Below are positions 1 to 64,000 of a stretch of DNA of 64,000 nt, piece by piece. The stretch is from Oxynema aestuarii AP17 (GTDB lineage Bacteria; Cyanobacteriota; Cyanobacteriia; Cyanobacteriales; Laspinemataceae). The stretch lies in assembly GCF_012295525.1 (NCBI RefSeq), contig NZ_CP051167.1:2294001-2358000 (forward strand), in the 5' to 3' direction. Within the stretch, counting starts at the first letter, position 1; every line of letters starts with the position of its first letter. The translations under genes and the position numbers were made by a program. The notes below the pieces were generated by a model. The model was not told the DNA's origin, ran no database searches, and worked only from the letters and a program-made list of their open reading frames with translations.

Positions 1-873
1 CGCCAGCCGAAATCGTTCTCGATTCTCGAAGAAAAATTGTTCTTGGGCTCGGCGATCGCTGGCATCGGACTGCAAGCCTACAATGTGAGTCACCGTTCCC
101 TCGGCGTCGCGAAACGGGCAAATTTGAACCTGATTCCAAAAGCGAGTCCCGTCTTTGCGATAGTTTTCTAAAATCACCTCGCACGGTTCTCCCGTGGCGA
201 TCGCCTTTCGGAGGGTAGCGATTTGCGGTTGGTCGCGCTTTTTTCCCTGCAAGAAGCGACAATTTTGACCTTTCACTTCCGCAAAAGTATAACCCGTGAG
301 TTGCTCGAATACGGAATTGACGTAAACAATGGGGTAGTCGGCACGAAGGGCATCCGAAATGGTCACCCCGATGCCGATTTGGGCGATCGCCCGTTCCAAA
401 ATCGTCCACTGCTGCTCGATTTGTGTCTGCTGGCGCCTGCGCGATCCAGATTGCAGCAACCGTTCGATCCGCACCAGTAAATCGCTGGATTCAAAGGGTT
501 CTCTGAGGTAATCGACCCCTTCGCGTTCTAAAACGAGCGTCGGATCGAATGCTTCTCCCACCCCGATTCGGATTAAAATCGGGATGTGGCAATTCTCCGG
601 TGGAGACGCTACGCGAACGAGGGCGCCGAGCATCTGCCAGATCGGCTCGAAATCTGCCCCTCGCACCACGATCGCGATCGGTTCGATCGGGTTGGTTCGC
701 TGGCGTCCGCGCACGATCCAGCGTTCCCCCTCCAGACGCCCCGCACGAAGAGTATAGCCGCGATCGCCCAACATGGCTTGGTGTTGCTTCCAGTGTGACC
801 CGCGATCGCCTAACCATAAAATAATAGAATTGTCCGACAAAGATAAGGAAGAATTGGCGCGGGGTGAAACCAT
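1..873 (-). CDS. LOV-domain photoreceptor with degenerate receiver (partial, 3' end off window)
   Basis: The open frame runs from ATG at 873 off the left edge (291 codons). Residues ~8-140 look like a response-regulator receiver, with 'GVDYLREPF' matching the usual GADDYITKPF end. The strand that should carry the phosphorylated Asp reads 'IAIVVRGADFEP', so it is probably not phosphorylated. Residues ~160-280 are a PAS domain of LOV type: 'GQNCRFLQG' with the flavin-reactive Cys at ~205, 'NYRKDG', 'FWNQVQI' and 'VGLQSDAS' with the Gln expected in the last strand. In LOV proteins blue light makes a Cys-FMN adduct. The output domain is beyond the edge; in cyanobacteria it is often GGDEF/EAL or a kinase. 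A dispersed repeat (588-627) is read in frame inside the receiver. It faces the same way as the CO2-uptake operon upstream of it. LOV assignment is firm; output unknown. Confidence 0.85.
   Translation of the reverse strand, partial: MVSPRANSSLSLSDNSIILWLGDRGSHWKQHQAMLGDRGYTLRAGRLEGERWIVRGRQRTNPIEPIAIVVRGADFEPIWQMLGALVRVASPPENCHIPILIRIGVGEAFDPTLVLEREGVDYLREPFESSDLLVRIERLLQSGSRRRQQTQIEQQWTILERAIAQIGIGVTISDALRADYPIVYVNSVFEQLTGYTFAEVKGQNCRFLQGKKRDQPQIATLRKAIATGEPCEVILENYRKDGTRFWNQVQICPFRDAEGTVTHIVGLQSDASDRRAQEQFFFENRERFRLA
588..627. repeat. Small dispersed repeat, copy 1 (inside LOV gene)
   Basis: Two short blocks, an AATTCTCC block and GGAGACGCTACGCGAACG, in the same arrangement as at 2722-2765, 17952-17989 and 15001-15038. 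It is translated in frame as part of the degenerate receiver. Confidence 0.6.
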
Positions 874-1274
874 CAACGGTACTCAAACTTCAAACTAACT
901 TTAGTTGTATCAAACTCAGTTCCCGAGTGGCAATTCGACACTTATGCTTAGACGCAGTTGTTCTCAGGAATTCAATCGCTTCGATTGAGAAACTCCTCAG
1001 TTTCGAGGCAATTCGTTTCCCAGATTTTCCCTGAATCATTCACCCTTGCGATTCTGCAATAATTATCCACAAAAAAGAGGGGAGAAAACAACCGTCATCC
1101 CCCTCAGATACATTTCTTAATTTTTCTTGACAAAATCTAAGATTTTAGGCGATCGCCCTCCATTAAAAACCCCTCAGCTTTTTAGGGGAGGGCGATCGAG
1201 GGTTGGCGAATTTGGCGCCTAGAAATCGCCAACCCCCGAATTTCTTCCCATATTTACCATGAAGAAATCGCGCT
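874..1274. other. Intergenic region between cupA and the LOV gene
   Basis: No gene is seen. It contains a single TTATCCACA (1063-1071, identical to the E. coli DnaA box but isolated), a terminator-like hairpin at 1163-1188, and a second inverted repeat GGTTGGCGA/TCGCCAACC around 1200-1235. Confidence 0.6.
1163..1188 (-). terminator. Intrinsic terminator downstream of cupA
   Basis: Read on the minus strand this is CCCCT-loop-AGGGG followed directly by TTTTT, a classic Rho-independent terminator about 90 nt after the cupA stop. Confidence 0.7.
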
Positions 1275-2573
1275 CTAACGATAATCCTGACGTTGAATAT
1301 CGCGCAAGCGCGCTTCCGGACGTTTGAAGCGATCGAGTTGCGCCTCAAAAAATGCTCGATTTGCTTGTAAGTGTTTCGGATTGGGATCGTCTAAAGGATA
1401 GAGCAACGCCGTGCGCAAAGCTTGAATCACCGCCGAGGTCACGCAATACATCGATCGCTGAAATGTAATTCCCAACTGAATTAACATATCATCTTCCCCC
1501 CGACAGTGTTTTTGATAGTAATCCACCAAATAGGGGGGCAAGAAATGTAACATATCCTGCATCAACAACGTCGGCGGAATCCCTGCAGTCCCCACGGGGA
1601 AAACATCGGCGTAAAGAATTCCGTAATGAAAGTCTTTTTGTTCGTTTGGAACTTCTTTCGCCTGGGCGTTATAAGATTTCGTTCCTCGGAAAGGTGCCGT
1701 GCGATAAAATACAGCTTCCACATAAGGTAAAGCCGCTTCGTAAAGCCACATAAAGCCCTTAGATTTCGGGATGATCTCGTAAACTTCGCCGCGAATGTGA
1801 GCGTGATGGTAAATCGGGCGTCCGGCGATCGCAAAAATGCCATTGACTAAGAAATTCATCGCCTCGGGAACCGTCGTTAACTTCCCTTCATCGTACAAGT
1901 CCGACATTTCAAAAAAGACCGGAGCCATCACTTCCCAAAACAGTCCGAGATTGCTGTAATAAGACAACTGACGAACTTGTTCGATAAACATGTCGGGAAA
2001 CGCTTTATAAAGCCCCAACATCATCGGATTGCCTTTGAAATAGGCTTTAATTGCGCGATCGGCATTGGCTTTATATTCGTCCGTATCGAGATAGGCGTCA
2101 AACTGGCCCCATCCCATATCTCGACCGTGCCAGAGCATAGCTCTCATACAGGCTTCGGCAAATTCCATATTGACGCGATCGTGCAGCCAATGGTGGAGTA
2201 AACGCGGTAATTTTTTGCCGATTTCTCCTTTTTCAATAAATTCTAAAAGTTCGGGATGGGCCGTCGCTTCGCCGCGCCAAACTCGCAGATCGGCATCGTC
2301 TCCGGCGTAGTGATTGTGAAGGTCTAAATAATGTTGGGGAAGGAAGTATTTAAAAAAGGGTAAGGGGTTTAAAAAAACTTCTTCGGCGATATAGAGTAAA
2401 TCGCGCCAGTAAAAGTCCATCGGCACTGCGTAGGCTTTATAAATGCCGATGATTTGCATTAAGTTTTCCGGCGTATCTGGCAACATAGCCCCCCCCGCTT
2501 CCAAACGGTGTACGATCGGGGCAAATTCGTGTTGCGAGGGGGGTAAAGTCGGTTTCGTCAGGGTCGCACTCAT
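1275..2573 (-). CDS. cupA: CO2 hydration protein CupA/ChpY-type
   Basis: 432 residues, full length for the CO2 hydration (ChpX/ChpY) family. The protein is soluble, His- and Trp-rich ('LLHHWLHDRVNMEFAE', 'IYHHAHIRGEVYEI'). In cyanobacteria CupA docks on the NdhF3/NdhD3 arm of the NDH-1MS complex at the thylakoid and converts CO2 to bicarbonate using NDH-1 redox energy. The position as third gene after ndhF3 and ndhD3 identifies the low-CO2-inducible CupA form rather than the constitutive CupB. cupS, which usually follows, is absent; the next gene is a LOV receptor. A terminator lies at 1163-1188. Function is inferred from family and operon order; confidence is high. Confidence 0.93.
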   Translation of the reverse strand: MSATLTKPTLPPSQHEFAPIVHRLEAGGAMLPDTPENLMQIIGIYKAYAVPMDFYWRDLLYIAEEVFLNPLPFFKYFLPQHYLDLHNHYAGDDADLRVWRGEATAHPELLEFIEKGEIGKKLPRLLHHWLHDRVNMEFAEACMRAMLWHGRDMGWGQFDAYLDTDEYKANADRAIKAYFKGNPMMLGLYKAFPDMFIEQVRQLSYYSNLGLFWEVMAPVFFEMSDLYDEGKLTTVPEAMNFLVNGIFAIAGRPIYHHAHIRGEVYEIIPKSKGFMWLYEAALPYVEAVFYRTAPFRGTKSYNAQAKEVPNEQKDFHYGILYADVFPVGTAGIPPTLLMQDMLHFLPPYLVDYYQKHCRGEDDMLIQLGITFQRSMYCVTSAVIQALRTALLYPLDDPNPKHLQANRAFFEAQLDRFKRPEARLRDIQRQDYR

Positions 2574-2646
2574 GGCAATTGATGGGTAAAGTTGAGGGGG
2601 ATAAAATCTGAAAGTTGCAAACGATCGCGGGCGGAGTTGAAAGGCG

Positions 2647-2679
2647 ATCGGTAGGGTTAAATTGGCCGACCCTACCGAT
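2647..2679 (-). other. Intercistronic hairpin between ndhD3 and cupA
   Basis: Perfect 11-bp inverted repeat ATCGGTAGGGT / ACCCTACCGAT with an 11-nt loop and no U-run. It may protect or separate mRNA segments of the operon rather than end transcription. Confidence 0.5.
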
Positions 2680-2690
2680 GGGTTTCGGGC

Positions 2691-4265
2691 TTAAAATTGA
2701 ACGGAGTTGAGTTGCGAAACAGTGGCGCCGCGACGCGAAAGCGTCTCCAAAGGAGAATCGCCGCGATCGATGTTTTTTCCTAAAGCGACGGGGGTCGCGA
2801 TTGGCGCTTTTAACGCCAACGCCATTGCATTCGTCGTGGGTTCGCTCCAGCGCACCAACCAGGCGGGGCTAATTCCGAGAACGAAGATGGTCGCGGCTAA
2901 AATAAACGCCGGAACTCGTTCGCGCCACAGCACTTTCGGATAGTACGCCGTGGCGTTATCCAGCCGTCCGAAACAGGTGCGGTTGAGAAGAATGACGAAG
3001 TAAACCGCCGTCAAGCCGGAGGCGATGATACATAACAAGGTCGGAACCGGGAAAATGTCGAAACTGCCTTGAAACACCATAAATTCGGCGATAAACCCGA
3101 CTAGACCGGGGATTCCGGCACTGGCCATTCCGGCTAAGACGAGCAAGCCACTGGTTAAGGGTAAACCGCGCACCGGACTCATCAACCCGTTGAGACGAGC
3201 CAGTTCCCGGGTACCGACTTTGATTTCGACGATCCCGACTAGGTAGAACAGTAAGGCGAGGATCAAGCCGTGACTGACCATCTGGGTGACGGCGCCCAAG
3301 GTACTCAGGGCGGTTCCCGCCGCCGTGGCGACCAAGATATAGCCCATGTGTCCGATGGAACTGTAGGCGACCATGCGTTTGATATCTTTTTGGGCGATCG
3401 CGGTCAATGCCCCGTAAAGCACGCTAATCACGCCGACGATCGCCAATCCGGGGGAAATGAGTTCCCAAGTCCCGGGAAAGAGTTGTAAACCGAAGCGAAT
3501 TAAGCCGTAAGTGCCTAATTTGGCCAAAATACCGCCTAAAAGAATGGCGATCGGTGGGGAGGCTTCGACGTAGGCATCGGGCAACCAGGTATGCAGGGGA
3601 ACTAGGGGGATTTTAATGCCAAAACCAATTAACAGGATGGTTAATAAAATGAATTGGCTCTTTAAGGAGAGATTTTGAGTGGCGATCGCCTCCCAATCGA
3701 AACTGCTCGCCCCGCTAAGCCATCCCATCCCCAAAAAGGCCGCGAGAATCAAAATTCCCGAAATCGCGGTGTAAATGAGGAATTTCATCGCCGCATAACC
3801 GCGTTTCTCGCCACCCCAAATGGCAATTAATAAGTAAAGGGGAATCAGTTCGAGTTCGTAAAAAAGGACGAATAATAACAAGTTTTGGGCGGCAAAAGCC
3901 CCGGCAATCCCGGCATTGACTAATAAAATCATCGGGTAGTAAAGCCGGGGGCGTTCGACGCCATCGCCACTGCCATAAATGGCAATCCAAGTTAGCATGG
4001 CCGACAGCGCTAACAGGGGAAAGGATAAGCCGTCGATCGCCAAATGATAGGTCAATCCCAGTTGAGGAACCCAAGGGGTGAATTCCCGTAACTGAAACCC
4101 GGAAACGCCGAGATCGAATTGCATGGCGATCGCCAACGTCCAGCCAAAAATGAGGGTGGCGATCGCCAGCGCCACGGTTCTCAACCAGGAACTATTGGCT
4201 TTTCCCGGCCAAAAGCCGACGATTGCCGCACCGATAAGAGGTAAGCAAATTAATGTAGTTAGCAT
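2691..4265 (-). CDS. ndhD3: NAD(P)H dehydrogenase-like subunit NdhD3
   Basis: 524 residues, NuoM/MrpD-type antiporter-like subunit with about 14 membrane segments. Typical motifs are seen: 'LLFVLFYELELIPLYLLI' (the conserved Glu of NdhD/NuoM), 'PLHTWLPDAYVEASPP' and 'VAYSSIGHMGYIL'. In NDH-1MS it forms the distal proton-pumping arm together with NdhF3 and CupA, driving inducible high-affinity CO2 uptake in the thylakoid membrane. It lies 140 nt after ndhF3 and 117 nt before cupA; both gaps contain hairpins. The last ~20 residues ('DSPLETLSRRGATVSQLN') are encoded by a dispersed repeat (2722-2765), so the C-terminus has been extended or replaced by a repeat insertion. Confidence 0.93.
   Translation of the reverse strand: MLTTLICLPLIGAAIVGFWPGKANSSWLRTVALAIATLIFGWTLAIAMQFDLGVSGFQLREFTPWVPQLGLTYHLAIDGLSFPLLALSAMLTWIAIYGSGDGVERPRLYYPMILLVNAGIAGAFAAQNLLLFVLFYELELIPLYLLIAIWGGEKRGYAAMKFLIYTAISGILILAAFLGMGWLSGASSFDWEAIATQNLSLKSQFILLTILLIGFGIKIPLVPLHTWLPDAYVEASPPIAILLGGILAKLGTYGLIRFGLQLFPGTWELISPGLAIVGVISVLYGALTAIAQKDIKRMVAYSSIGHMGYILVATAAGTALSTLGAVTQMVSHGLILALLFYLVGIVEIKVGTRELARLNGLMSPVRGLPLTSGLLVLAGMASAGIPGLVGFIAEFMVFQGSFDIFPVPTLLCIIASGLTAVYFVILLNRTCFGRLDNATAYYPKVLWRERVPAFILAATIFVLGISPAWLVRWSEPTTNAMALALKAPIATPVALGKNIDRGDSPLETLSRRGATVSQLNSVQF
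2722..2765. repeat. Small dispersed repeat, copy 2 (3' end of ndhD3)
   Basis: GCGAAAGCGTCTCC followed by AGGAGAATCGCC, the same two-block pattern as the copies in the LOV and CHAT genes. It supplies the C-terminal codons of NdhD3. Confidence 0.6.
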
Positions 4266-4345
4266 TGTTATTGGAAGTGGGGAATGGGAAGTAGGCAGTA
4301 GGGACTCAGAAGCTGCAAGCCAGGAGAAAAGCTAGGAGAGTTGCT

Positions 4346-4364
4346 GGCGGGCAATTAGCCCGCC
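4346..4364 (-). other. Intercistronic hairpin between ndhF3 and ndhD3
   Basis: GGCGGGC-loop-GCCCGCC, 7 G:C-rich pairs with a 5-nt loop and no U-tract on the minus strand. Possible attenuator or mRNA-stability element. Confidence 0.5.
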
Positions 4365-4405
4365 TTATCCTTCTTTTTGAGTTCTATCTGGCGACTCGTG
4401 CGAAC

Positions 4406-6235
4406 CTACAACCAGATGGCTAACGTCACCAAAGTGGCAACGCCAAATAAAATGGTCAGGACATAAAATTGAGTTTGTCCCGAAACGTTATATTTCAAAG
4501 TTTGGCCGCTAAATACTGTGGCTAAACCGACGAGATTGACAAAACCATCGACGATATAGCGATCGAACCAAGAAATCAAACGGGAAACGATCGTCACGGC
4601 AAAAACAATCGTCAATTTGTACAGTTTGGCCGTGTAAAAATCGTAGGCGAAAAAGTTTTGCAGGGAAGCCGAACCCAAACGCACGGGTTTTTCCCAGCGA
4701 TCGCCGATATATACGAACGCCCCCAAACCGAGACCGATCGCGCTCGAAACGGACAGCAAGATCGCGGCGGCGAGATTGAAACTCAAGCCGTCGGGGAGCA
4801 GTTGCCACTGCCAGAGCAAAATCGGCACGTGCAGCGCAAAACCTGCCAAGATTAGCATCGGTAACACCATCGGCCAGTGAACTTCGGGCGATCGCACGGT
4901 CATCGGTTTCGTTTTTCCGGCAAATAACAAGCCGAATTCGCGCGTCACGCTAAATGCAGTTAAGCCGTTGACGAGAAGGAGAACCGCGACTAATTCCGGT
5001 CGGGTTGCCCAGAGGCGATCGGCCATTTGTAGCAACGCCCAGAAGCCGCCAAACGGCGGTAGGGCAATCAGTCCGGCACCACCGATGATGAAGGACAGAC
5101 CGGAGAGGGGACGGCGAGACCACAAGCCGCCATATTGGGTTAAATCTTGGGTGATATTGTTCCACACGATGCCGCCGACACTCATCACCAACAGGGCCAT
5201 GGCTACGGCGTAGGCGAATAAGAGCATCAAGGCGGTATCGGTTTGTCCGGTGCCCACGGCGATAAACACCAATCCCATGTAGGCGCTGACCGAGTAAGAG
5301 AGGGAACGCTTCATGTCGATTTGGGCGATCGCGATCGCCGAGGCGCCCACTGCCGTGACCGAGCCGATGGCGACCGCCGCCGCTAAACCGATTTCTGAGA
5401 GGGCTAAAACGGGTTGTAATTTAATCAATACCCACGCCCCCGTGGCGACCACCACCGAGTTTCGCAAAATTGTACTCGGGAGCGGTCCTTCCATCGCTTC
5501 GTCCAGCCACAGGTGCAAGGGAAACTGAGCGCATTTCCCCAACGGTCCGGCAATCAGTGCCAAACCTAACAAGGTGGCGACGGTCGGATCCAGTTGGGCA
5601 GTTTCGGCCCATTGCGCTAATTCCGTAAAATTCCAAGTTCCCGCGAGGGGTAAGAGCGCAACCACGGCCATGAGCAGCACTAAGTCGCCGACCCGTTTGG
5701 TTAAAAACGCATCTCTAGCTCCGGTCACCACCAAACCCTGGCTGAACCACAAGCCGACGAGGAGATAAGTCCCCAGGGTGAGGATTTCTAAAACTACGTA
5801 ACTGAAGAATAGGGAATTGCACAAGATTAACGAGCAAATCCCCGCTTCAAATAAACCGAGGAGGGCATAAAAGCGCGCCCATCCCCAGTCCATTTCCATA
5901 TAGCCGACGGCGAAGATTTGGGCGAGCAGGTTGAGTCCGGTGACCAGGGCCATCGCCCCGACGCTGACGGCAGAGATTTCTACATCGAGGCTCAGATGCA
6001 ACCCGGCGGCATCTAACCAGGTCCAAGATAGGGTTTGAGGGGGTTGGTTCCAAATCCCAGGAAGGGCGAACAAGCTGTGCGTGAAAGCCAGCAAGGTCAT
6101 CAAGGCATTGGCATATCCGGCAGGTCGCGGACCGATGCGACGCAGGATCCCGGGCGACCACATCCCGGACATAATCCCCCCGATTAAGGTGTAACAAGGT
6201 ACGAACCATACGGTTGTACCGAGGAAGTGATCCAT
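4406..6235 (-). CDS. ndhF3: NAD(P)H dehydrogenase-like subunit NdhF3
   Basis: 609 residues, NuoL/NdhF-type antiporter-like subunit with ~16 membrane segments. Motifs include 'FFSYVVLEILTLGTYLLVG', 'DAFLTKRVGDLVLL', 'AQFPLHLWLDEAMEGPLP' and 'DMKRSLSYSVSAYMGL'. The length suits NdhF3, which lacks part of the C-terminal extension of NdhF1. It is the first gene of ndhF3-ndhD3-cupA, the inducible CO2-uptake module. In other cyanobacteria this operon is repressed by the LysR-type CcmR/NdhR and induced under low CO2; no regulator gene is visible here. The start at 6235 gives the hydrophobic N-terminus expected for the family. Confidence 0.93.
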   Translation of the reverse strand: MDHFLGTTVWFVPCYTLIGGIMSGMWSPGILRRIGPRPAGYANALMTLLAFTHSLFALPGIWNQPPQTLSWTWLDAAGLHLSLDVEISAVSVGAMALVTGLNLLAQIFAVGYMEMDWGWARFYALLGLFEAGICSLILCNSLFFSYVVLEILTLGTYLLVGLWFSQGLVVTGARDAFLTKRVGDLVLLMAVVALLPLAGTWNFTELAQWAETAQLDPTVATLLGLALIAGPLGKCAQFPLHLWLDEAMEGPLPSTILRNSVVVATGAWVLIKLQPVLALSEIGLAAAVAIGSVTAVGASAIAIAQIDMKRSLSYSVSAYMGLVFIAVGTGQTDTALMLLFAYAVAMALLVMSVGGIVWNNITQDLTQYGGLWSRRPLSGLSFIIGGAGLIALPPFGGFWALLQMADRLWATRPELVAVLLLVNGLTAFSVTREFGLLFAGKTKPMTVRSPEVHWPMVLPMLILAGFALHVPILLWQWQLLPDGLSFNLAAAILLSVSSAIGLGLGAFVYIGDRWEKPVRLGSASLQNFFAYDFYTAKLYKLTIVFAVTIVSRLISWFDRYIVDGFVNLVGLATVFSGQTLKYNVSGQTQFYVLTILFGVATLVTLAIWL

Positions 6236-6737
6236 CAGTGACGACCTCTAATAAACGGCAAAAAGCAAAGCTTACAAGAGCAAGGGAGGTCGGCGATCGC
6301 CCCTCAAACTACCCGCTTTGTAAGAAAAGTTAATTATTTTTTAATCTTGCTTTTAAGGGTACTATCCTCAAGGCGATCGATCCAAGAGATTGTCAAAAAA
6401 ATCGGTAATCTGCTGTCTAAGCTGGGCTTATAGGAGGCGATCGCGACCGATTCAAGGGGGTTATTTAAGGCGATCGGGGAGAATGAATAGATTTTAATTT
6501 ATTGTTATTATTGTTTTTATTGATTGTTTTGAGTCATTTTTTTTAAAATCGAAAAAAGAATTAACTTTTGGCGGCGATCGCCACGATGGAGGCGTCGTCG
6601 GCGAAATCGAGGGGTGAGCGGACGGGGGGATCCTCGGGGTGCGCGGGGCGATCGCACGGCGACACCATAGGTCGATCGCGCCGTCAAACTCAAACGATAA
6701 AATTAAAAATCTAAAATCTCAAATCTAAAATCCAAAC
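6236..6737. other. Divergent intergenic region upstream of ndhF3
   Basis: 500 nt without a gene. An AT-rich island at ~6480-6560 lies ~250-320 nt upstream of ndhF3 and is a plausible promoter/LysR-operator region. No exact TCAATG-N10-ATCAAT operator was found. The right end (~6698-6735) carries AATCTAAAATC-type short tandem repeats directly before the next gene. Confidence 0.5.
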
Positions 6738-8264
6738 ATGGGATCGAATCCAATCGCCGATAAATTCTCCCAACCCCTCGATCGCGTGGCGTGGGTCGCG
6801 ATGGCGATCTTGACCGTTATCATTGCCGCGATCTTGCTCACCGGAGAACGAACCGCCCCCTCGGTCAGGGAATTTAGCTGGGACGAGCAGCAAATTGGAG
6901 CGGAAGATCGCGCCTTCATCATGACCTTTTCCCGACCGATGAATCGGGAATCGGTCGAAGATCACCTCAAGATCGAACCGCCGTTACCGGGAAAAATCAG
7001 TTGGGCGGGTCGGCGGATGGCGTACACCCTCGATCGCCCCGCGCCTTACGGCTTTGAGTTCCAAGTAACCTTGGACGGCGCCCGCGATCGCTTTTCCGAC
7101 CCGGACGACGAAAGCGCCCAAATCCAACCCTTTCTCAGTCGATTCCGCAGTCGAGATCGCGCGATCGTCTACCTCGGCGTCGAACCGGAAGAACGGGGAC
7201 GCCTGATTCTCTACAACCTCAGTACCGCAGACGAGACGACGCCGAGAAAAACGATTCTCACCCCGAAAGAATTGTGGGTGACAGACTACGAACCCTATCC
7301 CGAAGGCGATCGGATCTTATTCTCCGCCAGCGATCGCCTTTCGTTCTTGCAAGGTCGATTCGAGCAACAACTGTACACCGTCACCACCGGAATTCATCCC
7401 GACATACCCGGGGAACCGCCCCCCGATCCCAAACCGCCGGGAAAAATCGAGCGCATTTTAGACAGCCAAGAATATCAAAACCTCAGTTTCGACCTAGCCC
7501 CCAACGGCCAGATCGCCGTCGTCCAACGGATTCCCAAAGACAATCCGGGTCAAGTCAGCTTGTGGAAAATCGAACCCGGGAAAGCCCCGGAATCCCTGGG
7601 GAACGAACCCGGTGGGGATTTTATGATTACCCCGGACAGTACCGGGGTCGTCGTCGCCCAAGGACAAGGCTTGGCCAACTTGCCCTTAGAACCGAATGCC
7701 GAACCGTTGGATTTCATGGCCCAATTCGGCCAGATCCTCAGTTTCAAGCGGGACGGAAGCGCCGCCGCGATGGTCAAGTTCAACACCGACTACACGCGAT
7801 CGCTGTTCCTGGTCATTCCCGCCCAAGGGGTTCAAAAAGAACTGTGGCGGACCAACGGCTCGATTTTAGACGCTCAATTTAGCCCCAATGGGGATATTCT
7901 CTACTGTTTACTGACGAAATTAATTCCCGGCGACGAGTATCAAGAAGAACCGTATATCGCCGCGATCGACCTCAACACCGAGCAGTTACAAACCTTAATC
8001 GTCTTACCCCAACAGCGAGAAATTCAGATGAGCTTGTCCCCAGACGGGTTGGGGTTGCTCTTCGATCAAATTTTTGTCGCCAGTGGGGAGGAGAACCCTG
8101 CCGTATCCACAGACTTGCCGCGCACCAGTTCGGGAGCGACGGTTACGGGAAGTCGCCTGTGGTTGTTACCCTTGACCGGGGCACCTCCGGCAGAAGAGGT
8201 TAAGGGGGAACTCAAACCGGAACAATTGCCGTTTAGCGGATTGCAGCCGGATTGGTTGCCTTAG
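6738..8264 (+). CDS. Membrane-anchored Big_5/beta-propeller protein
   Basis: 508 residues. One N-terminal membrane anchor ('VAWVAMAILTVIIAAILLT', ~17-36) with the rest probably periplasmic. Residues ~50-110 ('FIMTFSRPMNRESVEDHLKI', 'WAGRRMAYTLDRP') resemble the SbsA/Big_5 Ig-like domain. Residues ~130-500 show repeated 'SFDLAPNGQIAVV', 'QFSPNGDILYC' and 'SLSPDGLGLLF' units typical of TolB/WD40-like beta-propellers. No catalytic motif is seen and the role is unknown; similar proteins occur widely in cyanobacteria. Its TAG overlaps the TAA of the convergent TPR gene (shared TTAG at 8261-8264), leaving no room for a terminator between the two genes. Confidence 0.75.
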   Translation: MGSNPIADKFSQPLDRVAWVAMAILTVIIAAILLTGERTAPSVREFSWDEQQIGAEDRAFIMTFSRPMNRESVEDHLKIEPPLPGKISWAGRRMAYTLDRPAPYGFEFQVTLDGARDRFSDPDDESAQIQPFLSRFRSRDRAIVYLGVEPEERGRLILYNLSTADETTPRKTILTPKELWVTDYEPYPEGDRILFSASDRLSFLQGRFEQQLYTVTTGIHPDIPGEPPPDPKPPGKIERILDSQEYQNLSFDLAPNGQIAVVQRIPKDNPGQVSLWKIEPGKAPESLGNEPGGDFMITPDSTGVVVAQGQGLANLPLEPNAEPLDFMAQFGQILSFKRDGSAAAMVKFNTDYTRSLFLVIPAQGVQKELWRTNGSILDAQFSPNGDILYCLLTKLIPGDEYQEEPYIAAIDLNTEQLQTLIVLPQQREIQMSLSPDGLGLLFDQIFVASGEENPAVSTDLPRTSSGATVTGSRLWLLPLTGAPPAEEVKGELKPEQLPFSGLQPDWLP

Positions 8265-9187
8265 AGGTCGAGACGATCGCGCAAGTTCGCCAGTTGTTGT
8301 CTGGCTTTGGTGTGGTTGGGGGTAATTCGCAAGGCGCGATCGTAAGATTCGATCGCCTCTTCGTAGCGTTCGAGTAATTCGAGGGCAACCCCCCGGTTGT
8401 ACCAGGCACTAGCCGGGCCGGTCGTTAAGCCCCAATCCCCCTGACTGGCTAAGGCGCGGTCGTAAGCGACGATCGCCTCTTCGTAGCGGCCTTCTTGGAG
8501 CAGGGCCGTGCCTTTGTTATACCAAGCCAAGGCAAATTGATCGTCGAGGGCGATCGCGCGATCGAAGGCATCGAGAGCATCTTCGCGACGATCTAAGCGC
8601 CACAACACCGAACCGCGATTGATGTGAGCGTCTGCGGCTCGATTCTCGCCCCAACTGCCATCTCCGGCCAAGGCGCGATCGAACGATTCTAGAGCGGCTT
8701 CGTTACGGTCGGTATCTTTGAGGATCGTGCCGCGACTGAGCCACGCGAGGGAGTATTGAGGGCGCAACTCCACCGCGCGGTTGAGTTCGGCGATCGCCTC
8801 GTCGTAGCGTTGTAACGCTGCCAAGCTCATTCCCCGACCGATTCGAGCATCCACATTATCCCCGTCGAGATCGACGGCGCGATCGTAAAGGTCCAACGCT
8901 GCATCGTACTTTTTAGAATTGAGCAAAAATTGCCCTTCCGAAAGCAAGGATTGCAACTCGCTCGGTTCTGCTGCTGGCGTCTCCGGCAGATCTTCGCTCC
9001 CAGGTTCCGGGGAAGGCACCGCCTCGGACTCCGGCTCGGGCGCCGCCGTCGGCATCGGCGTCGTCTCTTCATCGGTGACCTGGCCGGAATCCCGACTGCC
9101 CGTCGGATCGGTTTGAGCCCACACTGGAGAGGTCAAACCCGTCATCAGCGCTGCCATCATACCGATCCATTTAAAGGAGTTCCGCAT
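8261..9187 (-). CDS. Secreted tetratricopeptide-repeat protein
   Basis: 308 residues. Signal peptide ('WIGMMAALMTGLTSPVWAQT', cleavage likely after AQT/AWA region ~25), an acidic Pro/Glu/Ser linker (~30-80), then about six TPR units with repeating 'ALDLYDRAVDLDGDN', 'AIAELNRAVELRPQY', 'ALDAFDRAIALDDQF' and 'AIVAYDRALASQG'. Probably a periplasmic or envelope scaffold for protein-protein contacts; no enzymatic domain. Ends by stop-codon overlap with the beta-propeller gene. Partner unknown. Confidence 0.85.
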   Translation of the reverse strand: MRNSFKWIGMMAALMTGLTSPVWAQTDPTGSRDSGQVTDEETTPMPTAAPEPESEAVPSPEPGSEDLPETPAAEPSELQSLLSEGQFLLNSKKYDAALDLYDRAVDLDGDNVDARIGRGMSLAALQRYDEAIAELNRAVELRPQYSLAWLSRGTILKDTDRNEAALESFDRALAGDGSWGENRAADAHINRGSVLWRLDRREDALDAFDRAIALDDQFALAWYNKGTALLQEGRYEEAIVAYDRALASQGDWGLTTGPASAWYNRGVALELLERYEEAIESYDRALRITPNHTKARQQLANLRDRLDL

Positions 9188-9311
9188 CGCTCTAGCCTCT
9201 AGAAATCATCGGGTTTTCACAAACACAAAAAATTGTAACAATCTCTCGATCCCCTCGGCGCGTGTCACGATCGCCCCGGTGGGGGGGTGAGATCTGCTCC
9301 ATCGTTCGGGC

Positions 9312-10598
9312 TTATCCCGTAGCCTCCAAGGAAGAAGACTCGGCAATCGAACGGCGATCGCCTAGAGAGGTATTTGGGGAGAGGCGCCGCACGGGTAAAG
9401 TCACCGTCACCGTGGTTCCCACGTCGAGTTCGCTGTCAATTTCAATTTGTCCCCCGTGCAGCTCCACACAACGTTTGACAATCGCCAATCCCAACCCGGT
9501 TCCTTGAATCGTCGCAACGTTGCTGCCTCGCTGAAACGCTTGGAAAATAGCCCGTCGTTCGGTGGCAGGCACCCCGATGCCGCGATCGCGAACTTGCAAG
9601 CACACGATCGCCGAACAGGTATCGTCCGCAGGCTCTAACTGCGCTACCCCTCCCAAAATCTGGTAACGGTTCGCTTCCTGGCCGTCGCTGCCGAGATCCG
9701 CATCCTCCCGGTGGAGGTCGCGACAACGGACGATTAACTCGATCGCTCCTCCGCCGGGGGAGTATTTAATCGCATTAGACAATAAATTGGTTAAAATTTG
9801 TTGCAATAGTTGGCCGTCGAGTATTAAATTCTGGCAGTCCCCTTCAAAATTCAAGGCGATTTCGCGGCGGGGATCCCCCGCTTCGGCCACTAATGCCCGA
9901 CACCATTGTTCGAGATCCAAGACCAAAGGATTGAACTCCAATTGACCCGATTGCGCCAGATCGATCGACAATACATCGCGCACTAATTGACTCAAGTGCC
10001 CGGCAGCAGTTTGAATCCGTTGTAAATGTTTTTTTCTTTTGTCTTCACCCCACCTCGGCCAATAACATTCGAGCAGTTCTGCCGAGGAAATAATGGCTGT
10101 TAAAGGAGTTTGATATTCGTGAGAAATCGTCGTCACGATGCCCGAGCGCAAGGCATTGAGTTCTCGTTCGCGCTCCAACGCTTTGAGAATTTCTCGTTCC
10201 GCTTGCTTTTCCTGCAACAAACGCTGGACGCGCCTGCGTAACACGGCCCAGTGGATCGGTTTGGTGATGTAGTCCGTGGCCCCCACTTGAAAGGCTCGGT
10301 CTACGGAATCTTCGTCTTCCAAACTGGTGATCATTAAAATCGGCGTACTTTTAAGTTCCGAGACCGCTTGTATTTGCTGGCAACAGGCAAACCCATCCAA
10401 ACCCGGCATTCGCGCGTCGAGCAATACCATGTCGGGCTGAATTTGGCGGTACGCTTCAACGCCCTCCAATCCATTACTGGCTTCGGCGACGCGATACCCT
10501 TCTTTGATCATGGCGCGACGCAACATCATGCGAGTGGTGCGATCGTCGTCCACGAGGAGAATGAGGGGGGAGTGGGTCGGTGAAAAGTTAATATTCAT
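9312..10598 (-). CDS. Receiver-histidine kinase hybrid
   Basis: 428 residues, soluble. N-terminal receiver (phospho-acceptor Asp61 in 'VLLDARMPG', Lys in 'DYITKPI'), a coiled linker (~125-150), HisKA with His160 in 'TISHEYQTPL' (Tyr-Gln in place of the common Phe-Arg), and HATPase_c with the N-box 'LLSNAIKYSPGGG', 'DRGIGVP' and 'GTGLGLAIVKRCVELHGG'. This layout is common in cyanobacterial phosphorelays, in which an upstream kinase phosphorylates the receiver. About 70 extra residues lie between the N and G1 boxes ('CRDLHREDADLGSDGQ'). No paired regulator is adjacent on the same strand; the OmpR regulator at 11517 is divergent and is separated from it by an IS605 relic. Confidence 0.9.
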   Translation of the reverse strand: MNINFSPTHSPLILLVDDDRTTRMMLRRAMIKEGYRVAEASNGLEGVEAYRQIQPDMVLLDARMPGLDGFACCQQIQAVSELKSTPILMITSLEDEDSVDRAFQVGATDYITKPIHWAVLRRRVQRLLQEKQAEREILKALERERELNALRSGIVTTISHEYQTPLTAIISSAELLECYWPRWGEDKRKKHLQRIQTAAGHLSQLVRDVLSIDLAQSGQLEFNPLVLDLEQWCRALVAEAGDPRREIALNFEGDCQNLILDGQLLQQILTNLLSNAIKYSPGGGAIELIVRCRDLHREDADLGSDGQEANRYQILGGVAQLEPADDTCSAIVCLQVRDRGIGVPATERRAIFQAFQRGSNVATIQGTGLGLAIVKRCVELHGGQIEIDSELDVGTTVTVTLPVRRLSPNTSLGDRRSIAESSSLEATG

Positions 10599-11516
10599 AT
10601 TTCAAAAACTTGCCAGATTGACGAGGTTTTGGCCAATTGGTCGCTCTCCCCAAACGAGGCGATCGCGCCTCATGTGAATGGCAGTAGAAATCCGTAGAAC
10701 TCTATTATCTCTGGAATCTCCCTCAATTGCCTAGATTGGAATGGGCAGCAGCGATCGCTTCTTTCTTTTTAGTATGCCCTCGCTTGTGAGTTTGTTGGCC
10801 GTTCTCGATTTGACGAGAGTCGAGACCTGTTGTTAACCCTCTACCCCAGTTCACACTCAAGACCGAGATCGGGTCGAGCCTTGAAGTCGTTACGCAGCTT
10901 AGAAAGATCGTGACATGAGATTGACAATTCCCATGGATTTATCTCTAAATTCTTATAACTTCCTTCTCCTAGGAGATAAGATCGGGAGGCTCCCCGAGTA
11001 ACCTGTCCCGATTTGTGTGACGATGGGTAAAGCTCAGAGAGCAACCCGTCCTATCTTTTAAGGGCAGCGTTCTCGGGGGTTCCGCTCTTCCTGGGGGCTA
11101 GCTCGAATCGACTGGGGGCAAACGGCTCTGGCGATCGCATCTTTGGCTCTACCCTTACAGATTTCCTTTCCCCAAGAGATCGAATGGCTCGACTTCTCGA
11201 CCGCATGGGCGAGATCTTCCGCATTTAGAATGGCAAGATAGTGCTGAGGTAACCACCATTTTCGATGCTGATGCGACCTGCTAAACAAGGGGACTCGAAA
11301 CCTCCGAAGACCTCGGAACGATTTTCTGCCAAGCTGGGAAGCCCGCCTCGTATTCGGTAGGCTTGGGGTCAGGAAAATGTCACAATGCTGGATAAATGAT
11401 TGTTAGTGTTGTCCTGTTTTCGGGAAATCGTGTAAATTTCTCCAGTCTGGCATCGGCTCTGAGATGTCAGCGTCTTCGATCGTTCTTACCCAGTTCACAC
11501 CGCATTTGTTGTAGCT
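10599..11516. other. Intergenic region with decayed IS200/IS605 element
   Basis: ~900 nt without an intact gene. The right half ends in an IS605-like right end (11336-11383). The upstream plus-strand sequence may be a much-decayed tnpB 3' end, but stops occur in every frame and no zinc-finger or RuvC motif survives. Antisense frames at 10841-11288 show no family resemblance. Confidence 0.45.
11336..11383 (+). mobile_element. IS200/IS605-type right end (relic)
   Basis: GGGAAGCCCGCC..., an AAGCC/GGCTT hairpin, then ...AAAATGTCAC. The plan matches the relic at 14311-14357 (GGGAAGCCCGC...GGATGTCAC) and the right ends of cyanobacterial tnpB elements, where this segment forms the 3' part of the omega-RNA. 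It points toward the OmpR regulator that starts at 11517. Confidence 0.55.
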
Positions 11517-12236
11517 ATGGCTCCTGCCAAGATTCTTGTCGTTGATGACGATCCTGCCATCCGCAATTTGATCTATCGCTTTCTGAGTCAGCAAGAGTAT
11601 CAAATGGAGTCGGCAGAGGATGGAAAAAAAGCTCTAGAGAGTTTTGAAAAATTTAACCCCGATCTGGTGATTCTTGACGTTAATTTGCCGGATACCACCG
11701 GGTATCAGCTTTGTCAGGAAATGCAAAAACGCACGGGGGTTTTTGTCTTGATGCTGACCAGTCGCACCGATGAAGCTGATAAAATTCGAGGGTTTAATTT
11801 GGGGGCGGATGACTACATCACCAAGCCCTTTAGTCTGGTCGAACTCGGAGCCAGGGTGGGGGCGCTTTTGAAACGACAGCGTGTCGTCCAAACCGCCGAA
11901 CAGCCGTCTTTGACCTTCGGCGCGATGTGTATCGATCCGGTGCGTCGCGAGGTGACTCTCAACGAAAAACCTGTTTCTTTAACGGCTTTGGAATTTGATT
12001 TACTTTACTTTTTGGCCAGTCATCCCGGTCGTGTTTGGCGGCGATCGGAATTGTTACAGGAAGTTTGGGATTATGACTACGTGGGTGACCAGCGCGTGGT
12101 AGACGTTCATATCGGCCAAATCCGACGCAAAATCGAACCGGATACGGGGAGTCCTTCACTGATTCAAACCGTCCGAGGGGTGGGCTACAAGTTTGAGATT
12201 CAAAGTTCGGATCGATCGCCGGAAATGGAAGTATGA
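11517..12236 (+). CDS. OmpR-family response regulator
   Basis: 239 residues. Receiver ~1-122 with acidic pair Asp10-Asp12, phospho-acceptor Asp54 ('VILDVNLPD'), Thr/Ser switch ('MLTSRTD') and 'DDYITKPFS'. Winged-helix DNA-binding domain ~130-228 with 'LTALEFDLLYFLASHPG', 'LQEVWDYDYVGDQRVVDVHI' and 'TVRGVGYKFE'. A transcription factor of the PhoB/OmpR type. The sequence differs from RpaA and RpaB and no symbol is assigned. No kinase is adjacent on the same strand. The promoter region abuts an IS605 right end ~130 nt upstream. Confidence 0.92.
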   Translation: MAPAKILVVDDDPAIRNLIYRFLSQQEYQMESAEDGKKALESFEKFNPDLVILDVNLPDTTGYQLCQEMQKRTGVFVLMLTSRTDEADKIRGFNLGADDYITKPFSLVELGARVGALLKRQRVVQTAEQPSLTFGAMCIDPVRREVTLNEKPVSLTALEFDLLYFLASHPGRVWRRSELLQEVWDYDYVGDQRVVDVHIGQIRRKIEPDTGSPSLIQTVRGVGYKFEIQSSDRSPEMEV

Positions 12237-12822
12237 ATGCGAAGACCGAGCGGTTGCGGGGGGCGATCTCTGGAACCGTCTCAATCTTTGTGGGTTTTGC
12301 TGGGTGTCGGTCGGTATTTTGGGGTCGATCGCCGTTGGCGTCCGCGATCGGGTCTCGCTGCAATTTGCCCGAGATCGATTGACAATTTTACAGGGTGCAA
12401 TCGATGGGTTCAAACCGCAATTTCAATTATTGAATTAAGCTTTAAGGGTGTCAGCAAATTCGATGACAATTCGATCCAAATTCGAGCCGGACTCAGTAAT
12501 CTTCCAGAAAGTAAAACACGGATTTTTACCCCGATGCCACCGTTAATTTACCCCAAATTTTAGGGTGCTAGGGAACTTAAAAGATGCGATCGAACGGGGT
12601 TTTAAGATCGGATTTCACGACGTTCTACGATGTAAATGAAGGGGATGAAACGATCGAACGGCGAGATCGATCGGCGGGTTTTGATAGGAATTGTTGTAAG
12701 TTTTTTAAGTTGTGAATTTTTGATTTTCTAAATTCAATCGTAACTCTCAGGTCGTTGGCCTCGAAAACTGCTCCCTCGATCGGACAAACGAGCAGTTTTC
12801 GAGGCCAAAAACTTAGAAAAAG
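12237..12822. other. Intergenic region between convergent genes
   Basis: No convincing gene. Short frames directly after the regulator (12232-12563) have unusual composition and no resemblance to a family. Contains the long inverted repeat at 12755-12808. Confidence 0.5.
12755..12808. terminator. 19-bp inverted repeat, probable bidirectional terminator
   Basis: TTGGCCTCGAAAACTGCTC and its exact reverse complement, separated by a 16-nt loop, sit between convergent genes just 15 nt after the hemY stop. There is no U-tract on either strand, so ending transcription is inferred from position and stability only. Confidence 0.5.
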
Positions 12823-14280
12823 TTAGACCGTCGCCGAGGCCAAATATTGGCGGATCTCCGCAGCGCGATCGCGCGCGCGACGAACGCAATCGCCCACCGC
12901 TACCCCGTCACTGTAATTCCCACACAAGTAAAGACCGGGAAACTCCTGCAAGCCGCGATCGATCTGCTCCCAGCGCTGGTGGTGACCCAAGCAATATTGG
13001 GGAATTGCCCGCTTCCAGAGATGAACTGCCAACACCTTCGGGTCTACATCTCGCGCGAGCAGCGTTTTGAGTAAATCTCGATGCACGACCCGAACGATCT
13101 CGTCTTTCTCTAACTCGGCGATCGCCGGATCCCCCGTGCCCCCAATAAAATTAATCAACAAATTCCAACCCTCCGGCGCCCGCCCGGAAAACAAGGACGA
13201 AGACCAAATCGTCCCCAGGGTGCGAATCCCCTGATTTCGGGGAATCAAATTCCCAAAACCATTTAACGGGCGTTTCAACGCCGAAGTGGGATATCCCAAC
13301 ACCACACAAGCCACTGACGGATAGACAAATCCCCGTAAGGCCCGGGCAATCTCCCCGTGGAGGGGATCGAATAAATCAGCCGTCACGTAAGTTGGGGTGG
13401 TCAAGACCACACTGCGCGCTTCTACCCGCTTCGGACCGTCCGGCGTCGAAAACTCGGCAATGTAGGTGTGTCGTTCGGTGGGGCGCACGCGAATTAAGTG
13501 CCAGTTGAGTTGGACTGCGTCTCCGAGGCGATCGGCGATCGCCTCGGGCAAAGTCGCCAATCCTTGACGAAAAGAACCGAGCTGTCCCCGTTTGGGCTGC
13601 GGGACGTTCGGATCTGGGGTGACTTTCGTTTTCGGTTTCTGGCGGCTCGTGCGGACTGCTCCCGCAACCAGTCCGCCCCCTGCTTCTGCCATGCGCGCCA
13701 CACGCCCAAATGCCGCTCGGGCGCTTAACTGTCGCGGATCTCCGGCATAGACCCCGGACACGAACGGTTCGACTAAGCGCTGCAGCACTTCGCGGCCCAA
13801 ATGGCGCTCGAAGAAGGAGGCGACAGTTTCCTCGGAACCCACATCGGCCATTGCCGGGGGGACAAACCCCAAAGCACCGAAGAATGCGCGCAGTTTCCCC
13901 CGCCAAGTAAGCAGTTTTGAGCTAATGATGGCAGGGGGACTCATGGGAACGGGCATTAATTCTCCCTGCCAGTAGACGAAGCGAGGGAGTTTGCCGTCGG
14001 CGAAGACTAATTTATCTTTTAAGCCGACTTCAACGGCTAATTGTAATAACTCTGGGGTCGGCGCAAAACTGTTGGGGCCTTCTTCCCAGAGAAAACCATC
14101 TCCCGATGCGGTAACGATGCGACCTCCCACCCGAGCTTGACTTTCGGCGACGAGAACTTTCGCTGAATGGGCGGTGCCGCTCGATTTCTGTTGCAAGTCG
14201 AATGCAAGCGTCAGGCCCGTAATGCCCGCACCGACGACGAGGGTATCGAGTAAGGTAGATGGATTCGCTGGTTCACTCAT
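12823..14280 (-). CDS. hemY: Protoporphyrinogen IX oxidase, HemY type
   Basis: 485 residues, the usual length for oxygen-dependent protoporphyrinogen oxidase (often also called hemG in cyanobacteria). FAD-binding N-terminus 'LVVGAGITGLTLAFDL' (GxGxxG) and 'ARVGGRIVTA'; 'EEGPNSF' and 'VEPFVSGVYAGDP' are typical of this family; the C-terminal FAD motif is 'GLYLCGNYSDGVAVGDCV'. It converts protoporphyrinogen IX to protoporphyrin IX before the heme/chlorophyll branch, using O2. Many cyanobacteria use the unrelated HemJ instead. An IS605 relic ends 31 nt upstream of the ATG, so the promoter may have been reshaped by the element. Product call firm; acquisition by transfer is only a possibility. Confidence 0.9.
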   Translation of the reverse strand: MSEPANPSTLLDTLVVGAGITGLTLAFDLQQKSSGTAHSAKVLVAESQARVGGRIVTASGDGFLWEEGPNSFAPTPELLQLAVEVGLKDKLVFADGKLPRFVYWQGELMPVPMSPPAIISSKLLTWRGKLRAFFGALGFVPPAMADVGSEETVASFFERHLGREVLQRLVEPFVSGVYAGDPRQLSARAAFGRVARMAEAGGGLVAGAVRTSRQKPKTKVTPDPNVPQPKRGQLGSFRQGLATLPEAIADRLGDAVQLNWHLIRVRPTERHTYIAEFSTPDGPKRVEARSVVLTTPTYVTADLFDPLHGEIARALRGFVYPSVACVVLGYPTSALKRPLNGFGNLIPRNQGIRTLGTIWSSSLFSGRAPEGWNLLINFIGGTGDPAIAELEKDEIVRVVHRDLLKTLLARDVDPKVLAVHLWKRAIPQYCLGHHQRWEQIDRGLQEFPGLYLCGNYSDGVAVGDCVRRARDRAAEIRQYLASATV

Positions 14281-14310
14281 TTCAATAATGTTGACGTTGG
14301 ATGTTTAGCG

Positions 14311-14357
14311 GTGACATCCTCCCGACGCTGACCCTGCGGGTACAGCGCGGGCTTCCC
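14311..14357 (-). mobile_element. IS200/IS605-type right end (relic)
   Basis: On the minus strand: GGGAAGCCCGCGCTGTACC..., a GCGCTG/CAGCG hairpin with inner ACCC/GGGT, then GGGAGGATGTCAC. It is the same plan as 11336-11383. Minus-strand DNA upstream (14360-14540) contains stop-broken frames consistent with a decayed tnpB tail. It ends 31 nt before the hemY start. Confidence 0.6.
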
Positions 14358-14359
14358 AA

Positions 14360-14560
14360 CCGTGCTACGCACCGCTACACTAACGCGATTGGGTATTGCT
14401 GGCCCCCGCCACTTGTCTAGGTTATTGAACCCCGACAGATCGACTTGACAGGCGGTTTCCTTTCCCCAGAGTCCCCGATGCTCTTCGATTCTCTACTTTA
14501 CTACAAGCTATGCCTACGGGTTGCTGCTCTCATCCGCATTGTAGGGCTTTGTCCTTGCCG
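14360..14560 (-). pseudogene. Probable decayed tnpB 3' end
   Basis: Stop-interrupted minus-strand frames leading into the right end at 14311-14357. The relation to tnpB rests on position and on a vague C-terminal resemblance ('DSGERKPPVK'); catalytic motifs are gone. Confidence 0.3.
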
Positions 14561-14585
14561 CCGGGCGGGGAATCGACAAGGGCGA

Positions 14586-14642
14586 GGGATCCAGGTATCC
14601 CGACACTCACCTTTGAGGTAGAGCGCGGGATACCTGGATCCC
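14586..14642. repeat. 17-bp perfect inverted repeat
   Basis: GGGATCCAGGTATCCCG and its exact reverse complement around a 23-nt loop, downstream of the DUF2811 gene. No U-tract follows on either strand. Could be a terminator, a REP-like element or an IS relic end. Confidence 0.55.
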
Positions 14643-14713
14643 CGAACCTTCGATTTAATTGAGAGCAGCTCGCTTTCCTATCCCAGGGGGCGCGATCGCG
14701 CGAAACTGAATCG

Positions 14714-14938
14714 CTACGCCGGATTGTGGAATAACGTTTCGAGATACACCCGTGCCGCTCGATGGTAGTTGCGCGATGATTCTGGGGTGCAACTCTCCCC
14801 ATTTTGCAGTAAAAACAGGGACAGAGCGGCACAAAATACGCGGTCTTGATCCCAATCGGGATGAGTTTCTAAGTATCCTTTGAGCGATTCGTGCAGTTCT
14901 TCGGGGATTTCAGCCAGGATGCTGACGTTGGCTTTCAT
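14714..14938 (-). CDS. DUF2811 small conserved cyanobacterial protein
   Basis: 74 residues starting 'MKANVSILAEIPEELHESLK', followed by 'ETHPDWDQDRVFCAALSLFL'. This matches the DUF2811 family, known essentially from cyanobacteria and of unknown function. The start at 14938 is chosen because GGAGAGG lies ~6 nt upstream and the family begins there; the longer frame up to 15028 is read through repeat DNA. The sequence looks like a short helical protein without membrane segments. Confidence 0.85.
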   Translation of the reverse strand: MKANVSILAEIPEELHESLKGYLETHPDWDQDRVFCAALSLFLLQNGESCTPESSRNYHRAARVYLETLFHNPA

Positions 14939-15000
14939 GGGCAACCTCTCCTTGCGCGCGGGGCTGGAACAACCTCGGGTCTGAGGGGTGGCCGATTGGG

Positions 15001-15038
15001 GCGATTCTCCTGGGGAGATGCTACGCAAACGCCCCCGG
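15001..15038. repeat. Small dispersed repeat, copy 3
   Basis: GCGATTCTCC-TGG-GGAGATGCTACGCAAACG, a diverged copy of the repeat also found at 588, 2722 and 17952. It is the only copy in non-coding DNA, upstream of the DUF2811 gene. Confidence 0.55.
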
Positions 15039-15104
15039 TTCCCTCAGCCAATCGAGGCTAGCGGCTTTATTGTGCGCCGAGAAGGGGTGGGATTGTCAAC
15101 GTTG

Positions 15105-15350
15105 CGAAATGTTAAAAGTGGCGTTTTTGAGTGTTAACTCTGACGAAATAATAGGCATTTGAGTGCATTTTTTGTTACTTAATTTAACAATTTGACCCCA
15201 CGGAAGTGGGGACTCGGGCGATCGCGGAGAAATCCCCAACTCCACCAAAAGAGTGCAACTCGACCGGGATAGCTTGTGGAAAAAACTGTTTAATTTGTGG
15301 AAAACGACGAACCCCTTGTGGAAACCGATGTGGAATCTTTGGGGAAAACG
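15105..15350 (+). other. Phased DnaA-box-like cluster with AT-rich flank (origin-like)
   Basis: Five sites on one strand: TGTGGAAAA at 15275-15283 and 15296-15304, TGTGGAAAC at 15317-15325, TGTGGAATC at 15329-15337 and TGGGGAAAA at 15340-15348. TGTGGAAAA is the complement of TTTTCCACA, the DnaA-box form described for cyanobacteria. Spacings of 21, 21, 12 and 11 nt place the boxes on one face of the helix. An AT-rich stretch (15105-15190) lies just left and could unwind. Flanking genes diverge from here. dnaA/dnaN are not in view, so an origin is a hypothesis; a DnaA titration or regulatory site is the alternative. Confidence 0.5.
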
Positions 15351-15548
15351 AGGACGAAGAATAAGAATTGCAAAATTGAGCAAATTCCTGCTTGTAAAGT
15401 TATAAGACAGTTTCTTGACGGAGAACCCCTTAATTTTGTAACTTTCGATACAGACAAAATCAAGATTCAGGAAAACTCGGGGAATGTCGAGGGGGAGGCG
15501 ATCGCCTTCCCCAGTGGATCGGTCATGGCACAAGGGAAGGATAAGTTG

Positions 15549-15776
15549 ATGAAAATTGAAAATCGCCAGGTCGAATTCAAACGAGTGAGAGACCGACTCG
15601 ATCGCGATCGCTTTCACACCAACACCTGGGTTTTACTCCTACAACGTCCCAGCCCTTTTTGCTACGACGAAGCCTTACTCTTGTGTCGTTATAGCGAAAC
15701 CGAGTGGCTGACGTGGATTCCCGAATATGGAGAAGCGATCCTACCCGAACGCCAACTTTCACAAAGTTACGAATAA
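15549..15776 (+). CDS. Small protein of unknown function (75 aa)
   Basis: 75 residues beginning 'MKIENRQVEFKRVRDRLDRD' and continuing 'TNTWVLLLQRPSPFCYDEAL', 'CRYSETEWLTWIPEYGEAIL'. The start at 15549 is preceded by GGGAAGG at a good distance. The frame stays open upstream to 15297, but that part has non-protein-like composition and crosses the DnaA-box cluster. No domain is recognised; the Trp/Tyr-rich second half looks like a folded protein. Function unknown. Confidence 0.6.
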   Translation: MKIENRQVEFKRVRDRLDRDRFHTNTWVLLLQRPSPFCYDEALLLCRYSETEWLTWIPEYGEAILPERQLSQSYE

Positions 15777-15854
15777 ATTTGCTTGATTCTGGAGTTTCGG
15801 ATTCTCCGAGGGTGCGCCGATGGTGCAATGATGAGAATCCGAAAACAACCCGAC

Positions 15855-16256
15855 TCAACCCATTAACAACACCGTATCGATCGCGTGAATGACGCCGTTA
15901 TCCGCTTCGATATCCGCCGCGATTACGGTGGCATTTTTCACTTCAAAACCTTCGCTACAATCAATCGCAATTGGCGATCCTTCCACAGAAGTGAGTGATG
16001 GCATCTCCTTGAGTTGAGCTTGAGTCAATTTACCCGGAACGACATGATAGGTCAGAATTCGGGTAAGCTGCGGGATATTTTGCAATAAAGTTTGAATCGT
16101 TCCCGGGGGAAGTTTGGCAAATGCCGCATCGTTGGGAGCAAAAACGGTAAACGGACCGGGACTTTTGAGAGTTTCGACTAAATTAGCTGCTTTGACGGCG
16201 GCAACGAGGGTCTCAAACCCCTCATTGCTGACCGCGATCTCGACAATATCCGCCAT
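15855..16256 (-). CDS. Single-domain fasciclin (FAS1) protein
   Basis: 133 residues, one FAS1 domain and no signal peptide ('[20 protein letters not shown]'). The FAS1 landmarks H1 ('[17 protein letters not shown]') and H2 ('[10 protein letters not shown]') and the 'YHVVPGKL' segment are present. CupS, the small partner of CupA in NDH-1MS, has a fasciclin fold and a similar size and lacks a leader; this gene could be a cupS that has moved from its usual place next to cupA (~14 kb away). It could equally be a general cytosolic FAS1 protein. Confidence 0.85.
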
Positions 16257-17021
16257 CGAATAACCTCCGTTGGTCGTGTATGGATGCTGAATTGCTTAAG
16301 AAGATCTTAAGATAATCTTTGAAATTCAGGTTAGTCCGATCGCTCGGATAGGGAAAATTAATGTCTCAGATCCCCGATCTCGAAGGAAAAATCGCGGTTA
16401 GATGGGGATTGCGATCGCTGCCGGAGACGTTTACTTTTACGAAGTTCGCAGTCCTGAAGGATACCGCCATCTCGATTTCAAATCCTTTCCCTGGCCGGAG
16501 GCGGCCTTAGATGATGCTAGAGAGGAAATCGATCGGCGATCGCAATTTTTGAGATCGGCTCAGAAGCCCTTTAGGGATCGGTAGAGATCGGGGCGAGCGA
16601 TAGAAATGAAAATTCAGATAAAAACGAGAAAAGATTTAGAGAAGAATTGAGAAAAAAATTAGGAAAGATAGAAGGAAAAACTCTAAAATTTTTACATAAA
16701 AAATCAATAAAATTCGATTCAAAATAGATCCTCAAAGGATCTGAGGAGGAGGACGGGGAAGAGGTCGGCGATCGCGAGGGGAGAGAACCCCAGTCAATTT
16801 AGAGGGCGATCGCGGGTAGTCAAGGGTTTGAGGGGGAGGTTTGTAAAAACAAGCGAATCAAATTTAATGTCAATTTCTACAAAAAGATGTTAAATTTCAG
16901 GAAAAGCGGTGTTTGCTGTTATTGAACGTCGAACAACTCGACCATTGCTACTCAAAAGCTCCAGACTGCGATCGCGCCCCGAGGGCGATTGTTCTCGATC
17001 TAGTCGAGCGGGGAATCTAAC
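16257..17021. other. Intergenic region, AT-rich
   Basis: A short frame at 16402-16584 (60 codons, 'RSPEGYRHLDFKSFPWPEA') is protein-like in its middle but has no recognised family and no clear ribosome site; possibly a gene fragment. The remainder (16600-17000) is AT-rich with nothing else recognised. Confidence 0.4.
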
Positions 17022-17420
17022 ATGAAAACTGTTCTCATCGTTGAAGATAATCCGATCAACGTCCAAGTTTTTTCCAAAATTTTGACCAAGCGAGGCGGTT
17101 TGGCAGTCAAACATACCGAAGATGTCGAAGAAGTGTTGCAAATTGCCCACACCAAAACAGCCGACGTCATTTTAATGGATGTGGCCTTGGCGAACAGTCG
17201 CTACCAGGGTCAACCCATCGACGGGGTGCAAATCACCCAAATGCTCAAAGCCGACCCCGCCACTGCGGCATTACCCGTGATTTTAGTAACCGCCAACGCC
17301 ATGGCAGGCGATCGCGAAGAACTGCTGGCGCAAAGTGGTGCAGATGGTTATATTGCCAAACCCGTGATCGACTATCAAGCCTTTTTATCGGAAATTCTGT
17401 CTAAAATCGATCCAAAATAA
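17022..17420 (+). CDS. CheY-like single-domain response regulator
   Basis: 132 residues, receiver only. Acidic pair Glu8-Asp9 ('VLIVEDNPINV'), phospho-acceptor Asp53 ('VILMDVALANS'), Thr in 'ILVTANAMAGDRE' and Lys in 'DGYIAKPVI'. A short insert ('ANSRYQGQPIDGV') replaces the usual MPxxDG turn. It has no output domain, so it acts by protein contact or in a phosphorelay. It lies 160 nt before the CHAT gene in the same direction and may belong to that cluster. Confidence 0.9.
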   Translation: MKTVLIVEDNPINVQVFSKILTKRGGLAVKHTEDVEEVLQIAHTKTADVILMDVALANSRYQGQPIDGVQITQMLKADPATAALPVILVTANAMAGDREELLAQSGADGYIAKPVIDYQAFLSEILSKIDPK

Positions 17421-17580
17421 CCTCGATCGAGACCCCCTCACTGGAGCGAGGGAAATTCGAGAGCCGAATTCGGGGCGATCGCACCAGTCCAAACCACCAA
17501 ATTTCAAGCCCTAGTGGCGTTGTCGTTGGTTTTGGCTAGAATCAGGACTCGACTACCCGACCCGACGGCTGAAAACGAGC

Positions 17581-20214
17581 ATGAATAAAGATCGACGATC
17601 GCACTGGACTCCTTGGCGGCGAAGACGGCGAACGATCGCCTCCATCTTACTCGCCTTTTTGACCTGCTTAATCCTAGTGAGTGAGGCTCGTGGAACCAGC
17701 AACCTGAATCTTCCTCCAGAATCGGCGATCGCCGTGTCCGAGTCGGTCGAAAACCCCCGGGAATTGTTCGCGAAGGGGCAGTACGCGCAAGCGGCGCGCT
17801 TGTGGGAACAGGCGGCCACTCGCGCAGACGATCGCCTCGATCGCGCCTTGAGTTTGACCTATCTGAGTTTGGCCTATCGCGAATTAGGGGATTGGTCCGC
17901 CGCGCGGGAGACGATCTCACGATGTTTTGAACTTCTCGAAACGTCGCCGTCGGGGGTTCGCGAAGCGTCTCCCCAGGAGAATCGCCGCGAAGCTGCCATT
18001 TTAGCGAAAGCGACCAACGCCCGAGCCTCGGTGTGGTTTGCCATGGGCGATCTCGAAGGGGCGGTTCAGACCTGGGAGTTAGCGCGCGATCGCTACGCGG
18101 CCCTCGGCGATCGCCTCGGGGTACTCGGCAGTCAAATCAACCAAGCACAAGCCTTGCAAATGTTGGGAGACTACCGACAGGCAAATCTACTGTTAGAAGA
18201 AGTAGAAACTCAACTCCAGCAACAGACCGATTTATCCCTGAGTGCGACGGGGTGGCAAAGTTTGGCGTTAGCCGTGCAGCACGCGGGGGAATTCGAGCGC
18301 GCTCGCGAACTGCTCGAAAAAAGCCATCAATTGTTCGAGCGCCTCAATTCTCCCAATCCCCTCGCCACCAGTTGGATCGATCGGGGTAACAACGCCCATT
18401 TGCTCGGCGACGACGACGGCGCGATCGCCTATTACCAGAAAGCCGCCGCGACGGCGACTCGTCCCTTATTACGGGTTCAAGCCAGACTCAACCACCTGCA
18501 TTTACTGATCCCCCAGGATCGCCATGCCGAAATCGAAGCCTTGTTAGCGGTTCTCGAACCGGAACTCAACGCCCTCGATGGGGGAGGACGGGAGGAAATT
18601 TACGCCCGCGTCAACTACGCGATCGCGATTTTAAACGATCCCCAACAGAAGTATTACGATCGCCTCGCCGACGCGGGCGAACGGTTAGGGCGATCCTTTA
18701 GAGAAGCCCGACAACTCGGCGATCCGATCGCCCAATCCTATACCCTCGGCACCCTCGGAGAGCTTTACGAACGTACCGGACAACTCGACAGCGCGCGATC
18801 GTTGTTCGACCGAGCCCTCGCTCTGGCGTTGCACAGTCACGCCGACCATATTGCCTATCGCTGGCAGTGGGGTTTGGGACGGGTGCTAGGGCGCACGGGC
18901 GATCTCGACGGGGCGATCGCCGCCTATGGCGAAGCGGTCAATACCTTACAATCCTTGCGCCGGGAACTGGTCGCTATCAGTCAGGAAGTCCAGTTTTCCT
19001 TCCGCGAACGAGTCGAACCGATTTATCGCGAATTTGTCGATCTGCTCCTGCAACCGAGACCCAATGGCGCTGCGATCGCCGTAGGGGAGATTCGCGAATC
19101 TCCCCTACGGCTCAAACAAGCCCTGAAAACCCTAGAAAACCTGCAACTGATCGAATTAGAAAACTTCTTGCAACAGCCGTGTTTGCAGGCGAAACCGCAA
19201 CCGATCGCGGGTCTCGACCGCCATGCTGCGGTGATTTATCCGATCTTGCTCGATCGCCGTCTGGCGATCGTCGTTTCCCTCCCGGACGGAACCCTGAGCT
19301 ATCACGAAACCCTCGTGTCCCAGACCGAAGTCGAGGAAACGGTCGAAGAACTGTTGCGATCGCTCAATCCGGCCCTTTCCGACCGCAAACGCCTGCAACT
19401 GTCCGAGCAACTCTATCGCTGGCTGCTCGCTCCCCTAGAACCCGAACTCGTTCGCGCCGAGATCGAAACCCTGGTGTTCGTCTTGGAAGGAGCGTTAAAA
19501 AATCTGCCGATGGCGGTTCTTTACGACGGCGAACGCTACGCGATCGATAAATACGCCCTCGCCGTGGCCCCGGGACTGCAACTACTCGGCGACACCTCCC
19601 TAACCCCCCATTCCTTACAGGTGATTGCCGGGGGATTGGCCCAAGGTCGGCGCGGCTTTTCTCCCTTACCGGGGGTCAAATTAGAATTAGAAAAAATTGC
19701 AGCCTATACCGAGACTCAAACCTTTCTCGACGAAGCGTTTACCTCGACGATGCTGCAAAAACAAGTGGAGGATTTACCCTTTCGCGTCTTGCATCTGGCA
19801 ACCCACGGCCAGTTCAGTTCTCGTCGGGAAGAAACCTATATTCTCACCTGGGACGACCGTCTCGATCTCGAAGAGTTCAGCCAACTTTTAGAAAGTCGTC
19901 AGGAGCCGTATAAAACTCCCATTGAATTATTAGTGTTAAGTGCCTGTCAAACCGCACTCGGGGACAAACGAGCGGCGCTCGGTTTGGCCGGGGTGGCGGT
20001 CAACTCCGGCGCCCGCAGTACGGTAGCGAGTTTGTGGTCCGTTCACGACGGCTCGACGGCGATGCTGATGGAAAAGTTTTACGAGTTTCTGGCTCGACCT
20101 CAAACCAGCAAGGCGCAAGCACTGCGTCAGGCGCAATTATTTTTAAAAGAACAGTCCTCATACGAGCATCCTTTTTATTGGGCGGCCTTCGTATTAGTCG
20201 GTCACTGGTCTTGA
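17581..20214 (+). CDS. TPR-CHAT domain protein (caspase-like protease)
   Basis: 877 residues. N-terminal signal/anchor ('TIASILLAFLTCLILVSEA', ~20-38) follows an Arg-rich start. About ten TPR units span ~60-470. The C-terminal CHAT domain (~560-877) carries the caspase-type dyad: His742 in 'LHLATHGQFSS' and Cys789 in 'LSACQTALG', followed by 'LAGVAVNSGARSTVASLW'. Such proteins are predicted cysteine peptidases with TPR sensing domains; the leader places it at or outside the plasma membrane. Two repeats are read in frame: a dispersed repeat (17952-17989, 'SGVREASPQENRREA') and a 34-bp palindrome (19078-19111, 'VGEIRESPLRLK'). It is followed by DUF928 and CHASE2-GGDEF genes. Substrate unknown. 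Confidence 0.92.
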   Translation: MNKDRRSHWTPWRRRRRTIASILLAFLTCLILVSEARGTSNLNLPPESAIAVSESVENPRELFAKGQYAQAARLWEQAATRADDRLDRALSLTYLSLAYRELGDWSAARETISRCFELLETSPSGVREASPQENRREAAILAKATNARASVWFAMGDLEGAVQTWELARDRYAALGDRLGVLGSQINQAQALQMLGDYRQANLLLEEVETQLQQQTDLSLSATGWQSLALAVQHAGEFERARELLEKSHQLFERLNSPNPLATSWIDRGNNAHLLGDDDGAIAYYQKAAATATRPLLRVQARLNHLHLLIPQDRHAEIEALLAVLEPELNALDGGGREEIYARVNYAIAILNDPQQKYYDRLADAGERLGRSFREARQLGDPIAQSYTLGTLGELYERTGQLDSARSLFDRALALALHSHADHIAYRWQWGLGRVLGRTGDLDGAIAAYGEAVNTLQSLRRELVAISQEVQFSFRERVEPIYREFVDLLLQPRPNGAAIAVGEIRESPLRLKQALKTLENLQLIELENFLQQPCLQAKPQPIAGLDRHAAVIYPILLDRRLAIVVSLPDGTLSYHETLVSQTEVEETVEELLRSLNPALSDRKRLQLSEQLYRWLLAPLEPELVRAEIETLVFVLEGALKNLPMAVLYDGERYAIDKYALAVAPGLQLLGDTSLTPHSLQVIAGGLAQGRRGFSPLPGVKLELEKIAAYTETQTFLDEAFTSTMLQKQVEDLPFRVLHLATHGQFSSRREETYILTWDDRLDLEEFSQLLESRQEPYKTPIELLVLSACQTALGDKRAALGLAGVAVNSGARSTVASLWSVHDGSTAMLMEKFYEFLARPQTSKAQALRQAQLFLKEQSSYEHPFYWAAFVLVGHWS
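17952..17989. repeat. Small dispersed repeat, copy 4 (inside CHAT gene)
   Basis: TTCGCGAAGCGTCTCC followed by AGGAGAATCGCCGCG, read in frame in a TPR linker. Same pattern as copies at 588, 2722 and 15001. Confidence 0.6.
19078..19111. repeat. 34-bp perfect palindrome inside the CHAT coding region
   Basis: GCCGTAGGGGAGATTCG followed without a spacer by its exact reverse complement, centred on TTCGCGAA. It is read in frame between the TPR and CHAT parts. Confidence 0.85.
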
Positions 20215-20365
20215 CAAAATTAAGCGCTTAGAATTGAGGAGTTAAGGAGGATCGATCGAGTAGGGCGATCGCCGATCTCCACGTCGGTGAAGTTGTAAAA
20301 CAAGTGGGACTTTAGAATCAGAATCTTTCATATAGTCGTTAACAAACCGTGTAAGGAAGAGGAAA

Positions 20366-21172
20366 ATGATGAGCCGTCAGTCAAAGGTTTGGTCTGCAAT
20401 CCTGCTCGGGATTGGACTGAGTATCGCTCCGATCGCGATCGCTCCAGTCTTGGCCCGACCCCTTGCGGTGGATCTGAATAGATTTACAGTATTGGGTTTT
20501 TTCGAGCCTCCCGGAGAAGGCGAACCGGAACAAACCGAAGGGGCCGGAACTCGTCCCGCTTCTGTGGGCCTGTGTCCGGGGGATCTCCCCACGGAAAACG
20601 CCTCGTTAACCCCATTAGTTCCCCATCGCGACCAAGCGTTGAGTGCGCGAGAACGTCCGACCTTCTTTGTTTACATTCCCGAAACCTCCGCCCGTCAGGC
20701 GGTGTTTACCCTGCGCGACGAGGGGGAAAGCTATTATTACGAGCAGTCGATCGCCATCGAGCGCTCCCCAGGAGTCATCGAAATTACACTCCCCGCCGAC
20801 GCACCGGGATTGGTGGCCGATCGCGATTACACCTGGTTCCTCAGCGTCGCCTGCGATCGCGCCTTGCGTCCCGGAGATCCGATGGTTTCCGGACATGTCA
20901 GACGGGTAATGGCGGATCCGTCACTCTCCAATCCCGGTCGCGAGACAAGCACTTCGGTTCCCCAGGAGGGCACCGCTTGGCACGCACAATTGACCCCTTA
21001 TTTGCAAAATCATTTGTGGTACGATGCGCTCGCGATCGCGGCCCAGTGGCGCCAGTCGCCAGCGACGGACAATCAAGATCGGATTTGGGAACAACTGCTC
21101 GAATCGGTCGGTTTGGAGAAGATAGCCGGAGAACCCAGGATCCCACTCAATGCCAGTTCTTCTCCTCGCTAA
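20366..21172 (+). CDS. DUF928 protein
   Basis: 268 residues. Signal peptide ('ILLGIGLSIAPIAIAPVLAR', ~11-31), then the DUF928 pattern 'DQALSARERPTFFVYIPE', 'VFTLRDEGESYYYEQSI', 'ITLPADAPGLVADRDYTWFL' and 'GHVRRV'. The family is mostly cyanobacterial and of unknown function; the predicted fold is mainly beta-strand, exported. It lies between the CHAT gene (150 nt upstream) and the CHASE2-GGDEF gene (21 nt downstream), so it is probably co-expressed with the latter. It may connect the periplasmic CHASE2 sensor and the TPR-CHAT protein; that is inference from neighbourhood only. Confidence 0.88.
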   Translation: MMSRQSKVWSAILLGIGLSIAPIAIAPVLARPLAVDLNRFTVLGFFEPPGEGEPEQTEGAGTRPASVGLCPGDLPTENASLTPLVPHRDQALSARERPTFFVYIPETSARQAVFTLRDEGESYYYEQSIAIERSPGVIEITLPADAPGLVADRDYTWFLSVACDRALRPGDPMVSGHVRRVMADPSLSNPGRETSTSVPQEGTAWHAQLTPYLQNHLWYDALAIAAQWRQSPATDNQDRIWEQLLESVGLEKIAGEPRIPLNASSSPR

Positions 21173-21193
21173 AATTCTCGGTATAGATAGAGC

Positions 21194-22966
21194 ATGTCAG
21201 TCGTGCGAGGCTTCAACAAGGATCGTTGGCAATACGGAGGGCGCGTTACTCTGACTAGTCTAATCGTCGCTACGTTAACCGTGGTGACCAGTGGACTCGG
21301 GGTTTTTGAATTTATCGAACTGAACCTTTTAGACCACTTTTTTCAGTGGCGATCCCTCGAAGTACCCGATCGCCGAATTACCCTCGTCACGGTGGACGAA
21401 GCGGATATCGAATTCTTACAAAAATGGCCGATGAGCGATCGCGTTTTGGCCGAGGCGATCGCCCATCTCAAAGTTTACAAACCTCGGGCGATCGGGGTCG
21501 ATCTCTATCGTAATTTGGCGGTCGAACCCGGTTCCGACGAACTTCAAGAAATTTACCGCTCGACACCTTATTTAATCGGTATTGAAAAAGTTGTCGGGAA
21601 CAAGATTCCCCCGGCGCCAACTTTGGCGCACTTAGAACAAATTGGTTTTTCCGATATCGTTTTAGATCCCGATGGAAAAGTACGGCGGCATTTAATGTCT
21701 ATTCATCGGAACGAGACGATGAAAAGTAGTTTGTCCGTTCAACTCGCCCTGTTGTATTTGAAAGCTGAAGGGATTACGCCGGAAATTGTCGATTCCAAGA
21801 CGAAAACTTATCGTTTGGGTCGGGCTGTTTTAAAACCTTTGTCCAGTCATGGCGGTGGCTACAGTAATATCGATACCGGGGGCTATCAAATGCTCTTGAA
21901 TTTTCGTGGCGATCGCGACCAATTTACCTGTATTTCCCTCACCGATGTCCTGGAAAATCGGTTTTCTCGGGAGTTAATCCACGATCGCGTGGTCTTGATC
22001 GGGGCGATCGCGCCGAGTCTCAAAGATATTTTCCACACCCCTTATAACACCAAAAATGCCACCTTTGACAACCGTTTGGCAATGGAAGGGCCGATCGTTC
22101 ATGCCAATGCGATCAGTCAATTACTCGGTGCTGCCCTGGACGGTCGTCCCCTCCTGTTAACGGTCAGTCAAATTCAGGAAAAATTATGGATTGTACTGTG
22201 GGCGGGCTTAGGTTCGATCGGCAGTTTTTTAGTATTAAATAGTAAGTTTTTCAAGAAAAAAAAGATCGGCATCGGTCGGATTTTACTGGCGGAAATTACC
22301 GTCGGCAATCTCGGCGCGATCGCCACGAGTTACTGGCTTTTTTTAAACGGTTGGTGGTTGCCGAGTTTTACCCCGGCGATCGCCTTGAGTGCGGCGGTGT
22401 TGGCCGTTGCTTTCGACTATACGCGACAGTGGAAAAATTTAGCTTTTATCGACGGACTGACTCAAGTCGCCAATCGGCGCTATTTTGACGAGTATTTACA
22501 ACAGGAATGGCGCCGTCATGCCAGCGATCGCAAAAGCTTATCTCTGATTTTGTGCGATGTCGATTATTTCAAACGTTATAACGATACCTACGGACATCTC
22601 GAAGGCGATCGTTGCTTGCAAGAAGTGGCACGGGCGATCGAACGGGCCGTGAGGGCCGGAGATTTTGTCGCCCGCTACGGGGGCGAGGAATTTGCGGTAA
22701 TTTTAGGCAATACCGATGCCCAAACCGCTCTCGGCGTGGCCGATCGCATCCGCACTCGCGTGCGATCGTTGGCACTTCCTCATGCGACCTCGGAAATTAA
22801 CGAGGTGGTCACCCTCAGTTGTGGGGTCGCCACGTCGATCCCCGATTGGCAATCGGACCCCAGCGATCCGATCGCGATCGCCGATCGCGGCTTGTACGAG
22901 GCGAAGCGACAGGGTCGCGATTGCGTCTCCCTCGGCTCTCCCCCCGTCGGCGATCGCTGCAAGTGA
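21194..22966 (+). CDS. CHASE2-GGDEF diguanylate cyclase
   Basis: 590 residues. N-terminal membrane segment (~17-40), extracytoplasmic CHASE2 sensor (~45-320, with 'VTVDEADIEFLQKWPMSD', 'RDRVVLIGAIAPSLKDIFHT'-like features), three membrane segments (~330-410) and a cytoplasmic GGDEF domain (~420-580). The active site is GGEEF at 496-500. The product-inhibition site RxxD is present (RAGD, 487-490), as are 'DVDYFKRYNDTYGH' and the C-terminal 'ADRGLYEAKRQGRD'. It should make c-di-GMP in response to an envelope signal and be feedback-controlled. Most CHASE2 proteins in such clusters have kinase or adenylate cyclase outputs; here the output is c-di-GMP. Confidence 0.93.
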   Translation: MSVVRGFNKDRWQYGGRVTLTSLIVATLTVVTSGLGVFEFIELNLLDHFFQWRSLEVPDRRITLVTVDEADIEFLQKWPMSDRVLAEAIAHLKVYKPRAIGVDLYRNLAVEPGSDELQEIYRSTPYLIGIEKVVGNKIPPAPTLAHLEQIGFSDIVLDPDGKVRRHLMSIHRNETMKSSLSVQLALLYLKAEGITPEIVDSKTKTYRLGRAVLKPLSSHGGGYSNIDTGGYQMLLNFRGDRDQFTCISLTDVLENRFSRELIHDRVVLIGAIAPSLKDIFHTPYNTKNATFDNRLAMEGPIVHANAISQLLGAALDGRPLLLTVSQIQEKLWIVLWAGLGSIGSFLVLNSKFFKKKKIGIGRILLAEITVGNLGAIATSYWLFLNGWWLPSFTPAIALSAAVLAVAFDYTRQWKNLAFIDGLTQVANRRYFDEYLQQEWRRHASDRKSLSLILCDVDYFKRYNDTYGHLEGDRCLQEVARAIERAVRAGDFVARYGGEEFAVILGNTDAQTALGVADRIRTRVRSLALPHATSEINEVVTLSCGVATSIPDWQSDPSDPIAIADRGLYEAKRQGRDCVSLGSPPVGDRCK

Positions 22967-22985
22967 AGCACCGAGACCCCTCTCG

Positions 22986-24875
22986 TTAACTGGGGGAACC
23001 TGCCGGACCGTCAAAGCCCAAATACCCTCGGGGCGTCACGATCCAGTCTCCATGCCGTCGCGTGCTGCGGTTGCCGATTAACACGGTGGTTAACATGTCG
23101 ATCTCACAAGTGAAGAGGCGATCGAGGGTCGTCAGCTCGATGCGCTCGTCTTCGCGATACGCCGATCGCACCAACGCCACCGGGGTATCCGGCGATCGCT
23201 CCTCTAGCAAGATTTGCCGCGCGATCGCGATCTGTTCCGTGCGGCTGCGCGATTTCGGATTGTACAGGGCCACGACAAAATCCGCCGCCGCCGCCGCTCG
23301 CAAGCGCTTCTCGATGACCTCCCACGGCGTCAGTAAGTCGCTCAAGCTGATCGCACAAAAATCGTGCATTAACGGCGTTCCCACCCGCGCCGCCGCCGCG
23401 TTGACGGCGCTAATCCCGGGCAACACTTCGACTTTTGGCGTTTTACCGTCCCAACCCTTCGCGGCGAGCTGTTCTAACACCAATCCCGCCATGCCGTAAA
23501 TTCCCGCATCTCCCGAGGAAATCACCGCCACTTTTAAACCCCGATCGGCTAAGGCGATCGCCCGTTCGGCCCGTTCTCGTTCTCGGGTAATCGGCAAGGA
23601 TTCAACGATTTGACCGGGACGCAATAAGGGAGATACTAAGTCTACGTAAAGAGTATAACCCACGATCGCATCGGCTCCGGCGATCGCCATTTGAGCGGCG
23701 GGGGTCATCAGCTCCAGGGAACCCGGCCCGGTGCCGACGAGCCACAACTGACCCGGGCGATCGCTGTATTCCCGTCGTGCACGGGAGATCGCCACCGTCG
23801 CCGCCCCCGGTTCGCCGTCGATGCGGCAGATTTGCTTGGACACGACCAGCGCTTCGGCCCATTCGCTGGCTCCGGCGGCCCTCAATGCTGCGGCTTCCGC
23901 CACGCTGGGGGTGCCGACTTCAGCCTCGACGACGGCGGAGGGGGTGGGAACGGCGATCGCTCGCAACTCCGACCCCTCGAAGGTTTTTAAGGGCCAGTGG
24001 CGATCGCGACTCAGTTCGAGTAAGCCGATTTCGTCGGCTTTGAGGGCGATCGTGGCCAGTCCGGCGATCGCCTCGGGCGCCAACCCCGCTTGGGATAAGG
24101 CCCGCTCGATACCCGTCTCGATAACGCGAGCTGAGGTTCCCCGTTCGCAGCCGACCCCCACCCACAACACACGCGGATGCCACCGGATTTCGGGGATCTC
24201 GGGTTCGGGATGGGTCGGGACGCGGCGATCGCTTATCCAGATGCGGGCGCCAAGGTCGGCAACGGGGGGCATCGGCTTCAATCCCTCGCCGACAAAGGGA
24301 TGAGATGGCGGCAGATGCTGCTGCCAAATCTTCCAGCCGACCTCCTGCACGACTTCGACCGCTTCAGAGCGCGCGATCGCCGCACTCGCCGCATTCCAGT
24401 CCCCGACCCCCCGTTGCCAGCCGAAGGGTTCGCCCAAAACATCCGCACCGGGCAATCCCAGGGCGTTCGATGCCCCGGTCAACACTGCGGTGGCGCCCAG
24501 TTGGCGGGCGATCGACTCGGCGAGGCGATCGGCCCCCCGTTGATGTCCGCCACACAAGCTGATGACGTATTTACCCCCTTCGTCGATAACGACGATCGCC
24601 GGATCTTGTTGTTTGTTTTGTAATAAGGGGGCGATCGAGCGCACGACGGCCCCGGTCGCCAAGCAAAAAACAAGGGCGCGGGTCTCGTTCCAGATCGCGC
24701 TCAAATGGTCTTTGAGAGAACCGGAGTAAACCCGAGTACGGGGCATTTCGCCGAGGGCTTCGCCGACCCAAAGGGTCATCTGAGGATCTTCCCCCAGCCG
24801 TTGCAAGCATCGGACGCCTCGTGGGGTGGTCGCTATGGCTGCAATGGGTTGAAATTCTTCTAATACAGAGGCCAT
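22986..24875 (-). CDS. cobJ: CbiG-CobJ fusion, precorrin-3B C17-methyltransferase
   Basis: 629 residues made of two cobalamin enzymes. Residues ~1-340 are CbiG-like (N-terminal 'RALVFCLATGAVVRSIAP', 'VISLCGGHQRGADRLAE'; C-terminal 'VGVGCERGTSARVIE', 'EIGLLELS'). Residues ~375-620 are the SAM methyltransferase CobJ/CbiH with 'LWLVGTGPGSLELMTPAA', 'DAIVGYTLYVDLV', 'VISSGDAGIYGMAG' and 'LPGISAVNAAAARVG'. It performs ring contraction at C17 in corrin synthesis. The CbiG-CobJ fusion is usual in cyanobacteria. cobS follows upstream in the same direction. No B12 riboswitch box was recognised nearby. Confidence 0.93.
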   Translation of the reverse strand: MASVLEEFQPIAAIATTPRGVRCLQRLGEDPQMTLWVGEALGEMPRTRVYSGSLKDHLSAIWNETRALVFCLATGAVVRSIAPLLQNKQQDPAIVVIDEGGKYVISLCGGHQRGADRLAESIARQLGATAVLTGASNALGLPGADVLGEPFGWQRGVGDWNAASAAIARSEAVEVVQEVGWKIWQQHLPPSHPFVGEGLKPMPPVADLGARIWISDRRVPTHPEPEIPEIRWHPRVLWVGVGCERGTSARVIETGIERALSQAGLAPEAIAGLATIALKADEIGLLELSRDRHWPLKTFEGSELRAIAVPTPSAVVEAEVGTPSVAEAAALRAAGASEWAEALVVSKQICRIDGEPGAATVAISRARREYSDRPGQLWLVGTGPGSLELMTPAAQMAIAGADAIVGYTLYVDLVSPLLRPGQIVESLPITRERERAERAIALADRGLKVAVISSGDAGIYGMAGLVLEQLAAKGWDGKTPKVEVLPGISAVNAAAARVGTPLMHDFCAISLSDLLTPWEVIEKRLRAAAAADFVVALYNPKSRSRTEQIAIARQILLEERSPDTPVALVRSAYREDERIELTTLDRLFTCEIDMLTTVLIGNRSTRRHGDWIVTPRGYLGFDGPAGSPS

Positions 24876-25003
24876 GGTTGGCGATCGCTCCTCAAAATAG
24901 TTTGCTCAGTTCGCGATCATTTTTAAGCATGAAGGGTTCGCAGGGGAAGCCGTCAGAGGTTAGCGGGTGCAAGGACAGCGCCACTTTCTCAATCTCAAAT
25001 CTC

Positions 25004-25801
25004 TCAAAATCCTGCCAAAACGCATAATAATAGGGCTTCGGTCCACTCGACGACGGCGCCGTAAGTATCTCCGGTATGACCGCCGAGTTGCTGGTTAAAC
25101 CACGCTCCGGTGAGAATGGCGATCGCGCTGCCCGCACTCGCCATCCCGATCGCCAAACTCCAGTCCCCACCGCCGACCGACCCTTGAATGACGCTCAGGG
25201 CGATCGCGATCGCCAAACCGGGCAGTAAATCCCACGGCGAGTGCATCGATTCTTTATGAAAGGCTCCTTTTCCCGTGGCTTTCAAGTACGGATAGCGGGC
25301 GATCGCCACCAATTGTCCCCAGCGTCCCCAGGTGGCGGCAGCCATCAGGGCGATCGCGCGGGAACTGTCCAAATCGTTGAGGGCGGCGGTTTTCAGCAAG
25401 ATGATGGCGATCGCTGCCATCGTGCCGAAGGCGCCCGTCCGGCTGTCTGCCATCACTTCCAATCGGCGTTGGGGATCCTGGACGGCGAGTCCGTCGGCGG
25501 TATCCATGGCTCCATCGAGGTGCAGTCCCCCGGTGATCGCGATCCAAATGCCGACGATTAAGACGGTGCGCGTTAAGATAGGCATGTCGAGCAGATGCAA
25601 CAGGGCATCGAACAAGGCTAGCAAGGCTCCGACGCCCAAGCCGACGGCGGGAGCGAAGCGGGCAATACCGCGAAACTCTAGGGTCCAACTGAGCGGCACG
25701 GGCAAACAGGTATAAAAGGCGATCGCGGCGGCGAGTCCCGCCCCCAATTTTTTGCTGGTTTGGACGATCGCCTCCCAAAAGTGAGGCTTGTATTTATCCA
25801 T
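25004..25801 (-). CDS. cobS: Adenosylcobinamide-GDP ribazoletransferase (cobalamin synthase)
   Basis: 265 residues from ATG at 25801 ('[20 protein letters not shown]'). Membrane protein with ~6-8 hydrophobic segments and the CobS signature '[16 protein letters not shown]', '[14 protein letters not shown]' and '[10 protein letters not shown]'. It joins adenosylcobinamide-GDP and alpha-ribazole in the last step of B12 assembly. The frame is open to 25921, but the longer N-terminus has no family match, so the start at 25801 is preferred. It lies 130 nt upstream of the cbiG-cobJ fusion on the same strand. Confidence 0.92.
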
Positions 25802-26137
25802 TTCAGGCTCTCGATTTCTCACTACACGAGTTGTAGACCTCACCCGAGCGGCGACGGTGTTCTCCCCCGCCGATGTCCGTTGATGAGTATTCCTGCTGGA
25901 TAGGGCGATCGGGTCGCCCACGGGCGATCGAATCGACTTGCGATTTTTCAGCCATTTTACGGATACCTCCCATCGAGAACCTGTGCCAGAATTGTATCGA
26001 TCGTGCCGGGTCTAAATTCGATCCGGTTCGCCATCGAAACACAAAAACTTTTAACGACTCCCTCTTGATGCCCGCCATCAAATTCTTTTCTGAATTTTGG
26101 AGGGGTAAAGATTGTACACCAAAGGTGGTTTTTTACC

Positions 26138-26590
26138 ATGAATCACGATCCATTCAATACCAGGGTGCCACCTCCTTGCATTGTGGATACTGGTATTGTC
26201 GTCAACAAACAAGATATGCTCAGAGTCCTCGGGGATTTGGGGCGAGTTCGTTACGTCCACTGGTACGGCAACCAACTGCACAGTGAAGGGGACGGTTACA
26301 TTATGGAAGTATTTGCCGATCCCAACCGCTCGACCTTGATCGCCAACCACGGGATTTATCTTAACGTCTGTAGTTTTGACTGTCTCGAACTCCAACAAGC
26401 TCCGGATTCTCAATCTTATTTTGATTTAATTCAAGAGGGGCAAGTTTTGCGCTTAATTCCTCTCTCTAACCCGCTCCAGGATCGCGCCGCTCGCCAAATC
26501 GAAACCTCCACTCTCGAAGCGGTTTTACGGGAAGTGATTTCGGCGAAACTCGATGCCGAAATTGACGACGAAGGCCCATTATTGTTTTGA
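26138..26590 (+). CDS. Conserved cyanobacterial protein of unknown function
   Basis: 150 residues, soluble, beginning 'MNHDPFNTRVPPPCIVDTGI', with 'RVRYVHWYGNQLHSEGDGYI', 'EVFADPNRSTLIANHGIYLN' and an acidic tail. It resembles a conserved hypothetical family common in cyanobacteria; no catalytic motif is seen. AAAGGTGG upstream can act as ribosome site. It lies ~55 nt before tgt in the same direction and may share its transcript. Confidence 0.75.
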   Translation: MNHDPFNTRVPPPCIVDTGIVVNKQDMLRVLGDLGRVRYVHWYGNQLHSEGDGYIMEVFADPNRSTLIANHGIYLNVCSFDCLELQQAPDSQSYFDLIQEGQVLRLIPLSNPLQDRAARQIETSTLEAVLREVISAKLDAEIDDEGPLLF

Positions 26591-26635
26591 CAAGAGGCAG
26601 GAAACGAGGAAAGATTGAAAAGCTATCTAGATTAA

Positions 26636-27760
<1,125 letters not shown>

Positions 27761-27836
27761 AAATAAAAATCAGATCGCCAACCATGTTAAAATCTGTTTC
27801 AATTATGAAATCTGTGTTGGAGAGGTAGATATCAAG

Positions 27837-27974
27837 ATGGAAGCAGCAATGCTGTTGGCAAAACTGCCGGAAGCTTATTCAATCTTCGATCCGCTCGTCG
27901 ATGTCATGCCAGTTATTCCGGTGTTTTTCTTGCTGCTGGCTTTTGTTTGGCAAGCTGCAGTCGGTTTCAAATAA
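27837..27974 (+). CDS. psbK: Photosystem II protein PsbK precursor
   Basis: 45 residues with a short leader and the mature sequence '[20 protein letters not shown]' followed by one membrane helix '[17 protein letters not shown]'. It is a small core subunit of photosystem II near CP43. The start at 27837 has GGAGAGG upstream; the longer open frame to 27717 overlaps tgt and is not used. A strong terminator follows at 28004-28028. tgt-psbK adjacency occurs in other cyanobacteria. Confidence 0.95.
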
Positions 27975-28003
27975 ATCGAATTCTCGCTTTACGGGCTTTC
28001 CTG

Positions 28004-28028
28004 GGGCGCCGCGATCGGCGCCCTTTTT
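28004..28028 (+). terminator. Intrinsic terminator after psbK
   Basis: GGGCGCCG-CGAT-CGGCGCCC, 8 bp stem and tetraloop, followed by TTTTT. Confidence 0.9.
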
Positions 28029-28044
28029 CAGCAATGGGGTTCAA

Positions 28045-28611
28045 TTACGAATGAGAACGCGCGCCGATCGTCTTTTTAAACGCCGGGCGATCGCCAATTC
28101 GTTGTAGGTAATCCTTCAACGCCGGATATTCGTTGAAATCGAAATTCAACATCAAGCTCGCATAAATTAACATCGACCCCACGGCGATATCGGCTACCCC
28201 AAATTCATCGCCGATAATATAGGAATGTTGCCCCAAAATTTCATCGAGCGGACTCAACAAACGCCGCGCTTCGCGATCGCGACTCGATTCGACAAACAAC
28301 CCCGGACCGAGGGTTGCATTCGCAAACAGCACCCACTGACAAATTTCTGCTTCTTCCGTCACCGATCTCGATGCTCGACCGTATTTTTGGGATAAATAAA
28401 TTAGAATCGCTCCCGATTCCCACAGCTTGAAATCGCCATCGACAATTCCGGGAACTTTCCCCATCGGATTGATCCCTAAATATTCCGGTTGTAAATGTTC
28501 TCCGCCCTGCATGTCGAGGAAAACAAATTCGTAATCGATCCCTAATTCTTCTAAATACCACTGCACGATCGAAGCCCGACTGCGGGCGCCACCATAGAGT
28601 TTTAACACCAA
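28045..28611 (-). CDS. Glutathione S-transferase family protein
   Basis: 188 residues. Thioredoxin-like N-terminal half ('MVLKLYGGARSRASIVQWYL', 'NPMGKVPGIVDGDFKLWESG' with cis-Pro and the Glu-Ser glutathione contact) and an all-helical C-terminal half ('IGDEFGVADIAVGSMLIYA'). The active-site region has Ser-Arg-Ala-Ser, so a Ser-type or related GST is likely. Probable role in peroxide or xenobiotic detoxification, or as a small-molecule lyase/isomerase; the substrate cannot be told. Convergent with psbK. Confidence 0.88.
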   Translation of the reverse strand: MVLKLYGGARSRASIVQWYLEELGIDYEFVFLDMQGGEHLQPEYLGINPMGKVPGIVDGDFKLWESGAILIYLSQKYGRASRSVTEEAEICQWVLFANATLGPGLFVESSRDREARRLLSPLDEILGQHSYIIGDEFGVADIAVGSMLIYASLMLNFDFNEYPALKDYLQRIGDRPAFKKTIGARSHS

Positions 28612-28740
28612 TCACGCTCCTGAGTAAAAACTCTTACTATTGTAGGTTTTTGAGAGGCAATTGGGTTTTTCTCCGGGATCTCTTTCTCCTCGGGTGGCTA
28701 AAATCCTGCCAGGGAATCAAAGGGTAAAGCGACGCAAAAT

Positions 28741-28997
28741 AACAAACCCGCCCCTTACTCGCTAAGTCATCTCCTTTCCTTCTCAAGCTTTCCTAGAGTT
28801 GCACTCACTCGAACTCAATCGGTCAGTTGCATTGCTCTCTATTTGCTAAATAAGGAGATATTAGTCTTCAGGTCGGGTTTGTTCGTTTGACGAGACAGAT
28901 GTGTAATGAAACAGCGTTTACCTCTTCAGTGAAACGAATTGAACATTAACTGTTCGATCTGCCAGGGAAGCTCGGTTGCTTCACTTATTAATGTACC
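28741..28997 (+). repeat. Structured repeat, copy A
   Basis: Outer stem AACAAACCCG (28741-28750) with CGGGTTTGTT (28874-28883), then a ~109-nt conserved block (28889-28997): GACGAGACAGAT...GTTTACCTCTT...ATCTGCCAGGGAAGC-loop-GCTTCAC followed by TTATTAATG. Block B at 31821-31932 matches this closely. CAGAT can pair with ATCTG inside the block. Likely a mobile-element end or structured RNA. Confidence 0.6.
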
Positions 28998-29079
28998 ATT
29001 GCTTTTCCAAAAGTCTCGTCAATGACATCAAACTTTACCAATCAATTAGTACGGACTGTATCCTCTTTAAACAAAGATG

Positions 29080-31110
29080 TCAGCCCTGGGGTTTCCGCCG
29101 ACGCCGAGAGGCCAGAATCGCGCCAATTCCGCTCAAGGCGACGATCGCGCTCGGTTCCGGAACCGATTGAGGTTGGCGGGCGATCGCCTCCGAAGGATAA
29201 CCGACGTACAAGGGGAGCAAACTCCCGTTGACGCCGCCTCGGGCTTCTTTCCAGACGAGCGATCGCGTGGTTCCATCTCGGGTTTCTTCAACCACCGTGC
29301 GAAAGAAATTGCCGTTAAAATTGGTTTCGCGAACCCCAGCGAAAGACACCCACGAGTCAACACTTCTAAACATCAACTCCGAGGGAAAATCGGCAGTGGA
29401 ATAAATATGGGCTCCCAGTACCTCCGTGCGCCCCCCATTGAGGGTGTCGATCGCCACATTCCCCCGTTCCGTTTTTAAGCCCAAAATCCACAAATTACCG
29501 CCATTATTCGTGATTTTGGCGGTTTCGTCCGATTCCACGTTGAACTGGCGCGCCCAGACATTTTGACCGTTAAACGTCCACGGGGAAGCAGCTACATCTT
29601 CGATAAACACGTCCCCCGCCCCTTGCAAAGCACTTTGGTAACTGTCGAGGATCGAATGACGCAAAATCAGGCTGCGCGAGGAGGTATGGACGATTCCTCG
29701 GGCCAAACTCGCAAATCGCTCGATCTCCACCACGTCCGAGCTTCCATCGACGATCTCGAAATAGCCGTTACCGTTGACTCGTCCCTCGGTTCCGATCAAC
29801 CGTCGCACGTTCCCGCCGATGCGAACCGTACCGTTGACGGTAAAGGTTCCTTGTGAAGGAAAAAAGAGGGTTTGGGCGCCCGAGTCGATCGCCGCCTGAA
29901 TCGCTGCGGTATCGTCGTGTTTGCCATCTGCAAACGCTCCAAAATCCATGACATTCACCCAACTGTCGGGATTGTCCCAGGGAACCTCGGGAGTTTCGCG
30001 AATTGGCAAGTTGAGCGATCGCGGCGGACTGGGAAACAGGCTCAAGACTTCTTGAGAAACCCACTCGTCGATCTCGGATACTCCCGGTTCGACGGCTAAA
30101 ACGCCATCATTTTCGATAATGCCACCATAGCCACTCGTGGTGATGTTGCGCGCAAACAGAGTTCCTTCATTTTTAATCGCGATTTGTCCCTCGTCGCTGC
30201 CGAGTAATAAAGCATCGATGAGGGTAATGGCGCCGTTATCGCTGGCGTTGTACACTGCCGGAACCCGATTGTGACTGGTCAAGCCCCGAATGGCAAGGAC
30301 TTGAGACCCATTGACGAGACCGTATTGGTTTTGGTCGGTTAGCAGAATATTCTCGAAGGTGATGCTATTGACGGTAAATCCAGTGCGGATACCGACGTCA
30401 AAGCCTTCAATTTCGACATTTTTAACCAGTAACGGTCCAATTTCGTCGGTAAACCCGAAGTCCAACCCGTACAGTCCCGATCCATCTCCGGAACGGATTT
30501 TAACGTCGCGCACGGTTCCTTGATTGCTGGCATTGAATTGGATGGCGATCGCGCCGGGATTGCCGTTCCCGGTATCGACACTCAGGTTGCGGATGCCATT
30601 GCGAAATCGTTGGGCGGGTGCGGGTCCGGTGTAAATCAGACTTTGGGGATTGTCTCTGTCTTGGTAAGCGGGGGCGTCGTCCTGGAGTTTGATAACCGTA
30701 CCGTTGGTGCTGGCGCCTTGTAAAATCGTGCGCTTGTAGTCGGTGGCTCCGGGGCGCCCTTCGGGCCAGGTGAGGCGATCGGAGATTAAATAGGTGCCTT
30801 CGGGGAGGTAAATGATTTTGTTGCCGTTGGGGTAGGCGTCGAGAGCGCGTTGGATGGCTGCCGTATCGTCGGTAATGCCGTCACCCACGGCGTTGTAAGG
30901 GGCTTGCGTGACATCGACGATCGCCGCATCTTCGGGAAAGGCGATCGCTTCGCTTTGGATTTGACTCAATTCGGCGATCGATTCGGCCAATTCTGGAATG
31001 GATGCTTCGTCCGTTTGGGCGATCGCCCTCGGAGCGATCGCCCCAATCCCAACTGCACTGAGGAAAGTAGCGACCAATAATAAAGGTCCGATCGATAGAG
31101 AGGTCAACAT
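29080..31110 (-). CDS. Exported pectate-lyase-like beta-helix protein with PEP-CTERM anchor
   Basis: 676 residues. Signal peptide ('LLLVATFLSAVGIGAIAPRA', ~8-31). Two Pectate_lyase_3-type units start at 'YNAVGDGITDDTAAIQRAL' (~71) and 'FGAFADGKHDDTAAIQAAI' (~390), with long runs of beta-helix repeats ('NGTVIKLQDD', 'GLDFGFTDEIGPLLVKNVEI'). The C-terminus is a PEP-CTERM signal: 'SVPEPSAIVALSGIGAILAS' followed by RRRRK. It should be exported and processed by an exosortase; likely binds or cleaves an extracellular polysaccharide, possibly sheath. No exosortase gene is in the window. The gene lies between the two copies of the structured repeat (A and B), which have the same orientation. Confidence 0.88.
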   Translation of the reverse strand: MLTSLSIGPLLLVATFLSAVGIGAIAPRAIAQTDEASIPELAESIAELSQIQSEAIAFPEDAAIVDVTQAPYNAVGDGITDDTAAIQRALDAYPNGNKIIYLPEGTYLISDRLTWPEGRPGATDYKRTILQGASTNGTVIKLQDDAPAYQDRDNPQSLIYTGPAPAQRFRNGIRNLSVDTGNGNPGAIAIQFNASNQGTVRDVKIRSGDGSGLYGLDFGFTDEIGPLLVKNVEIEGFDVGIRTGFTVNSITFENILLTDQNQYGLVNGSQVLAIRGLTSHNRVPAVYNASDNGAITLIDALLLGSDEGQIAIKNEGTLFARNITTSGYGGIIENDGVLAVEPGVSEIDEWVSQEVLSLFPSPPRSLNLPIRETPEVPWDNPDSWVNVMDFGAFADGKHDDTAAIQAAIDSGAQTLFFPSQGTFTVNGTVRIGGNVRRLIGTEGRVNGNGYFEIVDGSSDVVEIERFASLARGIVHTSSRSLILRHSILDSYQSALQGAGDVFIEDVAASPWTFNGQNVWARQFNVESDETAKITNNGGNLWILGLKTERGNVAIDTLNGGRTEVLGAHIYSTADFPSELMFRSVDSWVSFAGVRETNFNGNFFRTVVEETRDGTTRSLVWKEARGGVNGSLLPLYVGYPSEAIARQPQSVPEPSAIVALSGIGAILASRRRRKPQG

Positions 31111-32272
31111 CAGAATCTTCGGAGTTCAAAAGTTAGTCATAGCATGGGGGAATTGAGATCGAGCGGGGTATGCAGTCGCGATCGCCCGGAATCGAGATCG
31201 TCCACAACTTGAAAGGTTCCTAATGGGACGATTATCGCAATTTGTAACTTTTTGATTGCAAGGAAATGAAAAATTTCACAGGGTGAAGATCGCTCCCTCC
31301 TCGGGGTGGAAATGTTCGGCATTTTCCGTTAACAACCCCGAAAGCAATGACAGCAAGCCGATCGGAGCGAAAACCCTTATTCCCCGAGCGATCGAACCCT
31401 TTACAAATGGAAACCGGGATTTTTTAAGCGATTCCGACTTTAGTTTACTTCACGATTTTTAATATTAAAGTCCTTGAGAATATTCCTCGGGACAAATCTG
31501 CCCGATTTGGCTATCCAAAAGGCGTGCGAACTCGAAGCGATCGCCCCAATTGCTCCCTCAGCATTCGACCCATCACCATCCAAGAGATTGGATTCTACGC
31601 CACGGCGACCCCTTTCCTCCAGTGCGATCTTGCCCGAGTGAAAAATTGGCAAAACAACACCCAACCCTTTTTCCTGCTAACTTTTCCTCTTATTGGCCGT
31701 TGCCTTTAGAGCCGGACTGAACCCCGTAGAGATCGGACAGATCCTTTGTTCCCCGTTCAGTCCCCGCGCTCTCTTGTCGCAAACTGAGGAAAAATCCCAG
31801 TGGGTTGGGTGTTGTGGTTGGACGAGACAGATATGAAACGAAACAGCTTTTACCTCTTTGCTTGTTGTGCGGTGACACTTGGCTGCTTTATCTGCCAGGG
31901 AAGCCCTTCGGCTTCACCTAATAATTTAGCATGGGATTTCAAGAGGGGTGAAAAATGCAAAGAAAGTTTACGATCGCCCATTTCAACTAGAAACAACTTC
32001 CTCAATTGTACGGAGGACCCGAGCCGTTAGTGCCGTTCTGCGCTTGGCCGGGCGATTCGCGATTGCAGAACCCGACTCCTGCACCACGCCAACCCCCCGT
32101 CCGCTAAGGGGAAAGACCTAGACATCGCGGAATTCTTGCTCGCCGAACCGCCTCCAGAGGTCTGGGAGGAATGCGCGCCAGATTGAGGGGGACTCTACGA
32201 GAAGTCGCTTCGCGGCTGCGATCGCCGCGAAATTGGATTCTAGCACTTTAGAAAAAGCGGTAAAATTCAACC
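31111..32272. other. Intergenic region with repeat and IS debris
   Basis: ~1.16 kb without an intact gene. Contains the nested inverted repeats 31654-31815, structured block B (31821-31932) and, nearer the right, sequence upstream of the broken tnpB. A short minus frame at 31690-31878 may be a tnpB-like tail fragment but is not convincing. Confidence 0.5.
31654..31932 (+). repeat. Structured repeat, copy B, with nested inverted repeats
   Basis: Outer 14-bp stem ACAACACCCAACCC (31654-31667) with its exact complement at 31802-31815; inner 9-bp stem GGACTGAAC (31714-31722) / GTTCAGTCC (31755-31763). Then the conserved block 31821-31932 shared with copy A, ending in GAAGC-CCTTCG-GCTTC and TAATAATTTAGC. 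Outer stems occupy the same place in both copies but differ in sequence. Confidence 0.65.
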
Positions 32273-32590
32273 ATGATTGTGAAGTACACCTACCGAATTT
32301 ACCGCGATCGCCAACCAACCCAACTTCTCGATGAGTGGTTGGAAACGTTATCGGCATCCTACAGCTATGCATTGCGCGAACTCACGGACTCGATCGCTTC
32401 TCGCAAGTATGCGATCGAGCGGTGTAGTTTGGAGTCGGAGTCCATCAAGAGTTCAGACTACCCCTTCCCTAGCTACCACTAACTACAAAACAATCTGCCA
32501 AAAGCCAAGAAAGAATTCCTCGACTCAACTCCGTTCCCTCCCAGGTACGACCAACCAACATTAAAAGGTTGCACGATACTTGGGACGAGC
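32273..32590 (+). pseudogene. tnpB: TnpB (IS605 OrfB) N-terminal remnant
   Basis: Starts 'MIVKYTYRIYRDRQPTQLLD' and continues 'YSYALRELTDSI', 'IERCSLESESIKS', typical of the TnpB N-terminus. A TAA at 32480-32482 interrupts the frame; beyond it the same frame continues with TnpB-like 'LQNNLPKAKKEFLDS' to ~32560. RuvC and zinc-finger parts are missing, so it is inactive. The frame runs on, without another stop, into the ATG of the pentapeptide-repeat gene at 32591. Confidence 0.8.
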
Positions 32591-33922
32591 ATGTCACCGT
32601 TGTTGCCAACCCATACCCCATTGACCAACCACGAACTCAGTCTGCAGAAACCTCTTGGAAACGACTTCATTCCCGCCAACCTCACCGGGGAAGACCTTCG
32701 CGGTGCCAACCTCCGAGGCGCTTACCTGAGAGAAGCCAACCTCACCGGGACGGATTTGAGCGAAGCGACCATTTCCTATGCCGATCTGATTAGTGCCAAT
32801 TTAGCAGGAGCCAACCTCACCGGAGCTGACCTCAGCGAAAGCAACCTCAATTTAGCCAACCTCAGCGAATCTATCCTCAGTGGGGCCAACCTCAAAGGCA
32901 GCAACTTAGTCGGAACCGACCTCACCGAAGCCGACTTGCGCGGGGCGAACTTACGCGGTGCCAATTTAATCGGCGCCAAACTTAACGAAGCGAACCTCAG
33001 TGGCGCCAACTTGAGCGGCGCCGATCTCAGTCAAGCCGACTTGCGCGGGACGATCCTGCAAAAAGCGGTCTACGACTTGAGGACCCGCTTCTGTGACGGA
33101 CTCGACCCCAAAAATACTGGGGCCTATTGGATTACTTCCGATATTTCCCTTCCGGGGGGCAATTTCAGTGGGGTGGATTTGAGCGGACTCAACCTCAAAC
33201 GGGCGGATTTGCGCGGTGCTAATTTGCGTTGTGCGAAGTTGGTCGAAACCAATTTAGAAAGTGCCAATTTATTTCGAGCCAATCTCAGTGGCGCCGACCT
33301 CACGGGAGCCAATTTAAAAGGCGCGATCTTGCACAAGGCGGTTTACGATGTCAAAACTCGGCTCAGTGAAGGGATCGATCTGACCCTCGGCGGTGCTTAT
33401 TGGATTGCGCCGAATGTTTCTCTGGCTGAAGTTAATTTGAGTGGGGTGGATTTAATTGGGGCGGATTTGCGCGGCGCCAATTTGAGCAGTGCGAATCTCA
33501 GTGGGGCGGACATGATGGGGGTAGATTTGACTCGCGCCAATTTGCGAAAAGTTTATTTGGCGGATGCGAATATGAAAGGGGCGGATTTGCGTTGGGCCGA
33601 TACGATTGGCGCCAGTTTGAATCAAGTCAATCTGACCCAAGCGGATTTACGCTGTGTCGATCTAACGCGCGCGGATTTGAGGGGGGCGAATTTACGCTTG
33701 GCGGATTTACGGGAAGCAGATTTAACGGGGGCGAGTTTAAATCAGGTGAATTTGAGTGAAGCGGATTTGCGAGGGGTGGATTTAACTCGGGCGGATTTGA
33801 GGGGGGCGAATTTAAGTGGGGCGGATTTAAGAAAGGCTGATTTAACGAAAACGAATTTACAGTGGGCGAATTTAGAGGGAACGAATTTGGATAATGTGGA
33901 TTTGAGTACGGTGGTGAGGTGA
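32591..33922 (+). CDS. Pentapeptide-repeat protein
   Basis: 443 residues, almost entirely A(D/N)LXX repeats that form a right-handed quadrilateral beta-helix. Two breaks with a shared motif ('AVYDLRTRFCDGLDP' / 'AVYDVKTRLSEGIDL', each followed by '(T/G)GAYWI') divide the helix into three blocks; the last block has few interruptions. No signal peptide or other domain is seen; such cyanobacterial proteins are of unknown role. The start at 32591 is the first ATG after a stop-broken tnpB in the same frame, so its 5' end may derive from the transposon; the first ~30 residues ('LLPTHTPLTNHELSLQKPLG') are not repeat-like. Codons become more repetitive at the 3' end, suggesting recent internal duplication. 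Confidence 0.88.
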   Translation: MSPLLPTHTPLTNHELSLQKPLGNDFIPANLTGEDLRGANLRGAYLREANLTGTDLSEATISYADLISANLAGANLTGADLSESNLNLANLSESILSGANLKGSNLVGTDLTEADLRGANLRGANLIGAKLNEANLSGANLSGADLSQADLRGTILQKAVYDLRTRFCDGLDPKNTGAYWITSDISLPGGNFSGVDLSGLNLKRADLRGANLRCAKLVETNLESANLFRANLSGADLTGANLKGAILHKAVYDVKTRLSEGIDLTLGGAYWIAPNVSLAEVNLSGVDLIGADLRGANLSSANLSGADMMGVDLTRANLRKVYLADANMKGADLRWADTIGASLNQVNLTQADLRCVDLTRADLRGANLRLADLREADLTGASLNQVNLSEADLRGVDLTRADLRGANLSGADLRKADLTKTNLQWANLEGTNLDNVDLSTVVR

Positions 33923-34017
33923 GGGGAAGAGGTAGAAGGTAGGTGGGAAAGACTGAAATCTGTAGCGCCGCGATCGGATTGGCGCCAGGGTGAAGGAACA
34001 GGGGTAGAGTTGGAATT

Positions 34018-35424
34018 CTATTTTTCGGGTTGGGCGATCGGTAAAATTACTTGTACTGTCGTTCCGTTATTCTCTTGACTTTTAACCCGAATGTAACCGT
34101 GATGACTCTCGACGATCGCCCGAGCGATCGCCAGTCCTAACCCCGACCCAGAAACGGTTTGAGCCGTTAGCGAAGCGACGCCGGAGGCGTTTCGTCCGTT
34201 GTCGCGAGCTCGGGCCGGATCGACGCGATAAAAACGCTCGAAAATGTGCGGTAAACATCGGTTGGGAATGCCAATTCCGGTATCGGCGATCGTCACCCGT
34301 AAATTTTCGGAGGGGTTGGACCGATTGGCGGCGGGAACGTAGTCCAACTTAACTTCGACCTGACCGCCATTTGGGGTGTACTGGACTGCATTGCTCACCA
34401 AATTGGTCAATAACCGCGCTAGGGCGTCGCGATCGCCGGATAAGGTAAAGTCGAGGTCGGCGGGTGGGGTGTATTCCCCCGATCGCCGTTCCTCCGCGTT
34501 CGATTCCGGCAAGGGGTCGAGTATATCGAGTGAGAGTAAAACTTGCTTGTCGGCGGCGATCGCGTGCTGTTCTTCCACCACCTCGATCGCCAACTCGTCT
34601 AAATGCACCGTTTCCCAACATGGGTGTAGCATTCCGCTATCTTGTCGCGCCAAAAATAGCAGATCGTCCACCAATTTTCCCAACCGTCGGGTGAGTCGTT
34701 CCACCAGTAAAAGTTGTTGTCTTTGTGCGCTATTGTCGAGATCGGGATCCGCCAAAGCAACTTGAACGTTCGTTTGAATCGTGGCGATCGGATTTCTCAA
34801 CTCGTGAGATGCATCCGCCGTAAACTGTTTTAAATGTTGGTAAGATGCTTTGACAGGTTCCATCGCCAACCCAGATAACAACCACCCGATCGCCGCCACT
34901 CCAATCACCATTAAAATCGTCCCCACGGTCAAATCAAAAATTAATTGGCGAATCGGTTTAGTCACCTCAAACCAGGGGTGACTGACCCGCAAATATCCTA
35001 AAACTTCCCGTCCGATTTGCACGCGATCGGTGACTTGTCGCAAAAGCTGACCGCTTTGCAATTGTACGGTTTCGCCGACGCGATCGGGATGGAGGGGAAC
35101 GTCGAGAGGTTCCCACATCGTAGACCACAACAGTTCCCCCATCGGACTGAACCATTCGATATCGATGCGATCGTCTTCGATGGTCTCGGGAGTATTGCGA
35201 AAACTCGCGACAATATTGACACGAAAATGGTTGTTTTCTCCCGCGACAGGTTCGATCGCCAGCGATCGTTCTACCACCTCCACCACGTGTTTGAGGGTAT
35301 CGTCAATCCGTTCGATCAATGTCGTTCGGACGTAAACATAAAATCCAGTTGCAAACAATAACAACAAAACCGCCGTAACTGTCGCATACCAAATCGCCAA
35401 TCGCCGCCGAGTTGCTTGAAACAT
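34018..35424 (-). CDS. Membrane sensor histidine kinase
   Basis: 468 residues. Two membrane segments (~11-33, ~161-185) enclose a ~125-residue sensor region; a HAMP-like linker leads to HisKA with His207 ('FTADASHELRNPIATIQ') and HATPase_c ('NLVSNAVQYTPNGGQ', 'DTGIGIP', 'GSGLGLAIARAIVESHHG'). It resembles cyanobacterial kinases of the RppB/NrsS type in its N-terminus; the signal is not known. A dispersed repeat (34163-34197) encodes ~17 extra residues ('NGRNASGVASLTAQTVS', ~409-425) inside the ATP lid. No response regulator gene is adjacent. Confidence 0.9.
   Translation of the reverse strand: MFQATRRRLAIWYATVTAVLLLLFATGFYVYVRTTLIERIDDTLKHVVEVVERSLAIEPVAGENNHFRVNIVASFRNTPETIEDDRIDIEWFSPMGELLWSTMWEPLDVPLHPDRVGETVQLQSGQLLRQVTDRVQIGREVLGYLRVSHPWFEVTKPIRQLIFDLTVGTILMVIGVAAIGWLLSGLAMEPVKASYQHLKQFTADASHELRNPIATIQTNVQVALADPDLDNSAQRQQLLLVERLTRRLGKLVDDLLFLARQDSGMLHPCWETVHLDELAIEVVEEQHAIAADKQVLLSLDILDPLPESNAEERRSGEYTPPADLDFTLSGDRDALARLLTNLVSNAVQYTPNGGQVEVKLDYVPAANRSNPSENLRVTIADTGIGIPNRCLPHIFERFYRVDPARARDNGRNASGVASLTAQTVSGSGLGLAIARAIVESHHGYIRVKSQENNGTTVQVILPIAQPEK
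34163..34197. repeat. Dispersed repeat inside sensor kinase ATP lid
   Basis: GCCGTTAGCGAAGCGACG followed by CCGGAGGCGTTTCGTCC, a partly palindromic element read in frame; unlike the TTCGCGAAGCGTCTCC family but of similar type. Confidence 0.5.
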
Positions 35425-35741
35425 ATTTTATTTTAGATTTTAGATTTTAGATGGTATTAAATTTTAGATTAAATCGGATTTCTCTGTCGTGATTTGCTGC
35501 ACGAAAATCAACGGTCACTTCCGTGACAGCGATCGTCCATTTATAGCGATTTTGTCTGGGCTACAGCATTTTTCTCTGCTATGCAAAACATTTAGATCCC
35601 CCTAAATTCCCCTTAAACAGGGGGATTTTCCTCCTTCCCCCCGAAATCCCCCCTTCGCCCCCCTTTCAAAGGGGGTTGGGGGGATAGGGGCGATCGCGCT
35701 GTACCTCATCAGATCGCCCGAGTGCTGTACCTGCTTGAAGA
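35425..35741. other. Intergenic region with C-rich inverted repeats
   Basis: The left end holds TTTTAGATTTTAGAT short tandem repeats. 35594-35688 holds ATCCCCCTAAA...CAGGGGGAT and a CCCCCCTTTCAAAGGGGG hairpin, a type of dispersed repeat common in cyanobacterial intergenic DNA. No gene. Confidence 0.55.
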
Positions 35742-37316
35742 TTACGATAGTGAAATTTTATAATTATTTTTTGTTTTATGTACTTTAAATTTAGTGGATG
35801 TTTTAAAAAAGTTGATAACTTTTTTACCCATACCTAACTTTTCTAACACCGAACTGAGTGATTTATTGTATCTTTTATGAAATTCCGTTCCAATAATGGA
35901 TAGATCGACAGTTTTTTCAGATTGCTTTTGTCTTAAAGAGATAATAAGTGTCTGCAAAGCCTGTTCTAAGTCGGATTGTGAAGAGATATGAGTCGATTGT
36001 GTGGAGTTTGAATTGACATGGGAATCGGCGGACTGTTTTTGTTGTGATTTGTTTTGAGACTGTAGATAGATTCGGTAAGGATTGACTGATTTATCGAGTC
36101 TAAATTCCGCTCGCTTTTCGCAGAATTTAGATAAATTTTTAGCTAATTTCGACTCTTTAACAAGATTTCCTACACTTTGACTGTAGATTGCTCGAAATTC
36201 AGTTCCCAATTCAATCAAATTCATCGGGGAATTCGGCGATAGTTTCTGACGATCGCGGATAATTGTAACTAAAGCTGTAGCTAAATCGGCTTCAGTTTTA
36301 AATTGACCCGCTTGAGTTACAGTAGCTTCCTTTTCTTGTTGTACTTTTTGACTGTTATTTGAAGAAACTGTTTCCGTCGTTGGGCGATCGCCCCCCAAAC
36401 TTCCCTGTTTGGCAATGTATTTTTGTATATTTGCAACTGAACGCTCTAAAGATGAAAGCGTTTTCTCAATCTTCTCAATCTTTGAATTTTGAGACTCTAA
36501 TTTCTGTTGAACTAAATCAATTGACTCTAATTTATCTTCAATCGGCTCGTAATCTTTTAAAGAATAAGTTTTAGTTTCGCCATGATTTAGATGTTTGAGG
36601 GTAATGCGATCGCCCTTAATCCCTACCTGATAAACGATCGCCCCTTGATTGAGTAATTCATTACATAAATGATCTAATAAACGATCGTTAGAACCAATAA
36701 AAACTTCCTTAAGTTGGCGATCGCGAATCGATAGCGAACTGCCCATCGCGATCGCCTTTGCATCCGCCCCATCTTTCCCTTTGGGAACGTGAATTAATTG
36801 ATATCCGCGACTGTAAAGCTGTCTGTCCCAATCTCCCAGAGAAGGATTCGACCAATTAGCAAAAGCGATTTTAACTTCTAACGGGTAAGCCGCTCGATCT
36901 TCTAAAAACCGATCGGTATTTTGATTGATTTTTAAATTTTCGGCATCGACTAAAATCATAGAAATTGCTCGTGGTTGCTCGCGATCTTCCAGAGATTCGC
37001 TGAGTTTTTTAGCAATAACCTCAAATGATTTCGTCTGAATAAACCTATTTTCAAAAAACTGCTCTAATTTCCGAGAGAGATCGAACTCGTCTTGTCGAAA
37101 GATCGGATAAGCGCGATCGTCGCCAGTCACGAGATCGACGATCTCACTCTCTACTTTTTGATGGCCGTTGTTATCTTCTAAATCCTCAAAAAATTCACGA
37201 CTTAGGTCAACTTCAACTTCTCTTCTTCCATCTTCCACTGGACTGCAATCCTCCCGAAAACACTTTAAGGAATATTCGCACGCCGTGCCTTTTATTCTCT
37301 GAGTTTTGGAACTCAA
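35742..37316 (-). CDS. NYN-domain nuclease-like protein with two LOTUS/OST-HTH-like domains
   Basis: 524 residues. Residues ~118-235 form a NYN (PIN-like) domain with acidic residues in the expected places: Asp124 ('MILVDAENLKI'), Asp185 ('KGKDGADAKAIAMG') and Asp211 ('IGSNDRLLDHL'). A coiled coil follows (~258-300), then a polar linker and two similar ~75-residue modules (~345-420 and ~452-524) that look like LOTUS/OST-HTH winged helices ('IELGTEFRAIYSQSVGNLVK', 'SIIGTEFHKRYNKSLSSVLE'). NYN plus LOTUS suggests an RNA-binding ribonuclease; the layout recalls eukaryotic MARF1. The ~115 N-terminal residues are unrecognised. The gene is AT-richer than its neighbours and stands alone. Confidence 0.8.
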   Translation of the reverse strand: MSSKTQRIKGTACEYSLKCFREDCSPVEDGRREVEVDLSREFFEDLEDNNGHQKVESEIVDLVTGDDRAYPIFRQDEFDLSRKLEQFFENRFIQTKSFEVIAKKLSESLEDREQPRAISMILVDAENLKINQNTDRFLEDRAAYPLEVKIAFANWSNPSLGDWDRQLYSRGYQLIHVPKGKDGADAKAIAMGSSLSIRDRQLKEVFIGSNDRLLDHLCNELLNQGAIVYQVGIKGDRITLKHLNHGETKTYSLKDYEPIEDKLESIDLVQQKLESQNSKIEKIEKTLSSLERSVANIQKYIAKQGSLGGDRPTTETVSSNNSQKVQQEKEATVTQAGQFKTEADLATALVTIIRDRQKLSPNSPMNLIELGTEFRAIYSQSVGNLVKESKLAKNLSKFCEKRAEFRLDKSVNPYRIYLQSQNKSQQKQSADSHVNSNSTQSTHISSQSDLEQALQTLIISLRQKQSEKTVDLSIIGTEFHKRYNKSLSSVLEKLGMGKKVINFFKTSTKFKVHKTKNNYKISLS

Positions 37317-37510
37317 ATCATTGTTTTAGATATTATTTTAGATAAAGAATGAGGGTGAAAAACCCGCCATATCTTCAGCGTTATGACATCGAGGCACTAT
37401 GCTTAGGAGTTGAGTATACTCGATCTATAAGCGATCGCGCCAATGTTCATCCTCCACACCTTCCGGGATAATAGAAGTACAAACCCGATCGAATCCTTCA
37501 ATCCCAACAC

Positions 37511-39022
37511 ATGGCTAGAGACTTACGCGGATTTCTCCAATTCCTCGAACAACGCGGACAATTGCGGCGAATTTCCACCCCTGTCGATCCCGATTTAGAA
37601 ATTGCCGAAATTTCCAACCGGGTCTTACAAGCAGGCGGTCCCGCCTTACTGTTTGAAAACGTCAAAGGATCCGATTATCCCGTCGCCATCAACTGTCTGG
37701 GAACCGAGGAACGAGTCTGCTGGGCCATGAATATGGAAAAACCCGCCGAACTCGAAACCCTCGGTGCAAAACTAGGGATGTTGCAACAACCCAAACCGCC
37801 GAAAAAAATTTCCCAGGCGATCGAATTTGGGAAACTCCTGTTTGACGTTCTCAAAGCTAAACCCGGACGTAACTTTTTCCCTCCCTGTCAGGAAGTTATC
37901 GTCGAAGGAGATAACTTAGATTTAAACAAAATTCCGATGATTCGACCCTATCCCGGCGATGCGGGACGAATTATTACCCTCGGATTGGTGATTACGAAAG
38001 ATTGCGAAACGGGAATTCCTAACGTCGGCGTTTATCGCTTGCAGTTGCAATCGTCCACGACCATGACCGTCCATTGGTTATCCGTTCGTGGGGGGGCGCG
38101 TCACTTGCGCAAAGCCGCCCAACAGGGCAAAAAATTAGAAATTGCGATCGCCCTCGGAATCGATCCCTTATTGATTATGGCCGCCGCCACACCAATTCCC
38201 GTGGACTTGTCCGAATGGCTATTTGCGGGACTCTACGGCGGTTCGGGGGTGGCGTTAGCGAAATGCAAAACCCTCGATTTAGAAGTCCCCGCCGATGCCG
38301 AATTTATTTTAGAAGGAACGATTACCCCCGGGGAAATGTTGTCCGACGGTCCGTTTGGGGATCACATGGGGTATTACGGCGGCGTCGAAGATTCGCCCTT
38401 GATTCGCTTCCACTGTCTGACTCACCGCAAAGATCCGATTTACTCGACTACGTTTAGCGGGCGCCCGCCGAAGGAAGAAGCAATTATTGCGATCGCCCTC
38501 AACCGGATTTACACCCCGATCTTGCGCCAACAAGTCTCGGAAATTACCGACTTTTTCCTCCCGATGGAAGCCCTCAGCTATAAAGCGGCGATTATCTCCA
38601 TCGATAAAGCTTATCCCGGTCAAGCCCGTCGCGCCGCCTTGGCGTTTTGGAGTGCGTTACCGCAATTTACATACACGAAGTTCGTGATTGTCGTCGATAA
38701 AGAGATTAATATCCGCGACCCGCGTCAAGTGGTGTGGGCGATTTCGTCGAAAGTAGACCCGAGTCGAGATGTTTTTATTCTGCCCAATACGCCGTTTGAC
38801 ACGTTAGATTTTGCCAGTGAAAAAATTGGTTTGGGCGGACGCATGGGGATCGACGCAACCACCAAAATCCCCCCGGAAACCGAACATGAGTGGGGGGAAG
38901 CCCTCGAATCCGACCCGGAGGTGGCGTCAATGGTCGATCGCCGTTGGGCGGAATATGGGTTAGCCGATTTAAACTTGGATGAGGTCAATCCCAATCTCTT
39001 TGGGTATGAAATTGGGTCTTGA
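37511..39022 (+). CDS. ubiD: UbiD-family decarboxylase
   Basis: 503 residues, full length for UbiD, which uses prenylated FMN made by UbiX. Motifs include 'GGPALLFENVKGSDYPVA', 'IPNVGVYRLQLQSSTTMTVH', 'LEGTITPGEMLSDGPFGDHM' and 'RAALAFWSALPQF'. In cyanobacteria it is expected to decarboxylate 4-hydroxy-3-prenylbenzoate in plastoquinone synthesis. ubiX is not in view. Family call firm; the quinone substrate is inferred. Confidence 0.9.
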   Translation: MARDLRGFLQFLEQRGQLRRISTPVDPDLEIAEISNRVLQAGGPALLFENVKGSDYPVAINCLGTEERVCWAMNMEKPAELETLGAKLGMLQQPKPPKKISQAIEFGKLLFDVLKAKPGRNFFPPCQEVIVEGDNLDLNKIPMIRPYPGDAGRIITLGLVITKDCETGIPNVGVYRLQLQSSTTMTVHWLSVRGGARHLRKAAQQGKKLEIAIALGIDPLLIMAAATPIPVDLSEWLFAGLYGGSGVALAKCKTLDLEVPADAEFILEGTITPGEMLSDGPFGDHMGYYGGVEDSPLIRFHCLTHRKDPIYSTTFSGRPPKEEAIIAIALNRIYTPILRQQVSEITDFFLPMEALSYKAAIISIDKAYPGQARRAALAFWSALPQFTYTKFVIVVDKEINIRDPRQVVWAISSKVDPSRDVFILPNTPFDTLDFASEKIGLGGRMGIDATTKIPPETEHEWGEALESDPEVASMVDRRWAEYGLADLNLDEVNPNLFGYEIGS

Positions 39023-39075
39023 TCTTCGATTTCGGGAATGGGGAATAGAGATTCCGACTCCCCACTCCCGAGTAC

Positions 39076-40116
39076 TCAAACTCTCATTCCCTGCAAATGG
39101 GCGCGCGGATTGTAGCGACGGGTGGCGCGGATTTTTTCGTAATATTCCCGTTCGGTGGCGCTGAGATCGCCATTTTTCGGGGGGGCGATCGTAATCTTTA
39201 CCAGTTGGTCGCCGCGACCGCCTTTGAGATTCGGCCATCCTTTCCCGCGCAATCGCAGGGACTGACCGGATCGGATTCCCGGCGGGATATTCATTTTCAC
39301 CGTACCGTCCGGGGTAGGGACTTCGATGGAGGCACCCAATACCGCTTCGTCCGGGGTGATGGGGACTTCGCAAACGAGATTGTCTCCTTCAAATTGGAAG
39401 AAGGGATGATGTTGGAGGTCTACGTTTAAGTAGAGATCGCCGCGTTCTTGACTGTAAGGACTGTATTGACCTTTGCCTCGGACGCGAATGCGCCTGCCGG
39501 GTTTAGCCCCTGCGGGAATGCGGACTTCGATGGTTTCGCTGCCGACACTGAGGCGTTTGGTGACGCCGCGAAAGGCTTCGCCGAAGTTTAAGGTAATATT
39601 ACCTTCGCGGTCGAGAGAGGTGCTACTGGTACTGGTGCGATCGCCGAACCCACCAAAATCGTCAAACCCCGTTCCAAAGCCACTCGGGCCGGAATTGCTG
39701 GTGCGATATTTGTAATTCCAGCCGCCCCCGCGACTGCTGCTTCCTCCCCCGACGCGACCGAGTAACTCGTTGATAAATTCGTCAAAACTACTAAACTGAC
39801 TGAAATCGAAGTTGCCAAAATCGACGCCGACGCCGGATCCAGCACCGCCAGAAGGCCATCCGGCACCGCCGGAGGTACTCGCTTGCTTCCAATATTGGCC
39901 GAATTGGTCGTATTTCTTGCGTTTTTCCGGATCGGATAAGATTTCGTAGGCTTCGCTGATTTCTTTAAAACGGGCCTCGGCTTGCTTGTTGCCCGGATTC
40001 ATATCCGGGTGATATTTTCGGGCTAATTTGCGAAAGGTGCGTTTGATTTCTTCGACGCTGGCGTTTTTACTGACGCCGAGGATTTGATAGTAGTCTTTAA
40101 AGTCGGTCGCAGCCAT
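39076..40116 (-). CDS. Class B J-domain co-chaperone (DnaJ/CbpA-like)
   Basis: 346 residues. J domain ~6-72 with the 'YHPDMNPG' HPD motif; Gly/Phe/Ser-rich linker (~80-165); two beta-barrel substrate domains ('[20 protein letters not shown]', '[20 protein letters not shown]', '[12 protein letters not shown]'). No CxxCxGxG zinc repeats, so it is a class B (DnaJ2/CbpA-type) protein. It delivers clients to DnaK and stimulates its ATPase. The start codon region is followed upstream by TTTTAGA tandem repeats. Confidence 0.92.
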
Positions 40117-40489
40117 CGATCTGCCTCCTCATCGATATTCAGTTACAGGGTTTTAGGGGTTGCGGGGGTTAGATTTTAGATTTTAGATTTTAGATTTTAG
40201 ATTTTAGATTGGGGGGGCGATCGCGCGCGATCTGTCGGGGACTGGATTGTTCGCCCGTCGCGAGTCGAGGTCGAGTCGCCATTCTACGCTATCGAATTTG
40301 TTCGTTCGGGAAAGTTCGGTTCTTGCACTGGAGAACTAACGCAATTTCCGTACCTGGAGGAGATCGGCGCAAGTAGACAGCGCGATCGCCCGTCAAACAG
40401 GGACGTACTCCCCGGTGCGATCGCGCCTCCTGCGATCGTGCAAACTGGGCGATCGGCAATGCCGTCAATCCAGCTTGCCGACCAGACAA
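40117..40489. other. Intergenic region with short tandem repeat
   Basis: 40168-40208 is a run of about five TTTTAGA(T) units. No gene is seen in the rest. Confidence 0.6.
40168..40208. repeat. Short tandem repeat (GATTTTAGATTTTAG type)
   Basis: Perfect heptamer-like ATTTTAG run. The same motif, in either orientation, lies before gene starts at ~6700-6735, ~35425-35468, ~48433-48479 and ~57862-57898. Confidence 0.8.
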
Positions 40490-41782
40490 TTAGATAATCG
40501 TTCCATCCTTAATCGTGGCATTCTTCAAGACCACCACGATGCCATTGCGGATGTAGAACCCTTCGCTTTCGCGATCGGCCTCTTCCACGTGGTCTTTATT
40601 GATAATTTGCACTTTCCGACCGATGCGAGCGTTCTTATCGACGATCGCGCGGCGGATCGTGGTATTGGAGCCGATCCCTAACGGAATGCGCCCCTCTTGC
40701 AAGCCCGATTGACGTTCGGCAAAGGGTTCGTAATAGTCGCAACCCATCACCAACGCATCCTCGATCGTGCATCCGGCTTCCACCCGCGAGCGAATGCCCA
40801 ACACCGAGCGATCGATGCGACATTCTTTAATAATGCACCCTTCGCCAATAATCGACTCGGTCACCTGAGTATCGAGCAGCTTCGTCGGCGGTAAGAAACG
40901 AGAACGGGTGTAAATCGGCGCTTCTTCATCGTAGAAGCTAAACGGCGGTTGTGGCTGCTTGGTCAGTGCCAAGTTCGCCTCGTAGAACGCCTGAATCGTT
41001 CCAATATCCTCCCAATATCCCTTAAATAAATACGCTTGGACGTTGTAGTCCTTCGCCGAAGCGGGAATAATTTCTTTACCAAAGTCCGTGCGATCGGGAG
41101 CCTCGCGCAACAGGGTATTCATGACCTCTTTGTTGAAGACATAAATTCCCATCGACGCAATATAGGGGTTTTGTTTGGCTTCTTGCTCGCTCAAGCCGAG
41201 GGTGGTGGTATCCACCGCCATTTGCTTGAGGGCGTCCCCTTTGGGCTTCTCGCTAAAATCGACGACCCGTCCGGTGTCGTCGATCTTCATCAATCCGAAA
41301 TCGGAGGCGCGTTTTTCGTCAATCGGCAGCACCGACAGGGTAATATCGGCTCCGGTTTCCTCGTGGCGATTGATGAACTCCCGATAGTCCATCCGATAGA
41401 GGTGATCTCCGGACAAAATTAAATAGTGGTCGATGTCCCACTCTTCAAATAGCCACAAGTACTTGCGAACTGCATCTGCAGTTCCTTGAAACCAGCTCGT
41501 CGGATTGTCCGCAGTCTGTTGGGCGGCGAGGACTTCGACAAATCCTTCGGTAAAGCCTGCAAAGCTGTAGGCTCGGGCGAGGTGACGATTGAGAGACGCC
41601 GAATTGAACTGGGTCAGGACGTAAATTTTAAGGATATCGGAGTTGATGCAGTTACTGACGGGAATATCGATCAGACGATATTTTCCCGCGAGGGGTACGG
41701 CGGGTTTCGCCCGCATCTTGGTCAGTGGGTAGAGACGGGTACCAGCACCCCCGCCCAAAATAATCGCTAAAACTCTTTTCAC
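40490..41782 (-). CDS. glgC: Glucose-1-phosphate adenylyltransferase
   Basis: 430 residues from GTG at 41782 ('[20 protein letters not shown]'), preceded by GAGAGG at a good distance; this matches the usual cyanobacterial length, whereas the upstream ATG at 41836 adds a non-conserved tail. Nucleotidyltransferase motifs '[20 protein letters not shown]', '[12 protein letters not shown]' and '[11 protein letters not shown]' are present, and a left-handed beta-helix at the C-terminus. It makes ADP-glucose for glycogen and is activated by 3-phosphoglycerate in cyanobacteria, tying storage to Rubisco output. Confidence 0.95.
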
Positions 41783-42125
41783 AAAAAACCTCTCAACAGC
41801 ATCTACTCGGTCAGTGGGTCGAGTCAGCCGTTCCAACCGGGTGGGTGAGTGTCTGGGTCAGACAACGGGACCGTCGCCCTTGACGTTCGATCGCGTTTAA
41901 TTTTCTGATTCGATGGTGACACGGGTCGCTCTGACTCAGAGCCAACGGCTGACGGCAGTTCTCACCTCAAGTGTCCGATCCCCCGGAAAAGTTGACAAGG
42001 GGGTGGCGCATTTTTAAATGGCTTCTCCAGCCCTCGCGAACGCTTTCGGTCGGGGGCGATCGCCCGTCTTGGGTTCATAATAGAGGGGATTGCTGCCCTT
42101 TGTTGACTGAGAATAAGGAGAACCC
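41783..42125. other. Divergent intergenic region glgC/gshA
   Basis: No gene. Contains a CATAATAGAG box ~45 nt before gshA that could be a -10 element. Nothing else recognised. Confidence 0.4.
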
Positions 42126-43277
42126 GTGCTGCTATCGAAAGGCTTCGAGGTCGAAGTGTACACCGGGACGCCTCACGGCGAAATTGTCGGTCTGTCCGAC
42201 AAAATTGTGGCGGCCCTCAACCGATTCGTGAGGGAGCCGGATAGTCGCAATGTGGAATATACGACGGCGCCCCTTTGTCGTTACGAGCATTTACTGTGCG
42301 ATTTGGTGCGTCCGCGTCTGCGGTTGCGCGACTATCTCAAAACGTTGGGGGATTACACCCTGATTCCGGGCAGCAGCCTGTCTTTGGGTCGCAGCGATCG
42401 CTTCTACCGTTCCGATCCGAGCAATCCCTACCATACTTATATCGAGCAAACCTACGGCACGGATGTGGTCACGGCCAGCATTCACATCAATATCGGCATT
42501 GACGACCCGGAAGTGCTGATGCGTGCTTACCGTTTGATTCGGGTCGAGGCGCCCCTTTATTTGGCCTTGAGTGCCTCGTCTCCGTTCTTGGACGGTCGGG
42601 TAAGCGGATCCCATTCGACCCGATGGCAGGTGTTCCCGCAGACGCCCAAACACGTGCCGCTTTTTGAAAGTCACGACCACTTTATTCGCTGGACTGAGGA
42701 GCAACTCGCTGCGGGGACGATGCAGAATGTCCGCCATTTATGGGCGTCGGTGCGTCCGAACGGCGATCGCCGCCCGTACAATATCAACCGTCTGGAATTG
42801 CGGATTTGCGACCTGGTCGGCGACCCGATCTTGCTGCTGGCGATCGCCGCTTTCCTAGAAGCGCGCTTGTTACAGCTCTTTCAAGATCCGGGGTTGGACC
42901 CGCTCCAACGCAGTCGATTGCCCGCCTCCAATCGCGCCGAAGACTTGCTCGCCCTCACCGCCGCCAACGAGGCGGCTGCCGCCCGCACGAGTTTGGATGC
43001 TAAGTTGTGCCACTGGTACGACGGCCAACCCCTCGGCGCCCGGGAGTGGATCGAACAGCTTTACCAAGAGGTGGCCCCTTTCGCTCGCCACTACGGTTTT
43101 GGGTGCTTTTTGTCTCCCGTCAAGAAAATTTTGCGCCAGGGCAATGAGGCCCAACAGTGGCTCGCCCAGATCGATCGCGGTCTCGACCCGGCGCAAGTGG
43201 TGCAAGGCGCCATCCGTCAGATGCACCAACAAGAATTGGAACTCGAAGGGCAGCTCTGTCCCCCTTGGGTGGCCTAA
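42126..43277 (+). CDS. gshA: Glutamate-cysteine ligase, cyanobacterial type
   Basis: 383 residues. Starts GTG at 42126 with AAGGAGAA at ideal distance. 'GFEVEVYTGTPHGEIVGLSD', 'REPDSRNVEYTTAPLCRYE', 'IHINIGIDDPEVLMRAYRLI' and 'RLELRICDLVGDPILLLA' match the cyanobacterial gamma-glutamylcysteine synthetase family (GCS2-like fold). First step of glutathione synthesis in the cytoplasm. gshB is not nearby. Confidence 0.92.
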   Translation: MLLSKGFEVEVYTGTPHGEIVGLSDKIVAALNRFVREPDSRNVEYTTAPLCRYEHLLCDLVRPRLRLRDYLKTLGDYTLIPGSSLSLGRSDRFYRSDPSNPYHTYIEQTYGTDVVTASIHINIGIDDPEVLMRAYRLIRVEAPLYLALSASSPFLDGRVSGSHSTRWQVFPQTPKHVPLFESHDHFIRWTEEQLAAGTMQNVRHLWASVRPNGDRRPYNINRLELRICDLVGDPILLLAIAAFLEARLLQLFQDPGLDPLQRSRLPASNRAEDLLALTAANEAAAARTSLDAKLCHWYDGQPLGAREWIEQLYQEVAPFARHYGFGCFLSPVKKILRQGNEAQQWLAQIDRGLDPAQVVQGAIRQMHQQELELEGQLCPPWVA

Positions 43278-43472
43278 TTGGCAAGGGCGATCGGGGGTGA
43301 AATCGGGACTGCACTTTTCATTCGTCCTGTCAAATAAGAATATCTAATCATTTAAAAAATTCCCGTTCGTATTAAAAATCCCAATCGTTGGGCGGCGGCG
43401 AAGCCAAAGGGCGATCGCCGCATCCCGGCGCGATACGATGAGATTCGTGCGCGAATCGAGAACCAGGAATTT

Positions 43473-43961
43473 ATGCCCCAAGTTGTTCTAGTCAATCCAC
43501 AAATTCCGCCCAATACAGGCAATATTGCCCGAACTTGTGCGGCCACTCAAACCCCCTTGCATCTCGTCGGACCGTTGGGGTTTGAAATCAGCGATCGTTA
43601 TCTCAAACGAGCGGGGTTGGATTACTGGCCCTATGTAGATTTCCACTACCACGAAACCCTCGAAGCCTTTACCCAGTTCCACCGCTCCCTCGGCGGACGC
43701 TGGTTGGGGTTCACCACCGGGGGAAGGGACAATTACATTCATTTTCAATTCCGCGATGACGATTGGCTATTGTTCGGCGCCGAAACCACCGGGTTATCGG
43801 TAGAACTCTTAGCACGTTGTGACGCGACTCTTTACATCCCGATGATCCAACCGGGGGTTCGCAGCCTCAATCTCTCCGTCAGTACGGCGTTAGGGCTTTT
43901 TGAGGCTCGCCGTCAGTTGGGCTATCTCGAAGGAGGCCCGCCGAAACCGCCTAGGGTTTGA
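43473..43961 (+). CDS. trmL: tRNA (cytidine/uridine-34 2'-O)-methyltransferase
   Basis: 162 residues, SPOUT fold typical of TrmL. Motif 1 'NPQIPPNTGNIARTCAATQT', central 'LLFGAETTGL', and the knot 'YIPMIQPGVRSLNLSVSTAL'. It methylates the wobble ribose of certain leucine tRNAs. Start ATG at 43473 gives the standard N-terminus. Confidence 0.94.
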   Translation: MPQVVLVNPQIPPNTGNIARTCAATQTPLHLVGPLGFEISDRYLKRAGLDYWPYVDFHYHETLEAFTQFHRSLGGRWLGFTTGGRDNYIHFQFRDDDWLLFGAETTGLSVELLARCDATLYIPMIQPGVRSLNLSVSTALGLFEARRQLGYLEGGPPKPPRV

Positions 43962-45095
43962 GGGGAAAGCGTCGCGGCGCCCCGGGGTCTCGGTCGAGGG
44001 CAAAGCGATCGCGCTCTAGGAACAATTGGACGATCGCCCCTCGGGTTTTTTCAATACGGTTGAATTTTTTTTCTAGAAATTAAATAAATCGATCTGATGA
44101 ATGACATAAGTGATTTTTCAATCGCCCCGTCATTTCGCTCGAAATACACGGGTGGGCGATCGCCACAAGCCCAAGCCCGTCAGAGGTCGAGCCATCGGAC
44201 AATCTAGTGAAAATACGTAATTACTCCCCAGACTATCCGGAAATAGAGGGACAGACCATTCCGCTATCGATAAGAAATTTATATACAAGAAAACCGGAGA
44301 AGTGGGAGTTTGATTGATAGATTTTAATCATCTCCAGTTCTGGAGAACGATCGTCAAAAAGCTCGATTTTCTAAGCAAAATCAAGGCGTTCGCCCGGATC
44401 GATCGCCGATGGCTTCCGCAATTCTCGGAAGCGATCGCGGGGGATCGTCCAAAGTTGTACGGTTGTGGTTTGAGCGGCGATCGCTTTACAGTCTCCTGTG
44501 GTGCGAACGGCGATCGAATTCGAGATCGAAGTCCAATTTCACCCGATTGAAATTGAGATCGAAATCGAGATCCACGTTCCTCCCCAACCCGGAGATCGGT
44601 TGAGGCTCTCATGAGTTCTAATACCGACAAAAGAGATCCGAGTCATGACCTTGCTCGATCCTGTTGCAGTTAGCTCGCAGGGTAGAACTTGCTAGCAGCA
44701 TGACCCTCGTGTGGGCTCGCAGGCATCGAAATCGGCGGTCGGGTTTCCGTAACGACGGCAACAAGTCCCGCCATATTCATGACCTATACTCGCCGAAAAT
44801 CACTGGATACCTGGCTTGAGTCAGGGTGCTACTCAGTCGAACTTGCCAGTCCGACTGGCGAGAGACAACAATCGAAACCCACGCTAGTTTCACGCTAGTT
44901 TAAAGAACGTAATTATCCCGTTCAGTTTTACCGAAGGATTTAAGCTTGTCTAAATCAAAAAACCAGGGTAATCTTGCCTAAGTATCTTTTCTGTCAGTGA
45001 CTTCGGTCTCATATTGATTGCGATCTCGATCGCAGACGGGTGGTACGCTAATTGACTCAAGGACAGTTGAGCGCTGGTCATTAGGAGGTCGTTTT
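43962..45095. other. Long intergenic leader region before LysM/M23 gene
   Basis: No convincing gene. 44640-45000 contains three copies of CATGACC (44644-44650, 44699-44705, 44778-44784), a GCCAGT-ccg-ACTGGC hairpin near 44845 and a possible long GGCGG...CCCGCC stem (44745-44775). This may be a long structured 5' leader. It does not show the conserved 'AACCCG(A/U)CAGCUAA' core expected of a c-di-AMP riboswitch. Confidence 0.4.
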
Positions 45096-47537
45096 TTGAA
45101 ACGAGCATTTCCGAAAAAGATGAAGCCTGTTTCCCTCCCTGTTGCCGACACTGCGGCGATCGGGGGTGAGAACAAACAGGCGGTTTCCGGCCCCCGCAGG
45201 GCCCGTACCTCGGCGGCCATGCTTGGACTTGCCCTTTCAATGGGGGCATCGAGCATCTTGCTCCCCCAACAAAGTGATGGAGCCGTTGCAGCCGAGCCAC
45301 TAGCCGCCGTCGATTCTTCCACTCCTAGAGTTCCTTCTTCCCCCGCCCAAGTTTCCGCATCGGGTGAGGCGGTCAATGAGGACGAAGCTAGAGCCTCCAC
45401 AACTACGGAGGACTCGGCGACATCGAACTCTACAGGAGCAGTTCCGTCGGTGACGTGGGTGACGCCCGTTCGGAGAATGGAAGCCGGGGCCGATCCCGAG
45501 CATAGTCTTCCGGTGAACCCGATAGAGGTCTCGAACAGTCCATCCCTTCGAGTTCCGTCCGCCGAAGCGGCGATCGCCGAACCCGTCGATCCTCTCGGTT
45601 CCGGTGTGGGCGAAGTCACGACAGAGCTGAGATTCCAACAGGAAAACGCCTTAGAGAATTTACGCCTCAAACGTAGCCGCCTGCAAAACTCCCTGGATCG
45701 GTTCGAGTCCCAGGGGGAAGAGATCGCCACCCCTCAAGAGCAACACGAAACTAGCGGCACCCTGACGGTCGAACCCGTCAACCCGATCGCTCCCGTGTCT
45801 CCCTTGGCGTCGGAGTCGCCGAGCGAACCGGAAACGAACCGCACCCGCGATCGCCTCCCGAGTTTGGAAGACGTCCCCACTGACAACGAAGGGGAAACCG
45901 AAGCCGTCTCTCCCGAAAGCGCGATCGTCGCCCCGACAATTGACGAGCCGACGGCAACCCACGAAGACACCGGACGGGTTCGTGCTTCAAGTTTGCAACT
46001 TCCCAATCGGATCGAGCGCGCGTCACAAGCCGCTCGGGATAGCGCCAACGCCGTCGAAGAACCGGACTTAAACAACGCCATTATTATCGAGCCGGAAGCC
46101 ACCGACGTCGCCGCCTCGAAAATTTACCAAGTCAATCCGGGAGATACCCTCGACGAGATCGCACACAATAACGGTATTTCCCCCGTCGATTTAATTGCGA
46201 AAAACCGTCTGAGCGATCCGAACTTTATCAAAGTCGATCAGAAACTGAAGATTCCTCTGCTTTCCGAGGAAAACGCCGCTCAAAAACAGCTCGACACTTC
46301 AGAAAAAGAAGAGCTGGCAACCCCTTCTCTACCGATCGGCTATAGCGGTTTCCAAGCCGCAACCCCCTCTACCGAAAACTTGGAATTGCCTGCTGCGATC
46401 GCGCGCAGCTCCGAGGTCGAGATCGCCGACACTTCCACGGTCGAAGAAAGCGATCGCTTGCAGACCACCGCATCGGCCCGCGTCGATCTGCCCTTAATCT
46501 CCGGGTTGAGTCCGTCGGAACCCGTCGGTCCGATCGCCACCCCCTCCCTCGTGGAAAACCCGATCGCCTTAGAGCCGGAAGCTTCCAAAAAAGGCGATAA
46601 AATCGACGGATTGCTCTCGGACATCGACAAGTTGCGCGACAAATATCGCAACCAAAATGCCGAGTTGGGAACCGCTAGCGAGACCGAAACCGAAGAACCT
46701 ACGGGAGATAACGTCGCTTTCGGCGATCGCGAAGGGCGATCGGCAAACAGCGAATCCACCGCCAACTACTACGTTGACGGCTTGCGGGCCGAAATCGAAC
46801 GCCTGCGCGAAAAATATCGCACTGAAAACGCCGAACTCGACGTTTCCTTAGACGCAGACGCCGAAAACGAATCCGCAGCAAGCCAACTCCCCGGACGGCA
46901 GCGCAACCCCGAATTCGACGGCGTGCAAAGCGATCGCTCCGTTCCCAATCCCGGAACCCAATCCACCCCCGACACCACCGCCCTTCCGGTGCCGAGTGCG
47001 GATCCTAGAGAACGGGAACAACAGACGATCGCCGCCGCTCCCCTAGATCCGGAAACCTACGCCCCGATCGTGCAACCCACCATCGGTCAGACCGTTTACC
47101 CGTCATTGCCGCCCTTAAAAGGCCCCGAAAACTATCTTCCCGACGCTCCAGCGCGCTTTAACGGCTATACCTGGCCTGCCCAAGGGGTTTTAAGTTCGGG
47201 CTACGGCTGGCGCTGGGGACGGATGCATAAAGGCATCGACATCGCCGGACCGATCGGCACCCCGATTTATGCCGCCGCCGATGGGATCGTCACCTTTGCC
47301 GGATGGAACGCGGGCGGTTACGGTAACTTAGTCGAAATCGAACATCCCGACGGCAGTTTGACCCTGTACGCCCACAATCACCGCATTTTGGTTCGCGAAG
47401 GCCAAAATGTCTCTCAAGGCGAGCAAGTGGCCGAAATGGGCAGCACGGGCTTCAGTACCGGACCCCACCTGCACTTCGAGATTCATCCTGCCGGACAAGG
47501 TGCCGTCAATCCGATTGCCTATCTACCTGCGGAATAA
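45096..47537 (+). CDS. LysM and M23 peptidase family protein
   Basis: 813 residues from TTG at 45096, chosen because AGGAGG lies 7 nt upstream; the longer frame from 45018 lacks a ribosome site. Basic N-terminus, then a hydrophobic stretch (~48-70) and a long low-complexity Glu/Ser/Pro region. One LysM (~342-388, 'IYQVNPGDTLDEIAHNNGIS'). Two copies of a short helical motif ('DIDKLRDKYRNQNAEL' / 'EIERLREKYRTENAEL'). C-terminal M23 domain (~700-812) with 'GRMHKGIDIAGPIGTPIYAA' and the zinc ligand motif 'GPHLHFEIHP'. The His and Asp of HxxxD and HLH are present, so an active peptidoglycan endopeptidase is likely, probably for cell elongation or division. Confidence 0.9.
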   Translation: MKRAFPKKMKPVSLPVADTAAIGGENKQAVSGPRRARTSAAMLGLALSMGASSILLPQQSDGAVAAEPLAAVDSSTPRVPSSPAQVSASGEAVNEDEARASTTTEDSATSNSTGAVPSVTWVTPVRRMEAGADPEHSLPVNPIEVSNSPSLRVPSAEAAIAEPVDPLGSGVGEVTTELRFQQENALENLRLKRSRLQNSLDRFESQGEEIATPQEQHETSGTLTVEPVNPIAPVSPLASESPSEPETNRTRDRLPSLEDVPTDNEGETEAVSPESAIVAPTIDEPTATHEDTGRVRASSLQLPNRIERASQAARDSANAVEEPDLNNAIIIEPEATDVAASKIYQVNPGDTLDEIAHNNGISPVDLIAKNRLSDPNFIKVDQKLKIPLLSEENAAQKQLDTSEKEELATPSLPIGYSGFQAATPSTENLELPAAIARSSEVEIADTSTVEESDRLQTTASARVDLPLISGLSPSEPVGPIATPSLVENPIALEPEASKKGDKIDGLLSDIDKLRDKYRNQNAELGTASETETEEPTGDNVAFGDREGRSANSESTANYYVDGLRAEIERLREKYRTENAELDVSLDADAENESAASQLPGRQRNPEFDGVQSDRSVPNPGTQSTPDTTALPVPSADPREREQQTIAAAPLDPETYAPIVQPTIGQTVYPSLPPLKGPENYLPDAPARFNGYTWPAQGVLSSGYGWRWGRMHKGIDIAGPIGTPIYAAADGIVTFAGWNAGGYGNLVEIEHPDGSLTLYAHNHRILVREGQNVSQGEQVAEMGSTGFSTGPHLHFEIHPAGQGAVNPIAYLPAE

Positions 47538-47566
47538 GCTGCGCAATAACCATAAGGGCGATTGAT

Positions 47567-47661
47567 TGGCATTTGCTCTCTATACGCTGTCATCAGAGGG
47601 AGATCGTGTTAGCAAATGCTTCCCGGGATGGGTACTCGGCCCATCCCCTCTCCAAATGCCA
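47567..47661 (+). other. Structured 3' region after M23 gene
   Basis: Stem TGGCATTTG (47567-47575) with CAAATGCCA (47653-47661), enclosing GGGATGGG/CCCATCCC (47625-47647). GCATTTGC can alternatively pair with GCAAATGC (47612-47619), so two structures exclude each other. Confidence 0.45.
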
Positions 47662-47696
47662 TTGGAGTAAAAAAGTTGATAGATCATCGAGATCTT

Positions 47697-47721
47697 AAAA
47701 GGGAGCCACCTGGCTCCCTTT
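47697..47721. terminator. Bidirectional terminator
   Basis: AAAAGGGAGCCACCTGGCTCCCTTT: 7-bp G:C-rich stem flanked by A and T runs, between convergent genes. Confidence 0.75.
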
Positions 47722-47766
47722 GACGATTGCAGGGCAATTTGGAGGGCGAATTTTGCGAGGGACGTT

Positions 47767-48054
47767 TTATTTTTCGATCGCCCGTACCGCCTGCCTGAAT
47801 CCCAAGACAATTAAAATATTCGACAGGGTTAAAAAGATTTCCGCACTGCCGTGTAAAACGTCAATATTGGCCAAACTTTCTCCATAAGCCACTTTTGCAT
47901 AAATTCCGGCGGGAATGGTCACCGCCACAAAGACTAAAGTCCCGTAAAAGCCGATCAGGGCTAACCGGGGCATTTGACCGGAACGGGTGAGAAACCATAA
48001 AAAGCCGAGGTAAGGAAAGAGGGAAATTGCAAATAAGTTGTCTTTGGACAGCAT
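47767..48054 (-). CDS. DUF3593 membrane protein
   Basis: 95 residues with about three membrane segments ('LFAISLFPYLGFLWFL', 'LALIGFYGTLVFVAVTIPAG', 'IFLTLSNILIVLGFRQAV'). This matches DUF3593, a family found in cyanobacteria and chloroplast-bearing eukaryotes. It follows the DUF2499 gene by ~50 nt; the pair is conserved and the two products probably act together in the thylakoid or plasma membrane. Function unknown. Confidence 0.85.
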   Translation of the reverse strand: MLSKDNLFAISLFPYLGFLWFLTRSGQMPRLALIGFYGTLVFVAVTIPAGIYAKVAYGESLANIDVLHGSAEIFLTLSNILIVLGFRQAVRAIEK

Positions 48055-48103
48055 GAATCCTTAAACCATTGATTTTGCCAGACAATACCCGTCCGTTCGC
48101 CCG

Positions 48104-48430
48104 TCAATCGGAATCGGAAGCGGAATCGGTGTTTGTTTGTTTTGTTTGTCGCCAAATCCACCACGCCGCCCCACACAGGGTGCAGTTTCCTAAAACCGTC
48201 ATCGACGCTTGTAAGGTGACTAGCCAAGCCAGATCGAGGGGATTGTCAAAATAATGCCAGGTACAGGCACACATGGCACTGACTAAAGCGGGTAACATCG
48301 CCGCCGCCAGTCCCCACCAATAGCGATTGCCCGTAATTTCGCCATACCGCCAGATCAACCAAATTGCGGCTATCCATTCGATGACGCTGGAAACGTGAAC
48401 CATCCAGGTTGGAATTGATAAAGCGTGCAC
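48104..48430 (-). CDS. DUF2499 membrane protein
   Basis: 108 residues with about three membrane segments; 'LSIPTWMVHVSSVIEWIAAI' and 'MLPALVSAMCACTWHYFDNP' are the DUF2499 hallmark. Cyanobacteria/plastid-restricted. Upstream partner of the DUF3593 gene. The tail is acidic and Ser/Asp-rich. Upstream DNA carries TTTAGAG tandem repeats. Function unknown; conservation in plastids suggests a photosynthesis-related role. Confidence 0.85.
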   Translation of the reverse strand: MHALSIPTWMVHVSSVIEWIAAIWLIWRYGEITGNRYWWGLAAAMLPALVSAMCACTWHYFDNPLDLAWLVTLQASMTVLGNCTLCGAAWWIWRQTKQTNTDSASDSD

Positions 48431-48616
48431 GATCGGTGTTTAGAGTTTAGAGGTTTTAGAGTTTAGAGTTTAGATCTTAGACCTTTTTGGAACGGGCGGG
48501 CGATCGATCGGCGTGGATCCCCCGTACCGATCGCCAGACCGTTTCGATCGGTGCCGTTATGGGTTATGTGTAGAGTCTACGAGACAACATCGATCGCAAA
48601 GGGAGTAAACCAGATC

Positions 48617-49678
48617 GTGGGGCAAATTCGGGCGGTATTGTGCGGCTATTACGGTAAAGGAAACGCGGGAGATGAGGCCCTGTTAGCCTCCTTGTTGCAA
48701 ATGTTGCCCCCGGAGGTCACCCCGGTGGTCTTGTCTGGGGATCCGCAGGCGACCCGCGATCGCTACGGCGTCCAAGCCACCAACCGCATGTCTGCAATCC
48801 GCGTCTGGCAAGCTTTGCGGCGATCGCAGGTCTTTATTTGGGGCGGCGGCAGCTTAATTCAAGACGCCACCAGCTTCACCAGTCCCCTGTACTATGCCGG
48901 ATTGATGGGCTTGGCGCAACAGTTGGGCTTAACAACGATCGCCTGGGCCCAAGGAATCGGCCCGTTAGAGCGATCGTTCGTCCGCCAAATCGCCCGTCAC
49001 GCCTTCCGAGGGTGTGACGCCGTCAGCGTTAGGGACGCCCGTTCCGCCCAGTTTCTCGTCGATTGGCAGGTTCCCTTCACCCTCGCCCCCGATCCGGTCT
49101 GGGCCCTCGACTCCAAACCCGTCGAGGGATTGTGGGATATTCCGGCCCCTCGGGTCGCCGTCAACTTGCGATCGCACCGCCATTTGACCCCCGAACGCCT
49201 GGAAATCCTCACCCAGGCGATCGCCCAATTCCAAAAAGCTACCGATACCTTTATTCTGCTCGTTCCCTTTCAAGCTTCTCAAGATTTGGCGATCGCCCAA
49301 ACGATTCACGCCCGACTTCCCGAAGTGAGTTCTATCTACAATCTCGACGATCCACGACAAATCAAAGGATTGTTTCGCGGCGTGGAAATGGCGATCGGAA
49401 TGCGTTTTCACAGTCTGATTATGGCCGCCGCCGAACATTGTCGCTGTTTCGCCCTCAGCTACGATCCAAAAGTCAGCCAACTGATTGCCGATTTAAACCT
49501 TCCCGGTTGGGAATTATCCGACTTACCCACCGATCCTAACACCATTGCCGAAGCCTGGATCGAACATTACGCCAACGGCGATCGCCTCAACGAAATCTCA
49601 ATTCATTCCCTCGTCGATCGCTCCTTGATTCATCGACAAATTTTGTGTAAAGGCATGGAGAAATTGGGAATTCTATAA
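48617..49678 (+). CDS. csaB: Polysaccharide pyruvyl transferase CsaB
   Basis: 353 residues from GTG at 48617 ('MGQIRAVLCGYYGKGNAGDE'), with AAAGGGAG upstream; the family starts near RAVLCGYYG. 'VFIWGGGSLIQDATSFTSPL', 'WAQGIGPLERSFVR', 'GMRFHSLIMAAAEHCR' match the polysaccharide pyruvyl transferase fold. It should add a pyruvate ketal to a cell-wall polysaccharide, which in other bacteria anchors SLH-domain surface proteins. No S-layer gene is in the window. Confidence 0.88.
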   Translation: MGQIRAVLCGYYGKGNAGDEALLASLLQMLPPEVTPVVLSGDPQATRDRYGVQATNRMSAIRVWQALRRSQVFIWGGGSLIQDATSFTSPLYYAGLMGLAQQLGLTTIAWAQGIGPLERSFVRQIARHAFRGCDAVSVRDARSAQFLVDWQVPFTLAPDPVWALDSKPVEGLWDIPAPRVAVNLRSHRHLTPERLEILTQAIAQFQKATDTFILLVPFQASQDLAIAQTIHARLPEVSSIYNLDDPRQIKGLFRGVEMAIGMRFHSLIMAAAEHCRCFALSYDPKVSQLIADLNLPGWELSDLPTDPNTIAEAWIEHYANGDRLNEISIHSLVDRSLIHRQILCKGMEKLGIL

Positions 49679-49747
49679 CTAAGGGACAAGGGAAAAGGCA
49701 TAGAGGTAGAAAGCACAAGGGGGAACCGGGCATATTACCCAGCCTAA

Positions 49748-50770
<1,023 letters not shown>

Positions 50771-50775
50771 TTTTT

Positions 50776-50961
50776 AGAGGCTGGTTACAAAATAAACATT
50801 AACAGCCCTATTTGAGAGGAGGCAACCGCAGGATCGTCAAACGATAGATGGCAACCATCAGGTTACCCTAACTCTCTCTTTCTATTGTGGCTTGTAGGGG
50901 TTGGTTAACCAAACCCCTACTAAATTTTTTGATATTTTCTTTCTAAACAGTCTTTTACCGC
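50776..50961 (+). mobile_element. IS630-like MITE, copy 1
   Basis: ~185-nt element with terminal inverted repeats: left (A)GAGGCTGGTTACAAAATAAA, right ...TTTCTTTCTAAACAGTCTTT. TA flanks both ends. The interior has a GTAGGGGTTGGTTAACC/AAACCCCTAC hairpin. The same element lies inverted at 51898-52071. Confidence 0.7.
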
Positions 50962-51216
50962 ACTGTATTCCGATTAAAATAAAGATAATTTGTTGTTTTA
51001 AATCCTAGGCTATTTTATCAATGTGACAGGATAGTAAGACTATAAAATATCTTCATTTTTAAGTATTTTTAAAACAGGCGATCGCCTTTCCCCGATTGAT
51101 TGTTTGTTTTTCAAACCAGCAAATCTATCCTTGACAAGATCTAGATCGATCTCAGAGAATAATAGACTCTAACAAATCGATCGCCTAAACGAAGTTTTAG
51201 CAGGAGAAACTCTGGA
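50962..51216. other. AT-rich upstream region of trmB
   Basis: No gene seen; strongly AT-rich. Probably the trmB promoter. Confidence 0.4.
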
Positions 51217-51852
51217 GTGGGACGGGTACGAGTTCGCCAACATGTCAATCCTTTGAGTAAAGCTTACCAAACTCCGGTTACGCCGCCGGATTGGTCCGAG
51301 ATTTACACCGACATAACGAAACCTTTGCATCTCGATATTGGTTCTGCTGGCGGCGGCTTTTTATTGGAAATGGCCCAACTCGAACCGGACTGGAATTATT
51401 TAGGTTTAGAAATTCGCCAACCGCTTGTAGAAAGATCCCTGAGTCTCCGGGATGAAAAGGAACTTCAAAACCTTCATTATATCTTCTGCAATGTCAATAA
51501 TTCGTTTAAACCCTTAGTAGACTCTCTACCGAAAGGAGTTTTAACAAGAATTTCGATACAGTTTCCCGATCCTTGGTTTAAAAAGCGACACCAAAAACGG
51601 CGGGTTGTCACGCCGGAGTTTGTGGAAGAATTAGCAAATGAGATTGAATCCGGTGTCGAAATTTTCCTGCAATCTGACGTGTATGAGGTGGAAGTTGAAA
51701 TGCGCGATCGCTTTGCGGAACATCCGGCATTTTTTCAGCCTCATGGCGAACGATGGTTATCGAACAATCTGTTCCCCGTAGCGACGGAACGAGAACAGTC
51801 AGTATTAGAAAAAGGCGATCCGGTGTATCGGACAATCTTTAGGAAGCGATAG
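51217..51852 (+). CDS. trmB: tRNA (guanine-N7-)-methyltransferase
   Basis: 211 residues from GTG at 51217 ('MGRVRVRQHVNPLSKAYQTP'). Rossmann fold with the SAM loop 'LDIGSAGGGFLLEMAQLEP', 'LGLEIRQPLVE' and the signature 'ISIQFPDPWFKKRHQKRRVV'. It makes m7G46 in tRNA. The SAM loop reads GSAGGG where most homologues have a GxGxG form. Both sides carry inverted copies of a MITE. Confidence 0.94.
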   Translation: MGRVRVRQHVNPLSKAYQTPVTPPDWSEIYTDITKPLHLDIGSAGGGFLLEMAQLEPDWNYLGLEIRQPLVERSLSLRDEKELQNLHYIFCNVNNSFKPLVDSLPKGVLTRISIQFPDPWFKKRHQKRRVVTPEFVEELANEIESGVEIFLQSDVYEVEVEMRDRFAEHPAFFQPHGERWLSNNLFPVATEREQSVLEKGDPVYRTIFRKR

Positions 51853-51897
51853 AAAGAGAAAGCTTGTAGGTCGGGAGTTTCGATCGCTTAAACGTCT

Positions 51898-52071
51898 GTA
51901 AGAGACTGTTTATAAAGAAAAAATCGAAAAATTTAGTAGGGGTTTGGTTTCCAAACCCTAGAGAAGTAGGGGTTTGGTTTCTAAATCCTAGTGAAGTTTG
52001 GTTTCCAAACCCCTACCTGGCACTTCCTCTCAAACCGGGTTGTTAATGTTTATTTTCTAAACAGTCTCTAA
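51898..52071 (-). mobile_element. IS630-like MITE, copy 2 (inverted)
   Basis: Opposite orientation to copy 1; ends AGAGACTGTTTATAAAG and ...TTCTAAACAGTCTC, each next to TA. The interior has three tandem ~30-nt units based on GTAGGGGTTTGGTTTCC, each able to fold back, so copy 2 has expanded internally relative to copy 1. Confidence 0.75.
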
Positions 52072-52130
52072 GGGTTACTGTTTCTATCTAAAATCTAAAC
52101 GCGAATTTTTTTTAGGTTAGAGTACTTGAG

Positions 52131-53567
52131 TTAAATCCACGAGGGTAACCACATTCTCATTTGCCATTGTTTGAGGGAAATGGGTAATCCTAAATAGACG
52201 GGAAGCCAGAAGCAAAAGGCGATCGCGATCGCCCCAATGGCAACGATCGCTAAAACTCGTAAATAGGGACGATCGCTGTGCAACCATAAATCGACAAACC
52301 AGGCGATCGCCATAAACGAAAATACGGACGCACTCATATAATGATATAAAAATGTACAGCGAGTGACGATCGCCCAAGGTAGCCAATTTGCTAAATAATT
52401 CCCACCTAAATAAATCCCGATCCAATCGTAAGCGATCGCGGAATCTTGGGGCGATCGCCAATGCTGCCAACAGCGATAGGCGATCGCGAAAATTAAAATA
52501 AAAATGGCTAATGTAGAAAGCCACGATAACATCGGATTGCCCATGGCGTGAACGGCAAATATGACCGGGGGCGAATTTTCCGGTAAGGGGGGTAATTCCG
52601 GGTTTACGGGTAAATCGCCTCCAGCTTTTTCGTAGTAGTACAACACCGGACGCCACATCACCACCCAACTCAACCAATTGGAACAATAGGGATGAATATC
52701 CGACCCGTTCCCCAAGCGGCGATGGTACCCAAAAATTTGGTCGTGGACTTCTATAAAATCATATTTGGGATTGAGTTGAATATGGGGAATCCAAAATAAA
52801 CTATAGGCGATCGCCGGAATGACAATCAGGGTGAATAGAACCGGGAAAACCTTTAAATTGGCTAACTTTTGTAAGGGGGGAACGGTTAGCATTGAAGGCA
52901 AGGATCGCCGCCACTGCCAAATTTTTGCAGCGATCCAAACGGCGATCGTTCCCAACCAAAACCCTAAACCGTTCCACTTCACCGACGCCGCCGCCCCAAA
53001 AAATACACCTGCCAAAGTCAACCACCGCCAATCGGGTTCTTCAGGTTTAAGAACGGCCCGCAAAAAGGTCCATTGTCCGAGAAGTCCGAAAAAGACAAGA
53101 AATAAGTCGATCAGGGCGTAGCGAGATTCGACGAGTAAGAAGCCGTCGGCGGCGGTAAAACTGGCGGCGAGGAGGGCGAAACTGCGGCGGCGATTGAGTT
53201 GATAGGCGATCGCCCCCACAATAATCGGCAGGAACGATCCGGCGAAGGCATTCGACCAACGATAAGCCCAGGGGGTTAGTAGGGAACCTGTCAGGTCGTC
53301 GATCGGATCGCGATCGAAGGGGAGAAATTGGCCGATCCAAATTCCGAGGGCAATCATATATTTGCCCAGAGGCGGATGGGCGTCAAAAAATGGCGTTTGG
53401 GTCAGATAATGGTTGCCAAATTTGGCAAAATAAATCTCATCAAAGACTAAAGTATTAAAGCGGCTTAACCCCCAAAAGCGTAAGGCGAAAGATACTGCAA
53501 AAATCGCCGCCATAGCGAGAGGAAATGAGGCGGGATGTTCGCTAACTTTTACAAAAAATTTGGCCAT
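52131..53567 (-). CDS. PMT-family (GT39) glycosyltransferase
   Basis: 478 residues, membrane protein with ~9-11 segments. The 'LVFDEIYFAKFGNHYL' Asp-Glu motif in the first loop and 'DAHPPLGKYMI' are the hallmarks of protein O-mannosyltransferases; 'DGFLLVESRYALIDLFLVFF' and 'IHPYCSNWLSWVVMWRPVLY' also fit. It probably transfers a mannosyl residue from a lipid donor to exported proteins or glycolipid at the outer face of the plasma membrane. Donor and target unknown. Confidence 0.88.
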   Translation of the reverse strand: MAKFFVKVSEHPASFPLAMAAIFAVSFALRFWGLSRFNTLVFDEIYFAKFGNHYLTQTPFFDAHPPLGKYMIALGIWIGQFLPFDRDPIDDLTGSLLTPWAYRWSNAFAGSFLPIIVGAIAYQLNRRRSFALLAASFTAADGFLLVESRYALIDLFLVFFGLLGQWTFLRAVLKPEEPDWRWLTLAGVFFGAAASVKWNGLGFWLGTIAVWIAAKIWQWRRSLPSMLTVPPLQKLANLKVFPVLFTLIVIPAIAYSLFWIPHIQLNPKYDFIEVHDQIFGYHRRLGNGSDIHPYCSNWLSWVVMWRPVLYYYEKAGGDLPVNPELPPLPENSPPVIFAVHAMGNPMLSWLSTLAIFILIFAIAYRCWQHWRSPQDSAIAYDWIGIYLGGNYLANWLPWAIVTRCTFLYHYMSASVFSFMAIAWFVDLWLHSDRPYLRVLAIVAIGAIAIAFCFWLPVYLGLPISLKQWQMRMWLPSWI

Positions 53568-53695
53568 GAGTGCAAGTTATCGCGATTCTTCAGATCGGCT
53601 ACAAATCCGTCGGCCCGATTCCCGGTTGGCAACGATCGCGAGATCGGATCCGGGATCGGACGGCGATCGAGAATCTATTGCACGCGGGCGATCGC

Positions 53696-53872
53696 TCACA
53701 TGGGGAGAAAGTCTGCTGGAGTAGCACCCCGCGATCGCACATGCAAGCAAGTGGCTGCATGGGATTGAGGCGATTCTTCTTCCCCGTGGAATAACGGTCC
53801 AATGACGCCGAAGATCAAACCACCAAAAACGATAATTTCAACAATGACCAGTACGGGAGAACGAGAATTCAC
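53696..53872 (-). CDS. Small single-span membrane protein (58 aa)
   Basis: 58 residues from GTG at 53872, preceded by GGAGGGG. Sequence 'VLVIVEIIVFGGLIFGVIG' forms one membrane helix, followed by a His/Glu-containing tail. It begins ~45 nt after the cytochrome b gene on the same strand, so it could be a small subunit of that protein; the tail composition is less convincing. No family recognised. Confidence 0.45.
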   Translation of the reverse strand: MNSRSPVLVIVEIIVFGGLIFGVIGPLFHGEEESPQSHAATCLHVRSRGATPADFLPM

Positions 53873-53918
53873 GATCGCCCCTCCAAGGATGACAAAATCA
53901 ACACGAAACAGACAAAAA

Positions 53919-54515
53919 TTAAGGCTTCCAAATCCGTTGGACTTGCTGCCACCAGGTTTGCGGGGTGTCATTTTCACGCATTCGCCACGACACCATCGAT
54001 CGCATCAGGGCGATGCCGCCAACCCATATTCCAAGTGCGATATGCAAGGCGATGGCAATTCCAACGATAACCCATCCCCACAAATGTATAGTATACCAAA
54101 GCTCCTGTAAATTACCTTGGGGCAACCAGTCTTCTTTCATCATGCGCCCGGAAACAAAGGCAAGGGTCGTGGCGAGGAGGATCAGTGTATTGGCAATCCG
54201 GTGCAAAGCGTAGCGACCGGAGGGGCGATCGAGGTGCTTGAGTTGTCGCCACGAATCGGACTGGATCAAGCGTTTGGAACCGAGATGAAAGCTATAGAGG
54301 GCGAACGGGGGTAGGGTCAACAGCAAACCCACCGCAAAGGTGCCGTGAATGTCGATGGTTCCGGGAATCTCCGGTAGCGGGAGTTGGACGAATCGGCGAT
54401 CGTAGGTATTGTAAACCAGAATCGCACTCAACCACGCACAGAGGACGACCAACGCATTTGCGGCGTGCAGCAGTCGCAATAGGGAGGGTTGATAGGGACG
54501 CGATCGCTCGCTCAT
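53919..54515 (-). CDS. Cytochrome b/b561-type membrane protein
   Basis: 198 residues with four membrane segments carrying His residues suited to bind b hemes: 'LRLLHAANALVVLCAWLSAI', 'IDIHGTFAVGLLLTLPP', 'ALHRIANTLILLATTLAF', 'YTIHLWGWVIVGIAIALHIA'. This resembles prokaryotic cytochrome b561 / Ni,Fe-hydrogenase b-type subunits. Transfers electrons across the membrane to an unknown partner; no dehydrogenase gene is adjacent. Confidence 0.8.
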   Translation of the reverse strand: MSERSRPYQPSLLRLLHAANALVVLCAWLSAILVYNTYDRRFVQLPLPEIPGTIDIHGTFAVGLLLTLPPFALYSFHLGSKRLIQSDSWRQLKHLDRPSGRYALHRIANTLILLATTLAFVSGRMMKEDWLPQGNLQELWYTIHLWGWVIVGIAIALHIALGIWVGGIALMRSMVSWRMRENDTPQTWWQQVQRIWKP

Positions 54516-54965
54516 GAATGTGACCTGTTTGGGATAGACCTTCTCAACATCAGAGAGGATAGCGTGGCGCCTCGGTGAAGGTTACCGGGCGATCGCCAAT
54601 TTGATAACCCTTATACCATATTTGTCAGACTCTCCGGCTTGTCCTCGACTCGGTTCGTGACTCGAAAAGTATCGAACCCGCGATCGCCCTTCAGTGCAAG
54701 GTTTTCTCAGCTTTCAGTTTTCAACACCCCTTTAAACAGATTAGAGGCGCGATCGCTCGCGCCTCTAACAATAAATTCGATAAAATTCAATGTTCGATCG
54801 ATCGGATTGGCGATCGAACTTCAAGGGGAAAATAGACAAAAAAGTAGGCGATATCTTGACAAACCTTGTTTTTTTGAAGTCATAAGAGGAAGGTGGGAAT
54901 TTGACCCGAGCTTCCCCCTATGACTTCACCGGAAACGCGATAATACCCTGCTTATTTCCTTTAAA
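54516..54965. other. Intergenic region
   Basis: No gene supported (a 94-codon frame at 54639 has non-protein composition). A 12-bp inverted repeat TTAGAGGCGCGA/TCGCGCCTCTAA lies at 54741-54768 and may end transcription. Confidence 0.5.
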
Positions 54966-56684
54966 TTAGGACTCTTCAAGCGGGGTTAAATTTAACGCAT
55001 TCGGATGACTATTTTGCTCCTTGGCATCTCCTTTGACGAAAGCAACGGCCTCTCGTAAAGCAACCCGTCGATCCATCAACAAGTTTTGCGGCGGAATCAA
55101 ATCGAGAATGCCGAATTTTTCCAAGCGTTTTTTGATTTTGCCAGTAGCTCCGACAATAAACACTTGACATCCTTTTTCGCGGGCTTCTTGAATCGCATTT
55201 TCAATCGCCAGCGAAGAAGTCACCCCTAACAAAGGAACGTCACTTAAATCGAGAATCAAAACATCGTAGTTATCCACCACCGCTTGTTCGCGAGAAATCG
55301 CCTTCGAGACTCCGAAGATCATCGGACCGCTCAAGTGGAAGAGCAACACGCGACCGTCGGCTTCTTGCAAGAGCGCTTTCTCTTCATCTTCAAGGAGAAT
55401 TTCGTCATCCGCATCGGTAATCGCTTTGACATCTTTCGCTTGCAAATCGCTCAAGCGCTGAATCGTGAGGACGTTGGCGACGAACACACCGACACCGACG
55501 GCGACCATCAAGTCCACCAAGACCGTCAGGGCAATGACGCCGTACATGATTAACGCACCTTTCCAAGAAACGTGATGGGCGCGTTTTAGGAAACTCCAGT
55601 CAATAATGTCGATCCCCACCTTGAGGGCAATTCCGGCTAACACCGCCATCGGAATCGTTTCGGTTAAATCCGCAGCCCCGAGGATGACCACCATCAGAAC
55701 GATCGCGCGAGTCAAACCGGAAAGGGCAGTGCGACCGCCAGTTTGAATGTTGACCACCGTGCCCATCGTGGCCCCCGCCCCGGGCAGTCCGCCAAACAGA
55801 CCGGACATGATGTTACCGATTCCTTGACCGATCAGTTCTTTGTTGGAGTTGTGGTGGGTGCGAGTCAAACTGTCGGCGATCGTCGAAGTTAGCAAGGCGT
55901 CGATCGCCCCTAACATCCCGAGGATCATCGCATCGACCAGCATCGTGCGAATTTGAGCCAAGGTGAAGAAGGGCATTTGCATACTGGGTAAGCCCGTGGG
56001 AATCCCTTCGCCTTGGTTGCCGATCCGACGGATGGCGTCAATGTCTCCAAAAAAGAACAGAGACAGAACCGTACCGAGAATTAAGGCCACTAATTGCGGC
56101 GGAACTAAACGACCCCATTTCGAGGGCATCAACCACAGAATCGCGACGGTCATTACCCCCAATGTGGCTTCTGCCGGATTCATGGTCGAAATCAATTCCG
56201 GCACTTTCTGTAGGGTCGCCAACACGCCGCCCACGCTGCCATGTCCGAGGAACGGCGCGATCTGAAGCACGATCAGAATCAAGCCAATTCCGGACATGAA
56301 CCCGGAAACCACGGTATAGGGCATCAGGGTGATGTATTTCCCGAGTCCTAACGAACCGAGCAGGATTTGGAAGAGCCCGCCCATCATCACGACGGTAAAC
56401 GCCATTGCCATACCGTTTTCGGGATTGGCTGCCGTGAGGCTGGCGACGATCGCCGTCATGATCACGGTCATCGGCCCGGTCGGTTCGGAAATCAAGGTCG
56501 GCGTTCCACCGAATAAGGAGGCAAAAAATCCGACGAGTACGGCTCCATACAAGCCTGCTTGTGCGCCCGCTCCGGAGGCCACCCCGAAGGCGAGCGCCAT
56601 CGGTAGGGCGATTACGGCAGCCGTTACCCCGCCAAACAGATCGCCCCTCACGTTACTTAAATTTATACGATTGGTCAATTGCAT
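54966..56684 (-). CDS. bicA: Sodium-dependent bicarbonate transporter BicA
   Basis: 572 residues, SulP family: 12-14 membrane segments (~12-420) and a C-terminal STAS domain (~440-550, 'RVLLFHLSGPMIFGVSKAIS', 'DVLILDLSDVPLLGVTSSLA'). The sequence follows BicA of Synechococcus PCC 7002 closely ('RGDLFGGVTAAVIALPMALA', 'GGTPTLISEPTGPMTV', 'LGMLGAIDALLTSTIADSLT', 'GAGATMGTVVNIQTGGRTAL'). It imports HCO3- with Na+ at the plasma membrane with high flux and low affinity, feeding the carboxysome. Complements the CO2-uptake operon at the other end of the window. A 15-bp inverted repeat lies 50 nt upstream. Confidence 0.93.
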   Translation of the reverse strand: MQLTNRINLSNVRGDLFGGVTAAVIALPMALAFGVASGAGAQAGLYGAVLVGFFASLFGGTPTLISEPTGPMTVIMTAIVASLTAANPENGMAMAFTVVMMGGLFQILLGSLGLGKYITLMPYTVVSGFMSGIGLILIVLQIAPFLGHGSVGGVLATLQKVPELISTMNPAEATLGVMTVAILWLMPSKWGRLVPPQLVALILGTVLSLFFFGDIDAIRRIGNQGEGIPTGLPSMQMPFFTLAQIRTMLVDAMILGMLGAIDALLTSTIADSLTRTHHNSNKELIGQGIGNIMSGLFGGLPGAGATMGTVVNIQTGGRTALSGLTRAIVLMVVILGAADLTETIPMAVLAGIALKVGIDIIDWSFLKRAHHVSWKGALIMYGVIALTVLVDLMVAVGVGVFVANVLTIQRLSDLQAKDVKAITDADDEILLEDEEKALLQEADGRVLLFHLSGPMIFGVSKAISREQAVVDNYDVLILDLSDVPLLGVTSSLAIENAIQEAREKGCQVFIVGATGKIKKRLEKFGILDLIPPQNLLMDRRVALREAVAFVKGDAKEQNSHPNALNLTPLEES

Positions 56685-57080
56685 AGAGTAGTATTGAAAT
56701 TGGAGGAAATTTGGAAAATATGACTACAAGCTTATAAGCAGATGCTTACAGGGTTATAAGCATCTGCTTATGTTAACACCTGACCTATAAATTTCTATTG
56801 ACGTAACTGATTATTTCGGGCCGTCTGGAAGGATGAATCGATGAATGTTTTGTAAAAAACAAGCATTATTAAAAATATCTAATTATTTTAATTTGTAAGA
56901 TTTATATTCTAAAATAAATTGTAACTATAAAGTAAAAAAAGGTTAAAAATCGATGGCCTATTTTTCTCGATCGAGAAGTATAAATAATTTTGATGGTCTA
57001 ACTAAAAAACGTAGCGATCGCAAGGGGATTGGGGCGATCGCCACGTTTCTATTGAGGCTAAAACCCTTAATATGCCGTGG
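56685..57080. other. bicA upstream region, AT-rich
   Basis: No gene. Holds the inverted repeat 56734-56771 and AT-rich DNA from 56840 to 56960, likely the bicA promoter. Confidence 0.5.
56734..56771 (-). promoter_or_regulatory. 15-bp inverted repeat upstream of bicA, candidate operator
   Basis: ATAAGCAGATGCTTA, 8-nt spacer, then TAAGCATCTGCTTAT, centred ~68 nt before the bicA ATG. Each arm is itself nearly palindromic (AAGCAxxTGCTT). It could be a double operator or a 5'-leader hairpin. Farther up, ATTAA-N6-CTAAT (56868-56883) is close to the motif reported for the LysR regulator RbcR (N5 spacing), but not exact. Confidence 0.5.
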
Positions 57081-57860
57081 TTATGCCTCCGGGAAGCGAC
57101 CTTCTTTAACTTCCGTGCTGTATTGGGCGATCGCCTCGCCAATGGTGTGCTGCAAATTGGCATAAACCTTGGCAAAGGGCGGCTGGCGATCGCTCAGTCC
57201 GAGTAAATCGTGAGTGACTAAAATTTGACCGTCACAATGGGGACCCGCACCGATGCCGATCGTCACGATCGCGAGGCGATCGGTAATGCGCTGGGCTAAT
57301 GGTGCTGGAATATGTTCCAACACCACCCCAAACGCTCCCGCTTCTTCAAGGGCGATCGCCTCGTTTAAAATTCTTTCCCCCGCTTCCGGGGTTTTTCCTT
57401 GCTTGCGATAGCCCAACTGATGCACCGATTGGGGGGTCAACCCCACGTGACCGAGTACCGGAATTCCGACGCGAACCAGACGGCTGACTGTAGCGACCAT
57501 CTCAGGATAACCCCCTTCTAACTTCACCGCTTGCGCCCCGGTTTCTTTCAAGATCCGTCCCGCACAGTGCAAAGCTTGTTCGGGACTTTCTTGATAGGTC
57601 AAAAACGGTAAATCGACTACGGTGAGGGCATTGACCACCCCGCGCCGCACGGCTTTGGCATGGTGTAGCATTTCATCGAGGGTCAGGGGTAAGGTCGTTT
57701 CATACCCCAACGACACCATCGCTAATGAGTCTCCAACGAGGATCAGATCGACTCCGGAGCGATCGAGCAACCGCGCCGAAGCGTAATCCCATGCAGTAAG
57801 CGCCACAATCCGACGCCCCTGCTGTTTCCATTGGTTCAAATCCTGGGGGGTAACTGGCAT
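57081..57860 (-). CDS. panB: 3-methyl-2-oxobutanoate hydroxymethyltransferase
   Basis: 259 residues, TIM barrel. Mg2+ ligands in '[20 protein letters not shown]' and '[14 protein letters not shown]', plus '[20 protein letters not shown]'-like region ('[18 protein letters not shown]') and '[20 protein letters not shown]'. It makes ketopantoate from alpha-ketoisovalerate and methylene-tetrahydrofolate, the first step to pantothenate and CoA. Upstream DNA has TAGATTGTAGATTTT repeats. Confidence 0.95.
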
Positions 57861-58007
57861 AAGGAGATTGTAGATTGTAGATTTTAAATTTTAAATTGGG
57901 GAAGTGGGGAGTGGGGTAGGTATTTTGGCGGCAAGTTGGAGGATGCCGATGTTGAGGAGTGGCGGGACGGTTCGCCGATCGCCTATTACCTCTTGTCTCT
58001 TCCTGCT

Positions 58008-59741
58008 TCAGCGCCAACCGAGCAATCGCAACAAAGGAACGAGCAGATAATAGCTAACACCGAGACAAAAACTGCCGAGAATTCCTAAAAGGCTGAAAAA
58101 GACCAGACTTTCCCAAAATTCAGGCCAACCGGGAGCGCTGGTTAGGGCGAGAAAGGGAAACCAGACCGGGGCGGAAAAAGCATATAAACCCACCATTAAT
58201 AAGGTGGCGGTGCCGATCGCACTGGTGGTGGCGTGGAAGAGCTGGTAACGGGGCAATCCCAAACCGAGGGCAATCGAGGCGATTGCGATCGCGCTGAAAA
58301 TCACGAACTCCGGTACGGCGATCGCCTCACCCAACCCGCTCCGATTTAAGGTCAACGCCCCACAACTATATCCGAAGATCCCCATCGCCCCGGCGATGAT
58401 AAAGCGGCGATGTTGTCCGAAACTCCCTGCTTCGGTCAATCCCAGGGCGGTTCCGAGTCCGGCGAAGGCAAACAGCAACACCACCGGATCGATCGCCACC
58501 TCGGTCCCGGGAAACCATTGCGCGATCGCGGTGGAGAGGCGATCGCTCAGTCGCAGTCCGACTCCGGATCCGTAAGTCAGACCGAAGCCGACACTCGCCC
58601 CAATGCTGGCGCCGAGTCCGCCCATCAACATTCCCATCAGCGTATCCCAACAGGCGCGCCAACTCCACCCGAGGACGCTCAAGCTGGTTTGCACGACGGC
58701 GGCGATCGCCCCACCAGCGAAGCGAGTGACCCGGGCGATCGCTCCTCCTCCTCGTTTGAGAGCGGTTCCGACGACTTGCAAGGCGATCGCGGTTTGGGTC
58801 CAGGCGATCGCCCCCAGACTCGGTTTTCGCTGGCGCACGAGGGTCTGAATTGCCGAAAGATTGCCCAAAATGGCGCGAAATTCGGCAACATCGGCGGGGC
58901 GCTCTTCCGGACGCCCGGCAATCGCGCGATCGATCGCAGCCCCCAACATCGGGGAAACCGCCACCGCCGCACGCCAGCGACATTCGAGGGTCATCGGATC
59001 GTCGAATTCTCCCGGCGGTTTTCCGGTGAGTAAGTGAACGCAGGTGCGACCCAACGCATAAAAATCTGCCGTCGGGCCGACCGAGCCCCCGGCGATTTGT
59101 TCCGGGGGACTGTAGCCCGGAGAAAATAAGCGCGTCGAACTTCCCTGAACGGCGCCGAGATGTTTGGCGCCGCCAAAGTCGATCGCTACGACCTGTCCGC
59201 TTGTCACCCTTACCATCAAATTCGCGGGTTTGAGGTCGCGGTGGATAATGCGATGTCGGTGTAACTCTTCTAAAATATCGAGGGTTTGGTTGAGCCAGTC
59301 CACTACCTGAGATTCGTTAAAGCCCTGGGGATGGCGATCGAGCAGATGTTGTAAGGTTTCTCCCTCGATTTTTTCCATCACCAAACAGGGCAGCGATCGC
59401 GCCTGGGGAAAGTTCAGGTGAAGGAGAAAATAGCCGTCTGCTTCTACCCGAGGGACTCCGGGATGGCGCAAATTCATTAACACCCGCGCTTCTTGCTCGA
59501 ACAGTTCGACGGCTTTCGGTTGGGTTTCGGTTAAGACTTTGAGGACGCATTGGCGATCGTCGCGACTGTCGTGAGCGAGATAGGCGATCGCAAATCCCCC
59601 GGTTCCTAATTTTTGTAAAGCCCAGTAGCGCCGCGCCACGCACAGGGGCGTGCCACAATTTTGACAAAATTGATTCCCCCCACTTTGAGGGAACGGTCGC
59701 GAACAATCGGGATTGATGCAGTGAAGCTCGGTGAACTGCAT
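58008..59741 (-). CDS. Zn-ribbon Ser/Thr protein kinase with membrane tail
   Basis: 577 residues from ATG at 59741 ('MQFTELHCINPDCSRPF'). N-terminal four-Cys ribbon (CxxxxC...CxxC), then a Hanks-type kinase: 'KLGTGGFAIAYLAHDS', Lys in 'CVLKVL', 'IIHRDLKPANLMV', 'AIDFGGAKH', 'GYSPPEQIAGG' and 'DFYALGRTCVHLLTG'. Residues ~310-577 hold five or six hydrophobic segments. The kinase domain is therefore on the cytosolic side, anchored by its C-terminus. Targets unknown; phosphatase genes are absent. Confidence 0.9.
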   Translation of the reverse strand: MQFTELHCINPDCSRPFPQSGGNQFCQNCGTPLCVARRYWALQKLGTGGFAIAYLAHDSRDDRQCVLKVLTETQPKAVELFEQEARVLMNLRHPGVPRVEADGYFLLHLNFPQARSLPCLVMEKIEGETLQHLLDRHPQGFNESQVVDWLNQTLDILEELHRHRIIHRDLKPANLMVRVTSGQVVAIDFGGAKHLGAVQGSSTRLFSPGYSPPEQIAGGSVGPTADFYALGRTCVHLLTGKPPGEFDDPMTLECRWRAAVAVSPMLGAAIDRAIAGRPEERPADVAEFRAILGNLSAIQTLVRQRKPSLGAIAWTQTAIALQVVGTALKRGGGAIARVTRFAGGAIAAVVQTSLSVLGWSWRACWDTLMGMLMGGLGASIGASVGFGLTYGSGVGLRLSDRLSTAIAQWFPGTEVAIDPVVLLFAFAGLGTALGLTEAGSFGQHRRFIIAGAMGIFGYSCGALTLNRSGLGEAIAVPEFVIFSAIAIASIALGLGLPRYQLFHATTSAIGTATLLMVGLYAFSAPVWFPFLALTSAPGWPEFWESLVFFSLLGILGSFCLGVSYYLLVPLLRLLGWR

Positions 59742-60228
59742 GAAAATGCTCGACAATCAATAAATAGTTGATGCTCGATCCAATCGGGGCGATCGGAACC
59801 ACGCCGTCCCCCTCCCGACTTTCGATCCCCCAGTCGCGATCCCCGGCGTCGATCCCCTTCGTAAAGATTTTATTGTTATGCCCTCGGCGATCGTCCCTTC
59901 TTCAGTCAAAGACGATCCCTTTCCGTCCGCACTCCCTTTCCATACCATAAAAAGGCAATTTTAAGATGTAACAAAAAATTAAGTTTTGCTACAGGGGATA
60001 AACAATAATTATCTGAGAATAAAAGATATTTGAAGTTTATCTTATCGGATTCCTGATATATTTAATTAGCAAACGAACGCAAGCAGCCTGCTGATTCCGT
60101 GAACCCCCCCAGAGCAGGAGCTAGAGACTTACAGGTTCCACCACCTGGGAGCGCGAAAAGCACTCAAAAGGGAACTGGGAGACAGGCGAGGCTGCGGAAA
60201 GTTTAGAAGATTCCTAGGAAGGGGGATT
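59742..60228. other. rbc promoter/leader region
   Basis: No gene. 59950-60065 is AT-rich; ~150 nt before rbcL becomes G/C mixed leader ending in GGAAGGGGG ribosome site. A precise promoter is not assigned. Confidence 0.5.
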
Positions 60229-61659
60229 ATGTCTTACAGTTCGACTCAAACGCAGTCAAAATCCGGCTACGACGCTGGGGTAAAAGATTATAAACTGACT
60301 TACTACACTCCGGATTACACTCCCAAAGATACCGATATTTTGGCAGCGTTCCGGATGACCCCGCAGCCTGGAGTGCCGCCGGAAGAAGCAGGAGCTGCAG
60401 TTGCGGCTGAGTCGTCCACCGGAACCTGGACCACCGTGTGGACCGACTTGCTGACCGATTTGGATCGCTACAAAGGTCGTTGCTACGACATCGAACCTGT
60501 TGCCAACGAAGATAACCAATATATTTGCTACGTTGCTTATCCGTTGGATCTGTTTGAAGAAGGCTCCGTCACCAACATGTTGACCTCGATCGTGGGGAAC
60601 GTGTTCGGGTTTAAAGCCTTGCGTGCCTTGCGTTTGGAAGATTTACGGATTCCGGTTGCTTACCTGAAGACCTTCCAAGGCCCGCCCCACGGGATTCAGG
60701 TCGAGCGTGACAAGATCAACAAATACGGTCGTCCCTTACTCGGTTGCACGATCAAACCGAAACTCGGTCTGTCCGCGAAAAACTACGGTCGTGCGGTTTA
60801 CGAATGCTTGCGCGGCGGTTTGGACTTCACCAAAGACGACGAAAACATCAACTCGCAGCCGTTCCAACGCTGGCGCGATCGCTTCTTGTTCGTCGCCGAC
60901 GCCATCCACAAAGCTCAAGCGGAAACGGGCGAAATCAAAGGTCACTACCTCAACGTCACCGCCCCGACTTGCGAAGAAATGATGAAACGGGCCGAGTTCG
61001 CCAAAGAACTCGAAATGCCCATTATCATGCACGACTTCTTGACGGCTGGCTTCACCGCCAACACCACCTTGGCGAAATGGTGCCGCGATAACGGCTTGTT
61101 GCTGCACATTCACCGCGCCATGCACGCCGTGATCGACCGTCAGAAAAACCACGGGATCCACTTCCGCGTCTTGGCAAAATGCTTGCGGATGTCCGGTGGC
61201 GACCACATCCACACCGGAACCGTCGTCGGTAAACTCGAAGGCGAACGCGGCATCACCATGGGCTTCGTGGACTTGCTGCGTGAAAACTACGTCGAACAAG
61301 ACAAGTCTCGCGGGATCTACTTCACCCAGGACTGGGCCTCGATGGGCGGCGTGATGGCCGTTGCCTCCGGTGGGATCCACGTATGGCACATGCCCGCGTT
61401 GGTCGAAATCTTCGGCGACGACTCCGTGCTGCAGTTCGGTGGTGGAACCTTGGGTCACCCCTGGGGGAACGCTCCCGGTGCGACCGCGAACCGTGTCGCT
61501 CTCGAAGCTTGCATCCAAGCCCGTAACGAAGGCCGCAACTTGGCTCGCGAAGGGAACGACGTTATCCGCGAAGCCGCTCGCTGGTGCCCCGAACTGGCTG
61601 CCGCTTGCGAACTCTGGAAAGAAATCAAGTTCGAGTTCGAGGCGATGGATACGGTCTAA
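60229..61659 (+). CDS. rbcL: Rubisco large subunit, Form IB
   Basis: 476 residues. Catalytic residues: Lys176 ('TIKPKLGLS'), carbamylated Lys202 with Asp204-Glu205 ('[10 protein letters not shown]'), His in '[11 protein letters not shown]', loop 6 Lys in '[12 protein letters not shown]'. Forms the L8S8 enzyme in carboxysomes and fixes CO2 onto RuBP. The Form IB sequence matches beta-cyanobacteria. GGAAGGGGG lies just before the ATG. Followed by rbcX and rbcS. Confidence 0.98.
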
Positions 61660-61947
61660 TCGAGACCTTTGGTGGGAGGGAAAGAGCCAGAGCGCATCTT
61701 GTACCTCCCCCGAGATCGCCTGTTAGCCGCAGGTGGACGGAGTGCCTGAAGCGTTGGCAATCGGGTGCGATCGCCTCAAAGGGAGTTGTGGATTTCAAAT
61801 CAAATCAGAGTATCCCTCACTGCTGTTTGCCGCAGGGAAAGGGAGTAAGGTGGTGTATCCAAATTGAACATTTGGCTCCATCGGATTTGAGAAGAATAAA
61901 AAAAACTTCCCTAAAAGCAACTCACGCGATCGCCATTGACAACCGTT

Positions 61948-62349
61948 ATGGATATCAAACAGATTGCCAAAAGTACGGCCAAAGTCCTCGCCAGCTATTT
62001 AACCTATCAGGCGATGCGAACCGTGATGGCTCAGTTAAGTGAAACGAATCCACCTTTAGCCTACTGGCTGCAAAGCTTTTCCAAAAGCGACAAAATGCAA
62101 GATGGAGAAGCCTATCTGGAAGATTTGATGCAGGCCAAACCGGATTTAGCCTTACGGATGATGACGGTAAGAGCGCATTTGGCGGAGGAAATTTCAGATT
62201 TTTTGCCGGAAATGGTTCGCACGAATATCCAACAAGCCAACATGGAACATCGACGGCAACATCTGGAGCGGATGACCAGCATTAGTGTTGGCGATCGCGA
62301 TCGCGAAGACACCGCCTCCAGACCGAACGCAGACGAGCATTCCAGTTGA
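61948..62349 (+). CDS. rbcX: Rubisco assembly chaperone RbcX
   Basis: 133 residues from ATG at 61948 ('[20 protein letters not shown]'), the usual start. Helical homodimer that clasps the C-terminal peptide of RbcL during L8 assembly; '[20 protein letters not shown]' forms the binding groove. The acidic, disordered C-terminal tail ('[20 protein letters not shown]') is longer than the core. ~290 nt after rbcL; 74 nt before rbcS. Confidence 0.95.
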
Positions 62350-62423
62350 CCCTTCGGGTTTTGGCTCCGGCCAACCCCACAAGCATTCATCGTAGATCCA
62401 CGAGCATATCGAGTAAGCAACCC

Positions 62424-62759
62424 ATGAAAACTCTGCCTAAAGAGCGTCGTTACGAAACTCTTTCCTATCTTCCCCCCCTCACCGACGCCCAAATTACCCG
62501 TCAAGTCCAGTACATCTTAGACCAAGGTTACATTCCGGCGATCGAGTTTAACGAAGACTCCGATCCCACGGTCTACTACTGGACCATGTGGAAACTGCCC
62601 TTGTTCGGCGCTCGCTCTACTCAAGAAGTACTCAGCGAAGTTCAAGCCTGCCGTTCCGAGTATCCCAACTGCTTCATCCGCATCGTCGGTTTCGATAACG
62701 TGAAGCAGTGCCAAATCCTCAGCTTCATCGTTCACAAACCCGGTGGCAGCCGCTTCTAA
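62424..62759 (+). CDS. rbcS: Rubisco small subunit
   Basis: 111 residues, typical cyanobacterial length without a transit peptide. '[20 protein letters not shown]', '[15 protein letters not shown]' and '[15 protein letters not shown]' are conserved. Completes the L8S8 holoenzyme. A strong terminator follows at 62805-62839. Confidence 0.97.
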
Positions 62760-62804
62760 ATTCTCGCAGCCCTGAAACGGAGCGAAAATTAGATCCAATT
62801 TAAA

Positions 62805-62839
62805 AAAGGGACGAAACTCAGCGCGAGTTTCGTCCCTTT
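62805..62839 (+). terminator. Terminator of the rbcLXS operon
   Basis: Perfect 15-bp stem AAAGGGACGAAACTC/GAGTTTCGTCCCTTT with a 5-nt loop. Confidence 0.85.
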
Positions 62840-62878
62840 GCTCTTGTTATTGTTTATTTTTAGAAAAAAACGCTACAC

Positions 62879-63049
62879 CGACCTCCTTTGCGGGTCGTGG
62901 AGTGCGGCAATTTGCACCTTTTTCAGGCACAAAACCGAACTCGGGCGATCGCCCGACCTCGATAAAGTAAGTACAGAAAGAGGTACAAACCAACTCCTCC
63001 AAGCCTACCTCATCCACTTACAGCAGCGAAACTCAGGAGGTCGAGAATT
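62879..63049 (+). promoter_or_regulatory. hspA 5' leader, candidate RNA thermometer
   Basis: The ribosome site AGGAGGTCG (63035-63043) is exactly complementary to CGACCTCCT (62879-62887); shorter matches CGACCTC (62954-62960) and CTCCT (62995-62999) lie nearer. Pairing would hide the ribosome site at low temperature, as in the Synechocystis hsp17 leader. No CIRCE element (TTAGCACTC-N9-GAGTGCTAA) is present. Confidence 0.45.
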
Positions 63050-63484
63050 ATGGCACTGATTCGTTGGGAACCCTTCCGAGAAATCGATAGCTTACAACGG
63101 GAAATGAATCGCCTGTTTGAAAGTCTCTCCCCCGACGGAGAACGCACTGGAATCGCCTTTGCACCCCCTGCCGAACTCGACGAAACCCCAGACGCATTCG
63201 ATTTGAAATTAGAAGTTCCAGGAATGGAACCGAACGATCTCGATATCGAAGTCACCGCCGAAGCCGTCCGCATCAGTGGCGAACGCCGCAGCGAAACCCG
63301 CAGCGAAGAAGGTGGAACCACCCGCACTGAATTCCGCTATGGCAAATTCAGCCGCGTGATTCCCTTACCTGCGAAAATCCAAAATACCGAAGTGAAAGCT
63401 GAATACAAAGACGGCATTCTCAAAGTGCACCTACCGAAAGCGGACGAAGAAAAACATAAAGTCTTCAAAGTAAGCGTCAGCTAA
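63050..63484 (+). CDS. hspA: Small heat-shock protein (Hsp20)
   Basis: 144 residues. N-terminal 'MALIRWEPFREIDSLQREMN', alpha-crystallin domain (~45-135) with 'DAFDLKLEVPGMEPNDLDIE' and 'GKFSRVIPLPAKIQNTEVKA', 'KDGILKVHLPK'. An ATP-independent chaperone that holds unfolding proteins and protects thylakoids in heat and light stress. Strong AGGAGG ribosome site. Confidence 0.95.
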   Translation: MALIRWEPFREIDSLQREMNRLFESLSPDGERTGIAFAPPAELDETPDAFDLKLEVPGMEPNDLDIEVTAEAVRISGERRSETRSEEGGTTRTEFRYGKFSRVIPLPAKIQNTEVKAEYKDGILKVHLPKADEEKHKVFKVSVS

Positions 63485-63601
63485 GGGCAAATTCACTCCA
63501 GTAAGGGTCAAACCGTCCCTTTCGACGAGACCAACTCGATCGATCGCGGACGGTTTGGCCACCGAAACGACAACAAACGACAACAAGGGTTAAGATTCCA
63601 G

Positions 63602-63634
63602 AGGGGAAATGCGATCGCACTTCCCCTTTTTTTT
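63602..63634 (+). terminator. Terminator after hspA
   Basis: AGGGGAA...TTCCCCT stem around a HIP1 palindrome, followed by TTTTTTTT. Confidence 0.9.
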
Positions 63635-63905
63635 GATTTGTTTTTTGATTTGATGGGTTTGAGTTCAAATTGTTGCAACTTGATTGTCTGGCGGAGGGGA
63701 CTGTGATGTGGGGCGATCGTTCGCTGAGGGTAGTACAAACAGTTTTGGAACCCCTAGTGCCAGTGTCGCCTTCGAGGACTATCAAGTGATGTTTGCGAAG
63801 AAACATAAGTAAATTCCGCCTGGGTGTTCGGTGACACTCCTGGCGGATCGCGGTTTTAACAATGGGAGCGGGAATTCCCCGATTCTACCGAAGGTGAATC
63901 GTGGG
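63635..63905. other. Intergenic region with hairpin
   Basis: No gene. 63818-63848 can fold as CCGCC...GTGT/ACAC...GGCGG. Function unknown. Confidence 0.4.
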
Positions 63906-64000
63906 ATGAAAGCGACTCTTCGGCAAATCAGTTATAATCTTATCATCTGGCTATATCGGCGATGGGCAAAATTACCCCGATTTAAATCCAAGCAGGGAAG
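63906..64000 (+). CDS. Possible gene start at right edge (partial)
   Basis: ATG at 63906 with AAGGTGA upstream opens a frame ('MKATLRQISYNLIIWLYRRW') that runs off the window. Too short to identify. Confidence 0.3.
   Translation, partial: MKATLRQISYNLIIWLYRRWAKLPRFKSKQG

Follow-up and report, generated by a model that had tools for sequence, protein, structure and literature searches.

Several described systems resemble parts of the locus that we report here. LapA-LapG-LapD consists of a surface adhesin, a periplasmic cysteine protease and a membrane c-di-GMP protein, which is similar in outline to the module we propose, but its protease belongs to another family than CHAT. The direction would also be outside-in, unlike in LapD, because the membrane protein here would make the messenger and not bind it. 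Csx29 of Craspase and separase share with our CHAT protein the TPR-then-CHAT architecture and the His/Cys dyad. The known proteases of this type act in the cytoplasm or nucleus, whereas the N terminus of ours is of the export type and its gene is linked to that of a membrane sensor.

On the sensor side, the accessible text of two papers describes the signal that CHASE2 recognises as unknown (PMC10581220, PMC5192318). CHASE2 sensors elsewhere lie beside FecR-domain genes or act through an outer-membrane barrel. BiofilmReg of Burkholderia contaminans is an example of the first kind: a CHASE2 membrane sensor is encoded together with a predicted exported partner (LysM-FecR) and a response regulator, and a mutant with an interrupted regulator gene had no biofilm production (excerpts of PMC5192318). 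It differs in that the partner is FecR and not DUF928, the output is a histidine kinase, and the operon, as excerpted, has no CHAT or TPS gene. In the NsrA-CyaD1/CyaD2/CyaK system of Sinorhizobium meliloti, an external protein signal reaches CHASE2 cyclases through an outer-membrane protein (barrel), which is the outside-in direction that we propose, but the accessible parts of the papers mention no CHAT, DUF928 or TPS (PMC7529298, PMC13001267). The CHASE2-cyclase clusters of Campylobacterota have a phosphodiesterase as their fourth gene, and the portion of the source that we had mentions neither CHAT nor DUF928 (PMC9239204). Two cyanobacterial enzymes have the same CHASE2-GGDEF type as the cyclase in our locus. 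According to the excerpts, Leptolyngbya Dgc2, which differs in having a PAS domain, suppresses motility and biofilm formation, and a variant of Anabaena Alr1219 without its CHASE2 domain made c-di-GMP in vitro; a periplasmic partner is not mentioned there for either (PMC10581220, PMC13075795). Finally, in magnetotactic bacteria the mtxA gene is followed by a CHASE2-adenylate cyclase gene, and deleting mtxA gave no phenotype under standard conditions, as far as the accessible text goes (PMC4439547).

In the open-licence PMC literature we found no description of a CHAT-DUF928-CHASE2 system, no co-mention of CHASE2 with a CHAT domain, and none of a CHAT domain with filamentous hemagglutinin or with cyanobacterial two-partner secretion. 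DUF928 is named in a single paper of that literature. We take the species code 'NOSP7' to be Nostoc punctiforme. In NOSP7, a cluster is recorded in which CHASE2 and DUF928 genes stand among WD40 genes, and the excerpt calls this cluster specific to NOSP7 among seven species (PMC5587647).

The window is the whole stretch of DNA that was analysed, 64,000 nt at positions 2294001-2358000 of the Oxynema aestuarii AP17 contig. ORF coordinates and Pfam confirm the four same-strand genes of the preliminary description, all on the + strand: a REC (CheY) gene at 17022-17420 (132 aa; Response_reg 2.4e-20), a TPR-CHAT gene at 17581-20214 (877 aa; CHAT 3.9e-59, plus TPRs with TPR_12 at 8e-29), a DUF928 gene at 20366-21172 (268 aa; DUF928 4.4e-46) and a CHASE2-GGDEF gene at 21194-22966 (590 aa; CHASE2 4.7e-61, GGDEF 8e-53). 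The spacing of 21 nt between DUF928 and CHASE2 is also as described. The gaps are larger between REC and CHAT (160 nt) and between CHAT and DUF928 (151 nt), which leaves room for separate transcription of CHAT and of DUF928. Scans for promoters (5 found vs 3.4 in shuffles) and terminators (14 vs 9.5) decide nothing.

The last of these genes probably encodes a membrane diguanylate cyclase. Pfam places CHASE2 at residues 27-341 and GGDEF at 417-576, with hydrophobic or membrane segments at 23-41, 331-349 and 389-407. The GGEEF active-site motif (residues 496-500, 22679-22693, + strand) and the RxxD inhibitory-site motif (RAGD, residues 487-490, 22652-22663, + strand) both hold up on inspection. 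The protein does not qualify as a LapD receptor: it scored 44.8 bits against the LapD model, which has a cut-off of 1020, and only over the GGDEF part. A Pfam scan of nine window proteins gave no FecR match. Another CHASE2 gene of the same genome adjoins a FecR gene.

The TPR-CHAT protein has a hydrophobic segment at 18-36, a TPR superhelix and a CHAT domain at 607-874. Its AlphaFold2 model (mean pLDDT 82.6) is predicted to fold like Csx29 and separase: the top-ranking Foldseek hits include Csx29 (8eey_B, at E 4.7e-14) as well as human separase (9hma, at E 3.6e-12). The catalytic-type residues His742 (codon 19804-19806, + strand) and Cys789 (19945-19947, + strand) are where they had been reported, and the domain alignment has this pair in 55/55 CHAT domains from DUF928/CHASE2 loci. 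In one alignment, which included the window protein, all 30 proteins matched both TPR repeats and a CHAT domain after them. An N-terminal hydrophobic segment is present in 46/47 CHAT proteins of such clusters, vs 93/321 other ORFs of at least 250 aa. By its sequence, the window gene encodes a putative protease of the TPR-CHAT type, whose N terminus is of the export type and whose dyad is intact. In a tree of CHAT domains, most cluster CHAT proteins fall into one large group, which also contains others; locus L054 of our genome and a Planktothrix locus (L152) lie outside it. We removed two duplicate domains before counting (86 to 84 rows) and left one partial copy out of the tree. Two single ORFs fuse CHAT to CHASE2 (L055, L056). 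A degenerate CHAT domain in these fusions was ruled out, as His (FAGHS) and Cys (FNSC) are both kept.

The DUF928 protein has a signal-like N terminus with a hydrophobic segment at 11-29, and such a segment occurs in 54/80 DUF928 proteins, vs the same 93/321 other ORFs. Its AlphaFold2 model (mean pLDDT 77.6) has an Ig-like beta-sandwich at about 80-183 and a C-terminal helical part at 201-246. The best VIA-align match of this model is MtxA, which spans both parts, with Z 9.3 over 151 residues at an rmsd of 4.2 A and 7% identity, where searches with no true relative typically peak at Z 7-8. MtxA is absent from the 50 Foldseek matches listed for the model, and the DUF928 profile had no match to MtxA at E 1 among PDB chains (the best chain had E 0.79). 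MtxA itself has a signal peptide and, in its C-terminal domain, an Ig-like plus TPR fold, and its gene is followed by a CHASE2-cyclase gene; MtxA differs in having an extra N-terminal region and no detectable sequence similarity to DUF928, and the accessible text mentions neither CHAT nor TPS (PMC4439547).

Linkage of these genes is strong within the genome. A CHASE2 gene lies within 8 kb of 16/20 DUF928 genes, so the window locus is one of about sixteen paralogous modules: nine have TPS, CHAT and CHASE2, three (the window included) have CHAT and CHASE2, and four have CHASE2 only. The remaining four DUF928 genes adjoin neither CHAT nor CHASE2. The clustering of DUF928 with CHASE2 is far above chance, with 14/20 DUF928 genes within 2 kb of one of the 22 CHASE2 genes when random placement expects 0.39 (maximum 4 in 2000 placements). 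The six pairs that we compared among DUF928, CHASE2, CHAT and TPS gave 9-16, vs circular-shift control means of 0.2-2.4; because near-zero shifts are included, the maxima of this control equal or exceed the observation in some pairs and tell us little. Divergence between paralogues points the same way for one pair, as DUF928 and CHASE2 are correlated in a Mantel test (r 0.48, p 0.0004, n=16). The correlations of CHAT with DUF928 (r 0.31, p 0.08) and with CHASE2 (r 0.29, p 0.15) were not significant (n=12), so we consider CHAT the weakest link of the proposed chain.

The TPS (filamentous-haemagglutinin type) exoprotein had been overlooked in the preliminary description; it is linked to most such loci and has no copy at the window locus. 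TPS exoprotein genes have 19 matches in the genome and are present at nine sister loci, and none of the 19 lies in the window, nor does any of the six genome matches to the TpsB/ShlB transporter. In the N-terminal hydrophobicity test, only 10/46 TPS proteins pass, or 29/46 at a lower cut.

Conserved CHAT-DUF928-CHASE2 adjacency was the check set beforehand, and it is present well beyond close relatives, in many genera and on plasmids. A relative of the window DUF928 protein was found in 208/243 genomes searched in the order. The genome scan used an alignment of eight closer DUF928 paralogues; an alignment of 12 divergent paralogues was too variable. The 60 named loci were chosen without regard to their neighbours, but they lean to one DUF928 clade because of the paralogues used in the scan, and they are not all independent because near-identical loci are included (Laspinema, Moorena). 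Full flanks were available for 38 of the named DUF928 loci; within 6 kb, CHAT was present in 32 of them, CHASE2 in 34, TPS in 24 and all three in 22. The same-strand order CHAT, DUF928, CHASE2 occurs in 30/38, and four have neither CHAT nor CHASE2, one of these with a TPS gene. Genera with this adjacency include Oscillatoria, Laspinema, Moorena, Microcoleus, Geitlerinema, Leptolyngbya, Gomphosphaeria and Planktothrix, and it is also found on named plasmids of Gloeothece, Planktothrix and Picosynechococcus. Copy numbers follow each other as well: DUF928 and CHASE2 have rho 0.955 across 39 genomes (0.89 as a partial correlation on genome size, 0.88 with one genome per family, n=26), and DUF928 and TPS 0.92 (39 genomes).

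On plasmids, the best CHASE2 match is within 3 kb in 14/20 DUF928 records. There were 32 plasmid records with CHASE2, 27 cyanobacterial (6 opened) and 5 non-cyanobacterial (4 opened). DUF928 adjoins CHASE2 in five of the six cyanobacterial plasmids opened, three of these five also with CHAT; the sixth, of Pseudanabaena 7367, has CHASE2 with no adjoining DUF928. In the non-cyanobacterial plasmids, FecR adjoins CHASE2 in 3/4 (Eleftheria, Ruegeria, C. metallidurans), and the Cupriavidus sp. EM10 plasmid has CHASE2 without FecR, but with a response regulator and pelG nearby.

This recurrence supports one system for CHAT, DUF928 and CHASE2, as the preliminary description had proposed for all four genes, but it does not extend to CheY. 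We retrieved 17 stretches around homologues 63-71% identical to the REC protein: 16 come from 15 relatives, out of 18 searched, and one is that of the second copy in our genome. None of the 17 had CHAT, DUF928 or CHASE2 nearby (stretches of 5-20 kb). REC was recognised in 16 of these stretches, where it mostly adjoins a gene of about 800-880 aa. We rejected the CheY gene as a part of the module and regard it as a bystander whose homologues live in a different neighbourhood. The proposed c-di-GMP output did not survive as a defining feature either. In sister and related loci the same CHASE2 sensor is joined to adenylate cyclase, histidine kinase, GGDEF-EAL or another output, so that c-di-GMP is one of several that can be swapped.

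Our preferred reading, which we hold with somewhat better than even confidence, is that the genes at 17581-22966 are a copy of a recurrent cyanobacterial outside-in envelope-sensing module. DUF928 is tightly linked to CHASE2 and has a signal-like N terminus, which makes it a direct candidate for the CHASE2 ligand or adaptor; it would be the cognate periplasmic partner that contacts the CHASE2 domain and conveys the signal. CHAT, facing the periplasm or the cell surface, would cleave or bind the exoprotein or DUF928, and the state of the surface protein would thereby change the partner that reaches CHASE2. CHASE2 would then switch the fused output, which in this locus is a diguanylate cyclase and in sister loci an adenylate cyclase or a histidine kinase. 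With no exoprotein gene beside it, the window copy would have to rely on an exoprotein encoded elsewhere in the genome or respond to a different cue. More tentatively, a separase/Csx29-type protease may work in the envelope as the transducer that cuts the TPS surface protein or DUF928, the state of DUF928 may be the CHASE2 ligand, and DUF928, MtxA and the FecR-type proteins of other proteobacteria may form one class of periplasmic CHASE2 ligands with interchangeable c-di-GMP, cAMP and phosphorelay outputs.

The alternative that survives best, although we think it rather unlikely, is that CHAT and DUF928 mainly mature or retain TPS exoproteins (processing, folding, anchoring) and that the role of the CHASE2 enzyme is limited to tuning how these are expressed or exported, with no signal passing through DUF928. 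Six of the 19 TPS genes of the genome are single-ORF fusions of TPS with CHAT, two DUF928 genes have a TpsB (ShlB) gene but no CHASE2 beside them, and ShlB genes adjoin CHAT genes both in our genome (L170) and in Planktothrix. The tightest linkage of DUF928 is nevertheless with CHASE2, including the four loci of this genome without an adjoining CHAT or TPS gene; DUF928 divergence tracks that of CHASE2, and the window locus has no TPS gene.

We give little credence to the neighbours being functionally separate and kept close through duplication of one block. Many loci are indeed paralogues, with neighbours inverted or reordered at some of them, but the correlation of copy numbers persists when each of 26 families is represented by a single genome, and block duplication alone is insufficient because the same set occurs in different orders and strands, in distant genera, on plasmids and as fusions. 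A programmed-death or anti-phage defence module with CHAT as the killing effector, which the predicted Csx29/separase fold and the caspase-domain proteins with CHASE2 in proposed prokaryotic death or conflict systems (excerpts of PMC8195603) might suggest, is just as improbable and was not supported, since PADLOC has no model that fits the CHAT, DUF928 or CHASE2-GGDEF protein (for the REC gene there is a hit to part of SduA only, at 7.8e-8), cluster CHAT proteins carry an export-type segment, and the loci are linked to secreted exoproteins.

Having one sensor type on several output types within one genome offers natural paired comparisons. If DUF928 is the CHASE2 ligand or adaptor, DUF928 would gain a function and a role would be suggested for MtxA, whose structure is solved. 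If the envelope-sensing reading is true, it would also put a protease of the caspase/separase type into the envelope of bacteria, in connection with surface proteins.

Re-examination confirmed the four plus-strand ORFs from which the preliminary description had proposed an envelope-sensing system with c-di-GMP output: a CheY-like receiver (17022-17420), a TPR-CHAT protein with His742 and Cys789 (17581-20214), a DUF928 protein (20366-21172) and, 21 nt further on, a CHASE2-GGDEF protein with its GGEEF and RxxD motifs (21194-22966). They lie in the window at 2294001-2358000 of the 6.36-Mb, single-contig genome. The next genes, a CbiG/methylase fusion and CobS of cobalamin metabolism (22986-25921, minus strand), are convergent with the CHASE2 gene across a gap of 19 nt and are ordinary metabolic neighbours.

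The same genome holds 20 DUF928, 22 CHASE2, 47 CHAT and 19 two-partner-secretion (TPS) exoprotein matches, and four ORFs above cut-off for the TPS transporter ShlB. A CHASE2 gene lies within 2 kb of 14 of the 20 DUF928 genes (0.39 expected; maximum of 2000 random placements, 4) and a CHAT gene within 2 kb of 10 (0.75 expected; maximum, 5). All four types occur together at nine loci, CHAT, DUF928 and CHASE2 at three, including the window, and DUF928 and CHASE2 at four. The remaining four DUF928 genes adjoin neither CHAT nor CHASE2, and two of these are a tandem pair next to a ShlB gene, with no CHASE2 (8980-9795 and 9918-10718, ShlB at 10777-12591, in L043, a stretch fetched from 302000-321999). 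An ORF for a 2408-aa TPR-glycosyltransferase is also near this pair. Divergence among DUF928 paralogues follows that of the neighboring CHASE2 (Mantel r 0.48, p 0.0004, n=16; without loci L051, L053, L055 and L056, r 0.36, p 0.02, n=12), while CHAT divergence is tracked less (p 0.08 against DUF928 and 0.15 against CHASE2, n=12).

A DUF928 scan of named genomes, the relatives all being cyanobacteria, gave 60 loci, which we annotated with profiles made from this genome's own domains. Pfam confirmed the calls in the scanned subsets (DUF928 40/40, CHAT 30/30, TPS 20/20, CHASE2 25/25), which take in the window's protein where one exists. We restricted counts to the 38 loci whose flanks reached 6 kb or more on the upstream side and 3 kb or more on the downstream side, some of them near-identical and so not all independent. 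Within 6 kb of DUF928, CHAT was present in 32, CHASE2 in 34 and TPS in 24; all three were present in 22 and none in three. CHAT, DUF928 and CHASE2 followed in that order on one strand in 30 of the 38. On plasmids, the best CHASE2 match lay within 3 kb in 14 of 20 DUF928-bearing records, and public annotation places the three genes side by side on plasmids of Gloeothece citriformis, Planktothrix agardhii (where ShlB is also present) and Picosynechococcus 7003, whose gene row reads DUF1822, CHASE2, DUF928, CHAT. Across 39 genomes, DUF928 copy number correlates with that of CHASE2 (rho 0.955; 0.89 when genome size is controlled for; 0.88 when each family contributes a single genome, n=26) and of TPS (0.92). 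The proposed CHAT-DUF928-CHASE2 adjacency is thus widely conserved, both in the full-flank loci and on plasmids.

Some of these domains are joined in single ORFs. Six of the genome's 19 TPS exoproteins (L157, L159, L160, L162, L164 and L040; about 1300-2900 aa) have a TPS secretion domain at the N terminus and CHAT at the C terminus, and are probably secreted CHAT proteins. CHAT and CHASE2 are joined in two ORFs adjoining DUF928 and DUF1822-type genes (L055:10690-13005 and L056:10730-13159), with the CHAT His and Cys retained, and TPS and ShlB are joined in one.

Two parts of the original proposal did not hold. Homologues of the CheY-like gene in relatives (63-71% identical) sit in a different neighborhood, and none of the 17 loci examined has CHAT, DUF928 or CHASE2 nearby. 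This genome has two copies of the gene, sharing about 70% identity: one at 1289475, in a setting similar to that of the copies in relatives, and the window one, which adjoins CHAT. Nor is c-di-GMP the general output. In the named loci, CHASE2 is followed in the protein by an adenylate cyclase, a GGDEF domain, a histidine kinase or a mixture of these (profiles and Pfam), and this genome has GGDEF, GGDEF-EAL, cyclase, kinase and AAA-linked forms. Since the output is exchanged among loci, what stays constant at the core is the periplasmic side. Three clusters (L101, L103, L151) have tandem CHASE2-GGDEF and CHASE2-adenylate cyclase genes, meaning two second messengers out of a single locus.

With mechanical ORF starts, a strong hydrophobic stretch occurs in the first 90 residues of 46 of 47 cluster CHAT proteins, compared with 93 of 321 other ORFs with a length of 250 aa or more, and an N-terminal stretch in 54 of 80 DUF928 proteins (71 at a lower cut, where other ORFs reach 118/321). 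Export or anchoring of both therefore looks general. The AlphaFold2 model of the CHAT protein (mean pLDDT 82.6) finds mainly Csx29/TPR-CHAT (Craspase) and human separase among its best PDB matches, with modest global TM-scores (about 0.25-0.5 by query length). The DUF928 model (mean pLDDT 77.6) combines an Ig-like sandwich with a helical part at the C terminus. Its best VIA-align match is MtxA of magnetotactic bacteria (4z29), covering both parts with 151 aligned residues within 80-257, at Z 9.3 in a search where best values of 7-8 are frequent for models with no clear match; the other 49 of the best 50 align at most 104 residues. Foldseek ranks a carbohydrate-binding module first (E 1.6e-4), with MtxA absent from its best 50. 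We treat the modeled likeness to MtxA as a lead, which gains weight because mtxA is reported to be followed by a CHASE2-cyclase gene (PMC4439547), an independent adjacency invisible to structure comparison.

The data establish that the module's genes are linked in a conserved way, with co-variation and fusions among them, and that its proteins have export-type N termini and intact active-site motifs. DUF928 may contact the CHASE2 domain in the periplasm, CHAT may cut or bind the TPS exoprotein or DUF928, and the outcome would switch the cytoplasmic output on or off. In the window copy this output would be c-di-GMP; any surface protein belonging to it would be encoded elsewhere. We infer the DUF928-CHASE2 contact to be the best supported of these steps and the action of CHAT the least.

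CHASE2 genes also have other neighbors. A FecR-domain gene is an alternative partner within this genome, adjoining a CHASE2-cyclase gene that lacks DUF928 (L063:8764-11911). FecR genes directly precede CHASE2 with a few-base overlap in three of four non-cyanobacterial plasmid loci examined (annotation, mechanical ORFs and Pfam), and none was found in the fourth, on a plasmid of Cupriavidus sp. EM10 (L217). Published cases agree with this pattern: the Burkholderia BiofilmReg locus, with a LysM-FecR protein gene beside a CHASE2 kinase and a regulator-gene mutant without biofilm (PMC5192318), Sinorhizobium CHASE2 cyclases fed by outer-membrane NsrA (PMC7529298, PMC13001267), and CHASE2-FecR-TPR clusters of Campylobacterota (PMC9239204). 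The individual elements are already known, as is the arrangement of CHASE2 with a linked envelope partner. In the literature searched we found no description of the TPS-CHAT-DUF928-CHASE2 combination, except that one CHASE2 and DUF928 cluster is reported as specific to one species (PMC5587647). The CHASE2-GGDEF enzyme Dgc2 of Leptolyngbya is reported to repress motility and biofilm formation (PMC10581220). At the Cupriavidus locus the CHASE2 histidine kinase adjoins a response regulator and the exopolysaccharide exporter gene pelG, which is a further tie of CHASE2 to surface and biofilm genes.
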